Source of the DNA: Thermoplasmata archaeon
GTDB taxonomy: Archaea > Thermoplasmatota > Thermoplasmata > Lutacidiplasmatales > UBA184
Reading direction: 5' to 3'
Length of the DNA stretch: 64,000 bases
Assembly: GCA_022750195.1 (NCBI GenBank)
Contig: JAKIWE010000001.1
Span: 1-64,000, forward strand
The notes beneath the pieces were generated by a model. That model had not been told where the DNA came from. It saw only the letters and a list, made by a program, of their open reading frames with translations, and made no database searches. The position numbers and the translations under genes are program-made. Shown one piece after another: positions 1-64,000 of the stretch (the first letter of the stretch is position 1; every line of letters begins with the position of its first letter).

Positions 1-1
1 G

Positions 2-1594
2 CTGATGAAGGCGCTCGCGAGCGAGCTCGGCGTCGAGATGATCTCGATCAAGTGCAGCGATCTGATGAGCAAGTGGTACGGCGAGTCGGAGAACCGCGTC
101 GCCGACCTTCTGCGCACCGCCCGAGAGCGGGCCCCGTGCATCCTGTTCATGGACGAGATCGACGCGGTGGCCAAGCGCCGCGACATGTACACCGCGGACG
201 ATGTCACGCCCCGGCTGCTGAGCATCCTGCTCAGCGAGATGGACGGGATCGACAAGTCGGCGGGCGTGATGGTCGTCGGCTCGACCAACAAGCCCGATCT
301 GATCGACCAGGCGTTGATGCGGCCGGGCCGGCTGGACAAGATCATCTACGTCCCACCGCCCGACTTCAACGAGCGGATGGAGATCATCCACGTGCACCTC
401 GTCGGTCGACCGGTCGCCAACGACATCGATCTGTCGGAGATCGCGAAGAAGACCGAGCGGTTCAGCGGCGCTGACCTCGCGAACCTCGTGCGGGAAGGGG
501 CGACGATCGCCGTCCGGCGCGAGATGATGACCGGCGTCCGGGCCCCGATCGCGATGGACGACTTCCGTCAGATCATGGGTCGGATCAAGCCGTCGATCTC
601 CCTGCGGATGATCGCCGACTACGAGACGATGAAGCTCGACTACGAGCGGAAGATGCACCAGGTCCAGCGCATGGAGCGCAAGATCGTGGTGAAGTGGGAC
701 GACGTCGGCGGGCTCATCGACATCAAGACCGCGATCCGGGAGTACGTCGAGCTGCCGCTCACCCGGCCGGAACTGATGGAGAGCTACAAGATCAAGACCG
801 GCCGCGGGATCCTGCTGTTCGGCCCACCGGGCTGCGGCAAGACCCACATCATGCGCGCCGCGGCGAACGAGCTCAACGTCCCGATGCAGATCGTCAACGG
901 GCCGGAGCTGGTGAGCGCCCTCGCCGGCCAGAGCGAAGCGGCGGTCCGGGACGTTCTCTACCGGGCCCGCGAGAACGCGCCGTCGATCGTCTTCTTCGAC
1001 GAGATCGACGCGCTCGCGAGCCGGGAATCGATGAAGACCCCTGAGGTCTCGCGTGCGGTGAGCCAGTTCCTGACGGAGATGGACGGTCTCCGCCCGAAGG
1101 ACAAAGTGATCATCATCGCCACGACGAACCGCCCGCAGATGCTCGACCCGGCGCTGCTACGGCCCGGCCGGTTCGACAAGATCTTCTACGTGCCCCCGCC
1201 CGACCTCGACGCGCGGCAGGACATCTTCCGGATCCACATGAAAGGGGTCCCGGCCGAGGGCGCCATCGACTTCGGCGACCTCGCGGGCCGTTCGGAAGGG
1301 TTCAGCGGCGCGGACATCGCGTCCGTGGTCGACGAGGCGAAGCTGATCGCGCTGCGCGAGCAGCTCGCGGTGGAGCTGAGCGAGGGCCCGAACGCGCGCT
1401 CGGCGGCGATGGGCGGGCTGTTCACAGCCTCCTCCACCCCGACGGCGGCGGCGAAGATCGAGCCGGTGAGCAAGGTCGTCGGCGTGCGGATGGCGAACCT
1501 GCTCGAGGCGGTCGGCAAGACCAAGACGTCGATCACCCGCGAGACGCTCGCCTGGGCGGAAGAGTTCATCCGGAGCTACGGGACGCGCGCGTAA
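2..1594 (+). CDS. Cdc48/VCP-like double AAA+ ATPase, 5' end outside window
   Basis: An ATP-driven protein unfoldase/segregase of the Cdc48 (VAT) type, expected to act as a cytosolic hexamer. The reading frame is open to the left edge, so the N-domain and the first Walker A are missing. Counting from the first Met at base 5, D1 shows the pore loop KWYGESE (residues 24-30), Walker B with DEID (50-53) and the SRH ending RPGR (106-109). D2 shows Walker A GPPGCGKT (273-280), DEID (332-335) and a second RPGR. The D2 pore loop reads ALAGQSE and lacks the usual aromatic residue, and the D1 stretch after DEID (MYTADDVTPR) differs from classical Cdc48. It may therefore be a divergent second copy rather than the main Cdc48. 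Family assignment is firm; the exact orthology is not. Confidence 0.9.
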   Translation: MMKALASELGVEMISIKCSDLMSKWYGESENRVADLLRTARERAPCILFMDEIDAVAKRRDMYTADDVTPRLLSILLSEMDGIDKSAGVMVVGSTNKPDLIDQALMRPGRLDKIIYVPPPDFNERMEIIHVHLVGRPVANDIDLSEIAKKTERFSGADLANLVREGATIAVRREMMTGVRAPIAMDDFRQIMGRIKPSISLRMIADYETMKLDYERKMHQVQRMERKIVVKWDDVGGLIDIKTAIREYVELPLTRPELMESYKIKTGRGILLFGPPGCGKTHIMRAAANELNVPMQIVNGPELVSALAGQSEAAVRDVLYRARENAPSIVFFDEIDALASRESMKTPEVSRAVSQFLTEMDGLRPKDKVIIIATTNRPQMLDPALLRPGRFDKIFYVPPPDLDARQDIFRIHMKGVPAEGAIDFGDLAGRSEGFSGADIASVVDEAKLIALREQLAVELSEGPNARSAAMGGLFTASSTPTAAAKIEPVSKVVGVRMANLLEAVGKTKTSITRETLAWAEEFIRSYGTRA

Positions 1595-1728
1595 CGGGGC
1601 TAAAGGACGAAGTAACGGGAGGCTACGCAACGTCCGATGAGGAACGACCGAACGACCGTGGCGGCGGCGCGGCGCTCCCGTAGCGCCTCCGCCGTCGCGG
1701 AGAAACGGGGTCGTCCCGCCGAACGCCG

Positions 1729-2070
1729 ATGGCCGAAGCTGAGAAGCGGCCCGTCGAGCCGAACGTCTTCTTCGCCCTGGGGGTCGTCGGCGCGGTCGTC
1801 TTCTTGGTCGGCATCTTCCGGCCGGTGCTCGGTCGCTTACCGTACGGCGGCTACCTCAGCATCGCCGTCGCCGCGGGGGGCGGCGCGCTCGCGGTCTTCG
1901 GCTTCAGCCGCTGGTACGACGCCCGCCACCCGCAGGGTCCCTCGCCCGAGGCTCTCGCCGCGGAGCGGGACGGGGTACGACAGGCCTCGAGCTTCGAGAT
2001 CTACGACCCGCGTTCCGAGGACGAGCGCTCTCCACCGTCCCCCCGTGAGTCACCGCGCCCGCCTCCCTGA
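1729..2070 (+). CDS. small two-TM membrane protein, unknown function
   Basis: A 113-residue protein with two hydrophobic helices (about residues 12-32 and 42-60) and a Pro/Arg/acidic C-terminal tail. I do not recognise a family. The ATG at 1729 was chosen because it precedes the first helix directly; a longer frame from 1637 is a different, Arg/Ser-rich shadow frame. The stop lies 27 bases before the GTG of the next surface-protein gene, so the two may be co-transcribed. Just after the second helix the tail reads ARHPQG, which resembles RRHPQG after the C-terminal helix of that neighbour. This may mean a shared membrane-proximal motif. Confidence 0.6.
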   Translation: MAEAEKRPVEPNVFFALGVVGAVVFLVGIFRPVLGRLPYGGYLSIAVAAGGGALAVFGFSRWYDARHPQGPSPEALAAERDGVRQASSFEIYDPRSEDERSPPSPRESPRPPP

Positions 2071-2097
2071 GCCCGCGCTAGCTCCCGGGAGCCCACC

Positions 2098-5000
2098 GTG
2101 AACGGCCGGCTCCGCCTCGGCGTCGGGGTCCTCGTCGCGGTGACGATGGTCACCAGCCTCTGGGTCGGGTTGTCGACAGCCGCGCTCACCCCGGGCTCCC
2201 CTGCGGCACCGACCCCCTCGCACGGCCTTCACGGGCTCCTTCCAGCGGCGGCTACGCTCCCGAAGATCGTTCACCCCCTCGTGCCGTGTCCGCCGCCGCC
2301 GAACATCGTCTACCCGGCGTACGCCAAGGTAGGCAACGGTTGGCCGCTCCAGCCGGATTTCGGGAGCCAGGGGAACTGCGCCCCCCTCGGCGACGACCAG
2401 GTCCACTCGACGTTCTTCTCGAACGTGGCGGGCTCTGGCACCCGCTTCACGATCCCCGTCTATCTGCCGGCCCTCGGGAGCCAGGGCCAGCCCTGCAACT
2501 ACCTCGACATCAACCTCGGCATCGTGGTCGGCGGCGACGGCGTCAGCGTGGGCGGCCAGTCGTACGCTGAGATCACCTTCTCGCCGAACGCCGCGTGCCA
2601 GAACCAGACCACGAACAGCCTCACCTACAGCGAGAACGCGATGGTCTGGGGGATGTTCAACGCGTCCAAGATGTGGCCGGTCACGGCGGCGACGTTCGCC
2701 TGCCCCAACGGCGGCCAAAGCTTCACCCGCGACGACTCCTACTACTGCGAACAGAACGAGATCTCCAGCGGCGCTGGCGCGGCGCTCGGCAGCAACCTCC
2801 CCTCCGCCACGTGGTACAACCTTACGTTCGTCGGGGGCGTAGGACCGTCGAACCCGCTGGGGTTCTTTGAGAACACCACCGCGGGCTCGAGCTACAGCTA
2901 CAGCTATACTTTCAACGCGGCGAACACCGGCAACCACACCTACTACCCGTACTTCCACTCCTCCTGCCTGGACGCCTGCGTGCTCAACTGGTCGACCTCC
3001 TTCGGGCTCGGGGTCGGGGCCAACCTGTGCGCCGCGTTCAATCCGACCTCAGCGCCGGCGTGCAACTCCTACAACCAGTACAACTGGGAGAGCGGCCCGC
3101 CAGTCGCCTGGGGCGTGCCGCACTTCTGGACGGGGACCGACTGGCGCGGCGACTACCACACGTTTGCGCCGGAGTCGACCTCCGGGGTCTGCAACGCCTT
3201 CGCGGCGGCCGGCACCGTGGCGCCGTGCTTCAACGCCGACTTCTCCGGCGGCACGGGCTACTACCCGACCTTCACCTTCAACGGCAGCTCCCTGGACTTC
3301 GGTACCGCCTGGCCGTGGACGACCGAGGACTTCGGCGGGGCGATCAAGGAGTACTTGTCGACCACCGCCCAGAAGGACTTCGTTCCGCTCTGGATCGATC
3401 AGCTGAGCAATTCGAGCCGGGGGGGCTTTGTTCCCCCCAACGGCGGCTTCAATGTGAGCACCCGGGTCCAGGACCTGGGGAACGTGAGCTCCGTGAGCCT
3501 CTACTACGAGCTTCCCGGGAGCGGCTGGACGAGCGAACCGATGGCGCGCCTGAGCGGCGACGGGACCTCCGGCTTCTACAATGCCTCGGTCCCCGGGACC
3601 GGGGGGAACGGCCTCATCCACTACTACGTGGGCGCGACCAACAACGCGAGCGCCACGGTGTTCCTCGGACACAACGAGACGATCTCCCGCGGACCGCTCC
3701 CCCATTTCAGCGTCCTACTGAAGACGAACCCGGGCTACTGCGGCAACATCCGGTTCAACGGCACGCTCGAGCGGAACAACACGACGCTCTCGGTGCTGCC
3801 CGGTACTTACCCGATCACGGGGGCGCCGTGCTGGCCGTACATCTTCTTCAACTGGAGCCGCACGGGCGGCGTCACCGTCAACGCCTTCACCGCGATCGCC
3901 CAAGGGCTGGTCACCTCGAACGGGACGCTCCAGTCGATCTTCGAGTACGTTCGCCCTACCGACAATGTCACCGTCGAGACCTCCCCCAGTTTCTGCGGGA
4001 CGGTCAACATCAACGGGGGGTTCTACACCAACGGCGCGGTGGTTCCGCTCCTCGACAACCTGCCCTACTTCCTCGGGTTGACCGCCGGGTGCGGTAGCTA
4101 CTCGTTCGCCGGCTGGGGGATCCAGGGGAACTTCACCGTACTAGGGCGCAGCCTGACGCCCCACGGCAACGGGACGATCATCGCCACGTTCATCTCCACG
4201 TCGTCGGCCGTGAACGTACTGTTCCAAACCTCGCCGTCGAACTGCGGGGGGATCCTCTACAACAACTCCGGCTACACGAACGGGGAGTCGCTGAACTTCA
4301 CCCTCGGCAGCTTCGCGATCTCTCCCGACCCGTGCGCCCACTACGGTTTCCTGGAGTGGAACGTCACCGGGGGCGTCAGCGTCACCGGCACCTCGATGAC
4401 CGTGAGCGGGGTCGGCTCCCTCCGGGAGATCTACTACCACCTGACCGAGGTGACGCTCGCGACCAACCCGGCGTTCTGCGGCCATACGACGTTCGACGGC
4501 GCGAACTACCGGAACGGGAGCGTCGTCGTCGTGCAGAACAACTCCACGCACATCATCGGTGCGGCGAGCTGTCCGGGGTACTACTTCTTCGGTTGGAACA
4601 CGACCCCCGGCCTCAGTGCGGCCGGCAGCGTCCTGACGGTGAACAACTCCGGGATCCTGACGGCCGTGGACATCAACGGGAACAACTCGGTGTTCGTCGG
4701 CTTCATCACCGACCCGCCGTTCTGTGGGTCGATCAACTTCGGCTCGAGCACCTTCGTGAACGCGAACTACACCCGCGAAGTCCCCGGCGCCGTCGTCCCG
4801 ATCTCACCGAAGACCTGCACGAACTACGGCTTCGTCACCTGGGTCACGACCGGCGGCATCACGATCGTCGGCTCCAACGCCTACGTCAACACCTCCGGGT
4901 CGATCACGGCGGTGTTCCGCCCCCTCGCCCAGGTCTTCCTCTACACGGACCCCGCCGCCTGCGGTTCGATCGACCTCGGCGGAAAGGTCTACGGCAACAA

Positions 5001-5868
5001 CGCTACCCTGACCGTGCCGGAAACGGCGGTCTACAGCTTGGCCGCCATACCCTGCGCGGGGTACGCGCTCACCGCCTGGGAGAACTCCAGCGGCGCGACG
5101 ATCACCGGCAACGACATCACCTTCGCCACCACCTCGATCCTGACGGCGGTGTTCAGCCAGGTCGGCTACATCGTTGGATTCACGATCAACCCACCGAACT
5201 GCGGCGACATCACGGTCTCCGGTAGGGTCGTGGTGAACGGCTCGTCGCTGGCGCTGCCCCTCGGAAGCTATCCGATCAAGGCGACGCCGTGCGCCGGCGA
5301 CCACCTGAGCGGCTGGTCGAGCAACGGGAGCGTGGCGGTGAACGGGAGCCGGCTGCTGGTCACCGGGGACGGCAATGTCACCGCCACCTTCCAGCCGGTA
5401 CCTCCGACCGTTACGCTCGCGGTCGCCTCCGGCTCCTTCATCAACTCCCCCGTAGCCCTCATCGCGGCGGTCGCCGTCCTCGTGCCCCCGTACAACTATT
5501 CGTACCAGTGGCGGTTTGGAGACGGGAGCCCACCGGAGAGCACCGTGGTGAACTTCACCGACCATGTCTACACTCACCCGGGCACCTTCACGGTCGGCGT
5601 CACCGTCACGGACGGTTACAACCGGACGGCGAGCGCGAACTCCTCGATCAACGTCGTGAACCCCGGCTCCGCGGTCGCCGGCGGCACGCTCCTCCCGGGG
5701 CTCACCGCGGTCGGCATCGCGGTAGGGGTGCTCGTCGTCGCCCTCGCCTTTGTCGGCTACTGGCGTCGCCGACACCCTCAAGGCGAGGCGGAGCCCGCCT
5801 CCCCCGCGCCGTCCCCCGAGTCCGAGGGACCTGACGTTTCTCCAGAAGAAAACGAGCCGAAACCATGA
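2098..5868 (+). CDS. giant secreted surface protein with seven Cys-paired repeats, PKD domain and C-terminal anchor
   Basis: A 1256-residue envelope protein. A signal peptide covers about residues 1-30. Residues about 80-440 form an Asn/Ser/Thr-rich, Cys-containing beta-type domain that looks related to the N-terminal regions of the proteins at 9465 and 40414. From about residue 540 to 1100 there are seven repeats of about 75-80 residues, each with a CG near its start and usually a PC or GC mid-repeat followed by GY.F..W, like divergent InlB-type repeats. A PKD domain (FGDGSP core, about 1115-1190) is followed by a transmembrane helix (about 1197-1220) and an Arg-rich then Pro/acidic cytoplasmic tail. 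There are many N-glycosylation sequons. The GTG start at 2098 is supported by GGGAG six bases upstream. The gene overlaps the next one by ATGA. The ligand or role is unknown; adhesion or S-layer association is an inference. Confidence 0.85.
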   Translation: MNGRLRLGVGVLVAVTMVTSLWVGLSTAALTPGSPAAPTPSHGLHGLLPAAATLPKIVHPLVPCPPPPNIVYPAYAKVGNGWPLQPDFGSQGNCAPLGDDQVHSTFFSNVAGSGTRFTIPVYLPALGSQGQPCNYLDINLGIVVGGDGVSVGGQSYAEITFSPNAACQNQTTNSLTYSENAMVWGMFNASKMWPVTAATFACPNGGQSFTRDDSYYCEQNEISSGAGAALGSNLPSATWYNLTFVGGVGPSNPLGFFENTTAGSSYSYSYTFNAANTGNHTYYPYFHSSCLDACVLNWSTSFGLGVGANLCAAFNPTSAPACNSYNQYNWESGPPVAWGVPHFWTGTDWRGDYHTFAPESTSGVCNAFAAAGTVAPCFNADFSGGTGYYPTFTFNGSSLDFGTAWPWTTEDFGGAIKEYLSTTAQKDFVPLWIDQLSNSSRGGFVPPNGGFNVSTRVQDLGNVSSVSLYYELPGSGWTSEPMARLSGDGTSGFYNASVPGTGGNGLIHYYVGATNNASATVFLGHNETISRGPLPHFSVLLKTNPGYCGNIRFNGTLERNNTTLSVLPGTYPITGAPCWPYIFFNWSRTGGVTVNAFTAIAQGLVTSNGTLQSIFEYVRPTDNVTVETSPSFCGTVNINGGFYTNGAVVPLLDNLPYFLGLTAGCGSYSFAGWGIQGNFTVLGRSLTPHGNGTIIATFISTSSAVNVLFQTSPSNCGGILYNNSGYTNGESLNFTLGSFAISPDPCAHYGFLEWNVTGGVSVTGTSMTVSGVGSLREIYYHLTEVTLATNPAFCGHTTFDGANYRNGSVVVVQNNSTHIIGAASCPGYYFFGWNTTPGLSAAGSVLTVNNSGILTAVDINGNNSVFVGFITDPPFCGSINFGSSTFVNANYTREVPGAVVPISPKTCTNYGFVTWVTTGGITIVGSNAYVNTSGSITAVFRPLAQVFLYTDPAACGSIDLGGKVYGNNATLTVPETAVYSLAAIPCAGYALTAWENSSGATITGNDITFATTSILTAVFSQVGYIVGFTINPPNCGDITVSGRVVVNGSSLALPLGSYPIKATPCAGDHLSGWSSNGSVAVNGSRLLVTGDGNVTATFQPVPPTVTLAVASGSFINSPVALIAAVAVLVPPYNYSYQWRFGDGSPPESTVVNFTDHVYTHPGTFTVGVTVTDGYNRTASANSSINVVNPGSAVAGGTLLPGLTAVGIAVGVLVVALAFVGYWRRRHPQGEAEPASPAPSPESEGPDVSPEENEPKP
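3717..5400 (+). repeat. seven tandem protein repeats with paired cysteines, encoded in the surface protein
   Basis: Each unit encodes a pattern of the form T.P..CG.I...G..Y..G, then Y.I.A.PC.GY.F.GW, then a GG-containing strand and T.VF. Units begin near 3717, 3957, 4197, 4443, 4680, 4917 and 5157. The repeat is recognisable in protein but has diverged in DNA, so recent expansion is unlikely. The two Cys per unit suggest one intra-repeat disulfide, which would suit an exported protein. Confidence 0.7.
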
Positions 5869-8800
5869 AGTACGGAAAGCCCAACCGAGCGCTGGCCCCC
5901 ATGTTGTCGAACACGGTCCCACCGATCCGATTCCAACTCGCCGACCGCCGCCGGCTCTTCGCGCTGCTCGGGGTCGTCGCGCTCTCGGCCCTGTTCGTCG
6001 GGAGCCTCGTTCCCGCCGTGCCCGGGCTGGCGAGCGCCTCAGTTGCGCCGCGCCATGCCGCGCTGACGGCGACCTCGGTCCTGTCGCCCCCGACGGCTCC
6101 GACCACCTTCCGGCTGCCGAGCTCGGCCGGCGCTAGCTCCATCCCCCTCGGAGCCGCGATCCCTGCGTTGACGCTCATTCGGGAAGAGGCGGCCGCACGC
6201 GCCTCCGGTCAACCCCTCGGCGGGGCGCTCGGTCTGCCAGCGGGCTCGGACCTTCGTCTCCCCTCCGTCCAATCTTCCCCTGTTGCGACTCCCCTGTCGG
6301 CGCTCGCACCCCGTCCGACCGTCGCCGGGACCAACGCCAACTTCTTGGTCACCGGGTCGAACTGCTCGAGCCAGGCCACGGTGGTCCAGGACGGACCCAA
6401 CCCTCAGGACCTATTGGCCTCGGGCAACTCGATCTACGGCTTCTTCAACGGTTCCGGCGGCACCCCGTGCTCCTCGGCCGCCACCACGCCGTTCGTGTTC
6501 AGCCACGGCCTCAGCGCCGCCTATCTGACGACCAACGGAGGGCGGAACTGGACGATGAACTACCTGGAAGCCAACTCGAGTTGGACGAGCTCAAGTTCCG
6601 GCTCGTACGGTGCCTTCCTGACGGGCGACGGCAATGTCGTGAGCTCCCCGAGCAACCTCTCGTTGTATGCAACGACCTTCGAACCTCAGTGCTTCATCTT
6701 TGGGTACATCAACAGCGCTTCCCTGGACCCCAACTGCTCTTCCACCGGGCAGCTGACGGAGGCTTTCCGTAGCTGGGGCGTCGTCGTGGCGCGGTCGACC
6801 GACGGAGGCGTAGCCTGGAACAACTCGGCCCAGGTCGAGGCAAGGCCGGCCATACAGAACTACACCGTGCCGTCCGGGTGCACCGGGAACGGAACCGTGT
6901 TCGTCTACTACTCGAACATCACCGAGCGGCCGTGGGTGGAGCTCAACAGCGTCAACCACGACGCGATCGTGGGCTGGGACGTCGTCCACTTCCAGTTCAA
7001 CACCACGCTCTGCGCGGTACAGGCGACCCAGGCCTCGATCCAGATCTCCGTCTCCACGGACGGCGGGCTTACGTGGGGCGCCGTCCGGACCATCGCTCCG
7101 AACGGTTACGAGTCCGTTCAGGTCGCTGTGGGGCCGGCACCTACCTATGCGATCTCCCTGGTCGGGTTGGATTACTTCAACGCCACCATCCAGTCGAGCA
7201 ACAGCGAGCTCGACCTCTCGCTGCTCTATCAACGCTCGACCGACAACGGTACCACGTGGTCGGCCGCGAAGGACGTCGGAGGGACCCTGGCGGTCCACAC
7301 CGCCCCGGTCACTTCCCCCGCGGTGTGGCTCGCCGTCACGCTCCCGAGCCTTGCCGTGGACAACTGGTCCGCTTCCGCTCACAAGGGAAGCGTCTACGTC
7401 GTCTGGGCGGACAACCAGACCGGCAGCCTCGAGGGCCGCGCCGCTATCGCCTTCCTCCGCAGCCCCGACGGGGTCAACTTCGGGACCCCGACCGTCATCT
7501 CGCTTCCGGGCTCCAGCAAGACCTACTTCCAGCCGACCGTGGCGGTCGGACCGGACGGCAAGGTCTGGGTGGATTACATCGGCAACGACGTCACCAGCGG
7601 CAACTATCGGATGTACGGGGTCTACTCCTCGGACGGAGGAGCCACCTGGTCCGCGCAGTTCGTGATCGGGGACTCGGACAGTATCCCGGGAACGACCATC
7701 GCCCGCATTGGGCTCAACCAGGCGCTCGTCGTCACGAGTGCCGGTGCGTTCGCGGTCTGGACCGACTGCCGCGCGATCGAGTGCGGCACGTCGCCGTACA
7801 TCGAGTATCTGTTCGTAGCGCAGATTCTCCCGATGACGCTGGCCACCAACGCGGTCGGAGTGCCCCTCACGGTCACCGTGGCCGGATGGTCGCTCTCGGA
7901 GACCCTGCCGAACGCGACGGCCTTTGACGACGGCATCGTCGTCTCGTTGTCGGCCCCGTCGAGCTACCCCGACCCCCCCAGTCACGTCTGGGCGTTCACG
8001 AGCTACAGCGGTGCGGTCAGTTCCGCGAACCAGAACACGTTCTTCACCGAGTCGGGGGCGCCGACCCTGACGGTAACGTTCGCCGCGGTGCAGGCTTCGT
8101 GGATCACCGGGACGTTCTTCCCGCGCGTGCCCTCGAGCCGTCTCACCGTCGACAACATCCCGGTCACACTGACCGCGGGCAACGCGACCACCCTGATCTT
8201 CAACTGGTCCGTGGCTGCGAACCAGACCTACACCATCAACGCGAGCGCTGCCCGGTACCAACCGATCGTGAACCTGCTCGTCTCGACGCACGGGGGCCAG
8301 GCGTCCCCGTTGCAGGTGCACCTCTTGCGCACGGTCGGCTGGATTGCGGGTCACGTCAGCCCGATGAACGCCACCGTTCAGGTGAACGGCACGGCGGTTA
8401 CGCCGAACCCGACCACCGGGCTGTACAACTTCAGCGCCGGGTACCAGTGGGGCGACTACTGGGTCAACGCGAGCTCTCCGGGGCTCTCGTCGTTCTCGAC
8501 GTACGTCAGCGTCAACCCCGGTACTACGACCCCTGTGTCGATCCTCCTCAACGGTGGGTGGATCGACGGGGCGGTCTCGCAGCCGAAATCGTCGTTGCGC
8601 GTGAGCGTCGACGGGATGGCGCTCAACTCGACCACGCTCCTCAACGGGGTGTTCAACGTCTCGGTCCGCGGCGGCTTCCACCGCGTCACCTCGACGGAGA
8701 CGGGGTACAACCTGTCGACCATCGATGTGCTCGTCCGGCCCGGTCAGAGCACCCTGGTGAACGTCACCCTGACCAACAAGGGTTGGATCACGGGCCTCAT

Positions 8801-9338
8801 CAGCCCGCAGGCGGCGCTCACGGTCGGCAAGGGGACGTTGCTCGTCACCAACAACACGATCAAGCCCGGGTACGAGCAGATCGACGCAGCGACCGGGACG
8901 TTCAACTTTACCGTCCCGGGAGGGTACAACTACACGCTCACCGTCGTGGCCACGGGATACGTCACGGCGGTCGTGAAGAACGTCGCGGTGACCGCGGGCA
9001 ACGCCTCGGCGGGCTCGCCGGTGTCGATCACGCTGACGGCTCAGACGAACTCGTGCCCCAACCCGCCCTGCGGCGGCACGACTGGGGGCGGCAACTCCAG
9101 TGGCTCATCGAACAACCTGCTCCTCTACGGGGTCATCATTGCGGTCATCGTCCTCGCCGCGGTCGTCGCCGCAGTCCTCCTCATGCGGGGCCGGCGGAGC
9201 GGCGGCGGTGGAGGCGGTGGTGGCGGCGGTCAGGAAGAGGCGCCGACCGAGGACACGACCTATCAGTCGTCGCCGACAGCTGACCTCCCGAAACTGCAGT
9301 CCGACGGCTCCTTCGGTGGGAACCCGCCCCCGGGGTAG
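5865..9338 (+). CDS. secreted Asp-box (sialidase-like propeller) surface protein with carboxypeptidase-regulatory-like repeats
   Basis: A 1157-residue surface protein whose ATG overlaps the stop of the preceding surface-protein gene (ATGA), so the two are translationally coupled. A signal or anchor helix lies at about residues 31-52. From about 150 to 640 there are several Asp-box turns (STDGG..W, STDNGTTW, SSDGGATW) typical of BNR/sialidase beta-propellers. No catalytic Arg triad or Tyr/Glu of a true sialidase could be assigned, so enzyme activity is not claimed. The C-terminal third has three or four beta-sandwich repeats beginning GWI.G.(V/I)(S/L), like carboxypeptidase-regulatory or PEGA modules. 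A Gly/Ser linker, a transmembrane helix (about 1085-1107), a run of glycines and an acidic tail follow. Confidence 0.82.
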   Translation: MKYGKPNRALAPMLSNTVPPIRFQLADRRRLFALLGVVALSALFVGSLVPAVPGLASASVAPRHAALTATSVLSPPTAPTTFRLPSSAGASSIPLGAAIPALTLIREEAAARASGQPLGGALGLPAGSDLRLPSVQSSPVATPLSALAPRPTVAGTNANFLVTGSNCSSQATVVQDGPNPQDLLASGNSIYGFFNGSGGTPCSSAATTPFVFSHGLSAAYLTTNGGRNWTMNYLEANSSWTSSSSGSYGAFLTGDGNVVSSPSNLSLYATTFEPQCFIFGYINSASLDPNCSSTGQLTEAFRSWGVVVARSTDGGVAWNNSAQVEARPAIQNYTVPSGCTGNGTVFVYYSNITERPWVELNSVNHDAIVGWDVVHFQFNTTLCAVQATQASIQISVSTDGGLTWGAVRTIAPNGYESVQVAVGPAPTYAISLVGLDYFNATIQSSNSELDLSLLYQRSTDNGTTWSAAKDVGGTLAVHTAPVTSPAVWLAVTLPSLAVDNWSASAHKGSVYVVWADNQTGSLEGRAAIAFLRSPDGVNFGTPTVISLPGSSKTYFQPTVAVGPDGKVWVDYIGNDVTSGNYRMYGVYSSDGGATWSAQFVIGDSDSIPGTTIARIGLNQALVVTSAGAFAVWTDCRAIECGTSPYIEYLFVAQILPMTLATNAVGVPLTVTVAGWSLSETLPNATAFDDGIVVSLSAPSSYPDPPSHVWAFTSYSGAVSSANQNTFFTESGAPTLTVTFAAVQASWITGTFFPRVPSSRLTVDNIPVTLTAGNATTLIFNWSVAANQTYTINASAARYQPIVNLLVSTHGGQASPLQVHLLRTVGWIAGHVSPMNATVQVNGTAVTPNPTTGLYNFSAGYQWGDYWVNASSPGLSSFSTYVSVNPGTTTPVSILLNGGWIDGAVSQPKSSLRVSVDGMALNSTTLLNGVFNVSVRGGFHRVTSTETGYNLSTIDVLVRPGQSTLVNVTLTNKGWITGLISPQAALTVGKGTLLVTNNTIKPGYEQIDAATGTFNFTVPGGYNYTLTVVATGYVTAVVKNVAVTAGNASAGSPVSITLTAQTNSCPNPPCGGTTGGGNSSGSSNNLLLYGVIIAVIVLAAVVAAVLLMRGRRSGGGGGGGGGGQEEAPTEDTTYQSSPTADLPKLQSDGSFGGNPPPG

Positions 9339-9433
9339 CGGCGGAAGGGGACCCCTGGGCACCGCGCTAGGGCTCGGACGGTAGCGGGGGGCCCACCCGG
9401 GCCCCTCCACGAGCGGCGTGGTGAAGGGGTGGG

Positions 9434-9441
9434 TTTTTAGC
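9434..9441 (+). promoter_or_regulatory. TATA-like element for the surface protein at 9465
   Basis: A T-rich box (TTTTTA core) in otherwise very GC-rich sequence, centred about 28 bases before the ATG at 9465. This spacing implies a transcript with almost no leader. It lies between GGGTT and AACCC, which could also pair as a 5-bp hairpin. Confidence 0.5.
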
Positions 9442-9464
9442 AACCCGTCCGGTGGTTCGGGCCG

Positions 9465-12400
9465 ATGCGTCGACCGTCGTTGGCGAGCGCTCTTCCGACC
9501 GTCGTGGCCGTCGTCCTCGTCGGGCTGATGCTCGTCGGCTTGGCCCAGGGTTCGGTTCGCTCACCTTCCGTGGCGGGGATCGCCGTAGGGAGTGGGCCGG
9601 GCCTTCGTCCGCCGGGCGGCTCGCACTCTGCTCCGTGGCTTTCGGAAACCCGTGCGATCCGGTCCACCGTTCTACCGGCGTGCTCGTCCCTGGCGAATCC
9701 CCCCGATCCCGAGACCCCGGCGGTCCTCGCCGCCGAGCAGTTCCCTTGCGCGCGCGGCGCGGACGCGGCGATCCTCAATTTCTACAATGCGAGCGGCTCT
9801 TCGGCGGAGCGGTTCCGGATCAACCTTACCCTGCCCCTGGGGACCGATACCGGGCGTATTCTCCAGTCGTTCTTCGTCGGACTCTGGGTAGGCGGGGTAC
9901 CTTGTTCGTACGGCTCGAAGTCGTTCCTCGAGGTCGCCCTGGTCCCACCTTTCTCCGCTCCGGGGCCGAACCCGCCCGCGAATTGGAGCGTGAGGGTCCC
10001 GGTGTTCGACCTCGCTCCCGTCGCCTCGTGCGACGGCCCCTGCCAGAACGACAGCGCGAGCCTGACCATCCAAGGGCGGCTCTACTGCGAAGATCAGGTG
10101 GGCCTCCTTCCGTCCCAGCGCGCTCCGGTCGCTCCCCGAGGCGGATTCGCTCCGGGGGACGCGCTGAGCGTCGACGTGGTAGGTGTCGCGGGTGGTGGCA
10201 GCGGGCTCGGCGTGTATGTCAACGACAGCTCTCGGCCCGGACGGGCTCTGGCCGTCAGTCTCGGCCCGGGCTCGTCGAGCCTCGGTCGACCGATCACGCC
10301 GTTCTTCGCGGGAGCACGGAACGGCTCGACGGGTTGGGGGTACGGCGGACCGGTCTCCGTCGGATGGAACGATTGTCCGAGTGCGACCGGGCCAAGCGCC
10401 TGCAACAGCTACGACGCCGCGCTGCTCGGCGCGATCGGCTCCCCCTCCGTCACGGGAGCTGCGTTCTGGGATCCCGTTCGGAGCCAGTACTCGGATCCGT
10501 ACGCCTGGGTCACCGCCACTTCGACCTCCCTTGGGTGCGGCCGAGCGTCCGGTACCGGAGCCTCCTGTCAGAACGTCCACCAGTTCGGTGGGAGCGGAGC
10601 GTACCCGAATTGGACCGTCGTCCCATCCCACGGAGCGGTCGGGTGGCAACCGACACCGGCGGTGCCAGGGGGCCTAAACCCGTTCGCAGTGAACGGCACC
10701 GAGTACGGGCCGGACAATGTGACGGGCGCGGTCGCCGCGGTCGGGCTGGCCCTCCCGGTCGACACCTCCCCGAGCACGGTCTATCTCAACGTCAGCACCC
10801 GAGCGGCCGCTCCCGACGGGGTGGCGGCGGTATCGTTGAGCGTCTTGGGGTGCACCGGATCCAGCTCGCCCGTGGTCAGTACGGTGTCCGCCACTCGAGG
10901 GCCCGGCCCTGACAATACGAGCGAATCTGCGAACTGGACGACCTCGACCCAGTTCCCCGGGTACCCTGGCACGTATCCGTACTGGGTCCGTGCTGAGTCG
11001 AGCTCCGGCCTCTGGAGCCTTCCCCGCTACGGCAACGCGAGCGTCGCGGGAGCCCTGTCCGCCTGCGGCTTCGGCACCGTCGCCGCGCCCGTCTACACCG
11101 CTGCAAACGTGACCGCCGTCGCCGGTGGCTACTCGGTCAACTGGACCGACCCCGCGCCTGGAGTCGCGAGCCATACGGTCTACCTGAACGCGACGACCGG
11201 GGGAACGCATTTCCGGTTCGTCACCGGTCCGGGCCGTTCGGCGGTCGTCCGTTCCGGGGTCGGTGGGGGGGTCTACGATGTCGCCGTATCTGCCACCACG
11301 ATCGCGGGAGCGAGCTCAGCCGTAGGGGGGACCGTGGTGGGCCCCACGACGCTCGCTCCCATCGGAGTCAGCGTCGCGAGCTCCCCGGTCCAGCTCGTCG
11401 CGCCGACGGTCAGCTCGACCGTCACCGCGACGGTGGTCGGCGGGGAGCCGCCGTACAACGTCAGCCTCGACTTCGGGGACGGGAGCACGCTCGACCTCCT
11501 AAATTCTGGTCCGCTCGCCTCTACGTCCCACACCTTCCCCCTCGACGTCGGACTCGCCCGTCTGACCGCCACGGTCGTGGATGCGCGCGGGGACGTGGCC
11601 GCCTCCGTGCCGGTGTTGGTGCTCCTCCAAGCGACTCCGCTGGGGGTGAGCGCCTCCGTCGGGGCCGGCGACGGGTTCGTCGACCTCTCCTGGACCCCGC
11701 CCGTGAGTCCGGGCGGCTCGGTTCGCACCTACGCGGTGTTCTATGTGGAAGGGGCAACCGCCGGGCCGCTCGACCTGTCGAGCAGCTGGCCGAACAACGG
11801 CAGCGGGCCGTCCGCGACGCACATCTGGAACACGACCCGGACCACGCTGCTGATCCCGGCGAACAACGGGGTCCTCCTCTCGGCGCGCGTGATCGCCTTC
11901 AATCCGAACGGCGCCGGCGGGCTCGCCAACGGTACCGAGTACCTGAGCGCGATCCCCGCTCCGCTCGCGGTCGGACCGATCGTCGCCGGACCCGGTGGCC
12001 GGGCGCCCTACCTCGATAGTTTCTCGACGGTCGTCACGACCGGCACGAACAACAGTATCGGCCAGGCGATCTACTCGTTCACCGGCGGCAACTTCGTCAA
12101 CGCCGGCGTCGCCGGGGCCAACGGGACGTTCTTCATCAACGCGACCGCGACCTTCACGATCCCTGGGCTCATCGTCGTGACGCTCCACGTTGTCGACGCG
12201 TTCAACGACGTGGCCATCGCCACGACGGACATCGTCGTGGTGGCCGGCGCCGGCCCGGCCGTCTCCGTGAGCCTGGCCACCGGCGCCACGGTCGGGGTCT
12301 TCGTCGGGAGCGCGGTCAATTTCGTCTCCACGGTCACCGGCGGCAGCGGGAACTATTCGTACTTCTGGGAGTTCGGCGACGGCACGCAGGCGAACGCGTC

Positions 12401-13007
12401 GAACCCGAGCCATGTCTACGCGAACCCGGGAAACTTCACGGTCCGCCTGAACGTGATCGACAACGTGACCGGGGGCGGCACCCTCTGGACCGGCACGATC
12501 ACGATCCTCGGCGTCCCGACGGTCGCCATCACCGGCACGGCGGGACCGAACGGCTCGTTCTCCTTCCGGTTCACAGCGTTCTACTACGGCGGGAGCGGCT
12601 TCACCACCTTCGCCTGGGCGTTCAGCGACGGCGCGACGAGCGGGGGGACCCACGTCAACCACGACTTCCCGGGTCCGGGGAGGTACGTCGTGAACCTGAC
12701 CGCCGTGGACGTCCCCTCCGGCCGAGCCGCCAACGCCTCCGTGGTGCTGGTGCTCGGCTCGACGGGCAGCGGCTCCGGGGGGGCCTCGATCACACCGTAC
12801 GTGGTCACGATCGGCGTCCTGGCCGGGCTCGCGGCCTTCGGGCTGATCGCTTGGGTGGTCGAGCGAGGCAAAGGGCCCCCGCCGCCGCTGACCGCCGAGG
12901 AAGAGGCCGCCACTCGGGACCCGTTCCCGGTCGGGGCGAGCCGTCCCGCGCTTCCGCCCCCGTCAGGGGGGGAGGTCGTCCCCGCCGAGGGGCCTCGTGG
13001 AGGGTAG
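9465..13007 (+). CDS. giant secreted surface protein with FN3 and PKD domains and C-terminal anchor
   Basis: A 1180-residue envelope protein. The signal peptide is at residues 1-30. A Cys-containing N-terminal domain of about 280 residues (roughly 80-390) includes the motif ACNSYD and an aromatic/Gly stretch also seen in the neighbours at 2098 and 40414. Fibronectin-III-like domains (about 545-640 and 720-820) and PKD domains (cores FGDGST near 670, FGDGTQ near 970, and a weaker FSDGAT copy near 1050) follow. A transmembrane helix lies at about 1108-1131, then a Pro-rich acidic tail. Its 3' end overlaps the convergent gene by 45 bases. The modules suggest extracellular binding; no catalytic motif was seen. 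Confidence 0.85.
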   Translation: MRRPSLASALPTVVAVVLVGLMLVGLAQGSVRSPSVAGIAVGSGPGLRPPGGSHSAPWLSETRAIRSTVLPACSSLANPPDPETPAVLAAEQFPCARGADAAILNFYNASGSSAERFRINLTLPLGTDTGRILQSFFVGLWVGGVPCSYGSKSFLEVALVPPFSAPGPNPPANWSVRVPVFDLAPVASCDGPCQNDSASLTIQGRLYCEDQVGLLPSQRAPVAPRGGFAPGDALSVDVVGVAGGGSGLGVYVNDSSRPGRALAVSLGPGSSSLGRPITPFFAGARNGSTGWGYGGPVSVGWNDCPSATGPSACNSYDAALLGAIGSPSVTGAAFWDPVRSQYSDPYAWVTATSTSLGCGRASGTGASCQNVHQFGGSGAYPNWTVVPSHGAVGWQPTPAVPGGLNPFAVNGTEYGPDNVTGAVAAVGLALPVDTSPSTVYLNVSTRAAAPDGVAAVSLSVLGCTGSSSPVVSTVSATRGPGPDNTSESANWTTSTQFPGYPGTYPYWVRAESSSGLWSLPRYGNASVAGALSACGFGTVAAPVYTAANVTAVAGGYSVNWTDPAPGVASHTVYLNATTGGTHFRFVTGPGRSAVVRSGVGGGVYDVAVSATTIAGASSAVGGTVVGPTTLAPIGVSVASSPVQLVAPTVSSTVTATVVGGEPPYNVSLDFGDGSTLDLLNSGPLASTSHTFPLDVGLARLTATVVDARGDVAASVPVLVLLQATPLGVSASVGAGDGFVDLSWTPPVSPGGSVRTYAVFYVEGATAGPLDLSSSWPNNGSGPSATHIWNTTRTTLLIPANNGVLLSARVIAFNPNGAGGLANGTEYLSAIPAPLAVGPIVAGPGGRAPYLDSFSTVVTTGTNNSIGQAIYSFTGGNFVNAGVAGANGTFFINATATFTIPGLIVVTLHVVDAFNDVAIATTDIVVVAGAGPAVSVSLATGATVGVFVGSAVNFVSTVTGGSGNYSYFWEFGDGTQANASNPSHVYANPGNFTVRLNVIDNVTGGGTLWTGTITILGVPTVAITGTAGPNGSFSFRFTAFYYGGSGFTTFAWAFSDGATSGGTHVNHDFPGPGRYVVNLTAVDVPSGRAANASVVLVLGSTGSGSGGASITPYVVTIGVLAGLAAFGLIAWVVERGKGPPPPLTAEEEAATRDPFPVGASRPALPPPSGGEVVPAEGPRGG

Positions 13008-15545
13008 GACCTCCACGTCGCTCTCGGGAACCTGCTCGAACTGCGGTCTCGAAGCGGTCGGCGGCCGCCCTCGGTCTCGTCGCGCGGCGTAGACGGCCGC
13101 GGCGACCACCACGATGGCGAACGCCGCCAGCCCCGCGTCGAGCGCCCAGCTGGGCAGGGTACTCGTGCTGCGCTCGGGAAGGGTAGGCGCCGGGAGCAAC
13201 GTCACGACGAGCGGGACCGACTGCCCGGGTCCGACTCCCACCGAGAAGTTCTGCGAGATGTAGCCGGGAGCTGACACCTCGACCGCGTACCGGCCCGGAC
13301 GGACCGTCACGTTCGCCCGTCCGTCCGGCCCGAGGGCCACCGAGCTCCGGTTGACGGTGACCGTCGCCCCGATCGGCGAGACCGCCAACTGGAGCGAGCC
13401 GTCCGTCGGGACGAGCGTCACGTTCAGCCAGACGGTCTGGTTCCCGGGAACGAAGACGGTCGTTTGGAAGGGAAGATAGTTCGGTGCGTCGACCCGCAGG
13501 CTATGGTTGGAGAACCCCGCTCCCAACAGCCGGAACGAACCGTTGAGGCTCACGCCCGCGGTGGCGCCGTCCCAGAAGAGGAAGGCGGTGGCGGGATCCA
13601 ATCGGCCCCGAACGGTGCCGTTGAGCGCGAGGAGGTCGAAGGCGAGAGGGACGGTCGTGTTCCACGCCAGCTCCACCGAGGCGTTGGAGCCGGCATAGCC
13701 GGTGGCCGACGCCGCGACGAAATGGAGGCCGGGGGTGGTGTTGATCGCGAACGCACCTCCCGCGACGAGGACCGGCTGGCCGTCGAGGGCCACGGAGGCG
13801 CTCCCCGGCTGGACCGTCCCGTTGACGGCTCCCCAGGCCGATAGGCGTCGCTGCACCGGCATGGATACCGGCCCCACCCCCGAAGGGTTGAACGCCGCCA
13901 CGTGCAGGCTGTAGGTCACCGAGGGGGCAAGGTCCGTGACGATGAGGTTCGTCGGGGTCGGTCCCACCAGGTGGAAGATGGGGGGAACCCCGGTGGCGTT
14001 CCAGCTGACGTTGTAACCGCTCACCGGTCCGGCGGCGGCACCCGGCGACCACGAGAGGTTCACCGAGGCCGGACCCGGGGTCGCGGCGTTGATCGAAGGG
14101 GCGCTCGGGGCCGGGTCGCCGACCACCGCCGCGAAGACCTCGGAGGCGAGGGTGCCGTTCGGGAGCGGCGCGCCGTACGACCAGCTGACCGCCACCGCTC
14201 CTAGTCCCAAGTAGGTGAGGCCCAGCGTGTCGCCGACCCAGAATCCCGCGGCGCCGATTCGAGACGACAGTCGGATGGGTTGCTCGAGCGCGGTGCCGTT
14301 GGGGGCGAGCTCCGAGAGCCAGGTCGTCCATCCCGCCCCCGTCGAGTTGTTCGTCATCCACGCGACGAACGCCGCCCCCGCGCCTCCGGCCGCCGGGGTC
14401 ACCATCAGATGGGCGGCCGCGTCGACGTCCGGGTTGACCCGCATCGGGTAGCCCCACGTGACGCCGTCGTCCTTGGAGAGCGCCAACCACGCCGTGTCGG
14501 TGCCGGCGCTTTGGTTGTCGAACGCCGCGTAGAGCGTGCCGTCGCTGCCGCGCGAGAGAGCGCCGTTGATCCACCAGTCGGTCGGGGACTCGCTTCCGTT
14601 GCCCACGGGGACCGGCGCGCTCCAGCTTCGGCCGCCGTCGAAGGAGCGCGTGAAGTAGTTCCCGCCCGGGAGCAGGTAGTGGGAGACGTTGGTCGGCGCG
14701 TCCTGGTAGAGGAGCGCCACGGTCCCGCTCGGCTCCACGAGCAACGGGCCGGCGGTCGCGCCTCCCGAGGGATACTCCGGGTCGACGGGGACGGGGTTCG
14801 ACCAGTTGACGCCCCCGTCCGAGGAGCGGATCACGAGGATGTTGTAGGCGCCCGCGACGAAGTAGCAACTGGCGCCCGGCACGCAGTTGATCCTGTCGGG
14901 AGAGCCCGGCGGAGAGTAGTCCCAGCTCAGATAGACGGTGCCGTTGGGCGCCACCGCGAGGAAGTCGCGGTCCGCGAACGCCGCCGGGTTCGGGTGGAAG
15001 GCGGTCGTGTTCCCCGCGAAGCTGGCCCCGAAGTTCCACGACCAGGCGATCTGCGGCGCGTCCCCGGTATTCCGAAGATCGCGCATGTAGCCGACGTACA
15101 CCGTCCCGTTGGGCGCGAGGACGATGGACGGGTCCCAGCTGAGCGCCCCTAGACTCCCGGGCACCGGCATCGCGGGCAGGAACGAGTAGCCGCCGTCCAG
15201 CGAGCGAGCGAATCCGATCCCGCTGCAGCCGATCCAGGCTTCGTAGAGGTAGTTGCGCCCGGGATCGAACGCCTGTTGAACCTCGGCATTGCCGCTCGAC
15301 GTGCACGGCGTATCGACGAGGAGGTTACGAGGGTAGGCGCCCGCGCTGGGCGCCGGGGTCAGGGCGACCGACCTATCGGGTAGGGGAGTAGGAATCGCGG
15401 ACGGCGCCCGACCGAGTCCTCCGGAAGACGGCGACGCCGACGAATGGGCAGGAGCCTCGATGGTCGTCGCCGACGCGAGGCTCCCGGGGGGGAGAACCAC
15501 GACGAGAAGCCCGACAAGGGACAGCGTGGCGAGGATGGCGCGCAT
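12963..15545 (-). CDS. secreted Asp-box/FN3/PEGA-like surface protein
   Basis: A surface protein of about 860 residues on the minus strand. I chose the ATG at 15545 over a TTG nine bases upstream, because it starts the signal peptide (MRAILATLSLVGLL) and suits the TATA box at 15577-15584. Asp-box turns (SLDGGYSF, SSDGGVNW, SFDGGRSW, SKDDGVTW) occupy about residues 60-470 and indicate a beta-propeller. A fibronectin-III-like domain (about 475-560) and three carboxypeptidase-regulatory/PEGA-like repeats (about 565-790) follow. Then come a transmembrane helix (about 812-835) and a Pro/acidic tail ending DLPP. The architecture parallels the protein at 5865, so the two are probably paralogues with the same kind of role. 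The 3' end overlaps the convergent neighbour by 45 bases. Confidence 0.83.
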   Translation of the reverse strand: MRAILATLSLVGLLVVVLPPGSLASATTIEAPAHSSASPSSGGLGRAPSAIPTPLPDRSVALTPAPSAGAYPRNLLVDTPCTSSGNAEVQQAFDPGRNYLYEAWIGCSGIGFARSLDGGYSFLPAMPVPGSLGALSWDPSIVLAPNGTVYVGYMRDLRNTGDAPQIAWSWNFGASFAGNTTAFHPNPAAFADRDFLAVAPNGTVYLSWDYSPPGSPDRINCVPGASCYFVAGAYNILVIRSSDGGVNWSNPVPVDPEYPSGGATAGPLLVEPSGTVALLYQDAPTNVSHYLLPGGNYFTRSFDGGRSWSAPVPVGNGSESPTDWWINGALSRGSDGTLYAAFDNQSAGTDTAWLALSKDDGVTWGYPMRVNPDVDAAAHLMVTPAAGGAGAAFVAWMTNNSTGAGWTTWLSELAPNGTALEQPIRLSSRIGAAGFWVGDTLGLTYLGLGAVAVSWSYGAPLPNGTLASEVFAAVVGDPAPSAPSINAATPGPASVNLSWSPGAAAGPVSGYNVSWNATGVPPIFHLVGPTPTNLIVTDLAPSVTYSLHVAAFNPSGVGPVSMPVQRRLSAWGAVNGTVQPGSASVALDGQPVLVAGGAFAINTTPGLHFVAASATGYAGSNASVELAWNTTVPLAFDLLALNGTVRGRLDPATAFLFWDGATAGVSLNGSFRLLGAGFSNHSLRVDAPNYLPFQTTVFVPGNQTVWLNVTLVPTDGSLQLAVSPIGATVTVNRSSVALGPDGRANVTVRPGRYAVEVSAPGYISQNFSVGVGPGQSVPLVVTLLPAPTLPERSTSTLPSWALDAGLAAFAIVVVAAAVYAARRDRGRPPTASRPQFEQVPESDVEVLPSTRPLGGDDLPP

Positions 15546-15576
15546 TTTCCGCAAGCGATAGCGAAATCGCGCGTCC

Positions 15577-15584
15577 GTATTTAC
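15577..15584 (-). promoter_or_regulatory. TATA-like element for the minus-strand surface protein
   Basis: Read on the minus strand the box is GTAAATAC, about 35 bases before the ATG at 15545. It lies in the short divergent region shared with orc1/cdc6. Confidence 0.45.
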
Positions 15585-15719
15585 CGCCGGCCAACCGCTA
15601 CTCGTCCGACGGCGCCTCCGGAGCGTCGTCGCCGGAAAAATATCGGCATTCCGGCAAAAGGTAGATATGGCACCCGCCCCTGCAACCGCTCGCCCGAGGC
15701 CACCCGGGCAGGCGTCGCG

Positions 15720-17147
15720 GTGCAGCCATCTCCTGAGCGAAAGCTACCGGAGGTGCCCGACGGCTCTTCGCCGTCGACCGCGGCCCACGAGGCGGCGGTG
15801 CCGCTCGCCGAGCGCGCGGCCGCCGGGGGAGGGGAACTTGCTGCGGGAGGCCCTCCCCCACCCCCCGCGTTCCGAGGGACCGCCGCCGATGTCTTCGATG
15901 CCGTCGTCAACTACTCCTCGGAGCTGTTCAAGGGCAACTTCGAGATCCTTCGAGAGTCGTACGTGCCCTCCCGGCTTCCCCACCGCGAACACCAGATCCG
16001 GCAGGTGGCGGAAGTGCTCGCGCCCGCGCTGAAAGGCAGCGTCCCCTCGAACCTCCTCATCTACGGCAAGATCGGCACCGGCAAGACAGCGGTGGTGGGG
16101 CAGGTGCGCCTCGACATGCAACGTCGCGCGGAGGCGAACGGACGGGTGACGTTCATCAACGTCAACTGCGCCTCGATCGACACCGCCTACAGTCTGTTGC
16201 AGACGATCGGCAACGAGTTCGCCAACCAGGAGGACGAACGGATCCCGACCGGCTGGTCCCTCGACCGCGTCCAGCAGGCGATGTGTTCGCTGCTCGACGC
16301 ACGGGGGGGCATCCTCGTCCTCATCCTCGACGAGATCGACCGCCTCGTGAGCCGAAGCGGCGACAGCGTCCTCTATACGTTGAGCCAGCTCAACAACGAG
16401 CTCGACAAGGGGCGGCTGGCGATCGTCGGCATCTCGAACGACCTCAAGTTCACGAGCAACCTCGACGCCCGGGTCCGCAGCCGGCTCAACGAGGAGAAGA
16501 TCCTTTTCCCACCGTACGACGCGCCGCAGCTCCAGGATATTCTGCGGGACCGCGCGAAGGAGGTCTTCCGCGAGGGCGTGCTCGACGCGGGCGTGATCGA
16601 GCGGTGCGCGGCCTACGCGGCCCTCGAGAACGGCGACGCCCGCCGCGCGCTCTCGCTGCTCCGGGTCGCCGCCCAGGTCGCCGACCGGGAGAAATCGAAG
16701 CGGGTCACCGGCGACCATGTGATCAAGGCGAAGAGCCGGCTCGAGCGCGACATCATCCTCGACTGCGTCCGGACACTCCCGCAGCACTGCAAGGTGCTCC
16801 TCTACGCGATCTTGCAGGCGTACGAGCGCCGACGCTCCGGGGTTCTCACCGGCGAGGTCTACGAGGGGTACGCCCGCCTCTCCCAGAAGCTGGGACTTCC
16901 GCCGCTCCACTCCCGGAGTATCTCGAACTACCTCACGGAGCTCGAAAGCCTGGGGCTGATCCGGGCCACGATCGTCTCGAAGGGCCGTGGCGGGCGGACG
17001 CGCGAGATCGTCGTCGACGTCCCGACCGCGGAGACGATCCCCGCGCTGGAGGAGGACGAGCTGCTCGCCCAGCTCGCCCGCCGTCGCAACCTCTCGCAGA
17101 CGATCCTCACGAACTTCGACAATCCAAGCCGCACGGGCCCGTACTGA
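15720..17147 (+). CDS. cdc6: Orc1/Cdc6 replication initiator
   Basis: An archaeal origin-recognition and helicase-loading AAA+ protein. It shows Walker A GKIGTGKT, Walker B LILDEIDRL, sensor-1 VGISND, an Arg-finger region (VRSRL) and a C-terminal winged-helix domain (LPPLHSRSISNYLTELESLGL). The frame is open back to 15444, but those residues are antisense to the neighbouring gene and unlike the family. In-frame starts are GTG at 15720, 15753 or 15798. I chose 15720 because an AT-rich box (AAAAATAT, 15636-15643) lies upstream and the resulting length of about 475 residues is slightly above normal. The N-terminal 60 residues are low-complexity Ala/Pro/Gly, so a start at 15798 is possible. A replication origin is often next to such genes, but I could not identify origin-recognition boxes here. 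Confidence 0.9.
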   Translation: MQPSPERKLPEVPDGSSPSTAAHEAAVPLAERAAAGGGELAAGGPPPPPAFRGTAADVFDAVVNYSSELFKGNFEILRESYVPSRLPHREHQIRQVAEVLAPALKGSVPSNLLIYGKIGTGKTAVVGQVRLDMQRRAEANGRVTFINVNCASIDTAYSLLQTIGNEFANQEDERIPTGWSLDRVQQAMCSLLDARGGILVLILDEIDRLVSRSGDSVLYTLSQLNNELDKGRLAIVGISNDLKFTSNLDARVRSRLNEEKILFPPYDAPQLQDILRDRAKEVFREGVLDAGVIERCAAYAALENGDARRALSLLRVAAQVADREKSKRVTGDHVIKAKSRLERDIILDCVRTLPQHCKVLLYAILQAYERRRSGVLTGEVYEGYARLSQKLGLPPLHSRSISNYLTELESLGLIRATIVSKGRGGRTREIVVDVPTAETIPALEEDELLAQLARRRNLSQTILTNFDNPSRTGPY

Positions 17148-17172
17148 CCGCGGGTCCCTTCGGGCGCGTGGG

Positions 17173-17391
17173 CTACTCGGAGACGGTCGAGGTCTCGCCG
17201 ACCAAAATCGATTCCGGGACGGCGGCCCGCGCCTTCCGTCGCCCCCGCTCGGCCTTCAGTTCCCGTAGGTCCCGGTTCAGCTCCTGCAGGTCGCGTGCGT
17301 AGCGTCGTACGCGCATGCGGGCGATCGCCTCGAGCGTGGCGATCTCCCCCTCGAGGCAGTCGTCGGAGCCACGGAAGCTCGCCACCTTCAC
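17173..17391 (-). CDS. small charged coiled-coil protein coupled to aldehyde dehydrogenase
   Basis: A 72-residue, strongly charged helical protein with heptad-like Leu/Ala spacing from about residue 15 to 52 (LEGEIATLEAIARM, LQELNRDLRELK). Its GTG start overlaps the TGA of the upstream aldehyde dehydrogenase gene as GTGA, so it is probably translated by coupling. No known family was recognised. Without that overlap it would be easy to dismiss. It may be a helper or an independent small protein. Confidence 0.55.
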   Translation of the reverse strand: MKVASFRGSDDCLEGEIATLEAIARMRVRRYARDLQELNRDLRELKAERGRRKARAAVPESILVGETSTVSE

Positions 17392-18878
17392 TCCGCGAGG
17401 TCGATCTGGGCCTTCTGCAGCCGGGCGGAGAAGTCGATGAAGACGGTCTTGATCTCGGTGAACTCCTCGATCGCGACCGAGCCAGCCTCGCGGCCGCCGT
17501 TCCCGGTGTTCTTGACGCCCCCGAACGGGAGCTGCACTTCCGCACCGATCGTCGGGGCGTTGATGTAGGTGATCCCGGCCTCGAGCTCCTCGACCGCTTG
17601 GAACGCACGGTTCACGTCGCGGGTGTAGATCGAGGAGGAGAGGCCGTACGGGACGTCGTTGGCGACCTTGACGGCCTCCGCGTAGTCCTTGACCTTAAGC
17701 ACGGAGAGCACGGGACCGAAGATCTCCTCCACGCTGATCCGAGTCCCGTGGCGGGTCTCGAAGATCGTCGGTGCGATGAAGTGGCCCTTCGCGTACGCCC
17801 CCTCGGTGAGCCGGTGGCCCCCGGTGGCGAGCTTCGCCCCCTCGTGGCGCCCGATCTCGATGTACTCGAGGACCTTCTTCTCCTGGTCCGCGGAGGCGAC
17901 CGGTCCCATGTCGACCGTCGGGTCGATCGGGTCGCCGACCTTCAACCCCTCCACCCGCTTGACCAGCCGCGCGAGGAACTCGTCGTACACCTTCTCGTGG
18001 ACGATGAGGCGGCTCGTCGCCGTGCACCGCTGACCGGAGGTGCCGAACGCCCCGAAGGTCACCCCCTCGAGGGCGAGGTTCAGGTCGGCGTCGTCCAGGA
18101 CGATCTGAGGGTTCTTCCCGCCGAGCTCGAGGTGGACCATCTTGAGCCCGCGGGCACCGCGGACGTACACCTCCCGGCCCGTTTCGACGCCTCCCGTGAA
18201 GGAGATGGCGCGAACGCGCGGGTCGTCGACCAGCGCGTTGCCGACGACGCCCCCCGAACCGGTCACGAGATTGAGAACGCCCTTGGGCAGCCCCGCCTCC
18301 TCGTACGCCTCCACGACCTTCGTGCCGCAGAGCGCCGTGTTGGACGCCGGCTTGAAGACCACCGTGTTGCCGCAGATCAGGGCGGCCGCGATCTTCCAGT
18401 TGGGAATCGCCGTGGGGAAATTCCACGGGGTGATGCAGGCGACGACGCCCTTCGGCTGTCGCACCGTCAGGCAGAACTTCTGGTGGAGCTCGGAAGGGAC
18501 CGTCTCGCCGGCCAGGCGTCGCCCTTCCCCCGCCATGTACTCCACGAAGTCGATCGACTCCTGAACGTCCCCGCGACCTTCCGCGATGACCTTGCCCATC
18601 TCGCGGGTGACGATCGCGCCGTACTCGTCCTTCCGTCGTCGGAACACCTCGGCGACCCGAAGGAGGATCTCCCCGCGGTGGGGGGCGGGGGTGGACCGCC
18701 AGCTGGGGAACGCCCTCGCGGCCGCGGTGATCGCCCGGTCGACGTCTTCCGGCGTTCCCGACACGAACGAGCCGAGCGGCTCTCCCGTCGCCGGGTTCTG
18801 AGTGGAGAAGCGGGAGCGCCCCGGGGGCTCGACCCATTTCCCATCGATGAACAGCCCGTAGGAAGGAGGAGAACTCAC
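17388..18878 (-). CDS. NAD(P)+-dependent aldehyde dehydrogenase
   Basis: A 496-residue cytosolic aldehyde dehydrogenase that oxidises an aldehyde to the acid. It shows the cofactor-binding stretch PWNFPTAIPNWK, the general-base Glu in LELGGKNP, the nucleophile Cys in GQRCTA and the family segment EEIFGPVL. Length and motifs are complete. The closest group I can suggest from the sequence is the alpha-ketoglutarate-semialdehyde or succinate-semialdehyde type, but the substrate cannot be set by reading alone. The start is a GTG; no in-frame ATG lies nearby. A TATA-like box lies about 40 bases upstream. It forms a two-gene unit with the small coiled-coil gene that overlaps its stop. Confidence 0.92.
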   Translation of the reverse strand: MSSPPSYGLFIDGKWVEPPGRSRFSTQNPATGEPLGSFVSGTPEDVDRAITAAARAFPSWRSTPAPHRGEILLRVAEVFRRRKDEYGAIVTREMGKVIAEGRGDVQESIDFVEYMAGEGRRLAGETVPSELHQKFCLTVRQPKGVVACITPWNFPTAIPNWKIAAALICGNTVVFKPASNTALCGTKVVEAYEEAGLPKGVLNLVTGSGGVVGNALVDDPRVRAISFTGGVETGREVYVRGARGLKMVHLELGGKNPQIVLDDADLNLALEGVTFGAFGTSGQRCTATSRLIVHEKVYDEFLARLVKRVEGLKVGDPIDPTVDMGPVASADQEKKVLEYIEIGRHEGAKLATGGHRLTEGAYAKGHFIAPTIFETRHGTRISVEEIFGPVLSVLKVKDYAEAVKVANDVPYGLSSSIYTRDVNRAFQAVEELEAGITYINAPTIGAEVQLPFGGVKNTGNGGREAGSVAIEEFTEIKTVFIDFSARLQKAQIDLAE

Positions 18879-18914
18879 GTTGGTCGCCCCGCGGGGGCGA
18901 GCGAGTCGAACAGG

Positions 18915-18923
18915 GGTAAAAGG
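18915..18923 (-). promoter_or_regulatory. TATA-like element for the aldehyde dehydrogenase gene
   Basis: The minus strand reads CCTTTTACC, about 40 bases before the GTG at 18878. It is one of two AT-rich spots in the divergent region with serS. Confidence 0.4.
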
Positions 18924-19009
18924 GTGATGTCAGGGGGGCTGGCCTGCCCCCCCGAGAGCGACCGCCGACGCTTTCGTGACCGCCCCCCGCCAGGTTCGCC
19001 CCCGCCGCG

Positions 19010-19020
19010 TACATATGGTT
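19010..19020 (+). promoter_or_regulatory. TATA-like element for serS
   Basis: TACATATGGTT, centred about 35 bases before the ATG at 19050. It implies a leader of about ten bases or fewer. Confidence 0.5.
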
Positions 19021-19049
19021 AAGAGTGCCCTGACGGATTTGGCGCCGAA

Positions 19050-20561
19050 ATGGAGAACGAGCTCAGGGCCGAGATCACGCTCAGTTCTCCCGATGTCCCC
19101 GCCGCGCTGATCGACGAGCTTCTTCCCAAGCTCGCCGGGGACGCCTTAGGGAAGGCGCTCGGCACGCGCGGTGAGGGCCGCCTGATCCGGCACGAGCTGC
19201 ACGGCGACAAACTGACGCTCGAGATCGCCTCCACGGGAGGACGCCCCCACCAGCCGTTGCTCTCGGTCGTGCGGAAGCTCGGCGAGGAGCTCGGACGAAG
19301 GGCGAAGGTGGGCGTCCGCTCCGTCACCGTCCTCCGCTACCGCCTCACCTTCGCGGTCGAGCCGATGCCGACCAAGCCGGTGCCGCTCGCGATCCCCCAC
19401 CACCTGAGCTTCGCCGACGGACGCGCCACCCTCGAACTGCTCGACCTACCGGAGGAGGCCCTCCGGGACAATTGGCCGGACCGGGCGGCCACGCTCGTCG
19501 AGGAGAAGGCCCGGCGGCAATCCTACGCCGGGAAGGAGCAAGCGTGGGAGCTCATCGAACAGAGCCCCAAGCGGGAGCACGCCGGACGCGACGACCCGAC
19601 CGAAGCGATGCTCAAGCGGAACTGGGTGCGCAGCGGCCCGACCAAGGGCAAGTGGTTCCTCGGGCCTTTGCCGGCCCACCTGCTCCGCACGATGGAACGC
19701 ATCGCGCGGGAGGAGGTGCTGGCGCCCCTCGGTTTCCTCGAAGTGATGCAACCTCACCACGACTCGTTCGATATCCTCGTCAAGACCGGCCATCTCGAGG
19801 GTCTGCCGGGAGAGTTCTACTACGTCACCGAGCCCAAATCCCGAGACCCGGCCGACTGGGAAAGGTTCACCGACCTCGTGGCGATCACGCGCAAGGTGCC
19901 TCACGACGAGCTTGCCAAGCTCGTGAGCCCACCGTCCGCGGTCGCCTGCTACGCGCAGTGCCCGACGATCTACTGGTGGCTCTCCGGGCGGACGCTTGCG
20001 GTCGACGACCTGCCGCTCAAAGTGTACGACCGCGCGGCCATCTCGAACCGGTACGAGAGCGGTGGCCGCCATGGTCTCGAGCGGGTGGATGAGTTTCACC
20101 GGATCGAACCGGTCTACCTCGGGACCCCCGAGCAGCTGGTCGCGCTGCGCGAAGCGCTCCTCGCGCGGTACCGCCACGTCTTCGAGACGATCCTCGAGCT
20201 GGAGTGGCGCACCGCCTGGGTCACGCCGTTCTACCTGCAACAGAGCGGGGGCGTGGGCCTCGAGGAGCCCGGCCAGCGTATCCGGGGGACCATCGATTTC
20301 GAAGCGTACCTCCCCTACCGTGGCCCGCGCGAAACCGCCGAGTGGCTCGAGTTCCAGAACCTCTCCATTGTGGGGGAGAAGTACACTCGAGCGTTCACGA
20401 TCCGCGCTCAGAAGGGCGAACTCTGGTCCGGCTGCAGCGGGATCGGGCTCGAACGGTGGCTCACGGCGTTCCTGGCGCAGAAGGGGCTCAACGCCGACGA
20501 TTGGCCGGACCGCTTCCGGAAGTACGTGGGCGAGCTTCCGAAGGACGTGAAGTTCCTCTAG
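19050..20561 (+). CDS. serS: seryl-tRNA synthetase, type 2 (methanogen-type)
   Basis: A class II synthetase that charges tRNA-Ser, also needed for selenocysteinyl-tRNA where present. The 503-residue length and sequence match the rare archaeal SerRS2 family, with its alpha/beta N-terminal domain, rather than the common coiled-coil SerRS. The three zinc ligands of the family appear as Cys304 (in AQCP), Glu353 (in RIEPVYLG) and Cys462 (in WSGCSG). From memory of the family, the Methanosarcina barkeri ligands are Cys306, Glu355 and Cys461. Motif 3 is GIGLERW (about 464-470). This form is mainly known from methanogens, and nothing in this window suggests methanogenesis. The gene is followed after 43 bases by the helicase gene on the same strand. 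Confidence 0.92.
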   Translation: MENELRAEITLSSPDVPAALIDELLPKLAGDALGKALGTRGEGRLIRHELHGDKLTLEIASTGGRPHQPLLSVVRKLGEELGRRAKVGVRSVTVLRYRLTFAVEPMPTKPVPLAIPHHLSFADGRATLELLDLPEEALRDNWPDRAATLVEEKARRQSYAGKEQAWELIEQSPKREHAGRDDPTEAMLKRNWVRSGPTKGKWFLGPLPAHLLRTMERIAREEVLAPLGFLEVMQPHHDSFDILVKTGHLEGLPGEFYYVTEPKSRDPADWERFTDLVAITRKVPHDELAKLVSPPSAVACYAQCPTIYWWLSGRTLAVDDLPLKVYDRAAISNRYESGGRHGLERVDEFHRIEPVYLGTPEQLVALREALLARYRHVFETILELEWRTAWVTPFYLQQSGGVGLEEPGQRIRGTIDFEAYLPYRGPRETAEWLEFQNLSIVGEKYTRAFTIRAQKGELWSGCSGIGLERWLTAFLAQKGLNADDWPDRFRKYVGELPKDVKFL

Positions 20562-20604
20562 TCGGGCCCGCGCCGACGCAACGATCGTAGAGGGTGGGCC
20601 GTCC

Positions 20605-22338
20605 ATGAGCGTTCGAGTCCCGGCGCGCCAGCAGCACCGACTCGAGGAGTTCGGCGGTGGCGGCACGGAGGAAGCCGAGCTGCCGCCGCGACGGGTCGAG
20701 CGGCCACCCCCCCTGCCGGGGGTCTGGGGCGTGGAGGACGGCTGGGTGGTCCATCCGCTCCTCTCAGCTCGCACCCTGCGCGCCTTACCGTTCCAGATCG
20801 ACCTCGCCCGCATCGGCCTCGAGGAGGACCTGCTGGTGGTCCTCCCGACCGGACTCGGCAAGACGGTGATCGCCGCGCTGGAAGCGGCCGAGGTCCTGCG
20901 GCGAGGCGAGGGCAAGGTACTGTTCCTGGCCCCGACGCGCCCGCTCGTCGTCCAGCACGCCGAATCGTTCGGGCGCTGGTTCGGTCCCCTGCGGCGCGCC
21001 CGCTTCACCGGCACCCTCCGTCGCCCGGTTCGAGAAGGAGCGTGGGACGGGGCGGAGGTGGTGTTCGCAACGCCCGAGGTGGTCGTCAACGACCTCGCGG
21101 CTCAGCGGTACGACCTCAAGGAGGTCGCCCTCGTCATCTTCGACGAGTCCCACCACGCCGTCGGGAAGTACGCCTACGTCCCGATCGCGGAGCGGTACCG
21201 GGCCGAACGACCCCGGGGAGGCCGGGTCCTCGGGCTCACCGCCTCGCCGGGGGGAAAGGACGCCCGCATCGAGGAGGTGGTGGGCCACCTCGGAGTGGCT
21301 CGGATCGAGGCCCGAAGCCGGGAGGACGACGGGGTCCGCCAGTACGTCCAGGAGGTCACCATCGACTACCGATGGGTGACGCTGCCCCCCGAGGCCGTGC
21401 GGATCCAAACGGCGATCCGATCCGCGTCGCACGAGGTCGCGAGGAAGCTCCAGAAGATGGGCTACTTGCGCACCAAGCCGATCGCGAACCTGTCGGTCAA
21501 GGACCTGATCGCGCTCCGAGCCGAGATCTTCGCCCGACCAGGCCCGATGACCCGGAAGTTCGGCCCCCTGTTCCACCAGTTGATCCTCCTCCACCTCCAC
21601 CACGCCCTCGAGCGGCTGGAGACCCAGGGGGTGGAGCCGTTCGTGCAGTACCTGAACCGGCTCGCGGCCAAGGAGAAGCCTAGCCGTGGGGACCTCGCCG
21701 TCCTCAAGCTGACCGGCGTGCAGCAAGCACGAGGGGAGGCCGAGGCGTTTCTCGCCCGTCCCCACACGCCGTCGCATCCGAAGCTGGACGCCCTGGCCAA
21801 TGTGGTCGAGGAGCTCACGTCGTCCGAGCGAACCCGACCGGTAAGGATCCTCGTCTTCGCTCAGTACCGCGACACGATCTTGGGTATCCAAGAGCGGCTG
21901 ACGCGCGACGGCTTGACCGTCGGGCGGTTCGTCGGCCAGTCCAAACGGGACAAGGACGACCCGGGCATGAGCCAGAAGGAGCAGGGGCGCGTGCTGGAGG
22001 CGTTCCGCCAAGGGGCGTTCCCGGTGCTCGTCGCGAGCAGCGTCGCCGAGGAGGGCCTCGACGTCCCCGACGTGGACCTGGTGGTCTTCTTCGAGGCGGT
22101 CCCGAGCGAGATCCGGGCGATCCAACGGCGGGGCCGGACCGGCCGGAGCTCCGTCGGCCGGGTGCTCGTGCTCCTGACGGAGGGAACCCGAGACGCCGGC
22201 TACCAGGCCGCCGAGGCCCGGCGGGAGCGCGCGATGGGCCGGATCGTCCGGCGTCTCTCGGCCGAGGGGCGGCGCCGCTCCGCGGCTCGGAAGAACCCCT
22301 CCGTGGACAACGAACGGTCCTCCGAGACGCCTCACTAG
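20605..22338 (+). CDS. Hef/FANCM/Mph1-like superfamily-2 helicase without nuclease domain
   Basis: A DNA helicase or translocase expected to process stalled forks and branched DNA. Motif I is PTGLGKT (81-87), motif II is DESH (180-183), motif III is LTASP and motif VI is QRRGRTGR. The region between the two RecA domains (about 250-390) is helical, as in the Hef insertion that grips forked DNA. The chain ends about 45 residues after motif VI with a basic tail. It therefore lacks the XPF-type nuclease and HhH domains that are fused to Hef in many euryarchaea; a separate nuclease would have to be elsewhere. The N-terminal 45 residues are low complexity. Confidence 0.88.
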   Translation: MSVRVPARQQHRLEEFGGGGTEEAELPPRRVERPPPLPGVWGVEDGWVVHPLLSARTLRALPFQIDLARIGLEEDLLVVLPTGLGKTVIAALEAAEVLRRGEGKVLFLAPTRPLVVQHAESFGRWFGPLRRARFTGTLRRPVREGAWDGAEVVFATPEVVVNDLAAQRYDLKEVALVIFDESHHAVGKYAYVPIAERYRAERPRGGRVLGLTASPGGKDARIEEVVGHLGVARIEARSREDDGVRQYVQEVTIDYRWVTLPPEAVRIQTAIRSASHEVARKLQKMGYLRTKPIANLSVKDLIALRAEIFARPGPMTRKFGPLFHQLILLHLHHALERLETQGVEPFVQYLNRLAAKEKPSRGDLAVLKLTGVQQARGEAEAFLARPHTPSHPKLDALANVVEELTSSERTRPVRILVFAQYRDTILGIQERLTRDGLTVGRFVGQSKRDKDDPGMSQKEQGRVLEAFRQGAFPVLVASSVAEEGLDVPDVDLVVFFEAVPSEIRAIQRRGRTGRSSVGRVLVLLTEGTRDAGYQAAEARRERAMGRIVRRLSAEGRRRSAARKNPSVDNERSSETPH

Positions 22339-22351
22339 GCAGTACGTCCGA

Positions 22352-22367
22352 CCCCGTTCGGGCGGGG
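22352..22367 (+). other. GC hairpin after the helicase gene
   Basis: CCCCG, a six-base loop TTCGGG, then CGGGG. There is no T-tract after it, so a role as terminator is only a possibility. Confidence 0.25.
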
Positions 22368-22435
22368 CCGCCGCGGCGAGGACCAGCGGATATGAACGTT
22401 TCCCCCGGTGACGGCCTGCGTCGGTCCAAGGCGAA

Positions 22436-22445
22436 GGTTATGAAC
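22436..22445 (+). promoter_or_regulatory. TATA-like element for the kdp operon
   Basis: GGTTATGAAC, centred about 41 bases before kdpF. A similar weaker spot (GATATGAACG) lies near 22389. No KdpE-type operator or regulator gene is visible here. Confidence 0.4.
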
Positions 22446-22480
22446 CGACTCGCGGCTCGGTCGCCCCAACCAGGCGCCGC

Positions 22481-22594
22481 ATGGACCTTGTAACCATCGT
22501 GGCCCAGAACCTCGGATTGCTGGTCTTCACCGCCCTCGCCGCCGTGCTGTTCGTCTACCTGTTCTACGCGATGCTCAATCCGGCTCGGTTCTAG
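22481..22594 (+). CDS. kdpF: KdpF-like single-TM subunit of the potassium pump
   Basis: A 37-residue peptide starting MDLVTIVAQN, with one hydrophobic helix (about residues 12-30) and the ending YAMLNPARF. This matches the YALL.PE(R)F ending of KdpF. KdpF stabilises the KdpABC complex in the membrane. It lies 32 bases before kdpA, the canonical position, and is the first gene of the operon. The short length makes it easy to miss, but the position and C-terminal motif make the call good. Confidence 0.82.
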   Translation: MDLVTIVAQNLGLLVFTALAAVLFVYLFYAMLNPARF

Positions 22595-22626
22595 CCCGGA
22601 GCGGCGCGATCTCCCGGAACCGCACC

Positions 22627-24306
22627 ATGCTCTCCTTCGCCCTGTACCCGGACGTCATCCTGACCCTGCTGGTCGGTTTCGTCCTCGCGTGGCCGGTGGG
22701 CCGTTACATGGCCCGCGTCTACCTGGGCCGGCCCTCGCTCATGGACCGGGTCCTCAACCCGATCGAACGCGGGATCTACGGGTTGCTCGGCACCAACCCG
22801 CGACGCATGATGGGTTGGAAGGAGTACGCGGCGTCCCTCATCCTCTGCAACGTCGCAGCGCTGGTCCTGGTCTTCGTGCTGCTCACCGAGCAGGGCTCCC
22901 TCCCGTGGAACGCCTTCGCCGCCCCCGGGATGCACTGGGACCTCGCGCTGCACACCTCCTCCGCCTTCGTCACGAACACCGACTACCAGCACTACGTCCC
23001 TGAGTCCTCCGCCTCGCTGCTGGCCTCCCTCTTAGGCCTCCAGATGCTGATGTTTCTCTCCGCGGCGAGCGGGCTCGCGGCGGTGGTCGGTCTCATCCGC
23101 GGCTTCATCCGCCGGGACGGGACCGTCGGGAACGTTTGGGTGGACCTCCTACGCGGCACGACCCGGATCCTCCTTCCGATCTCCCTGCTCGGTGCGGGCC
23201 TCCTGGCGCTCGCCTCGGTCCCCCAGACCTGGCACCAGAGCGTCACGATCTTCCCCCTCTCGGGGGGAAGCCAGTCGCTCCCGCTCGGTCCCTACGCGTC
23301 GTGGGACAGCATCGAGTTCCTGGGCTCGAACGGCGGTGGGTTCACCGCCGCCAACGCCGGCCATCCGTTCCAGAACCCGACGGCGGTGACGAACTTCCTC
23401 TCGGTCCTGCTGATGATGCTGATCCCGTTCGGCACCCCGTTCATGTTCGGCGCGATGGTCCGGCGCCCCGGCGAGGCGTGGCCCTACCTGGGGGTCATCC
23501 TGAGCATCTTCCTCGTGGCGCTCGGTCTGTTCATCTACTTTCAGTCGGGGAACACGTTCCTTCGGGGTATCCCGGTCGACCAGGGCCAAGGGTACCTCCT
23601 CGGGACGGAGACCCGGTTCACCCTCCCGGAGAGCGCGCTGTTCAACGTGACGAGCATCTACGGCAACGTCGGCGCGATCTCGATGTCCCTCGGCGCCCTC
23701 ACCCCGGGCGCCCAGATGGTGCTCCTCTGGGGCATGTTCCTCCAGTCGACGCCCGGCGGCGTCGGCACCGGGTTTGGGGTGCTGATGCTCAACGCCGTCC
23801 TGGCGATCTTCGTCGGCGGCCTCATGGTCGGCCGCACGCCGGAGTACCTGGGGAAGAAGCTCGGACGCCAGGAGGTGAAGTGGGCCGCCGTCACGCTGCT
23901 CTCCCACCCGTTCGCGATCTTCGTCCCGCTGGCGGTCGCCTACGTGCTCGGCTTCGCGCTACCGGCCGTCGGCTCCGGCGCCCAGCCGTTTACGGTCATT
24001 CTCTACGAGTTCACGAGCGAATCGGCGAACAACGGGAGCGGCATGGCGCCGATCTCGGACAACACCGTGTTCTTCAACGTCATCGGGGCGCTGATCATGC
24101 TCGTCGGGCGCTACCTGCCGATCGTCGCGATGCTCGCGGTCGGCGGCGCTCTCGCGCGCCAGGCGCCGAACCCTCCCGGCCCGGGGACGCTCAAGACCAC
24201 CTCGGTGACGTTCACGAGCTACCTCGCCGTCTTTCTGCTGGTGATCACCGGCCTCCTCTTCCTCCCGGTGCTCGCGCTCGGGCCGTTCTCCCAGTTCGGG
24301 TTGTAA
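22627..24306 (+). CDS. kdpA: K+-transporting ATPase subunit KdpA
   Basis: The 559-residue channel-like subunit that carries the K+ selectivity filter of the Kdp pump, with about ten membrane helices. The four filter regions are visible: TNTDYQ (usually TNTNWQ), SNGGGF (usually TNGGGF), SANNGSG and the fourth loop ending MLVGRYLP. The first filter therefore carries Asp-Tyr in place of Asn-Trp. It is the second gene of kdpFABC, 10 bases before kdpB. The pump serves high-affinity K+ uptake at low external K+. Confidence 0.95.
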   Translation: MLSFALYPDVILTLLVGFVLAWPVGRYMARVYLGRPSLMDRVLNPIERGIYGLLGTNPRRMMGWKEYAASLILCNVAALVLVFVLLTEQGSLPWNAFAAPGMHWDLALHTSSAFVTNTDYQHYVPESSASLLASLLGLQMLMFLSAASGLAAVVGLIRGFIRRDGTVGNVWVDLLRGTTRILLPISLLGAGLLALASVPQTWHQSVTIFPLSGGSQSLPLGPYASWDSIEFLGSNGGGFTAANAGHPFQNPTAVTNFLSVLLMMLIPFGTPFMFGAMVRRPGEAWPYLGVILSIFLVALGLFIYFQSGNTFLRGIPVDQGQGYLLGTETRFTLPESALFNVTSIYGNVGAISMSLGALTPGAQMVLLWGMFLQSTPGGVGTGFGVLMLNAVLAIFVGGLMVGRTPEYLGKKLGRQEVKWAAVTLLSHPFAIFVPLAVAYVLGFALPAVGSGAQPFTVILYEFTSESANNGSGMAPISDNTVFFNVIGALIMLVGRYLPIVAMLAVGGALARQAPNPPGPGTLKTTSVTFTSYLAVFLLVITGLLFLPVLALGPFSQFGL

Positions 24307-24316
24307 GGTCAGCACG

Positions 24317-26449
24317 ATGCCGGAGGAGTCGGAGGTATCGGCGACATCGGGGGTCGGTGCTCACGTCAGCGTCCGCAAGCAGCGGCGGACGAGCCTCGGC
24401 CGCATCCTTTCGACCTCCTTCACGAAGTTCCGCCCGAGCGCCCAGGTCCGAAATCCGGTGATGTTCGTCGTCTACGTGTTCTTCTGGCTCACGCTCCTCT
24501 TGACCTTCGTCCCCCAGCCGTTCCCGGATATCCACGGCCGGGCGTACGACGCCGACTACTACCTCCTGATCACGATCATCCTGTTCCTGACCCTCTGGTT
24601 CGCGAACGTCGCCGAGGCGATCGCGGAGGCGCAGGCCCGCGCTCAGGCGGATTCCCTGCGCGGGGTCCGGACGGGACTTCGGGCCCGCCAGATCCGACCG
24701 GACGGCCAACTCGTCGCGATCGCCGCCTCTACCCTGCACCTCGGCGACCGGATCGAGGCGCGCCCGGGCGAGATCGTCCCCGTCGACGGGGACGTCGTGA
24801 AAGGGGCGGGGCTGATCGACGAGTCGATGATGACCGGCGAGAGCGCGCCGGTGGTCCGGGAGAGCGGCGGGGACCGAACGAGCGTCCTCGGGGGGAGCCG
24901 GGTCCTCCAGGGCACGATCGAGCTCCGCGTCGCGTCCGAGCCGGGCACCAGCTTCCTCGACCGGATGATCCGGCTCGTCGAGTCGACCCGCCGCGACAAG
25001 AGCCCGAACGAGATCGCGCTGACGATCGTGCTCACGGCCCTCACGGTCGCCCTGCTGATCGTGGTCGTCTCCTTCTCCTATCTCGTGCAGTTCACCGGCG
25101 AAGGGCTCCTCAACCTGGGGACGATGATCGCCCTCACCGTCTGCCTCATCCCGACCACGATCGGGGGCCTCCTCTCCGCCGTCGGGATCTCCGGGATCAA
25201 CCGTGCGGCCCGCGCGAACGTGATCGCAAAGTCCGGCAAGGCCGTCGAGGCCGCGGGGGACCTCGACGTGCTCATCCTCGACAAGACCGGCACGATCACG
25301 GTCGGCTCCCGTCTGGCGGTCCAGTTCGTCCCGGCTGCCGGCGTCGAGATGTCGGAGCTGCTGCGAACGGCGGTGCTCTCCTCCATGCTCGACGACACGC
25401 CGGAAGGGCGGTCGGTCGTCCGCCTCGCCACCCTGCGGGGGGCGACCGCCGGCCGGACGGAGTTCGACAATGCCCGCGTCGTGCCGTTCTCGGCCGAGCG
25501 GAGGATGTCGGGGGTCGTCCTCTCCGACGGGACGGAAGTGATGAAAGGCTCGATCAGCTCGATGGAGAAGGCCGGCTCGCCTCTTCCCCCGGAGCTCCGG
25601 GCGGCCGTCGAGGCGGCCTCGAAGGAGGGGATGACCCCGCTCGTCCTCGCGCTCCAGCGCCGGACGCTCGGCGTCGTCCTCCTCAAGGACGTCGTCAAGC
25701 CGGGCATCCGCGACCGACTGCGCGAGCTGCGCGTCATGGGGATACGGACCGTGATGTGCACGGGGGACAATCGGCTCACCGCCGCGGCGATCGCCCACGA
25801 GAGCGGCGTCGACGAGTACATCGCCGAAGCGCGCCCGGAGACGAAGCTCCAGCTCGTCAGCCGGGAGAAGGCCTACGGCCGCCTCGTCGCGATGACCGGG
25901 GACGGGACGAACGACGCTCCGGCGCTGGCCCGGGCGGACGTCGGACTCGCCATGAACAGCGGGACTTCCGCCGCGAAAGAGGCCGGGAACATGGTCGACC
26001 TCGACAGCGACCCCACGAAGCTCATTGAGGTCGTCTCGATCGGCAAGCAGCTCCTCATCACCCGCGGCGCGCTGACGACCTTCTCCATCACGAACGACGT
26101 GGCGAAGTACTTCGCCATCATCCCGGCGATGTTCGTCGGCGTCTCCGGGGTCGCGCTCCTGAACATCATGCAGCTGACCAATCCGTCCCTGGCGGTGCTC
26201 GCGACACTTCTGTTCAACGCGCTGATGATCCCGGTCCTGATCCCGCTCGCGCTCCGGGGGGTCGGTTTCCGACCCGCGACCGCCGTCGAACTGCTCCGGC
26301 GGAACCTGATCCTCTACGGCGTCGGCGGCCTCGTCAGCGCCTTCGTTGGCATCAAGCTCCTCTACACGCTCCTCGCCTACGCCTCCACCCTGCCGACCAT
26401 CGTGAGCTGGGCCACCGCGGTCCACCAGTTCTTGGGAGGGCTCCCGTGA
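24317..26449 (+). CDS. kdpB: K+-transporting P-type ATPase subunit KdpB
   Basis: The 710-residue catalytic subunit that hydrolyses ATP to drive K+ transport with KdpA. It shows MMTGES (actuator; its Ser is the known inhibitory phosphorylation site in the E. coli enzyme), the phosphorylated Asp in DKTGTIT, the nucleotide-domain sequence and the hinge MTGDGTNDAPAL. Membrane helices match KdpB order. The stop overlaps the GTG of kdpC as GTGA, giving translational coupling. Confidence 0.96.
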   Translation: MPEESEVSATSGVGAHVSVRKQRRTSLGRILSTSFTKFRPSAQVRNPVMFVVYVFFWLTLLLTFVPQPFPDIHGRAYDADYYLLITIILFLTLWFANVAEAIAEAQARAQADSLRGVRTGLRARQIRPDGQLVAIAASTLHLGDRIEARPGEIVPVDGDVVKGAGLIDESMMTGESAPVVRESGGDRTSVLGGSRVLQGTIELRVASEPGTSFLDRMIRLVESTRRDKSPNEIALTIVLTALTVALLIVVVSFSYLVQFTGEGLLNLGTMIALTVCLIPTTIGGLLSAVGISGINRAARANVIAKSGKAVEAAGDLDVLILDKTGTITVGSRLAVQFVPAAGVEMSELLRTAVLSSMLDDTPEGRSVVRLATLRGATAGRTEFDNARVVPFSAERRMSGVVLSDGTEVMKGSISSMEKAGSPLPPELRAAVEAASKEGMTPLVLALQRRTLGVVLLKDVVKPGIRDRLRELRVMGIRTVMCTGDNRLTAAAIAHESGVDEYIAEARPETKLQLVSREKAYGRLVAMTGDGTNDAPALARADVGLAMNSGTSAAKEAGNMVDLDSDPTKLIEVVSIGKQLLITRGALTTFSITNDVAKYFAIIPAMFVGVSGVALLNIMQLTNPSLAVLATLLFNALMIPVLIPLALRGVGFRPATAVELLRRNLILYGVGGLVSAFVGIKLLYTLLAYASTLPTIVSWATAVHQFLGGLP

Positions 26450-27210
26450 CGACCCGAAGTCCGCCTCCCGGCCCGGCGGAGGCGTCGCAGCCCGCCCCGA
26501 CGGAGATGGGCCCCGACCCCGCGTCGCCGGCGCTAGACCCAGCCCCTAGCCCTACCCCTACCCCTACCCCCACCTCGTCGCCCACGCCCGTCGAGCCGTC
26601 CCCGGAGCCGCTGGACCGTCGCATGGCGCCGGAGCCACCGTTCCGCCTTCCCTCGCTGCGCGCGAGCCTCCTCTTCGTGGTCTTCCTCCTCGTGGTCGGT
26701 GGTCTGGGCTACCCGATCGCGGTCACCGCTTTCGCGCAGTACGTCACGCCCGGGACGGCCAACGGCAGCCTCGTGGTCGCCGCCAACGGCACCGTCATCG
26801 CCTCGGAGCTGCTCGGCCAGAACATCACGAACGCCTCGTTGTTCTGGCTGCGCCCGTCGCTCATCGATGACCAACCCTTCACGGGCGCTGGGAACGAGAC
26901 ACCGTACGGGCCGACCAACCCGGAGCTACGCAATCTCACGCTGTACTACATCGCCCAGTACGGTCTGGCCAACGTCTCCGTACCGGTCGACCTCGTCACC
27001 CCGTCGGAGAGCGGTCTCGACCCGGACATCACCCCGGAGTCCGCCCTGGTGCAGGTCCCCCGGGTCGCGGCCCACACGGGGCTCAGCCAGGCGTACCTCA
27101 CCACCCTCGTCCAGGCGTGGATCACCTCGCCCACCGCCGGCCTCTTCGGTCCCTCCTACGTCAACGTGCTGGACCTCGACCGAGCGCTGCTCGCCTCGTT
27201 GGGGAGGTAG
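26446..27210 (+). CDS. kdpC: K+-transporting ATPase subunit KdpC with N-terminal Pro/Thr extension
   Basis: The single-span accessory subunit of the Kdp pump. The KdpC core begins with a helix (about residues 68-90) followed by the exported domain with NITNASLFWLRPS and the conserved SGLDPDI and VNVLDLDRAL segments. At 254 residues it is about 60 longer than usual. The extra part is a cytosolic N-terminal extension rich in Pro, Thr and Ser (PTPTPTPT), probably a flexible linker. The GTG start overlaps the kdpB stop. Confidence 0.92.
   Translation: MTTRSPPPGPAEASQPAPTEMGPDPASPALDPAPSPTPTPTPTSSPTPVEPSPEPLDRRMAPEPPFRLPSLRASLLFVVFLLVVGGLGYPIAVTAFAQYVTPGTANGSLVVAANGTVIASELLGQNITNASLFWLRPSLIDDQPFTGAGNETPYGPTNPELRNLTLYYIAQYGLANVSVPVDLVTPSESGLDPDITPESALVQVPRVAAHTGLSQAYLTTLVQAWITSPTAGLFGPSYVNVLDLDRALLASLGR
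26543..26573 (+). repeat. CCCTAC-type hexamer repeats inside kdpC
   Basis: About four imperfect copies of CCCTA(C/G)C encode the Pro-Thr run of the KdpC extension. The repeat keeps the reading frame, and slippage could change linker length without a frameshift. Confidence 0.6.
27201..27208 (+). promoter_or_regulatory. Shine-Dalgarno site deciding the start of the universal stress protein
   Basis: GGGGAGGT, six bases before the GTG at 27215. It fixes that start although the frame stays open upstream through kdpC, and is one of the clearest ribosome-binding sites in the window. Confidence 0.65.
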
Positions 27211-27214
27211 GCGC

Positions 27215-28024
27215 GTGTACCGACGACTCCTCGTGCCGATCGAGCAGCCGGCCGACGTCGAGCCGCTCATCCGGTTCGCGGCCCAGCTGCTCGACGCCGA
27301 CGGGGAGATCCGGGTCTTGCACGTGATCCCGACCCGGGAGCTCCCCGAGGTGACGCGTCGCTGGCGGGAGTCGGTGAATATCGTCGTCCCCGCCCACGAG
27401 ACCGGGGCCGCCCTGGACGTCCGGGTCGACCCCGAGGTCCGGTCGGCGCCGGACATCGCCGGGGAGATCCTCGACAGTGCCGACACCCACAGCGTCGACG
27501 CGATCCTGATGACGCTGCGGGGTAGCAAACGGAGGACCCGGAGCATCTTCCTCGGCCACACGGCGTCGAGCCTGCTGCACCACTCCGCCGTCGACGTGAT
27601 CGTCGTGAACCGGCTCGCCCTCGTCGAGAAGAAGGTCCAGAGGATCCTGGTGCCGACCTTCGGCTCCGCCCCCAGCGCCAAGGCGCTTCGGGCCGCGGAG
27701 GAGATCGCCCTCTACGGACACGGGACGCCGATCATCACGCTCGCCCTCGGTCCTCACGGGGAGGCCGAGAGCCTCCCGGGAACGACCACCCGGTCGCCGC
27801 GCGGCGTGCCGATCAGCCACGAGCACTCCGGATTCTCCGAGGCGATCCTGGGCCGCCGCCACCGGCTGCCGGAGCTCATCCTGCAAGCGGCCGCGCGGCT
27901 GCGGTACGGGCTGCTCCTCGTCGGGGAGGAGTCGGTCCACGGGGAGGGGCCGCTGCTCACCCGACGGTTCCTCGAGGAGCTGTTCCGACGGGCGCCGTGC
28001 CCGGTCGTGGCGATCCGGGGCTAG
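27215..28024 (+). CDS. two-domain universal stress protein downstream of kdpFABC
   Basis: A 269-residue cytosolic protein with two Usp-like halves. The first begins YRRLLVPIEQPADVEPLIRF and contains the Usp core pattern G..TRSIFLGHTASSLLHH...DVIVV. The second begins VQRILVPTFG and ends RRAPCPVVAI. Usp domains bind nucleotides and often act in stress or ion homeostasis. It follows kdpC by four bases and has its own strong ribosome-binding site, so it belongs to the kdp operon. KdpD sensors of bacteria carry a Usp domain, so this protein might sense or modulate K+ transport; that is inference. Confidence 0.82.
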   Translation: MYRRLLVPIEQPADVEPLIRFAAQLLDADGEIRVLHVIPTRELPEVTRRWRESVNIVVPAHETGAALDVRVDPEVRSAPDIAGEILDSADTHSVDAILMTLRGSKRRTRSIFLGHTASSLLHHSAVDVIVVNRLALVEKKVQRILVPTFGSAPSAKALRAAEEIALYGHGTPIITLALGPHGEAESLPGTTTRSPRGVPISHEHSGFSEAILGRRHRLPELILQAAARLRYGLLLVGEESVHGEGPLLTRRFLEELFRRAPCPVVAIRG

Positions 28025-28033
28025 GGCCTGCGG

Positions 28034-28804
28034 ATGGGCGAACTTCTGTTCATCGGCGCCGGCCTCGGGGACGAACAGGACCTCTCCCGTCGGGCGGTCG
28101 AGGAGCTTCGCCGGGCCCGGAAGGTGTTCACGGAGGAGTACACCGCGGTCTTCCCGCGCGGCGCCCTCGAACGGATCGCGGAGGAGATCGGGCAACGCGT
28201 GAACCGCCTGGCTCGGCCCGAGGTCGAAGGGGGGCGGTCGATCCTCGAGGCGCTGGAGGGCGCGGGGACCGTGGCGTTCCTCACGCCGGGCGACCCCTTC
28301 GCGGCCACCACGCACCTCGCCCTTCGGCTCGCTGCCGAAGAGGCCGGCCACAGCTGGAGGTACCTGCCCGGCGCGAGCGTGCTGACCGCGGCCGCGGGGC
28401 TGCTCGGGCTGATCCACTACCGGTTCGGAAGGACCGTCACCGTCCCGTTCCCGGAGCCGAATTTCGACCCCGCGTCGCCGTGGGAGTGGGTCGCCCGTAA
28501 CCGCGCAGCCGGGCTCCATACCCTCGTGCTCCTCGACCTTCGTCCGGCCGAGGGACGGTTCCTTCGGGCCGAAGAGCTGCTCGCGAGAATGGCGAGCGTC
28601 GACTTGCCGACCCGGATCCTTGGCGAGAGCGATCCGGTGGGGGTGGTCGCCCGGGTCGGTCGTTCCGAGGCGGGCGCGTGGTGGGGTTCGTTATCCCGAC
28701 TCTTGAAGATTGACTTCGGACCACCGATGCACGCGGTCATCGTCCCGGCCCCGGAGCTGCATTTCGAAGAGGCGGCGGCGGTTCGTCGGTGGCGGGTCCC
28801 CTAG
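28034..28804 (+). CDS. dphB: diphthine synthase
   Basis: A SAM-dependent methyltransferase of the tetrapyrrole-methylase fold that methylates the modified histidine of elongation factor 2 during diphthamide synthesis. The 256-residue length is typical. Family signs are the opening GELLFIGAGLGDEQDLS, the segment GDPFAATTH, PGASVLTAAAGLLGLIHYRFG, and a C-terminal VPAPELHFEEAA. It starts nine bases after the stress-protein stop and may be transcribed with it. Confidence 0.92.
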   Translation: MGELLFIGAGLGDEQDLSRRAVEELRRARKVFTEEYTAVFPRGALERIAEEIGQRVNRLARPEVEGGRSILEALEGAGTVAFLTPGDPFAATTHLALRLAAEEAGHSWRYLPGASVLTAAAGLLGLIHYRFGRTVTVPFPEPNFDPASPWEWVARNRAAGLHTLVLLDLRPAEGRFLRAEELLARMASVDLPTRILGESDPVGVVARVGRSEAGAWWGSLSRLLKIDFGPPMHAVIVPAPELHFEEAAAVRRWRVP

Positions 28805-28823
28805 GAACGAGCTCTTCGAAGCG

Positions 28824-29252
28824 CTAGGCCGAGGTCGCGGCCGAGCTGGCCGTTGCACCCTCGGCCTGCGTACCGATCACTTCGGCGAACTCGCGGATAC
28901 GAAACGGGCGAGTGAGGATGGCGTCCGGGCGCTTGGCCCCCATCTCGGGCAGCCCACGACGACGGTCGGGAGTGAGGACGACCACGCGGATGGGGGGGCC
29001 GGCGTCCCGGGCCTCGGCGACCAGCGAGGCGCAACTGCCCTCCGCCAGGCTCGAGTCCGCGATCAGCAGGTTGGGATGGTGGGTGCGCAAGAGCCCCACG
29101 CCCGCCGTCGAGCCCGCGGCCTCGCCCAGGACCTGGACGTGGTGGAGCCGAAGCAGACCCCGGAGGAGGACGCGGGTCTCTTCGTCGCCCGCCACGACGA
29201 TCGCGGTAGGGACCTTGGGCGTCGGTGCTGGATCCGGCTCTGCTACCACCAT
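28824..29252 (-). CDS. receiver-domain protein with degenerate phosphorylation site
   Basis: A 142-residue single-domain protein of the CheY-like receiver fold. The order is AIVVAGDEE (first acidic pair, weak), LLIAD with candidate phospho-acceptor Asp66, VVVLT with Thr94, and ILTRPF where the near-invariant Lys is Arg115. No output domain is present. The Lys-to-Arg change suggests weak or no phosphorylation signalling, that is, a pseudo-receiver. No histidine kinase gene is nearby. The N- and C-terminal 12-15 residues are low complexity. Confidence 0.7.
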   Translation of the reverse strand: MVVAEPDPAPTPKVPTAIVVAGDEETRVLLRGLLRLHHVQVLGEAAGSTAGVGLLRTHHPNLLIADSSLAEGSCASLVAEARDAGPPIRVVVLTPDRRRGLPEMGAKRPDAILTRPFRIREFAEVIGTQAEGATASSAATSA

Positions 29253-29290
29253 CTAGGTCGCCCCGGCGCGACGAGCGAGGGAAACGGCGT

Positions 29291-29299
29291 ACGTATATG
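29291..29299 (-). promoter_or_regulatory. TATA-like element for the receiver gene
   Basis: The box is near-palindromic (ACGTATATG on the plus strand), about 42 bases before the ATG at 29252. Confidence 0.4.
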
Positions 29300-29302
29300 G
29301 AA

Positions 29303-30856
29303 TCATCCGGGAGAATCGTGCCGCCGTCCCCACTCCGCCACTCCGGCAGCGCCCAGGAGGGCGGTCAACGCCTCGTGGTACCCTTCGGTGGGCCCGGTGA
29401 TCAGTCTTGTGGCGAACGGCTCGAGCGCGGCGCCGAACTGGCGCTCCGTGTCGCTGAACTGCCAGGCGTGGGCCTCCCCGCGACCGAGCGCCCGGAGCAG
29501 GCCGAAGGCGAGGCCTCGCTCCTTCCCCTCGCGCGGAAGGCTTTGCAGCAGCTTGCGCTCCGCCGCGGCGGGGCCGTCGACGCGCTGGGTTCGGGCGACC
29601 CCGTCGACGAACTGGGCCTCGCGCGAGAGCTGCTCGTACTGCGGCAGGGCATCGCCGCGCGCGCGAGCGCGGCCAGACTCGGCCGCCCGGCGGAGCAGTT
29701 CGGAGACGCGCCCGGGGGAGGCGCGAGCCTCCTTCACGAGCCGCTCGGCTTCCGCCTCGTCCGGGACGATCGCCCGCACGATCTCGTCCGCGTGGTTGGG
29801 CCAGAGCCGTTCCAGGGCCCGGCTCGCGACGGCTTCATCGATCTCGAACCGGCCGCTCACAGAAGGGAGCACCTCCTCGAGGGCCCGTCGCTCGTCGGGG
29901 GACGCCTGCAGGGCCGCCAGGAAGGCGGCCCGGTCACTCCCGTAACAACGGCCGCCCGCGACGAACAGTGGCTCACGGACGCCGTCCAGGAACCGGCCTA
30001 CCTCCGCCTTCTGGGAATCGACGAGCTCGCGGTCGGAGATCCGCCCGAGGACGTAGGAGCGACGGGTCGCCTTGGCGAGCTCGGGGAGTCGGCTGTGGAC
30101 GCACCGTGCACCGAGGTCGCACCGCAGATTGAGGTCGACCCGAACGACGAACTCGTCCTCCGGCGACGGGCCCGCCACCCCGGTCGTGAGGCGGGCCAAC
30201 AGCTGGCGGTCGTCGCGCACGCACTTCGCGCAGACGCGGAAGCTTCGTTCCGCTCCCGCCCAGTCGACCTCGAGGAACGGCGGTGCGCCCCCTCCTCCGA
30301 GGTGGGCGCATTGGAAGACCCGCCCTCCGTCCGCGGCGGTCAAGCGGTAGGGAAGCCCGGCGAGCTGGGTGGTGAGGAATTCCGGAGGAGGGTGCGGCGA
30401 GCGCCCCGTGCAGTAGAGGGTGTCGGGCGACGCGAAAAAGTGGAGTCCCTTCCGGGCCCACTCGAGATAGCCGTAGAGAAGCCGGCGGGGGTCGGAGAAC
30501 TGTTGGACGGCGATGTGGGCCTCGGGAGGCGCCCTCCCCAAAGGGGCGAACGGGACGTCGCCGCCGGGGAACGGCGCGACGACCAGCGCCGGAAGCTCGG
30601 GTTCCAGGTAGAACTTCAACAGGCCAGCGTACGCGCGGGCCAGCGGCTCGCCCCACCGCCCGCTCGCCCGCTCGAGCGCCTTTTCGTCGTCCCGGTCCCC
30701 ACGGACCGATTCGAGCTCCTCCCGGAGCTTGCCGAACCGCTCCTTGGGAGCCTCGCCCCGGAGCTCCGGAAGGAGAGGGTCGACGCTCTCGCGCAGCTTC
30801 TTGGCGCTCTTGAGCAACTCACCCTCCCGGCCCCCGGAGCCTCGTCGGACCCGCAT
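29303..30856 (-). CDS. conserved-looking unknown protein with Cys-rich core
   Basis: A 517-residue soluble protein that I do not recognise. The N-terminal 100 residues are highly charged and helical. The middle (about 110-290) has a beta-rich region with the Cys set FQCAHLG, RVCAKCVRDD and LRCDLGARCVHS, which could bind zinc. The C-terminal half (about 290-517) is helical. No signal peptide or membrane span is seen. It is transcribed alone, 61 bases downstream of guaAA on the same strand, with an AT-rich spot (CCTTACTAAGG, 30888-30898) about 35 bases before the ATG. A single-stranded-nucleic-acid or ribosome role would be a guess. Confidence 0.7.
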   Translation of the reverse strand: MRVRRGSGGREGELLKSAKKLRESVDPLLPELRGEAPKERFGKLREELESVRGDRDDEKALERASGRWGEPLARAYAGLLKFYLEPELPALVVAPFPGGDVPFAPLGRAPPEAHIAVQQFSDPRRLLYGYLEWARKGLHFFASPDTLYCTGRSPHPPPEFLTTQLAGLPYRLTAADGGRVFQCAHLGGGGAPPFLEVDWAGAERSFRVCAKCVRDDRQLLARLTTGVAGPSPEDEFVVRVDLNLRCDLGARCVHSRLPELAKATRRSYVLGRISDRELVDSQKAEVGRFLDGVREPLFVAGGRCYGSDRAAFLAALQASPDERRALEEVLPSVSGRFEIDEAVASRALERLWPNHADEIVRAIVPDEAEAERLVKEARASPGRVSELLRRAAESGRARARGDALPQYEQLSREAQFVDGVARTQRVDGPAAAERKLLQSLPREGKERGLAFGLLRALGRGEAHAWQFSDTERQFGAALEPFATRLITGPTEGYHEALTALLGAAGVAEWGRRHDSPG

Positions 30857-30917
30857 CCTCGCCCTTCGGCGGTCGAATCGCGAGGGCCTTACTAAGGGTT
30901 GGGGGCCTGAGGCCCGA

Positions 30918-31481
30918 TCATCGGCGGCAGAGGTCGAGGAAGTTCTGGAAGATACGACGGCCTCCTTCGGTGTGCTCGACCTCCGGGTGGAACTGCACGC
31001 CGCGGATCGGCTTGCTCGGATGCGCCATCGCCTCGATCGGGCAGGCCTCGGAGTGGGCGAGCTTCCTCCACCCGTCGGGCAGTCGGACCACCGAGTCGTT
31101 GTGGCTCGCCCAGACGGTCAGATGGGCCGGAAGCTCGCGAAAGATCGGGTCGTCCGGGCCGTCGACCTCCAGGCTCACGCGGCCGAACTCCGGCTGGTTG
31201 CCGCCGGCGACGCTGCCCCCGAAGTGCCGGGCTAGGAACTGATGCCCCACGCAGATGCCCAGGACGGGGACCGAGGTCGCGTCGATCCACTCGCCCACGC
31301 GCCCGAGTTCCGCGTCCTTCCCTTCGAGGCTCAACGCCCCGCCCGAGAGGACCGCTCCGTCGGCGTCGGCCGGAAGCAGCTCAGTGTTCGGGAGGATCGA
31401 GCTTTCGACGCCGAGCTCTTTGAGGACGCGGTATTCGCGGTGGGTCCACTGGCCCCCGTTGTCGATGACGGGAATCTTCAC
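30918..31481 (-). CDS. guaAA: GMP synthase glutaminase subunit A
   Basis: The class I glutamine amidotransferase subunit that supplies ammonia to the separate ATP-pyrophosphatase subunit for XMP to GMP conversion, the split arrangement of many archaea. The 187-residue length is right. The catalytic triad is visible: Cys77 in GICVGHQ, His165 and Glu167 in FHPEVEH. The GTG start overlaps the upstream stop as GTGA, making it the last gene of the ubiX operon. The synthase subunit is not in this window. Confidence 0.93.
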   Translation of the reverse strand: MKIPVIDNGGQWTHREYRVLKELGVESSILPNTELLPADADGAVLSGGALSLEGKDAELGRVGEWIDATSVPVLGICVGHQFLARHFGGSVAGGNQPEFGRVSLEVDGPDDPIFRELPAHLTVWASHNDSVVRLPDGWRKLAHSEACPIEAMAHPSKPIRGVQFHPEVEHTEGGRRIFQNFLDLCRR

Positions 31482-31843
31482 GGACGCTCCGGGGGCGGTG
31501 GGCGGGGGTCGGTAGGGCTCGGGGGGTCCCGGGCGACGCGCTCCTTGATCGCTTCGAGGTCGTGACGCAGGGCCTGGACGTCCCCTCGCATCTTCAGCAT
31601 CTCCTCCTCGAAGACCGTGAAGCCGGTCGGGGACTGCATCCGGTGGGAGATGTAGATGCCAATGAAGACCGCACCGACCAGCGCGAGGATCGTGGTGAAC
31701 ACCAGCGCGACGATGAACGAGACGAAGTTCGCGAAGGCGATCTGGAACGGGACGGTGAAGAGGTGCGTCAGCTCGGCGAACTCGACGAGGAGCAAGAGGC
31801 CGATGATGACGATCCAGAACAGGGCGGCCCGACCTGCGCGCAT
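31478..31843 (-). CDS. small two-TM membrane protein with C-terminal coiled coil
   Basis: A 121-residue protein. Helices lie at about residues 7-25 and 40-65, followed by a heptad-like charged helix (FEEEMLKMRGDVQALRHDLEAIKER, about 77-101) and a Pro-rich end. No family was recognised. Its stop overlaps the guaAA start, and it follows the gene at 31853 by nine bases, so it is part of the same four-gene operon. The layout suggests a membrane scaffold or sensor. Confidence 0.7.
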   Translation of the reverse strand: MRAGRAALFWIVIIGLLLLVEFAELTHLFTVPFQIAFANFVSFIVALVFTTILALVGAVFIGIYISHRMQSPTGFTVFEEEMLKMRGDVQALRHDLEAIKERVARDPPSPTDPRPPPPERP

Positions 31844-31852
31844 GTCTTTTCG

Positions 31853-32392
31853 CTACTCCGCCTGGAGAAGGATGTTGAGCGGGGCGGAGGTCGAACTGAT
31901 CGTCTCGGTCGTCGTCCCCTGCCGGCCCGCCGTCAGGTCGTTGACGTAGAGCGTCGGCGGCAGGTAGTAGATCTCGAACGTCCCCGCGTAGGTGACGGTC
32001 GCCCCGGCGGAATCGACGTAGAGCGCCGTCACGTTGAACGCCACCGGGTTGGCGGCGGTCGCGTAGGCGAGGACGAGCGCGTGGGAGGCGTTCGTCGAGT
32101 TCGTCCAGTGGATCGCCCGCACCGCGGCCGGAGGCGGCCAGCTCACGTTGTCGGAGATGTGCAGTTCGAGCAACTGGTAGCGCACGGTGCTCAGGCCGTA
32201 AAGGTAGACATGGGTCAAACTCGAGCCCGGGACCCGGTCGACGACGAACTCCGCGGTCGCGCTGAGGCTGCCCGCGGTAGGCTGTCCGCTCGAGAGCAGG
32301 TTCGGCGTCACCAGGATCAGCAGCAGGAGGAGGACAGCGACCCCGACGAACGGCCACGGGAACAGGGCCGCCAGCCGCTCCCGTGTCCTCAC
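31853..32392 (-). CDS. single-TM anchored extracytoplasmic protein, unknown
   Basis: A 179-residue protein with a short basic N-terminus, one hydrophobic helix (about 11-30, rich in Leu/Val) and an exported beta-rich domain. It carries NVT, NST, NAS and NVS glycosylation sequons. The start is the GTG at 32392, which overlaps the stop of ubiX as GTGA; the frame is open far upstream, but only as antisense and shadow sequence. No family was recognised. Confidence 0.7.
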   Translation of the reverse strand: MRTRERLAALFPWPFVGVAVLLLLLILVTPNLLSSGQPTAGSLSATAEFVVDRVPGSSLTHVYLYGLSTVRYQLLELHISDNVSWPPPAAVRAIHWTNSTNASHALVLAYATAANPVAFNVTALYVDSAGATVTYAGTFEIYYLPPTLYVNDLTAGRQGTTTETISSTSAPLNILLQAE

Positions 32393-32943
32393 GCAGGCCC
32401 GGCCTTCCACCCGGTATAGAGCGCGTGCGCGACGCCCAGATGGTCGAGCACTTTCCCGGCGAGGTAGTCGACGACGCTCTCGACGCTGGCGGGCTTGAGG
32501 TAGAATGCGGGGACGGGCGGGAGCACGACCACGCCGAGCGCGCTCAGCTCCGCGAGCTGCCGGAGCAGGATCGTCGACATCGGCGTCTCCCGAGGGACGA
32601 GCACGAGCGTTCGCCTCTCCTTGAGGTGGACCTGAGCGGCGCGGCTCAGCAGCGTGTCGGCGAACCCTCCGGCGATCTTGGCGACGGTGGTGCCCGAACA
32701 GGGGACGATCGCCATGCCTCGGGTAGGACGGGATCCGCTGGCGATCGGCGCATCGAGCGCGCGGTCGCTGTAGACCGTGCGGACGAGAGGTGCGAGCTCG
32801 TCGACGCTCACCCCGAGCTCCTCGCGAAGGACGGCCGCACCGCCGTCGGTGACGACGAGCGCTACCGGGGCGCGCGCCGCCTTGAGCCCTTCGAGCACGC
32901 ACCGGGCGAGGGCCGCACCGCTCGCGCCGGTCACGCCGATCAC
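32389..32943 (-). CDS. ubiX: UbiX-type flavin prenyltransferase
   Basis: It makes prenylated FMN, the cofactor of UbiD-type decarboxylases, from FMN and dimethylallyl phosphate. The 184-residue length is right. It shows the N-terminal flavin motif VTGASGAALA, the segment VPCSGTTVAKIAGGFADTLLSRAAQVHLKERR and the characteristic LVLVPRETPMSTILLRQ. The archaeal mevalonate variant also needs a UbiD-like decarboxylase with this cofactor (anhydromevalonate phosphate route), so a link to lipid synthesis is possible. No ubiD is present in the window. It is the first gene of the operon, with a GTG start and a TATA box about 39 bases upstream. Confidence 0.92.
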   Translation of the reverse strand: MIGVTGASGAALARCVLEGLKAARAPVALVVTDGGAAVLREELGVSVDELAPLVRTVYSDRALDAPIASGSRPTRGMAIVPCSGTTVAKIAGGFADTLLSRAAQVHLKERRTLVLVPRETPMSTILLRQLAELSALGVVVLPPVPAFYLKPASVESVVDYLAGKVLDHLGVAHALYTGWKAGPA

Positions 32944-32977
32944 GTACGGTGGATCCTCCGACAGCTTCCTTCCCCGG

Positions 32978-32986
32978 GCTTATAGG
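32978..32986 (-). promoter_or_regulatory. TATA-like element in the ubiX/thiolase divergent region
   Basis: GCTTATAGG on plus, CCTATAAGC on minus. It is about 39 bases from the ubiX start and about 47 from the thiolase start, so it may serve one or both directions. Confidence 0.45.
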
Positions 32987-33013
32987 TCGGAACGGTTCGG
33001 CCGATATGACGTT

Positions 33014-33025
33014 GGGGGAGGAAGG
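33014..33025 (+). promoter_or_regulatory. Shine-Dalgarno site deciding the thiolase start
   Basis: GGGGGAGGAAGG, three bases before the GTG at 33029. It supports that start over the open frame running back to 32777. Confidence 0.6.
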
Positions 33026-33028
33026 CGC

Positions 33029-34195
33029 GTGGGGCGGCGTCGCGCAGCGATCGTCGGGGCCGGGCACACGCGCTTTGGCGTGCTGCCGGCGACGCCCCGA
33101 GAACTGCTGTGCCAGGCCGTCGACGCCGCCGTGGCCAGCGTGGACCGTGGATTCGAACGCGCGTTGGTCGGCGAGGCGTTCCTCGGCACGCTAGGCTTCT
33201 CCGGTTGGCAGCTCGGGAACGCCTCGGCGGTCCTCGCCGAGGAGGCCGGTCTCGTCGGGGTACCGGTCACTCGGGTCGAGAACGCCTGCGCGTCGGCCGG
33301 CTTTGCGCTGCGCCATGCCGCGCTCGCGATCCAGAGCGGCGAGCGGGACGTGGTGCTAGCAGTCGGCTTCGAGAAGATGAACGACACGACCTCGACGCGC
33401 CGCCGGTACTGGCTGGGCGTTTCGGGCGACACGGAGTGGGAGCGGCTCAGCGGACTGACGTTCGCGGGGGTGTACGGGCTGATGGCGGGACGGTACCTCC
33501 ACGACTACGACTGTCCTCCTGAAGCGCTCGCGGAGGTCGCCGTGAAGAACCACGCGAACGGCGCGCTGAATCCGAACGCCCAGTTCCAGAAACCCGTGAG
33601 CCGGGAGAAGGTGCTCGCGGCCCCCCGCGTCGCCACGCCGCTCGGGCTGTTCGACTGTTGCCCGGTCTCGGACGGCGCGGCTGCCTTGCTGCTCGTCGGG
33701 GAGGAGATGGCGCACCGGTTCACCGACACTCCGGTCTATGTAGCCGGGCTCGGGGCCGGCTCCGACCGGCTTGCCCTCCAGGAGCGAGAATCGATGACCA
33801 GCCTGAAGGCGACCCAGATCGCCGCGAAGGAGGCGTTCCGACGTGCCGGGTTCGAACGAAGCTCGGTCCAGTTCCTCGAGGTGCACGACTGCTTCACGAT
33901 CGCCGAGCTGCTCGCGATCGAGGACCTGGGCTTTGCCGAGCCAGGGCGAGCCGGAGCGCTGACGCTCGAAGGGGCTACCCGGCTCCACGGGCGGTTGCCC
34001 GTGAACCCGGACGGCGGCCTGAAAGCGAAGGGTCACCCGATCGGCGCCACGGGCGCGAGCCAGGCGTACGAGGCGTTCGTGCAGCTTCGAGGCGCCGCCG
34101 GGGCTAGGCAGGTCCCTCACGCCGAGCGAGCTCTCACGCACAACGTGGGGGGTTCGGGGGCGAGCGCGACGGTCTCCCTGTTCAGCATCCAATGA
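33029..34195 (+). CDS. thiolase, archaeal acetoacetyl-CoA / SCP2-thiolase-like
   Basis: It condenses two acetyl-CoA to acetoacetyl-CoA, the first step of the mevalonate route, or acts on another acyl-CoA. The nucleophile Cys lies in ENACASAG, the catalytic His in KAKGHPIGATG, and the family segment VHDCFT is present. The usual C-terminal Cys motif is replaced by HNVGGSGAS, as in archaeal thiolases. The neighbour at 34192 overlaps by ATGA and carries a DUF35 domain. In archaea such thiolases form a complex with HMG-CoA synthase through DUF35. Here no separate HMG-CoA synthase gene is present. Confidence 0.9.
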   Translation: MGRRRAAIVGAGHTRFGVLPATPRELLCQAVDAAVASVDRGFERALVGEAFLGTLGFSGWQLGNASAVLAEEAGLVGVPVTRVENACASAGFALRHAALAIQSGERDVVLAVGFEKMNDTTSTRRRYWLGVSGDTEWERLSGLTFAGVYGLMAGRYLHDYDCPPEALAEVAVKNHANGALNPNAQFQKPVSREKVLAAPRVATPLGLFDCCPVSDGAAALLLVGEEMAHRFTDTPVYVAGLGAGSDRLALQERESMTSLKATQIAAKEAFRRAGFERSSVQFLEVHDCFTIAELLAIEDLGFAEPGRAGALTLEGATRLHGRLPVNPDGGLKAKGHPIGATGASQAYEAFVQLRGAAGARQVPHAERALTHNVGGSGASATVSLFSIQ

Positions 34196-35514
34196 GCGGG
34201 ACGCGCGCGGTCACCCGCTCGATCCGCCTTCGACCTCGTTACCGACAAGGGCCGTGGCGGGTGGCGGGTCCCGACGAGGACGCCTTCACCCGTACCGTCG
34301 GCGCCGTGGAGCGCCTCTTGGAGACCCGCTCGACGCCGCGAGAGGTCGCTGTCCGTAAGCTCCACCTTGTCGGCGCCCCCGAAGAGTTCGCTGAGGACGC
34401 CCTGCCTTCGGCCCTCGGGATGGAGAGCCTAGCGGTCCGACGGTACGCCGCTTCGCCGGACGGTGCCTCGGCGGCGATCGAAAGCGCCGGGCACCCGACC
34501 GAAGGCGAGGGGGTCGACGTGATCGTCGGGTTGGACGCGCCCTCCTCGGAGGAGCGACGATCGGGGAGCGCTACCGTCGGGTTGCTCGTGGAGGCCCGAG
34601 AGGGCCTCCGCCTCGAGGGCCACCTACGGGTCCCGGGCCGACACGGGAGCGCCCCTGCTGCCGCTCTGGTCCTCGCGCGGTCCGCGTCGATGATCGACGA
34701 ACTGCCCCGACGGCCCGCGTCGATCTGGCTCGAGTTCCCCGGCGAGGTCCCGGCGGAGTGGACGGACCTTTGGGTCGCTCGTGCCGCCCCCGGAGGATGG
34801 AGGAGCTTCGCTCCCGCCGGCGACCTTGGAAAGGACGCTGCGACCGGGCTACTGTCGTTGGTGCACCAGGCCCGCCAAGAGTGGCCGAACGGGACAGAAG
34901 GGATCGTGGGAGTCGTGGAGCCGACGGGGGCGACCTTACTCAAGTTGCGAGAGAGTGCGTCGGATCGTTCGGGGGCCCCTCCTCCCGAGGACGTACCCGG
35001 CGCCTTGATCGAGCTTCCGACGGGGGACGTCCGCTGGCCGGTCCGCCTCGATGCCGTCTCCGAGGGAGCGTACGTCCCCAGGGCCAGCTATCTGGAGAGC
35101 CTCCCCGCGCGCTGGCGGCTGCTGGGAGCGACGTGTGGGGTCTGCAGGGCGGTCACCTTCCCGCCTCGCTCCCGGTGCAGGAACTGCGGGCGCACGGACC
35201 AGCTCCAGCCGACGGAGCTGCCGCGGCGGGGGTGCACGGTCGCGGCGGTCACCACGATCGCGCCGGGCGCTCAGCCGACCGAGTTCGACCCTCAGGTCGC
35301 GCTCCTCGGGGCCTACTCCGTGGTGATCGTCGAGGTCGTACCAGGAGTTCGGGTCACGGCGCAGGTCACCGATGCGATCGCGGGCACGATCGCCCTCGGC
35401 GACCGCGTCGACCTCGAGCTCCGCCGGCTCTACGCGATGGAGGGCGCCTGGAGGTACGGTTTGAAGGCAGTTCCAACGGACGCGGTCACGCGGTCGGCGC
35501 CGGCGCGGGGCTAG
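34192..35514 (+). CDS. degenerate HMG-CoA-synthase-like domain fused to DUF35 zinc-ribbon/OB-fold
   Basis: A 440-residue protein coupled to the thiolase gene. The last 130 residues or so are a DUF35 acyl-CoA-handling domain: zinc ribbon C-x2-C-x10-C-x2-C (CGVC..., CRNCG) then an OB-fold. The first 300 residues look like the first half of a thiolase-fold HMG-CoA synthase: GPDEDAFTRTVGAVERLLE, then LPSALGMESLAVRRY, then VDVIVGLDAP. Where the catalytic Cys should be (ACxAG) the chain reads ASPDGASAA, so it is probably inactive. The likely role is a structural channelling partner of the thiolase. The HMGCS relation was judged by eye. Its 3' end overlaps the convergent peptidase gene by 29 bases. 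Confidence 0.75.
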   Translation: MSGTRAVTRSIRLRPRYRQGPWRVAGPDEDAFTRTVGAVERLLETRSTPREVAVRKLHLVGAPEEFAEDALPSALGMESLAVRRYAASPDGASAAIESAGHPTEGEGVDVIVGLDAPSSEERRSGSATVGLLVEAREGLRLEGHLRVPGRHGSAPAAALVLARSASMIDELPRRPASIWLEFPGEVPAEWTDLWVARAAPGGWRSFAPAGDLGKDAATGLLSLVHQARQEWPNGTEGIVGVVEPTGATLLKLRESASDRSGAPPPEDVPGALIELPTGDVRWPVRLDAVSEGAYVPRASYLESLPARWRLLGATCGVCRAVTFPPRSRCRNCGRTDQLQPTELPRRGCTVAAVTTIAPGAQPTEFDPQVALLGAYSVVIVEVVPGVRVTAQVTDAIAGTIALGDRVDLELRRLYAMEGAWRYGLKAVPTDAVTRSAPARG

Positions 35515-37282
35515 CTTTCTCTTTCTTGGGGGGCGTCCACGCCGTCTCGAGCCACGATTCGTAGATCGCGCGCTCCAGCTCCGTCGGTCGCTCGAGGGGG
35601 GTGAGCAGGTAGCTTTCCGGGGGCGCCTGGCCGGTGACCGCGTTCACCGTCGTCAGGAATCCCCGCCGGAACACGGTGAGCGCGACCGCGGAACCTGGAG
35701 GATACCTCTTCCAGGCCTCGCCGAAGGCGCTGCCCTTGACCTTGACCCCATCGAGGGCCACGACCTCGTCGCCGGGGTCGAGGCCGGCCCGCCGTGCGGG
35801 AGAGCCGTCGCGGACCTGGGTGACCCGGGCCATCCCTCCGTCGTCCCGGAACTCGATCCCCAAGTAGCCGGGCTCGCCTTCCTCGGGCTCCGGCGACTTC
35901 GGTTTGGCGCTGAGCTCTAGCCCCGCGAACCGCGCGGTCCGGGCGTAATCGACCTCCTCGGTCCCCCCGATGTGGCGGGCGAAGAACCCGTCGACGTCGA
36001 CGCCGGTCGCGGCCTGCACCACGCGGGGCATCTCGTCCTCTTCCAGACCACGGCCGACGCGGCCGAAGTCGGTCCATAGGCGGCGCCAGACGGAGTCGAG
36101 CGTAGCGCGGTTCTCGGTGGCGTGGCGCAGCTCCAGGTCGAGCGCCCACGAGACGAGGGCGCCCTTCCGGTAGTAGTTCGCGCTCTGGTTGACCGTCTCC
36201 TCGTAGGGTCGGTAGAAGTCTACCCAGCTCAGGGTCGACTCCAGTTCGAGGCTCTTCACCGTTCGGCCCGGGGTGTTGAGGTAGAGCGCGAGGTCTTCGC
36301 CCAGCCAGGCCAGGTAGCGCTCCGGAGTGGCCAGGCCCGCCCGCCGGAGGAGAAGGTCGCCGTAGTAGCTCGTCGTCCCTTCCATCGCCCAAAGGAGCCG
36401 AGTCGGCTGCTCCTTCGTGTAGTCGAAATTCAAGAACGTCTTCGGGCGGATCCGCTTGACGTTGTACAGGTGGAAGTACTCGTGGCTGGTCAGCCGCAGG
36501 AAGTACTCGTGCCGTTTCGCCGGCTTGAACGCCGTGCGCGGGATCACGGCGGAGAAGGAGGCCCGGTGTTCGAGACCCCCGTCGGGCTCGTCGGTCAGAT
36601 GGAAGAACATCGTGAAGCGAGGCACGGGGCATTCCCCGAAGAGGCGGATCGTCGTCTCGGCGATCCGGTGCACCTCCTCCTCGAGACGATGCGGCTCGAA
36701 GTTCCCACCCCGGCCGCAGAGCACGATGCGATGAGGGATCCCGGCCGCGCTGGCGGTGAGTTCGAGCGGCGTCCCGCAATCGACGGGTGAGTCGAGCAGC
36801 TCGTCGTAATCCTTGGCCCGGAACCGGGCGGGATGGTGACCGACCTCCGTGAGTTCGGTGTAGACCCGCCAACCGTCCGGGAGGTGGAGGACGAGGTCGC
36901 ACGCCTCCTCCTTGCGTCCGTCGACGTACGGGAGACACACTCCGGCGTTCAGCAGCAGGTGCTCGGAGGTCAGGTCGAGCCCTTCGGTGATCAACCCATG
37001 GCCGTAGACCTCGAGGTCGACGTGGAGCTGCTCGAGCCCGGCGGCGGGGATTCGCCAGCGGGATTTGCTGGCGCGCTCGACGGCCAACGGAGCTCCGCCC
37101 GGCTCGGCGGAAGCGCGTAGGCTCCGAACGTTCCGGACGTACTCCTGGATCCAGTAGCTCCCGGGGACCCAGGAAGGGAGCACCAGGTCGACCGTAGTAG
37201 CGCCGCCGGTTGGCAGGGTGATGTGGACCTTGATCCGATGCTCCTCGGTCCGGTCGAACCGAACGTCGTACTCGATCGTCAC
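35486..37282 (-). CDS. M61 family (glycyl aminopeptidase-like) metallopeptidase with PDZ domain
   Basis: A 598-residue zinc peptidase. The zinc site is His267-Glu268-x2-His271 in SHEYFH, with the third ligand Glu301 in EGTTSYYGD. The N-terminal 200 residues form the beta-rich M61 domain, and a PDZ domain lies at about residues 490-560 (GYLGIEF ... GSPARRAGLDPGDEVVALDG). No signal peptide is seen, so it is probably cytosolic. The start is a GTG; a weak TATA-like box (GTTATCG on minus) lies near 37328. Such enzymes remove N-terminal Gly or Ala. It stands alone on its strand. Confidence 0.9.
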   Translation of the reverse strand: MTIEYDVRFDRTEEHRIKVHITLPTGGATTVDLVLPSWVPGSYWIQEYVRNVRSLRASAEPGGAPLAVERASKSRWRIPAAGLEQLHVDLEVYGHGLITEGLDLTSEHLLLNAGVCLPYVDGRKEEACDLVLHLPDGWRVYTELTEVGHHPARFRAKDYDELLDSPVDCGTPLELTASAAGIPHRIVLCGRGGNFEPHRLEEEVHRIAETTIRLFGECPVPRFTMFFHLTDEPDGGLEHRASFSAVIPRTAFKPAKRHEYFLRLTSHEYFHLYNVKRIRPKTFLNFDYTKEQPTRLLWAMEGTTSYYGDLLLRRAGLATPERYLAWLGEDLALYLNTPGRTVKSLELESTLSWVDFYRPYEETVNQSANYYRKGALVSWALDLELRHATENRATLDSVWRRLWTDFGRVGRGLEEDEMPRVVQAATGVDVDGFFARHIGGTEEVDYARTARFAGLELSAKPKSPEPEEGEPGYLGIEFRDDGGMARVTQVRDGSPARRAGLDPGDEVVALDGVKVKGSAFGEAWKRYPPGSAVALTVFRRGFLTTVNAVTGQAPPESYLLTPLERPTELERAIYESWLETAWTPPKKEKASPAPAPTA

Positions 37283-37375
37283 CCAGGGCCCTCGAACCGG
37301 CTCGGCGGACGCCGGGTCGGAACGATAACGGTTCGGTCCCCCTGCGCGACGCTCGGCCTCGCCGCCCGCGGGGCC

Positions 37376-37594
37376 TTATGCGAAGCCGGGGATCTCCTTC
37401 CCTTTGGCGTTGCCCGAGGACTTGTTGTACGGCTCGGCGACGATCCCAAGATGGGTCGCGAGCGCACGAAACGTCTGGGTCAGCTGTTCGACGGAGTGCG
37501 CCAGCTCTCGTTGCTCGGCGCGAAGCTGGGCGAGCTCCTCCCGCACCGCACGAAGCTGCGAGGCCAACTCACCGGAATCCGTTTCGTTCGCCAT
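37376..37594 (-). CDS. small coiled-coil protein, unknown
   Basis: A 72-residue protein. Residues about 8-48 are an amphipathic helix with heptads (LASQLRAVREELAQLRAEQ), followed by a short polar tail. It begins with ATG and lies alone between two minus-strand genes. No family was recognised. The coding call rests on the regular heptads and the lack of a better frame. Confidence 0.5.
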   Translation of the reverse strand: MANETDSGELASQLRAVREELAQLRAEQRELAHSVEQLTQTFRALATHLGIVAEPYNKSSGNAKGKEIPGFA

Positions 37595-37660
37595 CAGGAA
37601 CCCTCGACGGCAAGTACCTACGGGGGGAAGATAGGCGCAACGGGTAGTCGGCCTAGCACG

Positions 37661-38266
37661 TCACTTCTTGTCGTCCGGGCCGAAGGGGCTCTCCGAGCGG
37701 CCTCGGTCCTGGAACGGGACCCAGTCGCCACGGCTCGCGGAGAAGTCGACCCGGGTTAGCTCGAGCACGAACTTCTTGAGCTGGTCGGCGGCCGCAGGGC
37801 GGACCGAGAAGGCGTAGACGTAGATCCCAAAGCCCATGAAATCGGTCACTCGGCGTAGCGCCTCCGAGAGGTCCTCCTTGGGGACCTGCACCCGGATGGT
37901 GGTCTGGCCGAGCAGCCCGGCGAACTCGTCCAGGTCGAACGGTGGTTCCAGTGCGATCAGGGCCTTGGGCAGGCCGCCCGACGGGGCGGACGGCGCTCCG
38001 GGGGGCACGGTGGCGGCTGGGGCTGTGGAGGGCAGGGGGACTGTTGGCGGGGCGGGTGTTGGAGGGCGGGCCGCTGGCGGGGAGGGCGTCCCCGCCGGAG
38101 TCGACCCTGGGAGGCGGACCGGCTCGTTCGGGCCTTTCGTGATGTAATGGTCAAATACGGGCGACGCGGCCCGACCAACGAACTTGGGGGTGGGAGCTAC
38201 GGTCGAGCGTGCGGCCGGTCGGTGCTTCGGCTGGGCGGCCTTTCGCTTGGTACGTTTGGGAGCCAT
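37661..38266 (-). CDS. unknown protein with basic/Pro-rich N-terminus and C-terminal globular domain
   Basis: A 201-residue protein. Residues 1-30 are strongly basic (MAPKRTKRKAAQPKHRP), about 45-100 are Ala/Pro-rich and disordered, and about 105-190 form an alpha/beta-looking domain containing LIALEPPFDLDEFAGLL and EALRRVTDFMGFGIYVYAFSV. I chose the ATG at 38266 because the longer frame adds a Cys/Trp/Pro-rich stretch that looks non-coding. A weak TATA-like spot (GCCCTTATC, 38299-38307) lies about 37 bases upstream. The basic tail suggests nucleic-acid contact. No family was recognised. Confidence 0.6.
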   Translation of the reverse strand: MAPKRTKRKAAQPKHRPAARSTVAPTPKFVGRAASPVFDHYITKGPNEPVRLPGSTPAGTPSPPAARPPTPAPPTVPLPSTAPAATVPPGAPSAPSGGLPKALIALEPPFDLDEFAGLLGQTTIRVQVPKEDLSEALRRVTDFMGFGIYVYAFSVRPAAADQLKKFVLELTRVDFSASRGDWVPFQDRGRSESPFGPDDKK

Positions 38267-38483
38267 AGGGAGGTTCGGTCGGGGGAGTCCCCAGCGAGGA
38301 TAAGGGCACGTGCGGGTGCGCATGCCCAAAATCTCGAGTTGTAGCTCGACAAGCCATGCGAACCCACCTCACGGGACAGGGGTAGTGTAGTCCGACAAGC
38401 GACAGATGGGTTAAGTAACATGGAGATGGTGGCCCGGTGTCGAGCGCCGCGCAAGCAGGCGCTCGGACAGGTAGAGTAAGACC

Positions 38484-40193
38484 ATGCCGGCAAGGGTCAT
38501 GAAGGAGTTCCAAGCGCCGCGCGGCCTTCCCCGGAAGACCGCCAGCGTCTGCCCCGAGTGCATCAAGGTCATCCCCGCGGTCGTCCGGGAGAAGGAAGGC
38601 CGCGTGATCATGGAGAAGACCTGCCGCGTGCACGGTTACTTCTGGGACATCATCTCGAACGACGTCGACTTCTATCTCCGGATGGAGGTCTACGCCCACG
38701 ACGGCGTCGGCTACGAGAACCCGTACTTCGAGAAGTTCAAGGGCTGCCCGACGACCTGCGGAATGTGCAGCCACCACAAGTCCCACACGGGACTCGCCCT
38801 GATGGACCTGACGAACCGGTGCAACCTGAAGTGCCCGGTCTGCTTCGCGAACGCGAACGCCGCCGGCTATGTCTACGAGCCGACCCGCGAGCAGATCCAC
38901 TTCATGCTGAAGACGCTCCGGGAGCAGAAGCCCGTCGGAGCCGTCGCGGTCCAGTTCTCGGGCGGGGAACCGACGCTCAGCCCGCTGTTCCTCGACGCCT
39001 GCTCGATGGCCCGGGACCTCGGCTTCAAGCAGGTCCAGGTCGCCACGAACGGCATCCGGGTCGCCAACGAGCCCGGCTTCGCCCAGGCGTGCCGGGAGAA
39101 CGGACTCCATACCCTCTACCTCCAGTTCGACGGTCTGGACGACGAGATCTACCGCAAGGTGCGGGGTGTCCCGCTCCTGAAGGTCAAGCAGAAGGCCATC
39201 CAGGCGGCTCGGGAGACCCACACCTCGCCCGCGGAGCTCGCCCAGGGGAAGCCGGACAAGCCGCTCAGCGTCGTGCTCGTCCCGACCCTTGTCGGCGGCT
39301 TCAACGAGAAGGAGATTTGGCCGACGGTGAAGTTCGCGATCGACAACATCGACGTCGTTCGCGGCGTCAACTTCCAGCCGGTCGCCCTGACCGCGCGGAT
39401 CCCCGACAAGGACCGGTTCCAGATGCGGTTCACCCAGTCGGACCTGGTGCGGATCCTCTGCACCGAGGGACCGTTCGAGAAGTCGGACTTCTTCCCCGTC
39501 CCGTCCGTGGCGCCGATCAGCGAGCTCGTCTCGATCATCCACGGCGAGGAGAAGATGACCCTGACCACGCACCCAGGGTGCGGCTGCGCCACCTTCGCGT
39601 TCGTCTCGAAGGACGGCCAGACCATGACGCCGCTCCCGCGGTTCATGGACGTCGACGGCTTCTTCGAGAACGTCGAGGCGATGATCGAGAAGTACCGGGA
39701 CGCCCGGTTCGCGCGCGTGCGCACCGCGGTCGCTGGGGCGCGCCTGCTCCACGATGTCTCGAAGTACTTCGACTTCTCCCGCGCCCCGGAAGGGCTGAGC
39801 GAGAAGAACTGCGTCAAGGTCATCGCGGCGATCTTCACCGAGGGGAACAAGGAGGCGCTCGCGAAGTTCACCTGGCGCACGCTCTACATCGGGAACATGC
39901 ACTTCCAGGACGCCTACGACTACGATATCCAGCGGCTGATGCGCTGCGATATCCACTACTCGGTCCCTGACGGGCGGATCATCCCGTTCTGCTCGTACAA
40001 CTCCGGTCCGATCTACCGGACCGAGGTCGAGAAGAAGTTCTCGATCCCGATCCCGGACTGGCAGAAGGCGAAGGCCCAGAGCGGCCTCCAGCTCAAGACG
40101 ATCGAGACGATGGGCGTCAACGGCGAGGTCATCGTCGACCCCGAGTACTACAAGGTCCGCGCGCTCAAGGGCGCGCCGGGCATGAGCACGTAG
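38484..40193 (+). CDS. tes: radical SAM protein of the tetraether lipid synthase (Tes) family
   Basis: A 569-residue enzyme resembling MJ0619-like proteins, the family containing the synthase that joins two archaeol tails to make tetraether (GDGT) membrane lipids. It has an N-terminal rubredoxin-like site (Cys23, Cys26, Cys47), a second Cys cluster CPTTCGMC (Cys88, 92, 95), the radical SAM motif CNLKCPVC (Cys113, 117, 120) and GGEPT. A further HPGCGC lies near residue 370. All cluster ligands that I can expect for the family are present. Paralogues with other roles exist, so Tes is the best but not the only choice. The gene stands alone. Confidence 0.8.
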   Translation: MPARVMKEFQAPRGLPRKTASVCPECIKVIPAVVREKEGRVIMEKTCRVHGYFWDIISNDVDFYLRMEVYAHDGVGYENPYFEKFKGCPTTCGMCSHHKSHTGLALMDLTNRCNLKCPVCFANANAAGYVYEPTREQIHFMLKTLREQKPVGAVAVQFSGGEPTLSPLFLDACSMARDLGFKQVQVATNGIRVANEPGFAQACRENGLHTLYLQFDGLDDEIYRKVRGVPLLKVKQKAIQAARETHTSPAELAQGKPDKPLSVVLVPTLVGGFNEKEIWPTVKFAIDNIDVVRGVNFQPVALTARIPDKDRFQMRFTQSDLVRILCTEGPFEKSDFFPVPSVAPISELVSIIHGEEKMTLTTHPGCGCATFAFVSKDGQTMTPLPRFMDVDGFFENVEAMIEKYRDARFARVRTAVAGARLLHDVSKYFDFSRAPEGLSEKNCVKVIAAIFTEGNKEALAKFTWRTLYIGNMHFQDAYDYDIQRLMRCDIHYSVPDGRIIPFCSYNSGPIYRTEVEKKFSIPIPDWQKAKAQSGLQLKTIETMGVNGEVIVDPEYYKVRALKGAPGMST

Positions 40194-40233
40194 CGCGGCG
40201 ACGGCTCCTCGAGTTGGGCCAACCCTTTCGACC

Positions 40234-40252
40234 GCCCGCCCCTTCGGCGGGC
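40234..40252 (+). other. GC hairpin after the tes-like gene
   Basis: GCCCGCC, a five-base loop CCTTC, then GGCGGGC. There is no T-tract. It may protect the 3' end or slow the polymerase. Confidence 0.3.
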
Positions 40253-40356
40253 CGCTGATCTTGCTGGGCCGAGGCTCGAAGCGCCGCTCCCCTGCGCGGC
40301 GTCTCTTTCTGGTGAAAATCCGACCGGTGCGAGAGCTCGTTGCCATCGCGCCGGCG

Positions 40357-40366
40357 GTATTATCTG
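40357..40366 (+). promoter_or_regulatory. TATA-like element for the surface protein at 40414
   Basis: GTATTATCTG, the most AT-rich spot upstream, about 52 bases before the chosen ATG. The leader would be about 25 bases. Confidence 0.4.
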
Positions 40367-40413
40367 GGAACAGCCCCGTCCCCCCGCCCGTCCTCCGTGG
40401 ACGGTCAGGTCTC

Positions 40414-43400
40414 ATGCAGCTGAGCGTAGCCCTCCGAGCGCCTCGGTCGACGAAGCTCCCCCGCCCGTCCTTCCTCGGCTCTCCTGGGGTCGTCGCGCTC
40501 GTGGTGGGCCTGGCAACGTTGGGCTTCATCGTCCCGGGCCTCGCTGGCGCCACGCCCAGCGCCTGGGCCCCGGCTCCGACGGCCGGCCACGCCGCCGCAC
40601 CCAACTCCTTGGCCCCTCCGCTCGTTCCGCTCGCTCGGTCGCCGCTCCCCGGGACGGCCCACCCCGCCCCAGGGGCACCCGTGACGGCGAATCCGTCGTT
40701 CTCTCAGGTTCGTATGGGCAGCCTCGCCTCGCCGTACGCCCATCTGGGCTCCTGGGGGCCGAGTGGTCTGCCCCCCGGCTCCCCCTACCCCGTCGGCCCG
40801 GTGCCGTCCGGCGCTCCCTCCTCCTCCAACGGGGTGGACCCCAACCAGGTGTTCAACACCGACCATTGTTCCGGGCTCTACCCGCTCGTCGGCGAGTCGG
40901 CGTACATCCACGACTGCTACGGTCACGACGAGCCGGTGATGGAGTTCTACTCCAACCAACCGGGGAGCGGCGGGAACATCTCCTACAACGTCACCTTGCC
41001 GATCGACCGGAACGCCACCCAGAACCAGTCGGACCTGTACGTCGCGATGTGGTTCGGCATGACGATGACCGACCCGTTCGGGTGGCTCGACCAGTGCTTC
41101 CTCGAGCTCCAGTTCTACCCGGACCAGACCTGGTACAACGGCCCGGGCTCGCCGAACCCGGCGATGACGGTGAACGGCGCCTGGAACGCCGCCGCGGTCG
41201 CCTGGCAGATCGAGGCGACGAACGGCTTCGAGAACGCGTGCTTCTACCAGCCCGCCTTCCTCCACAACCTCACCTACGGCCAGGGGAACGGGAGCTACCT
41301 CAACATGTCCCAGGGCGACCGGATCGGCGTGGTGATGACCGGTTGGGTCGGGGACCCGTACGGCGAGAACCTGTCGATCGTCGACTACACGAACGGCCAG
41401 TGGGCGAACATCACGATGTTCAATGCCACCGGCAACTACCCGGTCGACCCGGCCTACGCCACCAACCAGTACGAGAACAGCCTGCAGTGGGGCTACGGCG
41501 AGACGCCCGTCACCTTCTCCTTCGAGACCGGCCACACCTTCCTGGCGGGCGGAGGAGGACGGTTCTGCACGGCCGGCGCACCGCCCCCGACCGCCGGCAA
41601 CCCCTACACGCCCTGTCCGAGCTACGACCCGGGCAGCTGGATCAACGACTCGCTCGAGCCTTGGCACATCAGCGTCCCCCAGTTCTTCAACGCCACCGCG
41701 CGGACGACCCCCACTTCGGTCGGCTTTGAGGACGATCAGCAGGGGATCGCCCTCGTGGACACGAACTTCGGCTACACCACCCCGTGCGTCGGGAACGAGG
41801 GAAGCGCCTGGTGCAGCTACCCGTGGTACAGTTACTCCTGCGCCCTCCACGCCTTCGAGTTCGGCGCGACCGACTACCCGGGCGTCTCCGAGGACTTCGG
41901 CAAGTACCAACAGTACAACTCCGAGCTTGTCCCGAGCCCGCTCGGCTATCGGTACACCATTGGCACCAACTTCTCCGTGCCCGCCTGCGGGGCGCCGAGC
42001 TACTCGCTGACGGTGTCGACCTCCGGAACCCCCGGCGGCGCGGTCTACTTCCTCTCCCAGCCGGTCACCACGACCTCGACGTACAACAACCTGCTCCCGG
42101 GCGTCTACGCGCTCCATGCTCTCGGGGTGCCGGGCGCGGCATTCCTGCAGTGGTCGATCTCCGGCGGCGTGGCGGTCGACTCGACGACCTCCGCCTTCAC
42201 GACCGTCACGGTGACGGCCGGAGGGACGGTCAACGCCGTCTTCGGCAGCGGACCTCCCACGGCGACGGTCACCCTCGACGACGTGGGGGCCCCAGGGACG
42301 GTGAGCTTCCTCTGGAGCATCGTTCCCGGTTTCGGGACCCCGAGCCCGACGGAGCTCGCCTCCGGCGGTTCTCTCGACCTAGCTTCGGGCGCTTACCAGG
42401 TCGTCGCTCAGCCGCCCCCAGGGTACAACTTTAGCTACTGGAGCGAGGCCGGCGGCGCGACGACGGTCGCCGCACCGCCGTTCCCGATCTCCGACCTCAT
42501 CGTCGACGGCGGGGGAGGAGCGGCGACCGTCACGGCGCACTACGTCCCCTCGACCTCGAACGACACCGTCTACCTCTACGTCTACGGAAACGGGTCCGTC
42601 TCCCTGAACGGGACTCCGGTCCATGAGAGCTCCTCGACGTTCGGTTCGGCGGTCCTCACGCTTCGCGTGGGGACCTACGCGCTCCAGGCGACTCCGGGCG
42701 CGGACCATTGGCTGTTCTCCGGCTGGAACTACGGCGGCGACCCGATCGTCTTCACCAACCAGTCGAACGACACCCAGATCGCCTTCGAGAACGGAAGCTC
42801 GTTCCTCGCGGCCTACTTCTTCCAGGCGCCCAACCTGACGGTCACGCTCGACGACTCCCCGGCCGCCGGTGGCGGTATCTCGACCGGATTCTCCTCCCAG
42901 CCGAACGGCACCACCAACGCGGTCTACTCGGGGATCACCTCGATCGAGGCGGTCCCGGCCGCCGGGTACAGCTTCTCGAGCTGGAGCGTCGACAACGGAG
43001 CGAATCTGTGGGCGTTCCCTGCGAGCGCGTCCAACGCCCTGCTGATCGTCAACCACAGCGGCACGGTGACCGCTCACTACCTCTCCTCCCCGGCGGTCAA
43101 CTTGACGTTCTTCGACGCCCCGGCCGCCGGCGGCTCGATCGCCTTCAACTTCCACGACCTCTACTCGAACGACACGGTCAATTCGACCCTCGCCAAAGGG
43201 ACGTTCGCCGTCACCGCTCTACCGGCCCCCGGCTACACCTTCACCGGCTGGAACTGGAGCGGCAACGCCACGGTGAGCGGAGGGCGCGTCACCGTCGTCG
43301 GGGCCGGCGGGTCGATCACGGCCAACTTCAGCCTCCTCCCGCCTCTGCCGACCCCACGCTACAACGTTTCCTTCGCCGGAGACCCCCCGACGGTGTTCAC

Positions 43401-44910
43401 CGCCCAGGTGAACGGCACGGTCGTCGGCGTCGGAGATTCGGTCCTCCTGCTCGCGGGCACCTACGCGCTCAACGCCAGCGTCACGATGACGAACTTCTCG
43501 TTCGTGGGCTGGACGACGGCCGGCGGGCTCGCGGTCGGAAACGCGAGTCGGGCGAACACCACGCTCACCGTCACGACGGGGGGAACGGTGTACGCGCTCG
43601 GAGCGCCATTCGTCGTCGCGTCGGTGGCGCTCTCACCGACCGCCTCGGTCGATGTCGGAACCCCGGTCACCTTCCAAGCGTTCGTGAACGGCTCCGGACC
43701 GTTCACGTTCAACTGGAGCGGACTCCCCAGCGCGTGCCCGTCGCTCAACAACTCTACGGTCCATTGCACGCCGAACATCGCGGGCGTCTACCCGGTCAGC
43801 GTGACGATCTCGACCCCCGACGGTTCGACGGCGACCTCCCTCCCGGTCGTGCTGACCGTCGTCATCAACCCGGCCGTCGACCAGTTCAACGCCTCGCTTC
43901 CGGCCTTCACCCTCGGCACGGCGACGACCTTCCGGGCGACGATCACCGGAGGGCTCCTCCCCTACACCATTGCCTACACCGGGCTCCCGACCGGTTGCGC
44001 GAGCGCCGACGCGGCGACCCTCCCCTGCACGCCGACGGCGACGGGCACCTTCTCCATCGAGATCCAGGTGACCGACCAGGCGGGCCGGTCGGCGTTCGCC
44101 AACACCTCGGTCACCGTCAACGCGGCCCCCCAGGTCACCTCGTTCACCATCGCGCCGAGCGCGGTGACCCTCGGCGTCAGCGCGACCTTCACGGTCGTCG
44201 TCGCCCATGGGACGTCGCCGTTCACCGACAGCTTCACCGGCCTCCCGGCGGGATGCGTCGCCGGCTCGGCGAACACCGGGACCCTCGCCTTCGGCTGCGC
44301 CCCCGGGACGAGCGGGGCGTTCACGGTCAACGTGACCGTGCACGACCTCTCCGGGGTGACGGCGACCGGCTCGGCTACGCTCCAGGTCAACCCGGCGCCG
44401 ACGGTGACGGGCTTCGCCGCCTCGGCGACGAACTTCGTGCTGGGCAACACGACCACCCTGACGGTGACCGCCACCGGCGGGACCGGAACGCTCACCTACA
44501 GCTACGCCGGCCTTCCCGCGGGCTGCTCGAGCGCGAACTCCGCGACGCTCAGCTGCACGCCGTCGGCGGCCGGCACCTCTACCGTGACCGTCACGGTGAC
44601 GGACTCTCTGGAGGTCAGCGGTCAGAAGTCGACCAGCTTCACGGCCACGGCGCCGGTGGTCAAACCGCCACACAACGGCGGGAACTCGACGACGGGGGGC
44701 CTTTCGAGCCTCGACTACGGCATCATCGCGCTCGTCGCGGCGCTCGTCGTGATCGGGATCATCGCGGCGGTCGTGAGCCGTCGGCGGAGCCGTCCGCCCC
44801 CCCAGCCGTGGCAGGACAGCGCCGCGCCGGGTAGCGCCTCGGGTGGGCCGCCGCCCGGAGCGACGGACGGGGCCCCCTCGGAGGCCCCGGGCCCCAAGCC
44901 GCCGAGCTAA
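40414..44910 (+). CDS. giant secreted surface protein with InlB-like and GLP.GC repeats and C-terminal anchor
   Basis: About 1498 residues from the ATG at 40414; the frame is open to 40261, but this ATG directly precedes the signal peptide (helix about 28-45). A Cys-containing N-terminal domain (about 145-525) resembles those of the proteins at 2098 and 9465. Residues about 530-1060 hold beta repeats with GY.F..W and T.AHY or T.A.F endings, like InlB-type repeats without the Cys pair. Then come four repeats of about 90 residues marked by GLP.GC and a second Cys (about 1085-1420), like PKD/cadherin-type folds. A transmembrane helix (about 1435-1455), an Arg cluster and a Pro/Gly tail end the chain. 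N-glycosylation sequons are frequent. Role: envelope or adhesion, inferred. Confidence 0.85.
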   Translation: MQLSVALRAPRSTKLPRPSFLGSPGVVALVVGLATLGFIVPGLAGATPSAWAPAPTAGHAAAPNSLAPPLVPLARSPLPGTAHPAPGAPVTANPSFSQVRMGSLASPYAHLGSWGPSGLPPGSPYPVGPVPSGAPSSSNGVDPNQVFNTDHCSGLYPLVGESAYIHDCYGHDEPVMEFYSNQPGSGGNISYNVTLPIDRNATQNQSDLYVAMWFGMTMTDPFGWLDQCFLELQFYPDQTWYNGPGSPNPAMTVNGAWNAAAVAWQIEATNGFENACFYQPAFLHNLTYGQGNGSYLNMSQGDRIGVVMTGWVGDPYGENLSIVDYTNGQWANITMFNATGNYPVDPAYATNQYENSLQWGYGETPVTFSFETGHTFLAGGGGRFCTAGAPPPTAGNPYTPCPSYDPGSWINDSLEPWHISVPQFFNATARTTPTSVGFEDDQQGIALVDTNFGYTTPCVGNEGSAWCSYPWYSYSCALHAFEFGATDYPGVSEDFGKYQQYNSELVPSPLGYRYTIGTNFSVPACGAPSYSLTVSTSGTPGGAVYFLSQPVTTTSTYNNLLPGVYALHALGVPGAAFLQWSISGGVAVDSTTSAFTTVTVTAGGTVNAVFGSGPPTATVTLDDVGAPGTVSFLWSIVPGFGTPSPTELASGGSLDLASGAYQVVAQPPPGYNFSYWSEAGGATTVAAPPFPISDLIVDGGGGAATVTAHYVPSTSNDTVYLYVYGNGSVSLNGTPVHESSSTFGSAVLTLRVGTYALQATPGADHWLFSGWNYGGDPIVFTNQSNDTQIAFENGSSFLAAYFFQAPNLTVTLDDSPAAGGGISTGFSSQPNGTTNAVYSGITSIEAVPAAGYSFSSWSVDNGANLWAFPASASNALLIVNHSGTVTAHYLSSPAVNLTFFDAPAAGGSIAFNFHDLYSNDTVNSTLAKGTFAVTALPAPGYTFTGWNWSGNATVSGGRVTVVGAGGSITANFSLLPPLPTPRYNVSFAGDPPTVFTAQVNGTVVGVGDSVLLLAGTYALNASVTMTNFSFVGWTTAGGLAVGNASRANTTLTVTTGGTVYALGAPFVVASVALSPTASVDVGTPVTFQAFVNGSGPFTFNWSGLPSACPSLNNSTVHCTPNIAGVYPVSVTISTPDGSTATSLPVVLTVVINPAVDQFNASLPAFTLGTATTFRATITGGLLPYTIAYTGLPTGCASADAATLPCTPTATGTFSIEIQVTDQAGRSAFANTSVTVNAAPQVTSFTIAPSAVTLGVSATFTVVVAHGTSPFTDSFTGLPAGCVAGSANTGTLAFGCAPGTSGAFTVNVTVHDLSGVTATGSATLQVNPAPTVTGFAASATNFVLGNTTTLTVTATGGTGTLTYSYAGLPAGCSSANSATLSCTPSAAGTSTVTVTVTDSLEVSGQKSTSFTATAPVVKPPHNGGNSTTGGLSSLDYGIIALVAALVVIGIIAAVVSRRRSRPPPQPWQDSAAPGSASGGPPPGATDGAPSEAPGPKPPS

Positions 44911-45416
44911 CTCGGCCGAACCGCCCGTCCTTCGGGGGCCGCTGGGGCGGTCCGGTACGGTTCCGGCGCCTCGAGCAGGGCTCGGCCGGCCCTCCGCAGT
45001 TCGCGAGGTCCGGTCGGCCGCCCGACCTCTGTCTCCGACTGTCGACGATCGACCTCAGCCCAGAGCGCGACGGCCCAGTCGGCCGTGGGGGCGGGGAGAG
45101 GTGTCGGCGGCTGCGCCCGGAGGGCGAGCCAGGCGGCCTCGATGTGCTTGCACGTACCCTTGCCGCGTCGGGAGAAGTCCTCGCAGCTGCAGAGCGCTCC
45201 CTGCCTCTCCGGGAACTCCGGAAGCGCGACCCGATACCGGGTCCCGTGGCTCGGGTTGCGGACCTCGACGAGGGGGAACGGCGCCGGGGGGTCGACCGGG
45301 CCGACGTCGAGGGGCTCCCGCGGGCGGGCGGCCGAGTCCGGAGGCGGTGCCTCCCCGGCGCGCCGGCGACGGGGGCTGCCGGGCTCGCTGGAGGCCGACC
45401 GCTCAGGGTCGCTCAT
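44907..45416 (-). CDS. SWIM zinc-finger protein
   Basis: A 169-residue protein with a SWIM finger, C-x-C-x(n)-C-x-H, read as CSCEDFSRRGKGTCKHIEAAW (Cys, Cys, Cys, His visible; about residues 76-96). A short beta strand, RYRVALPEF, precedes it. SWIM fingers bind DNA or proteins, for example beside recombination and helicase factors. The flanks are Pro/Arg-rich. Its 3' end overlaps the surface-protein stop by four bases, and its start overlaps the 3' end of the ABC permease frame by four bases, so it is probably the last gene of the exporter operon. Confidence 0.8.
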   Translation of the reverse strand: MSDPERSASSEPGSPRRRRAGEAPPPDSAARPREPLDVGPVDPPAPFPLVEVRNPSHGTRYRVALPEFPERQGALCSCEDFSRRGKGTCKHIEAAWLALRAQPPTPLPAPTADWAVALWAEVDRRQSETEVGRPTGPRELRRAGRALLEAPEPYRTAPAAPEGRAVRPS

Positions 45417-46249
45417 TTCGCCGAGAGCCCGCGTCGGGCGATGAGGAAGTCGAGCACCCCGATCGCGAAGGCGTACAGGGCGAGCTCGCCGAGGTAGAAC
45501 TCTGCCGGGTGCGGGTAGAACCCCGGTGCGAACAGGTTCTCGCGCATGACGTTGACCGCCATGCTCACCGGGTTGTACGCCGAGACGCTCTGCAGCCAGC
45601 CCGGCATGATCGTCTGCGGGTACATCGCGTCGGAGGTGAACAAGAGCGGCAGGTTGAGGATGTTCACGATACCGAAGTACGACTGCGGCTGCTCGAGGAG
45701 GAAGCCGACGGCGAGGAAGACGGCGGTGAAGGAGAGCGAGAGCAGGAGCAGCGCGACGACGATCTCACCGACTCCGAGGAGGGTGACGTTGCCGTTGACG
45801 GTGAGCCCGGAGAGGCCGCTCACGTGCGCGAAGACGAGCGCGAGGGTAAAGACGACGGCGCCGAGGACGAGCGGCCGGATCGCCCCGGCGATGAGCCGCC
45901 CTCCGAAGATCGACATCCGGGGGATCGGGGCGACGATCGACTTCTTGACGTAGCCGAGACGTTTATCGAAGATCAGCTGGGCCCCGAGGAACAGGCTCGC
46001 CGTCAACGCGACGAAGCCGACCATGCCGACCGAGAAGTAGGAAAAGTAGTCGGGGGCGCCGAGGAAGGCGGCCTGCGTCACGGCCGGGGGCTGCGGGCCT
46101 CCGAGCTGCAGGAGCTTGCCCAGGTTGAGCGCCTGGCCGAACAGGGCGAGGTACATGATCGGGAAGATCAGGCTCGAGATGATCCCCGTGGGGCTGCGGA
46201 TCCAGATGAGCAGCTCTCGACGGATGAGGGCCATCAGGTCTCGGTACAC
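45413..46249 (-). CDS. ABC-2 type exporter permease
   Basis: A membrane subunit with six helices and the ABC2 pattern: an N-terminal amphipathic segment (LIRRELLIWIRSP), then helices with GAQLIFDKRLGYVKKSIVAPI between them, and a late NLPLLFTSDAMYP. It pairs with the ATPase encoded just upstream. I chose the GTG at 46249, which shares one base with the upstream stop; ATG at 46234 is an alternative. It probably exports a drug, lipid or other small molecule together with the DrrA-like ATPase. Confidence 0.9.
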   Translation of the reverse strand: MYRDLMALIRRELLIWIRSPTGIISSLIFPIMYLALFGQALNLGKLLQLGGPQPPAVTQAAFLGAPDYFSYFSVGMVGFVALTASLFLGAQLIFDKRLGYVKKSIVAPIPRMSIFGGRLIAGAIRPLVLGAVVFTLALVFAHVSGLSGLTVNGNVTLLGVGEIVVALLLLSLSFTAVFLAVGFLLEQPQSYFGIVNILNLPLLFTSDAMYPQTIMPGWLQSVSAYNPVSMAVNVMRENLFAPGFYPHPAEFYLGELALYAFAIGVLDFLIARRGLSAK

Positions 46250-47253
46250 TAGCGCCTCCGTTGCCGGAACTGGTTCATCCGCAGGGCGGTATCGGTCGCC
46301 GACGGCCCCTCGTCCTCTCGGAACGCGCGACCGGTGAACTCGAGGAACACCTCCTCGAGGGAGGGCTTCTTCAGCGCCACGCTCGCGACCTGGATATGGG
46401 CGGAGAAGCACGCCTCGACCGCGGCGGGAACGACGCTCTCGCCGCGCTGGCACTTGAGCCGGTAGCCGCCGTCCTGACGCTGGACCTGGAGGACCCCCGC
46501 CACGTGGCCGAGGATCGGCGTCAGGTCGGGGGCGCCTTCGCCGGGAACGAGGGTCACCACGTCGCCCCCGATCTTCTCCTTCAGCTCGGCCGGGGTGCCG
46601 GCGGCGACGATCTTGCCGTGGTCGATGATGGCCACGCGGTCGCAGAGCTGGTCGGCCTCATCGAGGTAGTGCGTCGTGAGGAAGATCGTCGTGCCCGTCT
46701 CCCTCCGGATCTCCCGGACATACTCCCACAGGCCCGCGCGCCCCTGGGGGTCGAGCCCGAGGGTAGGTTCGTCCAGGAACAGGATCTTCGGTCGGTGCAG
46801 GATGCCGGCCGCGAGCTCGAGGCGGCGGCGCATCCCGCCGGAGTAGGTCTTCACGAACCGGCCGGCCGCGTCGGTGAGCTGCATGCGCGCCAGCAGGTCG
46901 TTGATCCGGCGGTTCGCGTCGGAGCGGCCGACGCCGTAGAGGGCGGCGGAGATCTCCAGGTTCTCGCGCCCGGTCAGCTCGTCCTCGGCGGTCGACTCCT
47001 GAAACACCAGGCCGATCCGGGCTCGCACCGCCCGGGGGTCTTTCGTCACGTCGATACCGTCGACGGTCGCCAACCCCCCGGTCGGTCGAAGGAGGGTCGT
47101 GAGCAGGGAGACGGTCGTCGTCTTCCCAGCCCCGTTGGGTCCGAGGAACCCGAACGCCTCGCCCTCTTGGACGTTGAAGCTGATCTTGTCGACGGCCCGG
47201 ACTCCCCCGGGGAAGACCTTCTCCAGTTGCTCGACCCGGACCGCCTCGCTCAT
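46249..47253 (-). CDS. ABC exporter ATP-binding protein (DrrA-type)
   Basis: A 334-residue ATPase powering the permease encoded downstream. Walker A is GPNGAGKT, the Q-loop is in VFQEST, the signature is YSGGMRRRLE, Walker B is ILFLDEPTLGLDP and the switch His is in LTTHYLDEADQL. The C-terminal 80 residues match the extra domain of the DrrA-type. I chose the ATG at 47253; upstream residues in the open frame are low complexity. It lies 100 bases downstream of the padR gene on the same strand, with a possible promoter of its own near 47315. Confidence 0.92.
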   Translation of the reverse strand: MSEAVRVEQLEKVFPGGVRAVDKISFNVQEGEAFGFLGPNGAGKTTTVSLLTTLLRPTGGLATVDGIDVTKDPRAVRARIGLVFQESTAEDELTGRENLEISAALYGVGRSDANRRINDLLARMQLTDAAGRFVKTYSGGMRRRLELAAGILHRPKILFLDEPTLGLDPQGRAGLWEYVREIRRETGTTIFLTTHYLDEADQLCDRVAIIDHGKIVAAGTPAELKEKIGGDVVTLVPGEGAPDLTPILGHVAGVLQVQRQDGGYRLKCQRGESVVPAAVEACFSAHIQVASVALKKPSLEEVFLEFTGRAFREDEGPSATDTALRMNQFRQRRR

Positions 47254-47310
47254 GCCGCCACCTGGTTCTGGGGACTCTTTCGCACTCGGGTCGGCGTGTA
47301 CCCGGGCTCG

Positions 47311-47319
47311 GGATAACGG
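47311..47319 (-). promoter_or_regulatory. possible TATA-like element for the ABC exporter
   Basis: CCGTTATCC on the minus strand, about 62 bases before the ATG at 47253. It is weak, and the exporter may instead be read through from padR. Confidence 0.25.
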
Positions 47320-47353
47320 ATTCCGCAGGCGACGACCATCGTGCGACGCGGGG

Positions 47354-47785
47354 CTACTGGCCGGTCCCTTTCCCGAGGGCACTCAGCCGTTGGGCGAGTT
47401 CGTCGAGCTTTGCCCGCTCCGTGGTGAGGCGGGACGGGTCGGTTCGGCCCACGTCCTCAAGGTAGGCGACGTACCCTCGCAGCTCTGAGAGGACCTCGGA
47501 GACGGTCCGCGGGGAACGGGCCCCGAAGAGAGGGAAGCCCACGGCGTCCTTCGACTTCTCGCTCAGCTGGTAGCGGCCGTCCGGGAGCTTCTCGATCAGA
47601 CCGTCGGTGACCATGTCCTCCAGCATCGGGTAGATCGAGCCCGGCGACGGCCGCCACCACCCTTGGCTCATTCCCTCGATGTCGTCCATGATCTGCGCCC
47701 CGTTTTTCGGCCCCCGCTGGAGTAGGTGTAGAATCCAGAATCGCAGCCCACGGCTTGCCTTCCTGAACGAACCGAATCCGTACAT
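47354..47785 (-). CDS. PadR family transcriptional regulator
   Basis: A 143-residue winged-helix repressor. The N-terminal domain shows FWILHLLQRGPKNGAQIMDDI, GSIYPMLEDMVTDGLIEKL and the wing RYQLS. The C-terminal helices (about 95-135) would form the dimer. PadR proteins usually repress a nearby transporter and are released by a small molecule. The exporter genes follow on the same strand. A pair of palindromes directly before its ATG (47786-47807) is a likely autoregulatory operator. Confidence 0.9.
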   Translation of the reverse strand: MYGFGSFRKASRGLRFWILHLLQRGPKNGAQIMDDIEGMSQGWWRPSPGSIYPMLEDMVTDGLIEKLPDGRYQLSEKSKDAVGFPLFGARSPRTVSEVLSELRGYVAYLEDVGRTDPSRLTTERAKLDELAQRLSALGKGTGQ

Positions 47786-47807
47786 CGATATCGCTATTCC
47801 GATATCG
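47786..47807 (-). promoter_or_regulatory. candidate PadR operator: two CGATATCG palindromes
   Basis: Two copies of the perfect 8-bp palindrome CGATATCG at 47786-47793 and 47800-47807, separated by CTATTC. Centres are 14 bases apart. The element touches the ATG on one side and lies about 10 bases from the TATA box on the other, so a bound repressor would block initiation. Confidence 0.6.
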
Positions 47808-47817
47808 TCATAGATGG

Positions 47818-47827
47818 ATAGTATTTG
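47818..47827 (-). promoter_or_regulatory. TATA-like element for padR
   Basis: CAAATACTAT on the minus strand, centred about 37 bases before the ATG at 47785, with the palindrome pair between. Confidence 0.5.
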
Positions 47828-48024
47828 AACCTCTAGGCCGCCGGCTTTGCGTAGTCCGGTCCTTAGAGTAGGCAGTTATCGGTGCGTGCGAAGAGCGCGG
47901 AACGAGGCGTGTGGGAGGATGCCGATGCACACCGGAATCTAGCTCGAGTCGGCGACGGGCGACCCTCGCACGGAACGGCGGACCAGGAAGCGACCGTTAT
48001 CTCTCGGCCGGGGTCCTTGAGCAG

Positions 48025-48279
48025 GTGGCCAGTGCAGCCGACGCGACCCTACCCACTGACGCTCGGCGTTCTCGCCGGCGTCAGCTTCTAGTGATCGTCG
48101 GCATGTTTCTCAGCCTGGGGGGATTCGTCCTCCTCGGTTACTCGCTGCCTTTGGATCCGGGCGCCCTGCTGCGGGCGGCCGCCTTCGTGGGGGCCGGAGC
48201 GCTGTTCGTCTGGATCGGCGGGATCCTCATGGGGACCGCGTACGGGCAGAAGGCTCGGGGACGGCGGCGTGAGCGCTAG
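48025..48279 (+). CDS. small two-TM membrane protein upstream of HAD phosphatase
   Basis: About 84 residues from the GTG at 48025 (the frame is open to a GTG at 47911). There are two hydrophobic helices (about residues 22-42 and 49-69), then a basic end GQKARGRRRER. An AT-rich spot, GTTATCTC (47996-48003), about 25 bases upstream favours this start. It overlaps the phosphatase start by 11 bases. No family was recognised. Confidence 0.5.
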   Translation: MASAADATLPTDARRSRRRQLLVIVGMFLSLGGFVLLGYSLPLDPGALLRAAAFVGAGALFVWIGGILMGTAYGQKARGRRRER

Positions 48280-48940
48280 CACGAAAACGGACTACCCCTG
48301 GCGACTCGTGACGATCGACATCGACGGCACGCTCACCAAGGTTCATGGCTGGAGGTTCCTCGCCGAGGAGCGCGGCATGGGGGAGGCGTGGCGCGAGAGC
48401 ACGGCACTGTACCTTCGGCGGGAGACAAGCGAGAACGAACATCTCCGGGACCTCCTCCGACTCGCCGAGGGACTCGACCGCCCGACTTTGGAGGAGATCC
48501 TCGAAGCCACCCCGAAGATTTCGGGGATTGCCGAAGCGGTCAGCGCCTGGCACGCGCGCGGGGCGAAGGTCGCCCTCCTGACTCACAATCCCCCGTACGT
48601 CGTCGACTGGTGGCGCAAGCGGTTCGGGTTCGACGCCGCCGACGGGGTCCGCAACGGTCCTCGTTTCCGAGCGGGCCGAGTAGGGGCACCCGGCGCGGTG
48701 GTCGCCGACAAACGGGGCGGTCTCCGGCGACTGCTTCGAAAACTCTCCGTCGAGCCGACCGAGACGGCGCATATCGGCGACGGGTGGGCCGACGCCTCGA
48801 TGTTCCCGCTCGTCGGGGCCGGCGTCGCCCTCAACAGTCGGCTCAAAGAGGTCGAGGTCGCTGCCGACCTGGTACGGCACCTCCGGGACCTACGACCGAT
48901 GGTCCGGGCGCTCGGCGCCGTGCGGCCAAGACCCCGGTGA
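48269..48940 (+). CDS. HAD-superfamily phosphatase, SerB-like
   Basis: A 223-residue phosphatase. Motif I is DIDGTLT (nucleophile and acid Asp), motif II is the Thr in LLTHNP, motif III is the Lys in ADKRGGL, and motif IV is GDGWADASMF. The small cap inserted after motif I is helical, as in phosphoserine-phosphatase-like members. The substrate is uncertain: phosphoserine or another small phosphate ester. The GTG start overlaps the previous gene by 11 bases. Confidence 0.85.
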   Translation: MSASTKTDYPWRLVTIDIDGTLTKVHGWRFLAEERGMGEAWRESTALYLRRETSENEHLRDLLRLAEGLDRPTLEEILEATPKISGIAEAVSAWHARGAKVALLTHNPPYVVDWWRKRFGFDAADGVRNGPRFRAGRVGAPGAVVADKRGGLRRLLRKLSVEPTETAHIGDGWADASMFPLVGAGVALNSRLKEVEVAADLVRHLRDLRPMVRALGAVRPRPR

Positions 48941-48964
48941 AAGATGCCCTCCGCTTTGTGAGAA

Positions 48965-48974
48965 TTCTTATAGC
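48965..48974 (+). promoter_or_regulatory. TATA-like element for the gene at 49000
   Basis: TTCTTATAGC, centred about 30 bases before the ATG. This is the leaderless spacing. Confidence 0.55.
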
Positions 48975-48999
48975 CTGAGCGAACTCGAAACCTTCGCCG

Positions 49000-49575
49000 A
49001 TGGAGTATGTCATCCTCCGGGCGGCCCATCCTACTTGGCTCAACCTCCAGCTCCCCGGTGACGTCGCGGCGCTGATCCAGTACCACCCCTCCGAGCTCCG
49101 CGAGCTGCGCAACCCGAGCCGGAGCGTCGCGTTCCTCGCACGGGGGCCGGGGGTCGTCCGGGTCGTCGCCTCGTTCCGAGCCCGAGAAGTGCTCGCGGTC
49201 GAGACGGTCAGGAACCGGTACATCGCCCCCGCCCACCTGACGGAGAAGCTCGTTTTCTCGCTCCCGGGCCCGGTCGTGCGCCATCTAGGTCTACGGGTCG
49301 AACCTCGAGGCGAATCCGGCGCCCGCGCGACCGATGACGCGATCATCTGGTTCCTCCCAGCCCCCGAGTACTACGAGTACCGCGCCCAGGAGCGTTCGGA
49401 GAAAGGCTGGTCCGGGCCCTCCCACGGCGGTTTCGCCCATGTTTACTTCGCGAAGTCGATGCTCCCGCTCACGAGGGAACTGAGCGACCTTGAGACCCGG
49501 ATCGAGCACGAGGAGTGGAGGCCCCGCTTGGAGGCGCTCGAGCGCGCCGGTCGCGGGCGGGCGAAGGCGGGCTGA
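49000..49575 (+). CDS. unknown soluble protein, possibly archaeal-specific
   Basis: A 191-residue alpha/beta protein that I do not recognise. Residues 1-90 are beta-rich with regular hydrophobic spacing (EYVILRAAHPTWLNLQL, GVVRVVASFRAREVL). Residues 115-165 hold aromatic segments (DDAIIWFLPAPEYYEYRAQE, GFAHVYFAKSML), and the end is a charged helix. There is no signal or membrane span. It has its own strong leaderless-type promoter and stands between the phosphatase gene and another unknown gene. Confidence 0.65.
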   Translation: MEYVILRAAHPTWLNLQLPGDVAALIQYHPSELRELRNPSRSVAFLARGPGVVRVVASFRAREVLAVETVRNRYIAPAHLTEKLVFSLPGPVVRHLGLRVEPRGESGARATDDAIIWFLPAPEYYEYRAQERSEKGWSGPSHGGFAHVYFAKSMLPLTRELSDLETRIEHEEWRPRLEALERAGRGRAKAG

Positions 49576-49649
49576 GCTGGCGTATGTCGGCCCGAGCGGG
49601 GGCGCGAATCCTGCTCCCCTTGTTATACCCCTCGGTCCACTGGCGAAGG

Positions 49650-49658
49650 TTTATCTAG
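49650..49658 (+). promoter_or_regulatory. TATA-like element for the gene at 49681
   Basis: GTTTATCTA, centred about 27 bases before the ATG. It is the best TATA match in the window, and a leaderless transcript is expected. Confidence 0.6.
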
Positions 49659-49680
49659 AGATTCCAAGGCTTGTTAACGT

Positions 49681-50343
49681 ATGTCGCAACCGGTCGGGCC
49701 CACGCGGGCGGCGCCCTCCAAGAAGTACACGCTCCGCAATCCGCTCCCGCTCCGATCGGAGGCCGACATCCGCACGACCAGGGTCGGCCTTCCGGCCGAT
49801 GAGACCCTGGTGCTGGCCGGCCCGGTCGACCACGACTCCCTCGCGAAGGCGATCCGGCGCTCCGTCGGCCACGACGGCATGCGCTCGGAGGACGCCCGGT
49901 CGATCGCCGCGCACGTGCTGAACTTCTTCGGGTTCAACCAGCGGATCATCGACAACGTGCTCGAGCCGGACGACCGCGACACGTTCTACATGCTCGAGGA
50001 CTCCGGCATCCTGGAGACCGAGCGGGACGAGACCACGCTGTACGACGGCCGCGAGTGGCGGATCCACTACTGGATGTTCCGCAAGGACCGCATCTTCGAG
50101 CTCGCTGAGGAGGAGACGGAGGCGCTCGCCGCGGCCGGCGAGCCGGACGTCGTCTACTCTCCGAACACCGCCCGCGCCCTCTCCTTCCACCTGCCGCACG
50201 GGGAGCGGGGGACGGGTCTGCCGGCCCACGCCGTCTACCACGAGCTGGGCGACGAGATCTGGCTCGAGCGGAAGGGGACGCCGAAGACCGACGGCCCCAC
50301 GCCGGCCGTCCGGACCCCCCGGCCTCGAAGCACCTCCGGCTGA
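49681..50343 (+). CDS. conserved archaeal protein resembling the DUF6015 family
   Basis: A 220-residue cytosolic protein. The core contains LAKAIRRSVGHDGMRSEDARSIAAHVL, then FFGFNQRIIDNVLEPDDRDTFYMLED, then TTLYDGREWRIHYW. I recall these as hallmarks of a small Thermoplasmata family (DUF6015); that name is from memory and less certain than the conservation. The first 40 residues and the last 30 are less ordered. A helical, DNA-binding-like fold is possible but not shown. It precedes trmY. Confidence 0.7.
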   Translation: MSQPVGPTRAAPSKKYTLRNPLPLRSEADIRTTRVGLPADETLVLAGPVDHDSLAKAIRRSVGHDGMRSEDARSIAAHVLNFFGFNQRIIDNVLEPDDRDTFYMLEDSGILETERDETTLYDGREWRIHYWMFRKDRIFELAEEETEALAAAGEPDVVYSPNTARALSFHLPHGERGTGLPAHAVYHELGDEIWLERKGTPKTDGPTPAVRTPRPRSTSG

Positions 50344-50407
50344 ACGGAGCCTTCGGGCCACCGTCGTTCTCGGCGAAGCTAAAGGGGCACCAGGGCCCTC
50401 CGGGGCG

Positions 50408-51022
50408 GTGCGCCGGTTCCTACTCCTCGCCCACCGGGTGCCCGTCGACGGGGGCTTCACCCTCAACGACCTCGCCGGGGGCGGAGGGCGGATGGACGAG
50501 ATCGCCCGCGCCGTCTCCACCGCGTTCACGCTCTCGAACGATTTGCGTCGTGACACGGAGGTGACGATCCTTTTCCGGGCCTCCCCCCCACCGAGAGCGC
50601 GGCGGATCGTCCTGCGCGGCGCTCGACTTCGGTATCTCAATCCGGACGAGCGTTCTACCGCCGCGCTGCTCAAGAATGCCCTCGTCCGCTCGATCCGGCT
50701 CGACGTCGAGGTCGAGTCCTCCCCCGGCCTCGTCGTAGGCCCGAGCGAGCCGCTCGCCGAACTGAGCCGTTATGCCGCCGCCGCTGACGCCCTCTGGCTG
50801 CGGGAGAGCGGGCCCCCCCTGGAGAAGGTTCCGGAGCTCGGTACCGGCTTCGCGGCCATCGTCAGCGATGCCGACGACCCCCTCCCGGAGGAGGTGGCCG
50901 CCTTGGAGGCGAGCGGAGCTCGGGCCGTCTCGGTCGGGCCTAGGAGCTTGCGTGCCTCCCAGTGCATCGACCTCCTCCACGCCCATTTTGACCGGAACGA
51001 GCTCCCCGGCCGACCGCCGTAG
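50408..51022 (+). CDS. trmY: tRNA (pseudouridine-54-N1)-methyltransferase TrmY
   Basis: A SPOUT-fold, SAM-dependent methyltransferase that makes m1-pseudouridine at position 54 of archaeal tRNAs. The 204-residue length is right. Family signs are FLLLAHRVPVDGGFTLNDLAGGGGRMDEIARAV near the start, LSNDLRRDTEVTILF, and the knot end SVGPRSLRASQCIDLLHAHFD. The start is a GTG at 50408; a weak AT-rich spot (GCTAAAG) lies about 28 bases upstream. Confidence 0.93.
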   Translation: MRRFLLLAHRVPVDGGFTLNDLAGGGGRMDEIARAVSTAFTLSNDLRRDTEVTILFRASPPPRARRIVLRGARLRYLNPDERSTAALLKNALVRSIRLDVEVESSPGLVVGPSEPLAELSRYAAAADALWLRESGPPLEKVPELGTGFAAIVSDADDPLPEEVAALEASGARAVSVGPRSLRASQCIDLLHAHFDRNELPGRPP

Positions 51023-51039
51023 GCCGAGCTCGCCGGCGA

Positions 51040-52038
51040 TCAGATCACGAGAGGCTCGTGCTCCGCCAGCCGCCACGGGCGCAAGCCGCCGACGACGGCG
51101 GTCATCCGGACAACGTCGCGTCGCTCCGGATGCATCCGCGTGCCGAACAACAGCCGCCGGGGTTCGCCGAGGCGCCCGCGAAGGGTCCGGAGCACTCGGT
51201 CGAGGGTCCGGAGCGTCAAGTTGGAGCCGCCGTCGAGGTGGACGAGCGCACTCGGTGCCTCGGCCAGCTCGAAATCCAGCAGCGTTTCGGCGAGCGCTTG
51301 GTGGACCAGGTGCTCGGGTTCGGAAATGTGATGCTCGCTGCGCAGCAACGTCGAGACGCCCGACTCCCGCAGATGGGACTTCAGGCTCGCGAGGTCGACG
51401 TTGAGCTGGGAGGGGCTCTCGACCATGTCGACGAGGCTGCTCACCAGGCTGTGCAGGTAGGTGCTCCGTAAGTGGAAGATCCGCGGGAGGGGGAGCGTTT
51501 CGTACCGGCGGAGCTTCTCGTTCGAAAGCACCAGCAGCAGGCCGCCGAGCGCTTCGAGCTCGGCGAGCGTCGCCACGACGTTCTCCCGTCGCTCCGGATT
51601 GGTCTCGAGCTCGACCTGGAACGGCAAGAAAGCGACCGGAACCGCGACCGTCTCGGTGGGGCGGAGCAGAGAGGTGAAGAACGGGAGCAGCGCGCTGCCC
51701 GTCCCTCCCCCGAGCCCAGCGAGAAGGAAGACGATCTCGAAGTTCGCAAGGCGCCGACCGAGCTCCTCCTGGCTCTCGGTCGCGGCCTCGAGGACCCGCG
51801 AGCGGTTCCCCCCGCTTCCGGCCCCGCGGAGCTGGCGCTGGCCGAGGAGGATCCGCTCCTCGGTCCTTACCTGGGCGAGATGGCGAGCGTCTGTGTTGAC
51901 GGCGAACGTGCGCACGTTAGGGAGCCCGAGGCCCGCGAGGTCGTGCACCGCGTCGCTGCCCGCCCCCCCGAGTCCGACGACAGCGAAGGTCGAGGGGCGA
52001 GCGAGGTCGTCGAACCGCTCGTCCGGCAGCGAGGCCAT
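51040..52038 (-). CDS. ftsZ: FtsZ/tubulin-family GTPase
   Basis: A 332-residue filament-forming GTPase for cell division or shape. It shows the T1 loop GLGGAGSDAV (about 22-31), T3 NTDARHL (48-54), the tubulin signature GGGTGS (110-115), the ribose/base segment ETNPERRENVV and the T7 synergy loop NVDLASLK (Asp215). These suggest an active GTPase. It is shorter at the C-terminus than classical FtsZ and lacks an obvious tail peptide. The sequence is divergent, so FtsZ paralogue, CetZ or a third type cannot be told apart by eye. It is cotranscribed with the upstream ribbon-helix-helix gene, 17 bases away, an arrangement like haloarchaeal cdrS-ftsZ. Confidence 0.88.
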   Translation of the reverse strand: MASLPDERFDDLARPSTFAVVGLGGAGSDAVHDLAGLGLPNVRTFAVNTDARHLAQVRTEERILLGQRQLRGAGSGGNRSRVLEAATESQEELGRRLANFEIVFLLAGLGGGTGSALLPFFTSLLRPTETVAVPVAFLPFQVELETNPERRENVVATLAELEALGGLLLVLSNEKLRRYETLPLPRIFHLRSTYLHSLVSSLVDMVESPSQLNVDLASLKSHLRESGVSTLLRSEHHISEPEHLVHQALAETLLDFELAEAPSALVHLDGGSNLTLRTLDRVLRTLRGRLGEPRRLLFGTRMHPERRDVVRMTAVVGGLRPWRLAEHEPLVI

Positions 52039-52055
52039 GGCTTACTCCGGGCGGC

Positions 52056-52418
52056 TCACGGGGTGGTCGAGCCGTCGCCCGCAGTGACCGAGACCGGGTC
52101 GCGTCGTGCGCGCGTAGCTCCGAGGTTCTCGAAACGAAGTCGAATGTACTCGCGGACCGCCGAGCGGACGGCGTCGTCGACGCTCACCGAGCCCCCTTCG
52201 CGAACGAACTCCTCGAGCTGGCGGTTGTCCTGGCGGGAGAGGTCGACCACCACTTTCCGGATGTTCGGGGGCGGGAGGTTCATGTCGACGAACCGCTCGA
52301 GCGCCTCGCGGATGGAATCCGAGATCGTCGGGGTTCCTTTCGATTGCTGGATCAGCTTCAGCTTCTCGAGGAGATCTTGCGGGATCCGGACGGTCACCCG
52401 CTCCGACGTGTCGCCCAT
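52056..52418 (-). CDS. tandem ribbon-helix-helix regulator upstream of ftsZ (CdrS-like)
   Basis: A 120-residue DNA-binding protein with two ribbon-helix-helix units in one chain: unit 1 at about 7-45 (ERVTVRIPQDLLEKLKLI ... SDSIREALERFV) and unit 2 at about 53-95 (IRKVVVDLS ... SVDDAVRSAVREYI). RHH proteins normally dimerise with one unit each, so this chain may fold as a single-chain pseudo-dimer. A short RHH regulator precedes ftsZ2 in haloarchaea (CdrS) and controls division genes; by position this looks like a counterpart. A perfect 11-bp inverted repeat in its own promoter is a likely operator. Confidence 0.85.
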   Translation of the reverse strand: MGDTSERVTVRIPQDLLEKLKLIQQSKGTPTISDSIREALERFVDMNLPPPNIRKVVVDLSRQDNRQLEEFVREGGSVSVDDAVRSAVREYIRLRFENLGATRARRDPVSVTAGDGSTTP

Positions 52419-52421
52419 TGC

Positions 52422-52454
52422 ATGTCAGACAAGCTCCCTTGTTTTGTCTGACAT
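52422..52454 (-). promoter_or_regulatory. candidate operator: 11-bp inverted repeat before the RHH-ftsZ operon
   Basis: ATGTCAGACAA (52422-52432) and TTGTCTGACAT (52444-52454) are perfect inverse copies with an 11-base spacer. Arm centres are 22 bases apart, about two helical turns. It lies between the ATG (52418) and the TATA-like box at 52457-52466, over the expected transcription start. The remaining stretch up to 52715 holds a second AT-rich spot (CATAATACTT, 52477-52486) but no convincing gene. Confidence 0.65.
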
Positions 52455-52456
52455 TT

Positions 52457-52466
52457 GGCATATGCG
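52457..52466 (-). promoter_or_regulatory. TATA-like element for the RHH-ftsZ operon
   Basis: The plus strand reads GGCATATGCG. It is centred about 43 bases before the ATG and borders the inverted repeat. Confidence 0.4.
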
Positions 52467-52715
52467 ACACGAGGCTCATAATACTTGCCGAGTCGGGGTT
52501 ACGCTCTGAAGTCCCACCATCAGTTCCGCCTTCTGCGGAGCTGCTGGATTATTTCCGCCCTCATTGCCGCGAGCGGGGCGCGGGTAGGCGAGCTCGTCCC
52601 AGAACGCCGTCCCGATCAACGTTCCACCGGGGTCTGTCGGCGTTGGCGCGACCCGGCCCCGGACGCTCCCCGAGCGGCATCGGGCGTGCCACGCGTCCAC
52701 GAGTAACGACGGACC

Positions 52716-53354
52716 CTACGGAGGGGTCGCCGTCGGTGCGATCACGGGTTTCCGCCCAGTGAGGAAGAACCACCGTCGATCGGGGAGCACACGTACTTCA
52801 TCGAAGCCGGCGTTCGACAGACCGGCCCCCCAGGCCTCCGGACCGCGGAAGTCGAGTCCCGGGTGGTGGCCGCGGTGGCCTAGCCGGTTGAACATGCGGG
52901 CGAGCGGAGAACCCGGCCCCATCTCCTCGATCAGAATGCGTCCGCCGGCCGAGAGAACTCGTAGGGCTTCGGTGAAGAACCGTTCCGGGGAGTCCATGTG
53001 GTGGGTCGACCGGATCGCCGTCAGACGATGGAACGAGCCGTCCGAGAACGGAATCCGTTCGCCGGGTCCGCTCACGAATCGGAGCGCGGAATGACGGCGG
53101 GCCCCGACCCGCGCGACGGCGTCGTTCGGCTCGAGAACTACGACCTCACTGAATGTGCCGGCGAACCGCGAAGTGAAAGCGCCGGTGCCCCCACCTACGT
53201 CCAGCAGTCGCTCGCTCGGGGTGGACCCCAAGAGTTGTTGGACGCGACGGACCTCGGCCGCGCGACCCGCCGTCCGAATCCGATCCCCTAGAGCGAGGCG
53301 GGGTCGCGGGTCCGGAGGCAGCCCCGAGGGGGGGCGTGCGTCACCCATCGCCAT
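52716..53354 (-). CDS. class I SAM-dependent methyltransferase
   Basis: About 212 residues from the ATG at 53354. The frame runs upstream to 53564 but is Pro/Arg/Ser-rich shadow there; ATGs at 53348 and 53372 are alternatives. It shows the SAM motif LLDVGGGTGAF, the acidic end of strand 2 in VVLEPND, the UbiE-like segment GERIPFSDGSFHRLTAI and LSAGGRILIEEM. This resembles the UbiE/MenG-type group, but the substrate is unknown. It has no operon partners. Confidence 0.82.
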   Translation of the reverse strand: MAMGDARPPSGLPPDPRPRLALGDRIRTAGRAAEVRRVQQLLGSTPSERLLDVGGGTGAFTSRFAGTFSEVVVLEPNDAVARVGARRHSALRFVSGPGERIPFSDGSFHRLTAIRSTHHMDSPERFFTEALRVLSAGGRILIEEMGPGSPLARMFNRLGHRGHHPGLDFRGPEAWGAGLSNAGFDEVRVLPDRRWFFLTGRKPVIAPTATPP

Positions 53355-53485
53355 GGTCCACGACGGAACCATGCCGGTACTTGCGTCCTCCCTTCCCGCG
53401 GTGGGAACGTCCCGAGCGGGGCCGTTGGGGCTGGAGAACGAAGGAGGGCGGAGAGGCAGCCAAGTCCTACGGGGACGCAATGTAG

Positions 53486-53905
53486 ATGGTGAGCGAGGGG
53501 TTGCCGCTCCCCATGAAGCCCGGGGGCGGGGGATTCCCCAAGGTGGACCCGGCGGCGAAGTCATTCTTCGAATCGATCGTGCCGGCGCGTCCGGGCGTCG
53601 AGGTCCGGCCGATGTTCGGGCATTTGGCGGGATTCGTCCACGGGAACATGTTCGTCGGACTGTTCGGAGCTCACGTCTTCGTGCGCCTCGGACCAGAGGA
53701 GCGCGAGAAGCTGATGGCCGAAGCCGGCACCTCGCTCTTCGAGCCGATGCCGGGGCGACCGATGAAGGAGTACGTGGTCATGCCCAGCGAATGGCGCTCG
53801 GAACCGGGGCGGGCGTGCGTCTGGGCCTCGCGCTCGTACGAGTGGGCCGCCAAGCTCCCGCCCAAGGCTCGAGGGAAAGCTCCGCGACGCGCCGCGAAGA
53901 AGTGA
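53486..53905 (+). CDS. TfoX N-terminal-domain protein
   Basis: A 139-residue protein with the TfoX-N fold: VEVRPMFGHLAGFVHGNMF, then HVFVRLGPEEREKLMAEAG, then FEPMPGRPMKEYVVMP, and a basic C-terminal tail. In bacteria the domain occurs in competence regulators, but stand-alone copies in archaea have no known role. The start is the ATG at 53486; an in-frame ATG at 53513 is also possible. Confidence 0.8.
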   Translation: MVSEGLPLPMKPGGGGFPKVDPAAKSFFESIVPARPGVEVRPMFGHLAGFVHGNMFVGLFGAHVFVRLGPEEREKLMAEAGTSLFEPMPGRPMKEYVVMPSEWRSEPGRACVWASRSYEWAAKLPPKARGKAPRRAAKK

Positions 53906-54257
53906 CTTGCTAGCTCGAGCGGGACTCATAGGACCCGCCGGGCCGACGAGGCGGGCCGTGCGCAACGAGACAGGTCGCCGCGTTCGTGCTCCGGGATGGA
54001 ATCGCCGATCGAGCCGCGCGCTCCTCGCTTAGGTCGACGGCGAACGTGGGGTCCGACCGCCGTGCCCGCTGTCGAAGATGCTACAGGCCGATTACGTCCT
54101 TTTGTTTCTACGCCCTAACAAAAGGTATATGATGTATAACCGGCCCACCGTAACTGAATGGCTGTCCCGGTGACTCACCGGACGATTTCGTCTGGCAGCA
54201 ATGCATTCGGTACTCGCGCCGAACCGTAGGTGAAGCTCCGCAATCTGTGAGGAAGGT
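53906..54257 (+). promoter_or_regulatory. intergenic region with AT-rich promoter and inverted repeat before the Kelch gene
   Basis: The stretch is GC-rich up to about 54090, then turns AT-rich. It holds a perfect 9-bp inverted repeat, CCTTTTGTT (54098-54106) and AACAAAAGG (54117-54125) with a 10-base spacer, and directly after it a double TATA-like run GGTATATGATGTATAACC (54124-54141). This is the most AT-rich promoter in the window and suits regulated expression of the Kelch protein, with a leader near 100 bases if translation starts at 54258. No gene was seen here. Confidence 0.5.
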
Positions 54258-57200
54258 ATGGTCCATTCGCTCCCATGTGACACTTCAGTTGGAATGCCGC
54301 CGGCCGTTCGGCGCCGAGCACGACCTTCCTCGTTCGATCTGATCCCCCGCCGTCGTCCCCGGTCGCTCCGACCGGTGCACTCTTCAGACCCTCCAGGCGA
54401 GGGTCGCCGCGACCCCCGGGCCCGACTGCATCCGACGCCGACCTTGCCGTTTTCTTCTGACCCTCCCCTTCTCACGTTGCAAGCGATTCGAGCGACCCCA
54501 ACGACACGCCGACGACCGTGGACACGACGAGAGATGATCGCCCCGCTCCTCGCGGTGGGAGTCCTAGCCTTCCTCGTGGTGGGCGGGATGCCCCTGAGCC
54601 AAGCGGCCGGAACCGCGCGCACCGACCGGAACGCCCTCGCCCAGGGCGCTGCCGCGCTGGCCGCCGCGACCGAGTCGCTGGCTCGCGGACTCGGCCCTGC
54701 GAGCGCGACGACGAGCCACTGCACGCTGAACGGACTTCTCGCTGGCGCCTGCGTGTCTACCTCGACCATCGCGAACTGGACGAACCTGACGCCGAACTCC
54801 CCCTCTCCGAGGTACGGAGCCGCCGGCGCGTACGACGCCTGGGACCACTCCTACGTCCTCTTCGGTGGCGACACGAAGTACGAGCTCGGCACCTACCTCC
54901 AGGACACCTGGAAGTTCTCGGCCGGCGCCTGGACACCGATCGCCACCGCGAAGATGCCGTCGCCGCGCGGTGGGGCGAGCCTCGTGTACGATCCCACCGA
55001 CCACTACGTGCTGCTGTTCGGCGGCTGCTTCTCGACCTCGCGCCTCATGGCCTGCACGACCGCGAGCTCGGACACGTGGAAATTCTCCGGGGGGACCTGG
55101 ACCGAGCTGTACCCCGCACTCTCGCCGCCGGGCCGCGGCTACGCGGCGATGACGTGGGACGCCGCGGACGGCTACATGGTGCTGTTCGGCGGCCGAAGCC
55201 CGACCGGCTACTACAACGACACCTGGACCTACCTCTCCGGCAAGTGGGCCGAGATCGACCCGACGAATGTCCCGAACGGTCGCGACAATGCCGGTCTCGT
55301 CTACGACACCTCCGACGGCTACACGCTGCTCTACGGCGGAGGAACGGCGAGCGGTTTCAACGACGCCTGGGAGTTCGCCAAGGGGCAGTGGACCTACCTC
55401 AACCGCGGGCCGGTCGAGGGGAACGGAGCGAGCGTCGCCTACGATCCGCTCGACGGCTACGTGCTCGTGTTCGGCGGCTACAAGGGCGCGCTGTTCGACC
55501 TCACGTACACCTACCACGCGGGCGTATGGACCCGGCTCAGCCCGACCGAGTTTCCGGCGGCCCGCCAGTTGGGCACCCTCGGTTACGACGCCGCGGACGG
55601 CTACATGGTGCTGTTCGGCGGCGCCAACCCGTCCGGCTGTTCGGATACTTGGAAGTTCACCGCCGGCCAGTGGTCCAACATCTACCCCCTCACCGCGCCC
55701 CCGGGCCGGACCCTGGCCCCGATCACCTACGACGCCCGGGACGGCTACGTACTGATGTTCGGCGGGGCGCGCGGGAGCATCACCGGCTGGGGCCAGGGGA
55801 CGTTCCACGACACCTGGAGCTTCGCCGGGGGCAACTGGCAGCCCGTGAACGTCGCGACCTCCCCCCCGAGCCGCTCCGGCGAGGCGTTGGCCTACGACCC
55901 GACCGACGGCTACGTCGTGCTGTTCGGCGGGCTCGGACCGAAAGCGGCTCTGGGGGACACGTGGACCTACCAGGCCGGCACCTGGACGCAGCTGAGCCCG
56001 GCCCACAGCCCTTCGGCACGCTCGAACGCTAGCTTCACCCTCGACGCGAGGTCGGGCCACCTGATCCTCTTCGGCGGGCTGTCGACCGGGTACCTCGGGG
56101 ACACCTGGAGCTTTTCGGGCGGCAGCTGGACGAAGATCGCCACGGGCTCGCACCCGTCCGCACGGTACGGCGCCGGGATGGCATACGACGCGAGCGACCG
56201 GTATGTCCTTCTGTTCGGAGGCTACAACGGAAGCTACCTTGGCGACACCTGGAAGTTCACCGGTACGAACTGGGTGGCGATCTCGACGAGCTACGACCCG
56301 CCGGCCCTCTTCCTGCCCCAGATGGTCTACGACCCGAACGACGGGTACCTGATCCTCTACGGCGGGTTCGTCGGCGGCTGGGGCGGTTACGTCCAGTCGA
56401 CCTGGGAGTTCGCAGGCGGACTGTGGAGCTACCTGCACGCAGGGATCGCCCCGTCGGCCCGGTACGGGGCCGGGATCACGTTCGACGCGGGGGACGGCTA
56501 CCTGCTCCTGTTCGGCGGCTACGACGGCTACTGGACCGACGACACCTGGAAGTTCACGGGGGGTGTCTGGCAGCAGATCCTGCCGTCGGCGATCCCGGTC
56601 GTCGGAGCCGGCGCCTCGGCCGCGTTCGACACGAAGGACGGCTACACCGTCCTGACCGGTGGCTTCGGGCTGTACGACACCGCCGCGACCTGGAAGTGGC
56701 TCAACGGAAGCTGGACGTCGCTGCGTCCGTCGGTCGCACCGGAGGCCCGCGAGGGCGCGAGCCTCACCTACGATGCGGTCGACGGCTACGTGGTCCTGTT
56801 CGGCGGGTACAACGGAACGTACCTGGGCGACACCTGGACCTTCGCGGGCGGCGTCTGGACCCAGCTCAACCCCGCCAAATCCCCCTCGGCCCGCTGGCAG
56901 GCAGGTTTCACGTACGACGCGAAGGACGCAACGACCGTGCTGTTCGGCGGCTGGAACGGCGGACCGCTGGGCGACACTTGGGAGTTCAAAGCCGGGCACT
57001 GGACGCAACTCACTCCCGCGAAGAGCCCTGCGAAGCGATCCGCGCTCGACCTCTCCTACGACGCCGGCGGAGGGTACGTGCTCCTGTTCGGAGGCGTCAC
57101 CTGCACGCTCCTCTGCCTGACGACCACCTACCTGCACGACACCTGGACGTTCGTCGGCGGGAACTGGACGGCGGTCACGAGCCCCACCATGCCCACCGCC

Positions 57201-57491
57201 CGGAGCGGGGCGATGTTCGCCTTCGTTCCCGGCAGCAGCAGCGCGGTGTTGTTCGGCGGCTACGGTTGCACCGGACCGCTCTGCCTGGTCAAGGGCTACC
57301 TCGGCGATACGTGGGAGTTCACGAACGGCGCTTGGACGAAGCTCGCTCCGAACCCGACGCCTATCCCCCGGGCGAGCGCAGCGTTCGCGCCCCTCGGCGG
57401 CGGAGGGCACTACCTCCTCTACGGCGGCATGGGCTGCAAGAGCAGCGGTTGCGTGCTCGCCCACCTGGTGCTCGACTACTGGCGGTTCTGA
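54258..57491 (+). CDS. secreted Kelch-repeat surface protein, about 18 units
   Basis: A long beta-propeller protein. About 18 Kelch-like units of 45-60 residues run from about residue 170 to the end, each with the pattern P.AR.GA...YD..DGY.(V/L)LFGG, then (G/N)DTW.F..G.W. The last unit is cut short at LDYWRF. A signal or anchor helix lies at about 94-112 (IAPLLAVGVLAFLVVGG). The N-terminal 90 residues are Arg/Pro-rich, so translation may begin at the TTG 54477 or the ATG 54534 rather than 54258. Unlike the other giant surface proteins it has no C-terminal membrane helix, so it is either released or held by its N-terminal helix. Eighteen units could fold as two or three propellers. Ligand unknown. 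Confidence 0.85.
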   Translation: MVHSLPCDTSVGMPPAVRRRARPSSFDLIPRRRPRSLRPVHSSDPPGEGRRDPRARLHPTPTLPFSSDPPLLTLQAIRATPTTRRRPWTRREMIAPLLAVGVLAFLVVGGMPLSQAAGTARTDRNALAQGAAALAAATESLARGLGPASATTSHCTLNGLLAGACVSTSTIANWTNLTPNSPSPRYGAAGAYDAWDHSYVLFGGDTKYELGTYLQDTWKFSAGAWTPIATAKMPSPRGGASLVYDPTDHYVLLFGGCFSTSRLMACTTASSDTWKFSGGTWTELYPALSPPGRGYAAMTWDAADGYMVLFGGRSPTGYYNDTWTYLSGKWAEIDPTNVPNGRDNAGLVYDTSDGYTLLYGGGTASGFNDAWEFAKGQWTYLNRGPVEGNGASVAYDPLDGYVLVFGGYKGALFDLTYTYHAGVWTRLSPTEFPAARQLGTLGYDAADGYMVLFGGANPSGCSDTWKFTAGQWSNIYPLTAPPGRTLAPITYDARDGYVLMFGGARGSITGWGQGTFHDTWSFAGGNWQPVNVATSPPSRSGEALAYDPTDGYVVLFGGLGPKAALGDTWTYQAGTWTQLSPAHSPSARSNASFTLDARSGHLILFGGLSTGYLGDTWSFSGGSWTKIATGSHPSARYGAGMAYDASDRYVLLFGGYNGSYLGDTWKFTGTNWVAISTSYDPPALFLPQMVYDPNDGYLILYGGFVGGWGGYVQSTWEFAGGLWSYLHAGIAPSARYGAGITFDAGDGYLLLFGGYDGYWTDDTWKFTGGVWQQILPSAIPVVGAGASAAFDTKDGYTVLTGGFGLYDTAATWKWLNGSWTSLRPSVAPEAREGASLTYDAVDGYVVLFGGYNGTYLGDTWTFAGGVWTQLNPAKSPSARWQAGFTYDAKDATTVLFGGWNGGPLGDTWEFKAGHWTQLTPAKSPAKRSALDLSYDAGGGYVLLFGGVTCTLLCLTTTYLHDTWTFVGGNWTAVTSPTMPTARSGAMFAFVPGSSSAVLFGGYGCTGPLCLVKGYLGDTWEFTNGAWTKLAPNPTPIPRASAAFAPLGGGGHYLLYGGMGCKSSGCVLAHLVLDYWRF

Positions 57492-57614
57492 ACGAGTCGA
57501 CCGACCGCCTGCGGCGCAGCCCGCAGCCCCCGGACCGTTCGGCCGGGAGGCAAGAGCGTGAGCGAGGCTGCGTCGCCCGCGAACCGTCTACGGTCACTCC
57601 GTAGTAACCTGTTC

Positions 57615-57624
57615 GCTATATAGG
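57615..57624 (+). promoter_or_regulatory. TATA-like element for the small membrane protein at 57647
   Basis: GCTATATAGG, centred about 28 bases before the ATG. This is the leaderless spacing. Confidence 0.55.
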
Positions 57625-57646
57625 TGAACGTAGCACACAGGATAGC

Positions 57647-57973
57647 ATGGTGGCCCCGCGCCCCACCGGGCGCGCACGCCGATTGCTGTTCGGCGTTTTG
57701 TTCGGCGCGTTCCGCGTAGAGTGGACGGCCGCCGTTCTCTCCTTGGCCCTCGCACCGCTTCCCCTCCTGGCGGAGACGTTCTACTTCGCGCGAGTCCCTC
57801 CGGGGGTCGCCCCATTCGCCGTGATCGCGCTCGTGCTCGGCGTGGCCGGGTGGTTGGCCTACTACGCCGTGCAGTTGCCGGGGTCGATTCCGCGGTCCTG
57901 GGCCCGGACGAGCGTGCCGACGGCGACGACCGCCGCGGTCGCCGGCCGTCGGCAGCCTAGACTGGTCCCGTAG
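57647..57973 (+). CDS. small two-TM membrane protein, unknown
   Basis: A 108-residue protein with hydrophobic helices at about residues 27-46 and 54-75, an Arg-rich N-terminus (positive-inside signal) and a basic polar tail. The coding call rests on a good TATA box at leaderless spacing and clean helices. No family was recognised. The 186 bases after it hold no visible gene. Confidence 0.55.
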   Translation: MVAPRPTGRARRLLFGVLFGAFRVEWTAAVLSLALAPLPLLAETFYFARVPPGVAPFAVIALVLGVAGWLAYYAVQLPGSIPRSWARTSVPTATTAAVAGRRQPRLVP

Positions 57974-58159
57974 ATCGAGCCGGTCCCGTTGGGCCGTCCC
58001 CTCCGCTCACTCCCTACCATCGACCCAGACCCGAGGCCGCCTGCGCGGGCTCGGGACGTCGGACTCGCGTCTCGCACCGTTTCGGGACCCCCCTAGGTCG
58101 TTCATCTATCGGGCGGCGACCCCAAGCTCGTCGGCCACGCCGACGGAGTCGAAGCAACC

Positions 58160-58537
58160 ATGACCGAGATGAAACCCGGAGCGATCGTCCACGTCGAACT
58201 GAGTTCGAGCAACCCCGCCGCGACCCAGAAGTTCCTCGAGACCGTCTTCGGATGGAAGTTCAAGAAGGAGGCCGCCGACATGGGCATGGAGTACTGGAGC
58301 TGGGACGCCGGCTCGGGGCCCGGTGGGGGCCTCATGAAGCCGATGCAAGGCATGCCTCCGGGGACGCTGAACTACGTCCTCGTGGAGTCCGTCGACGCCG
58401 CCACGAAGAAGATCACGGCCGCGGGAGGCAAGGTCGTCATGCCGAAGCAGGAGATCCCCAAGGTCGGCTGGTTCGCCGTCTTCGAGATCCCCGGCGGCGT
58501 GATGCAGGCGGTCTACCAACCGCTCGCGCCTCGTTAG
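58160..58537 (+). CDS. VOC (glyoxalase/bleomycin-resistance fold) family protein
   Basis: A 125-residue protein with two beta-alpha-beta-beta-beta units. Unit 1 is GAIVHVELSSSNPAATQKFLETVFGWKF and unit 2 is LNYVLVESVDAATKKITAAGGKVV, ending EIPGGVMQAVYQP. Members use a metal held by His/Glu. His12 lies at the usual first position, but a complete set cannot be assigned by eye, so the reaction is unknown. It is monocistronic. Confidence 0.88.
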   Translation: MTEMKPGAIVHVELSSSNPAATQKFLETVFGWKFKKEAADMGMEYWSWDAGSGPGGGLMKPMQGMPPGTLNYVLVESVDAATKKITAAGGKVVMPKQEIPKVGWFAVFEIPGGVMQAVYQPLAPR

Positions 58538-58688
58538 TCCGTTCCACGGCGACCGCTCCCGGGGATCCCGCGCTCGAAGCGCCCCGGGGGCAACCCGTTC
58601 CCCCCTACCCTCCGTCTATCGGATCGGTTCGGTTTGTCCGGAATGCCGCTCCACGAAAGGTCATGGCCCGGTCCGGCTTGCCAAGGGC

Positions 58689-58892
58689 ATGGAGCGCCCG
58701 TGTCCGGTTTGCAAGGAGCTGTTCCCAGAATCGAAGCTCTCGGAGCACCTACTGTCGGCCCACCCGGAAGTGGGGGACCCGGAGCTCCAGAAGATGCACC
58801 AGAGAGCTGGGGACAAATGCCCCATCTGTGGCGCCGTGCTCCCCAGCGGTGAGGCTCTCGCAGAACACAACGCGCGCGTCCACGGGCTGTAG
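58689..58892 (+). CDS. small protein with two C2H2-type zinc fingers
   Basis: A 67-residue protein. Finger 1 is CPVC then 11 residues then H-x4-H (residues 5-25 region); finger 2 is CPIC then 12 residues then H-x4-H. An acidic linker joins them. Small archaeal C2H2 proteins are thought to bind DNA or protein. There is no clear TATA box or ribosome-binding site, and the call rests on the two complete fingers. Confidence 0.75.
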   Translation: MERPCPVCKELFPESKLSEHLLSAHPEVGDPELQKMHQRAGDKCPICGAVLPSGEALAEHNARVHGL

Positions 58893-59003
58893 CCGGTCCC
58901 GGTCCGGTTCTTCGGCGGTCTCTGTCCGGGGCGGTCCGGTGGCCCGCCGCCCCGGCAGCCACTCGTAATGAGGGGGCGCGTGTCGTTACCTCCAGGTAGA
59001 ACG

Positions 59004-59741
59004 ATGGCTCACAACTGTCCCGACTGCGGCGGCACGCTCGATTATGTCCCGTACACGACGCGCGTGCTCGCCGGAACCTGCGCCGCCTGCGGTCATAGCT
59101 TCTCGATCGTCCCCGGAGGGTCCGGGGCCGTCGCGGGCGCCGAGGGAGCCGACGGCACGGCCGGCCCGACCCTCGCGGCCCCGACGCCGCCGCCGGCGAA
59201 CATGCCGGAGTGCCCCGACTGTGGCTCCTCCCTTCGGTTCCAGGCGGCCGGGGACGGCGCCGCGATCGAGGCGGTGTGCTCCGATTGCGAAGCGACGTTC
59301 ACCTACCGTGTCACCCCGGTCCAGACCGAGGCCCGCGAAGAGCCGTTCCGACCCCGTCGGGCTCGCCCCGAGCGGGAGGGAGAAGATCGCGGACCCACGA
59401 CAGCTCGCCCGTGCCGGGAGTGCGGAGGCCCGTTGCGGTTCTCCACGAACGAGGACGGCACGGTCCAGGGCGAGTGCAGCGCTTGCGGTAACCGGTTCAC
59501 CCTTCCGCCGAGGCGGGACGGGCCCGGATCCCGAGGCGGAGGCGGCGGGCGCGGCTTCGATCGCCGAGGTCCGCGGCCGCGCTTTGGAGGCGGCGGCGGC
59601 TTTCCTCGAGGAGGGGGTCGCGGCGGGCCGCGTCGCTTCGACGGTCCGCCCCGGGGCAGCTTCCGCCCCCGACCCCGGGAGGGTCCGCGGGACGACGAGG
59701 GTTCCGACGACCGGCGACGCCGCCGGCCCCGTCGGGACTGA
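59004..59741 (+). CDS. three-zinc-ribbon protein with RGG-rich disordered tail
   Basis: 245 residues from the ATG at 59004 (the frame is open to 58968). There are three C-x2-C ... C-x2-C ribbons: CPDCGG/CAACG (about 5-32), CPDCGS/CSDCE (about 71-100) and CRECGG/CSACG (about 141-168). They are linked by Ala/Pro/Glu-rich spacers. From about 170 on, the tail is Arg/Gly-rich with many RGG-like units (SRGGGGGRG, FPRGGGRGG) and then Arg/Asp. RGG tails bind RNA and favour condensates in eukaryotes. The combination suggests an RNA- or ribosome-binding protein, an inference. Shadow frames also give Arg/Pro-rich text, but the ribbons fix this frame. Confidence 0.78.
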   Translation: MAHNCPDCGGTLDYVPYTTRVLAGTCAACGHSFSIVPGGSGAVAGAEGADGTAGPTLAAPTPPPANMPECPDCGSSLRFQAAGDGAAIEAVCSDCEATFTYRVTPVQTEAREEPFRPRRARPEREGEDRGPTTARPCRECGGPLRFSTNEDGTVQGECSACGNRFTLPPRRDGPGSRGGGGGRGFDRRGPRPRFGGGGGFPRGGGRGGPRRFDGPPRGSFRPRPREGPRDDEGSDDRRRRRPRRD

Positions 59742-59810
59742 GCGAGGCGGTTCGGTCGAGCCGGGGCGGCGAGCTCCTCTGACGCCGCCCCCGCCCGTGG
59801 GTCGACTCCA

Positions 59811-60494
59811 ATGACCGTCAACCTCCGACTGAGCCTCACGATCTTCTCGGTGGGTTTCGCGATCGAGGGGGTCGGGAGCCTGTACTCCTTCCTCACCCAC
59901 ACGAGCGAGCTGCCGGGGCAGGGGTTCCTCCTGTACCTGAGCCCCGTGTTCACCGTCGTAGGGCTGCTGTTCCTGTTCCTTGGTCGCCGCGAGTGGGGGG
60001 AGCTCCATCAACGGCGCGTGCGGCACGCGCACCTCACCTTCCTGCTCGTGGCGGCCTTCTTCGTCCTCGCGGTGATACCCATCGGGGTCTACACCTACCT
60101 CGTCACCGGTGCTACACCACCGTACTGGGTGACGATCGAATTCGGAGCTGCCGTCGGCGCGATGTTCCTCTTCGCCTACGTCACCTACTTCCTCATCGTC
60201 GTCCATCTTCTCGGGGCTGCGGGCAAGGCCGCGGTGATGCTCGCGCTGGCTTGGTCGATGGTGGTGTCGATCCGGGTCGGGCTGGGCGTCGCCGGCACCT
60301 TTCCCACCTACCTCCTGGCGGCCCGCACGCGGGTGCTCTCCACCTCGGGGTTGGCCGGCCCGATCATCACCGAGCTCTCCTTGCTGTTCGTAGCCTACTT
60401 CCTCTATCTCTTCGCGTTCGTCGACGCCCACCGACGGATCCTCCGGCAGGGCACGCCGCCCGGCTCCGCCCCTCCCTCCCCGATCCCGAGCTGA
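59811..60494 (+). CDS. polytopic membrane protein, unknown
   Basis: A 227-residue protein with about six or seven hydrophobic helices from residue 5 to 205 and a Pro-rich end. His residues occur near helix ends (LHQRRVRHAHL, VVHLLG). No family was recognised. It is transcribed away from the minus-strand membrane gene that follows, and the two stops are 24 bases apart. Confidence 0.72.
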   Translation: MTVNLRLSLTIFSVGFAIEGVGSLYSFLTHTSELPGQGFLLYLSPVFTVVGLLFLFLGRREWGELHQRRVRHAHLTFLLVAAFFVLAVIPIGVYTYLVTGATPPYWVTIEFGAAVGAMFLFAYVTYFLIVVHLLGAAGKAAVMLALAWSMVVSIRVGLGVAGTFPTYLLAARTRVLSTSGLAGPIITELSLLFVAYFLYLFAFVDAHRRILRQGTPPGSAPPSPIPS

Positions 60495-60518
60495 ACCTGC
60501 GCCCACCCCCGGCGCGCC

Positions 60519-61046
60519 TCAGCCGGTCTGGACGTAGGCGAAGTAGTAGAACACGGCAAGCCCGATCGCGAAGTTCACTATCCACAGCACCCACGTGACG
60601 ATCATCAGCGCACGGAAGTTGCGGACAGCGAGGCGCGGGGGGAACTTCGCCCACCGCATGCGGACCACGAGATACACGGCCAGCCCGAGGACGAGCGCCC
60701 CGAGGGGGATGTGGATCCAAAGAAGGTAGGCGTGGGGGAGCGCCGCCCCGCTGAGCGTGAAGTACGAATCGTAGCCGCCCGTCCCGTAGCCGAGGCCGGT
60801 CGAGGTGTAGTACCAGCCCGAGAGGAGGTTCGGGATCATCCAGACGATGACCCCCATCGCGCTCACCCCGACGGCGGCCGTCATCACGTTCTTGTGGAGC
60901 GACTCCGACGAGGGCGGCGCGGCCGGGGTCGGGGCTCGCATCTCTCGGTGAGTTCGAATCCCTGCCCAGAGACCGACCAGCAGCAGCCCGACCGCGATCC
61001 CCTGGAGCGCAAGGTTCAGCTCGGCCCCGGGCGGAGTTACGGGCAT
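60519..61046 (-). CDS. four- or five-TM membrane protein with conserved-looking His, DUF420-like
   Basis: 175 residues from the ATG at 61046 (the frame is open to 61109). A TATA-like box lies about 38 bases upstream. The helices carry His in THREM, LHKNVM, LPHAYLLWIHIPLG and then an Arg/Trp loop. This spacing resembles small haem- or copper-linked membrane families such as DUF420, but I cannot assign it. It lies downstream of no obvious respiratory gene. Confidence 0.65.
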   Translation of the reverse strand: MPVTPPGAELNLALQGIAVGLLLVGLWAGIRTHREMRAPTPAAPPSSESLHKNVMTAAVGVSAMGVIVWMIPNLLSGWYYTSTGLGYGTGGYDSYFTLSGAALPHAYLLWIHIPLGALVLGLAVYLVVRMRWAKFPPRLAVRNFRALMIVTWVLWIVNFAIGLAVFYYFAYVQTG

Positions 61047-61078
61047 GAAGCGTACCCGTCGCCGCGACGAACTCGTCC

Positions 61079-61088
61079 CTGATAAACC
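61079..61088 (-). promoter_or_regulatory. TATA-like element for the membrane protein gene at 61046
   Basis: GTTTATCAG on the minus strand, about 38 bases before the ATG. Confidence 0.5.
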
Positions 61089-61133
61089 CCGGACCCGGCT
61101 CTCGGCCACCCCGGTCGCCGAGAATCTCGCCGC

Positions 61134-62591
61134 TTAACCGGGCCCTACATCCCCGGGCTCGAAGGCCGGGGGGTTCACCGCCCCGATGGGGGGTTCGGGC
61201 ATCCCACCCGAGGGGGCCACGGCGAGCCGGCGAAGGGAGCGGAACGCGGCCAGGATACCGCCGGCCGCGATAGTGAGGGCGCCGGAGACGACAAAGGTCA
61301 GCTGGACGGCTCCCGTCGCGAGGGTGACGGTGCCTCCCACCGCTTGTCCCACCGGAACGAGCGCGTAGCTGCCGACCTCGTCGGCGGCGAACACCCGGCC
61401 GAGCAGTTCGTCCGGCACGGTCCCCTGCACCGTCGCGAGGAAGATGGTCTGGGACATTCCCGGGAACATGCCGAAGAGGAACATGTCGATCAGCGCGAAC
61501 GGGAGGGAGCGGAACACGCCGAGGCCGAGGACGGTAAGCCCTTGCGCCACGATCAGCACGATGATCATCGCTCCGGCGCGCCGCTCGAAGTTGAGCTGGT
61601 TGACGACGAGCGTTCCGAACCCCGCGCCGAGGGTCGCGCCGCCGAGCAGGACGCCGTACAGATACGCCTGGGAGTTCGCGATCCCGAGCCAGGTCGTCGC
61701 GTAGAGCGCGAGCTGGACGAACGCCATGGCGTTGAGGAAGTTCACCGCGAGCGCGCCCAGGGTGAGCTGCAACAACGCCCGGCGGCCCCAAAGGAACCGG
61801 TAACCGGCCGTGACGTCCTGGAGGAAGGAGGTCGGAGGGCGCTCGACGCGCCGGTCGATATCGCGGGGCACTGCCTGCAACGCGAACTGGCCGCCCACTC
61901 CGAGCACGAGGGCGACGGACATCGCGAAGGCGACGCCCAGGTTCCCGTAGAGGGCGATCAAGTCGGTCGCGAGGATCGAGGCGGCCACCCCGAGGACGAT
62001 CGCGATCGCGTAGACGAGGCCGTTCGCCCGACCGAGGTCTTTCGCGTCGACGAGGCGGGGCAGCGAGGCGTTGAACGCGGGTCGGAAGATGGTGCTCGCG
62101 GTGGTGATCGCGGCCCACAGCGGATAGACGAACAGCACCCACAGCGGTAGGTAGAACCCAGCGGGGCCTGGCGCCCGGACCGAGGCTGTCGGTCGGACGA
62201 GCAGGTCGAGGACGAGGAGAGCCGCGGCCGCGATGTAAACGCCGTTGACCGCGACCATCAGGCGGCGCCGCGGCCACCGGTCCGCGAGCGCACCGGAGAA
62301 CGCGGCGGAGGCCAGCGTCGGAAGGGTCGCGCTCAGGCCCAGAAAGACGAGGGCCAGCGCGACGAAGGTGACCGGCTGGCTGGACCCAGGGTACGCTTCG
62401 GCGACGGCCCAGGCGATGACGATATTGACGACCAGGGGGGCGGAGTAGGCGAACGCCCCGGCCGCTGCGAACGGACGAAATCCGGGGCGAGCGAACAGGG
62501 AGGAGTACTGTCCCAACCTAGGACCCCCGGGGACGGGCTCCGAGCGTGGTCTTGCTCCATAAGGTTTCCGAACTCGACCTCCACCGTTCAT
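61134..62591 (-). CDS. major facilitator superfamily exporter (EntS/NreB-like)
   Basis: About 485 residues and twelve helices. MFS loop 2-3 reads GALADRWPRRRLM, the repeat in the second half is present, and the large middle loop after VPRDIDRRVE splits the two bundles. The type resembles siderophore/nickel exporters (EntS, NreB). The start is unsure: ATG 62591 gives a 25-residue polar lead, while TTG 62516 gives the usual family start (GQYSSLFARPGFRPF) and suits a TATA-like box CCTTATGG at 62557-62564. The open frame to 63443 is antisense to pelA. Substrate unknown. Confidence 0.85.
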   Translation of the reverse strand: MNGGGRVRKPYGARPRSEPVPGGPRLGQYSSLFARPGFRPFAAAGAFAYSAPLVVNIVIAWAVAEAYPGSSQPVTFVALALVFLGLSATLPTLASAAFSGALADRWPRRRLMVAVNGVYIAAAALLVLDLLVRPTASVRAPGPAGFYLPLWVLFVYPLWAAITTASTIFRPAFNASLPRLVDAKDLGRANGLVYAIAIVLGVAASILATDLIALYGNLGVAFAMSVALVLGVGGQFALQAVPRDIDRRVERPPTSFLQDVTAGYRFLWGRRALLQLTLGALAVNFLNAMAFVQLALYATTWLGIANSQAYLYGVLLGGATLGAGFGTLVVNQLNFERRAGAMIIVLIVAQGLTVLGLGVFRSLPFALIDMFLFGMFPGMSQTIFLATVQGTVPDELLGRVFAADEVGSYALVPVGQAVGGTVTLATGAVQLTFVVSGALTIAAGGILAAFRSLRRLAVAPSGGMPEPPIGAVNPPAFEPGDVGPG

Positions 62592-62642
62592 TCGTAGGAC
62601 CGCAGATTCCCCCGGTGGCGGCGCCGAACGCTCCAGCGAGGC

Positions 62643-62650
62643 CCTATCTA
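62643..62650 (+). promoter_or_regulatory. TATA-like element for pelA
   Basis: CCTATCTA, about 40 bases before the GTG at 62686. Confidence 0.4.
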
Positions 62651-62685
62651 CGTTCGCCGAGTCTCGACTCCACGGGGAGCTCGAC

Positions 62686-63801
62686 GTGCGCCTGATCCAC
62701 GAGGACCGGAAGACCGGTCTCCTCAAGCTCCGCCTGGAGACGCCGAGCGACCTTTGGCGGATCTCGCGGATCGTCCAGCCAGGGGACCGGGTGGGCGCTT
62801 CGACGACCCGGCGAGACCCGGAGGCCCCGGAGGACGCCCCGGCCGCGCAGCGCGAGCGACGGAGGGTCTGGCTCGTCGTGCTCGCCGAGGCGGTCGAGTT
62901 CCACGGATTTTCCAAGCACGTTCGGGTCACCGGCCCGATCGTCGAGGGTCCGTTCGACATCGGCCGGCACCACACGCTCGACCTCGAGGAGCGGGAGGAC
63001 CTGACGGTGCAGAAGGCGTCGGTGAGCGCCTCGGACCGCGCCCTCCTCGAGGAGGGGATGCGCCGGGAGGGCGAGGCGACGGTCCTGATCGCGGCGGTCG
63101 ACTGGGGGGAATCGACGATCGCCCGCGCGCGGGGCCGCGTCGTCGAGGGCGTCGCGGACGTCAATCGGACGTTGGCCGGCAAACAGTTCGGGGGGGACCA
63201 GAGCGACAAGGACCGCCGCAAGTACATCGAGGAGCTCGTCGGGCTGCTCGTGCGCGAGGGGGAGAGGGCGGACGCGATCGTCCTCGCAGGGCCCGGCTTC
63301 CTCAAGGAATCCGTGATGAAGTCGCTCCACGAGGCCTCCCCCAAGGTCGGGGGGAAGGTTCGCCTCTTCTCGGCGTCGGCCGGCGGTCGCGCCGGCGTCG
63401 ACGAGATCCTACGGAGCGGGCGCGCCTCGGAGGTGCTGGCCACGAGCGTGGCGGCCGAGGAGGTGGCGCTGGTCGAGCGGCTGATGGAGGCCGTCGCCGG
63501 TGGCCGACGCGCGGCGGTCGGTCAGTCCGAGGTAAGCGAGGCGGTCAGCGCGGGGGCGATCGAGGTCCTCCTGGTGGGGGACGGCAAGCTTCGCGACCCC
63601 GCGGTCATCCCCCTCGTCGACGGAGCTCGCGGGAACCGAGCGAAGGTGGTAGTGGTGCGCGACGACGGGGACGCGGGCAAGCGGCTCGCCTCGTTGGGCG
63701 GCGTGGCCGCGCTGCTCCGGTACGACTGGGCCCCGACGGTAGCTCGATCGCCTAGGGGAGCGCCTGGACGGCTTCCCGAAGGTCCTCGAACCGGCGCTTG
63801 A
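62686..63801 (+). CDS. pelA: Pelota (aPelota/Dom34) ribosome rescue factor
   Basis: It recognises stalled ribosomes and, with aABCE1, splits them. The 371-residue protein has the N-terminal Lsm-like domain (RLIHEDRKTGLLKLRLETPSDLW), the segment VEFHGFSKHVRVTG, the central domain with LIAAVDWGESTIARARG, and the C-terminal eL30-like domain ending LASLGGVAALLRYDW. The last 22 residues, after the normal family end, are a Pro/Arg/Gly read-through that overlaps the convergent rpo3 gene by 50 bases. The start is a GTG. Confidence 0.94.
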   Translation: MRLIHEDRKTGLLKLRLETPSDLWRISRIVQPGDRVGASTTRRDPEAPEDAPAAQRERRRVWLVVLAEAVEFHGFSKHVRVTGPIVEGPFDIGRHHTLDLEEREDLTVQKASVSASDRALLEEGMRREGEATVLIAAVDWGESTIARARGRVVEGVADVNRTLAGKQFGGDQSDKDRRKYIEELVGLLVREGERADAIVLAGPGFLKESVMKSLHEASPKVGGKVRLFSASAGGRAGVDEILRSGRASEVLATSVAAEEVALVERLMEAVAGGRRAAVGQSEVSEAVSAGAIEVLLVGDGKLRDPAVIPLVDGARGNRAKVVVVRDDGDAGKRLASLGGVAALLRYDWAPTVARSPRGAPGRLPEGPRTGA

Positions 63802-64000
63802 GGTCCTTGAGCGTGAACCGCAACGCCTCGCGGCAGCTGAGGCTCCCGTCGGTCTCCATCTTGAGGAAGTACTTCGCCGGGTCGGCCGTCACCTCGATCG
63901 AGCCGTGCGGGCAGGCCTTCTCGCACGCGCCGCAGAGGATGCACTTCGTCTCTTCCGTGACGGCGAGCTTCCCGTTCGAGAAGTCGAGGATGTTCACCGG
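63752..64000 (-). CDS. rpo3: RNA polymerase subunit Rpo3 (RpoD), C-terminal part with [4Fe-4S] motif; cut at the right edge
   Basis: The frame is open to the window edge, so only about 83 residues are seen. A full ferredoxin motif C-x2-C-x2-C-x3-CP (CILCGACEKACP) is followed by the dimerisation-domain ending of archaeal RNA polymerase subunit D (FLKMETDGSLSCREALRFTLKDL). The latter pattern separates it from a plain ferredoxin. Subunit D with L forms the assembly platform of the polymerase; the cluster stabilises it in many archaea. The GTG near the edge is probably internal. The stop overlaps pelA by 50 bases. Confidence 0.78.
   Translation of the reverse strand, partial: PVNILDFSNGKLAVTEETKCILCGACEKACPHGSIEVTADPAKYFLKMETDGSLSCREALRFTLKDLKRRFEDLREAVQALP

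Follow-up and report, generated by a model that had tools for sequence, protein, structure and literature searches.

The analysed window comprises 64,000 nucleotides of contig JAKIWE010000001.1 from a Thermoplasmata archaeon. Closely related sequences were found in Thermoplasmata MAGs, of which one bears the name Candidatus Lutacidiplasma, and the relatives are Lutacidiplasmatales-type Thermoplasmata. On the minus strand, an open reading frame (52056..52418) encodes a CdrS-like tandem ribbon-helix-helix (RHH) regulator of 120 amino acids, which was recognized from the ORF list, Pfam, NCBIfam, relatives and AlphaFold predictions. Its stop codon is followed after 17 nt by the ATG of a presumably co-transcribed 332-aa FtsZ-family protein (51040..52038, minus strand; Pfam and TIGR00065). 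The initial annotation had likened this gene order to that of the haloarchaeal cdrS gene, and the order was confirmed from the ORFs and Pfam matches. In Halobacterium salinarum and Haloferax volcanii, the RHH gene of the CdrS-FtsZ2 system is located directly before ftsZ and affects division; the CdrS ChIP sites include the ftsZ1 promoter, the binding motif is symmetric, and the locus is reported to be widespread in archaea (PMC7439475, PMC8406309). CdrS itself consists of one RHH in 55-61 aa (PMC7439475, PMC8406309).

The Pfam RHH_1 profile matched the 120-aa ORF (2.1e-9, 37.5 bits, cut-off 20.5) in two stretches, and a profile built from relatives of the protein resembled NikR in unit 1 and ParD-type RHH proteins in unit 2. 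Unit 1 comprises residues 7-46 (52281..52400, minus strand; Pfam, the relatives' profile and AlphaFold helices at 14-27 and 32-47). Its strand residues R7, T9 and R11, which occupy the strand positions by which RHH proteins read DNA, showed no variation across 25 aligned relatives. Unit 2 comprises residues 54-100 (52119..52259, minus strand), with a ParD-type RHH at profile positions 52-97 and AlphaFold helices at 62-73 and 80-104. The strand of unit 2 is less conserved than that of unit 1 and reads K-V-V-V-D in this protein and K-x-T-x-E/D among class relatives. Two AlphaFold monomer runs placed four helices where they are expected for two RHH units. The two complete units described in the initial annotation were thus recovered by Pfam, by the NikR and ParD profile matches and by structure prediction, which also models the second unit as an RHH. 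Local confidence of the models was good, global confidence was poor (pTM 0.38 and 0.45) with an uncertain relative placement of the units, and both ribbons were left unpaired in both runs. A Foldseek search against the PDB gave no match with E < 0.1; the plausible hits were partial matches to single-RHH proteins (NikR, ParD), which are uninformative on the chain arrangement. The NCBIfam model for the haloarchaeal CdrS equivalog (NF058555) also matched two stretches of the protein with 28.6 bits, below its cut-off of 100. In a broad sense, the ORF has the CdrS traits of an RHH_1 domain and a same-strand position directly upstream of ftsZ, but with 120 aa and two units it is not a small single-domain protein of about 55-61 aa.

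An ftsZ homolog adjoins the tandem-RHH gene in most of the genus and class loci examined. Families of this class have retained the fused protein; its gene mostly adjoins ftsZ and mostly has the promoter boxes described below. The proteins of other classes of the phylum mostly have a single RHH of ~75-90 aa or match the tandem form less well. In one family (f19; L219, L221-L226, L230), fused RHH proteins occur without an ftsZ neighbor and without boxes at their own gene.

Analysis of the linked FtsZ-family protein verified the Tubulin (1e-23) and FtsZ_C (1.7e-11) domains, both passing their Pfam cut-offs, and the FtsZ equivalog model TIGR00065 gave 178.3 bits, below its cut-off of 295.2. The glycine-rich loops for GTP binding are present (T1 GLGGAGS; T4 GGGTGSA, with GGGTGS/T being canonical). 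The T7 loop of FtsZ, NxDxxD, is needed for GTP hydrolysis. In the linked protein, sequence comparison identified this loop as NVDLASL (51382..51402, minus strand), in which serine replaces the second catalytic acid. This acid is missing from the linked FtsZ of all genus members and of one further family member (L210), while the complete NxDxxD motif is kept by the RHH-linked FtsZ of most other families and by both paralogs in these genomes. The linked FtsZ lineage is found on a long branch. As judged from its T7 loop, the protein probably lacks the ability to stimulate hydrolysis of GTP, and it may serve as a partner subunit. Elsewhere in the window (54258-57491), an ORF of 1077 aa contains numerous kelch-like repeats (DGYVVLFGG); its product is probably a secreted or surface protein.

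The sequence ATGTCAGACAA-N11-TTGTCTGACAT upstream of the RHH gene (52422-52454) occurs only once in the 2.45-Mb assembly, in which its reversed control has 0 matches. It had been described as an 11-bp inverted repeat between the TATA box and the ATG. The repeat is exact and lies at this place, but it is not one plain inverted repeat, as each arm is itself a near-palindromic box of the type TGTC-N-GACA (GTC-A-GAC and GTC-T-GAC) and the two boxes are 22 bp apart. Putative operator box 1 (TGTCAGACA, 52445..52453, minus strand; core GTCAGAC, 52446-52452) is located at -34 from the ATG and putative operator box 2 (TGTCTGACA, 52423..52431, minus strand; core GTCTGAC, 52424-52430) at -12, with its centre 22 bp from box 1; both were delimited by sequence and genus alignment. 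A TATA-like element (GTATTATG, 52477..52484, minus strand), detected by simple scoring and weak in this genome, precedes the core of the first box by 32 bp. One helical turn (11 bp) upstream of box 1, the sequence ATATGCC (52457..52463, minus strand) can be read as a possible degenerate box. The genus consensus at this site, ATATG(T/C)CAA (alignment positions -11 to -3), is conserved, and together with box 1 it matches the layout of a strong box, N4 and a weak box that is found at ftsZ1 and smc.

Both boxes were detected in all 58 distinct genus-level promoters at approximately -33 and -11 from the ATG (within 1 nt), with a spacing of 22 bp, or 21 bp in a few. No promoter positions are better conserved than the GTC and GAC halves: the triplets flanking the centre are invariant or nearly so, and most other positions carry ~0.0-0.5 bit. 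The central bases of the two boxes are A/T in 41 sequences, T/T in seven, A/G in four and T/A in two, with G/C, A/C, T/G and G/G also present. This leaves the arms non-complementary at the centre in 14 of the 58 promoters, one of which could form a G-U pair. The box flanks are asymmetric within the genus (YGTCWGACAAA). In most genus genomes, the pattern GTCNGAC-N15-GTCNGAC occurs about once, at the RHH-ftsZ promoter, with genus controls of 0; some extra, chance-like matches were seen in G+C-rich contigs, and the control was non-zero in one class genome only. By these counts, the conservation of the paired boxes is far in excess of chance. The distance from TATA to box has a median of 30 bp both within the genus and across the class families (12 of 16 within 28-34 bp in the latter), and the distance from box to ATG in class relatives ranges from 10 to 75 nt. 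As the first distance is nearly constant and the second is free, the boxes are tied to the initiation of transcription and not to translation. Box spacings among class relatives are mostly 21-22 bp, with 33, 12 and 11 bp also occurring, and are usually multiples of about 11 bp. Some class members have one box only or none, and family f19 and part of family f8 have no box at their own tandem-RHH promoter. In other classes, TTGTCNGACAA-like boxes also occur at several ftsZ-adjacent genes for single-RHH proteins (L234-L236, L240, L241). Because of this distribution, and not from a tree of the RHH protein, the box appears to be older than the RHH fusion.

On the chromosome of this organism, the W-centred pattern TTGTC[AT]GAC is present at the RHH-ftsZ promoter (both boxes) and at only three more places: directly before the second ftsZ (L134), ~50 bp before smc (L136; SMC_N 5.3e-31) and overlapping the TATA element at L166 (G000:C11:124739). 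Each of the three is accompanied by a weaker box at a distance of one turn. The search for the arm upstream of other division genes, which the initial annotation had proposed, thereby located the box before an ftsZ1-like gene and smc. For the second ftsZ (MKSIIQEAIAKHQ type, ftsZ1-like), GTATGAC-N4-GTCTGACAAA is conserved between TATA and ATG, and the box follows TATA at a median of 38 bp in the 20 loci measured. Before smc, TGAC-N4-GTCNGACAA lies 31-41 bp after TATA (median 35 bp) in 17 loci and the genome itself (18 genomes). The pattern TTGTCNGACNNNNGTCA yielded 52 matches in 37 genus genomes, 27 of which have the ftsZ1-type letters, and the reversed control gave 0 throughout. In 12 loci of a third ftsZ (MRPLA type), the interval from TATA to ATG is free of the box, which makes this gene an internal negative control. 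No TTGTCNGAC site was found near sepF in the genome of this organism. In two distant families (L092, L093) the double box precedes another ftsZ, and in G051 a composite box is situated in the region shared by smc and a membrane-protein gene (L194).

Several box-bearing sites were found at other genes. In distant class members (L152, L153, L154, L194, L198), a composite box lies just before the gene for a membrane protein of ~280-335 aa with a motif like WLPIFGPMIAGYxxGRRAG, and the single member scanned had no Pfam match. A further conserved site, TTTATGTATGAC-N4-GTCNGACAA, with a weak box overlapping TATA, is present at L166, L182, L183 and L188. At L094 (G060:C8), two triple arrays of boxes with 11-bp phasing (3001-3029 and 3102-3130) lie between seemingly convergent genes and away from any obvious promoter.

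The remaining W-centred matches are found on C50 (G000; L101, L102), a 22-kb contig of the same assembly that was assigned to this organism by binning. On C50, GTCNGAC is paired seven times with a spacing of exactly 11 or 22 bp (10/32, 3070/3092/3103, 3351/3373, 9410/9421, 13113/13124 and 20476/20498), whereas shuffled sequences averaged 0.04 such pairs and never had more than two. The contig is virus- or plasmid-like, with a weak DNA_pol_B_2 match below the cut-off, and no RHH of the tandem-RHH family was found among its encoded proteins. The viral-contig relatives of its polymerase (33-34% identity) show no phased boxes, so box use is not a general trait of this polymerase lineage. It is possible that C50 makes use of the host division operator. 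Another element-like contig (L103; G004:C167) has boxes at 2608/2641/2663, 33 and 22 bp apart, and carries serine-recombinase-like and ATPase-like ORFs as judged by eye.

RHH fusions are known from other systems. AvtR of Acidianus filamentous virus 6 has two RHH motifs per chain, binds as a monomeric pseudo-dimer, represses its own gene and is thought to oligomerize along DNA (PMC5569661). It shares the presence of two RHH motifs in one chain and the archaeal setting with the protein described here, but it is viral, recognizes an unrelated target motif and has no tie to division. In the F-plasmid TraY protein, the RHH dimer fold is contained within a single polypeptide, whereas the TraY protein of R1 has a single motif and dimerizes (PMC12117103). 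The same kind of fusion event produced F TraY and the tandem-RHH protein, although TraY is a relaxosome component and not a division regulator. The aCcr1 protein of Sulfolobales has a single RHH, and its host organism divides without FtsZ. As cited in PMC12284271, this RHH protein represses cell-cycle genes, among them segAB for chromosome segregation. To the extent of that citation, action of an RHH protein on chromosome-segregation genes is shared with the system proposed here. As single-chain RHH pseudo-dimers (AvtR, PMC5569661; F TraY, PMC12117103) are already known, the design is not as distinct as first suggested. CdrS-FtsZ loci are known as well. A tandem-RHH variant of CdrS, its operator and the link to smc were not found in the literature searched.

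How the two units are arranged on the DNA can be explained in different ways. RHH folds require a partner ribbon, and two chains could supply it by pairing unit 1 with 1' and unit 2 with 2', which would create a covalent Arc-like tetramer that spans a strong box together with a weak site at a distance of one turn. This arrangement has close to an even chance of being correct; it agrees with the symmetric core box, the invariant strand of unit 1 and variable strand of unit 2, the strong box, N4 and weak box at ftsZ1 and smc, the conservation of ATATG(T/C)C a helical turn away from box 1 and the unpaired ribbons of the AlphaFold monomers, even though the weak site is degenerate. The pseudo-dimer put forward in the initial annotation, with unit 1 pairing with unit 2, one chain per arm and two chains on one DNA face, is a tenable reading to which we give somewhat less than even odds. 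AvtR and F TraY work in this way, the 22-bp spacing suits two units on the same DNA face, and an asymmetric reader might prefer the asymmetric box flanks of the genus. However, the core GTC-N-GAC is symmetric while the strands of the two units differ (R-T-R versus K-T/V-E/D), and the same box precedes single-RHH relatives, which must dimerize. Both units are predicted, but the two low-pTM monomer runs, with their unpaired ribbons, neither support an intramolecular ribbon nor exclude it. The suggestion that one chain reads two half-sites found no support in this form, as each arm is its own box, the centres vary independently (14 of 58) and other promoters combine a strong box with a degenerate one 11 bp off.

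It is rather unlikely that the box is owned by another transcription factor and that the RHH protein is merely one of its targets. Some tandem-RHH genes without a box at their own promoter would fit such a factor, but the box accompanies RHH-ftsZ promoters in different classes and irrespective of RHH size, RHH regulators commonly have an operator at their own gene, as with AvtR, and haloarchaeal CdrS likewise targets ftsZ1. A leader RNA hairpin that controls translation of the operon, whose arms could pair as RNA between the likely start site and the ATG, is very improbable and was set aside for the absence of covariation of the central bases; the 14 non-complementary centres (one possibly G-U) favor two near-palindromic protein boxes over one RNA stem, spacing changes by helical steps (22, 33, 12) with a free distance to the ATG in class relatives, and ftsZ1 and smc have one strong and one degenerate box.

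We consider it probable that the tandem-RHH protein is a lineage-specific variant of CdrS with its own regulon, which it probably represses and which includes its own gene. The box, its phasing, promoter position and conservation, the shared targets and the two RHH units are observed in the sequences; we infer that the RHH protein binds the box and represses, with cell-cycle coupling as the output. The protein would bind copies of TGTC-N-GACA phased by ~11 bp just downstream of TATA, at or near the transcription start of the RHH-ftsZ operon, the second ftsZ and smc. Protein bound over the start site would block initiation, the regulator would thereby limit its own level, and the supply of FtsZ and SMC would rise and fall together. 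Repression and autoregulation are likely, as read from the position of the boxes, which closely follow TATA at or near the presumed start of transcription. The regulatory link drawn in the initial annotation is retained as a tandem-RHH, CdrS-like regulator and ftsZ under a conserved two-box operator; the operator and its proposed regulon are well supported by sequence, and the RHH protein as the binder and the sign of the regulation are presumed.

Like CdrS, this regulator is encoded by a small RHH gene directly before ftsZ. It differs from CdrS in that two RHH units are fused, the boxes follow TATA, smc is a putative target and the linked FtsZ has a degenerate T7 loop. In H. volcanii, CdrS binds mostly 41-110 nt before the transcription start, and silencing of cdrS lowers ftsZ1, which CdrS thus seems to activate (PMC7439475, PMC8406309). 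In contrast to these upstream sites, the boxes described here are positioned at or near the presumed start and point to repression. A more far-reaching scenario is doubtful: a fused-RHH master regulator of the cell cycle would coordinate two FtsZ genes and SMC via helically phased TGTCNGACA boxes, the linked FtsZ would have turned into a regulatory subunit that does not hydrolyse GTP, and an extrachromosomal element would carry a copy of the host's operator so as to keep its own genes in step with the host cycle.

The switching of division genes in archaea beyond haloarchaea and Sulfolobales is poorly known. The analysis provides a concrete operator word and a target set (two ftsZ genes and smc) that can be read in many genomes of uncultured soil archaea. 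In addition, the single and fused RHH proteins associated with the same box form a natural series, and a mobile element may be using a division operator of its host. One box shared by smc and two ftsZ genes suggests a joint control of segregation and division, in which FtsZ and chromosome handling may be directly co-regulated by a CdrS-type protein.
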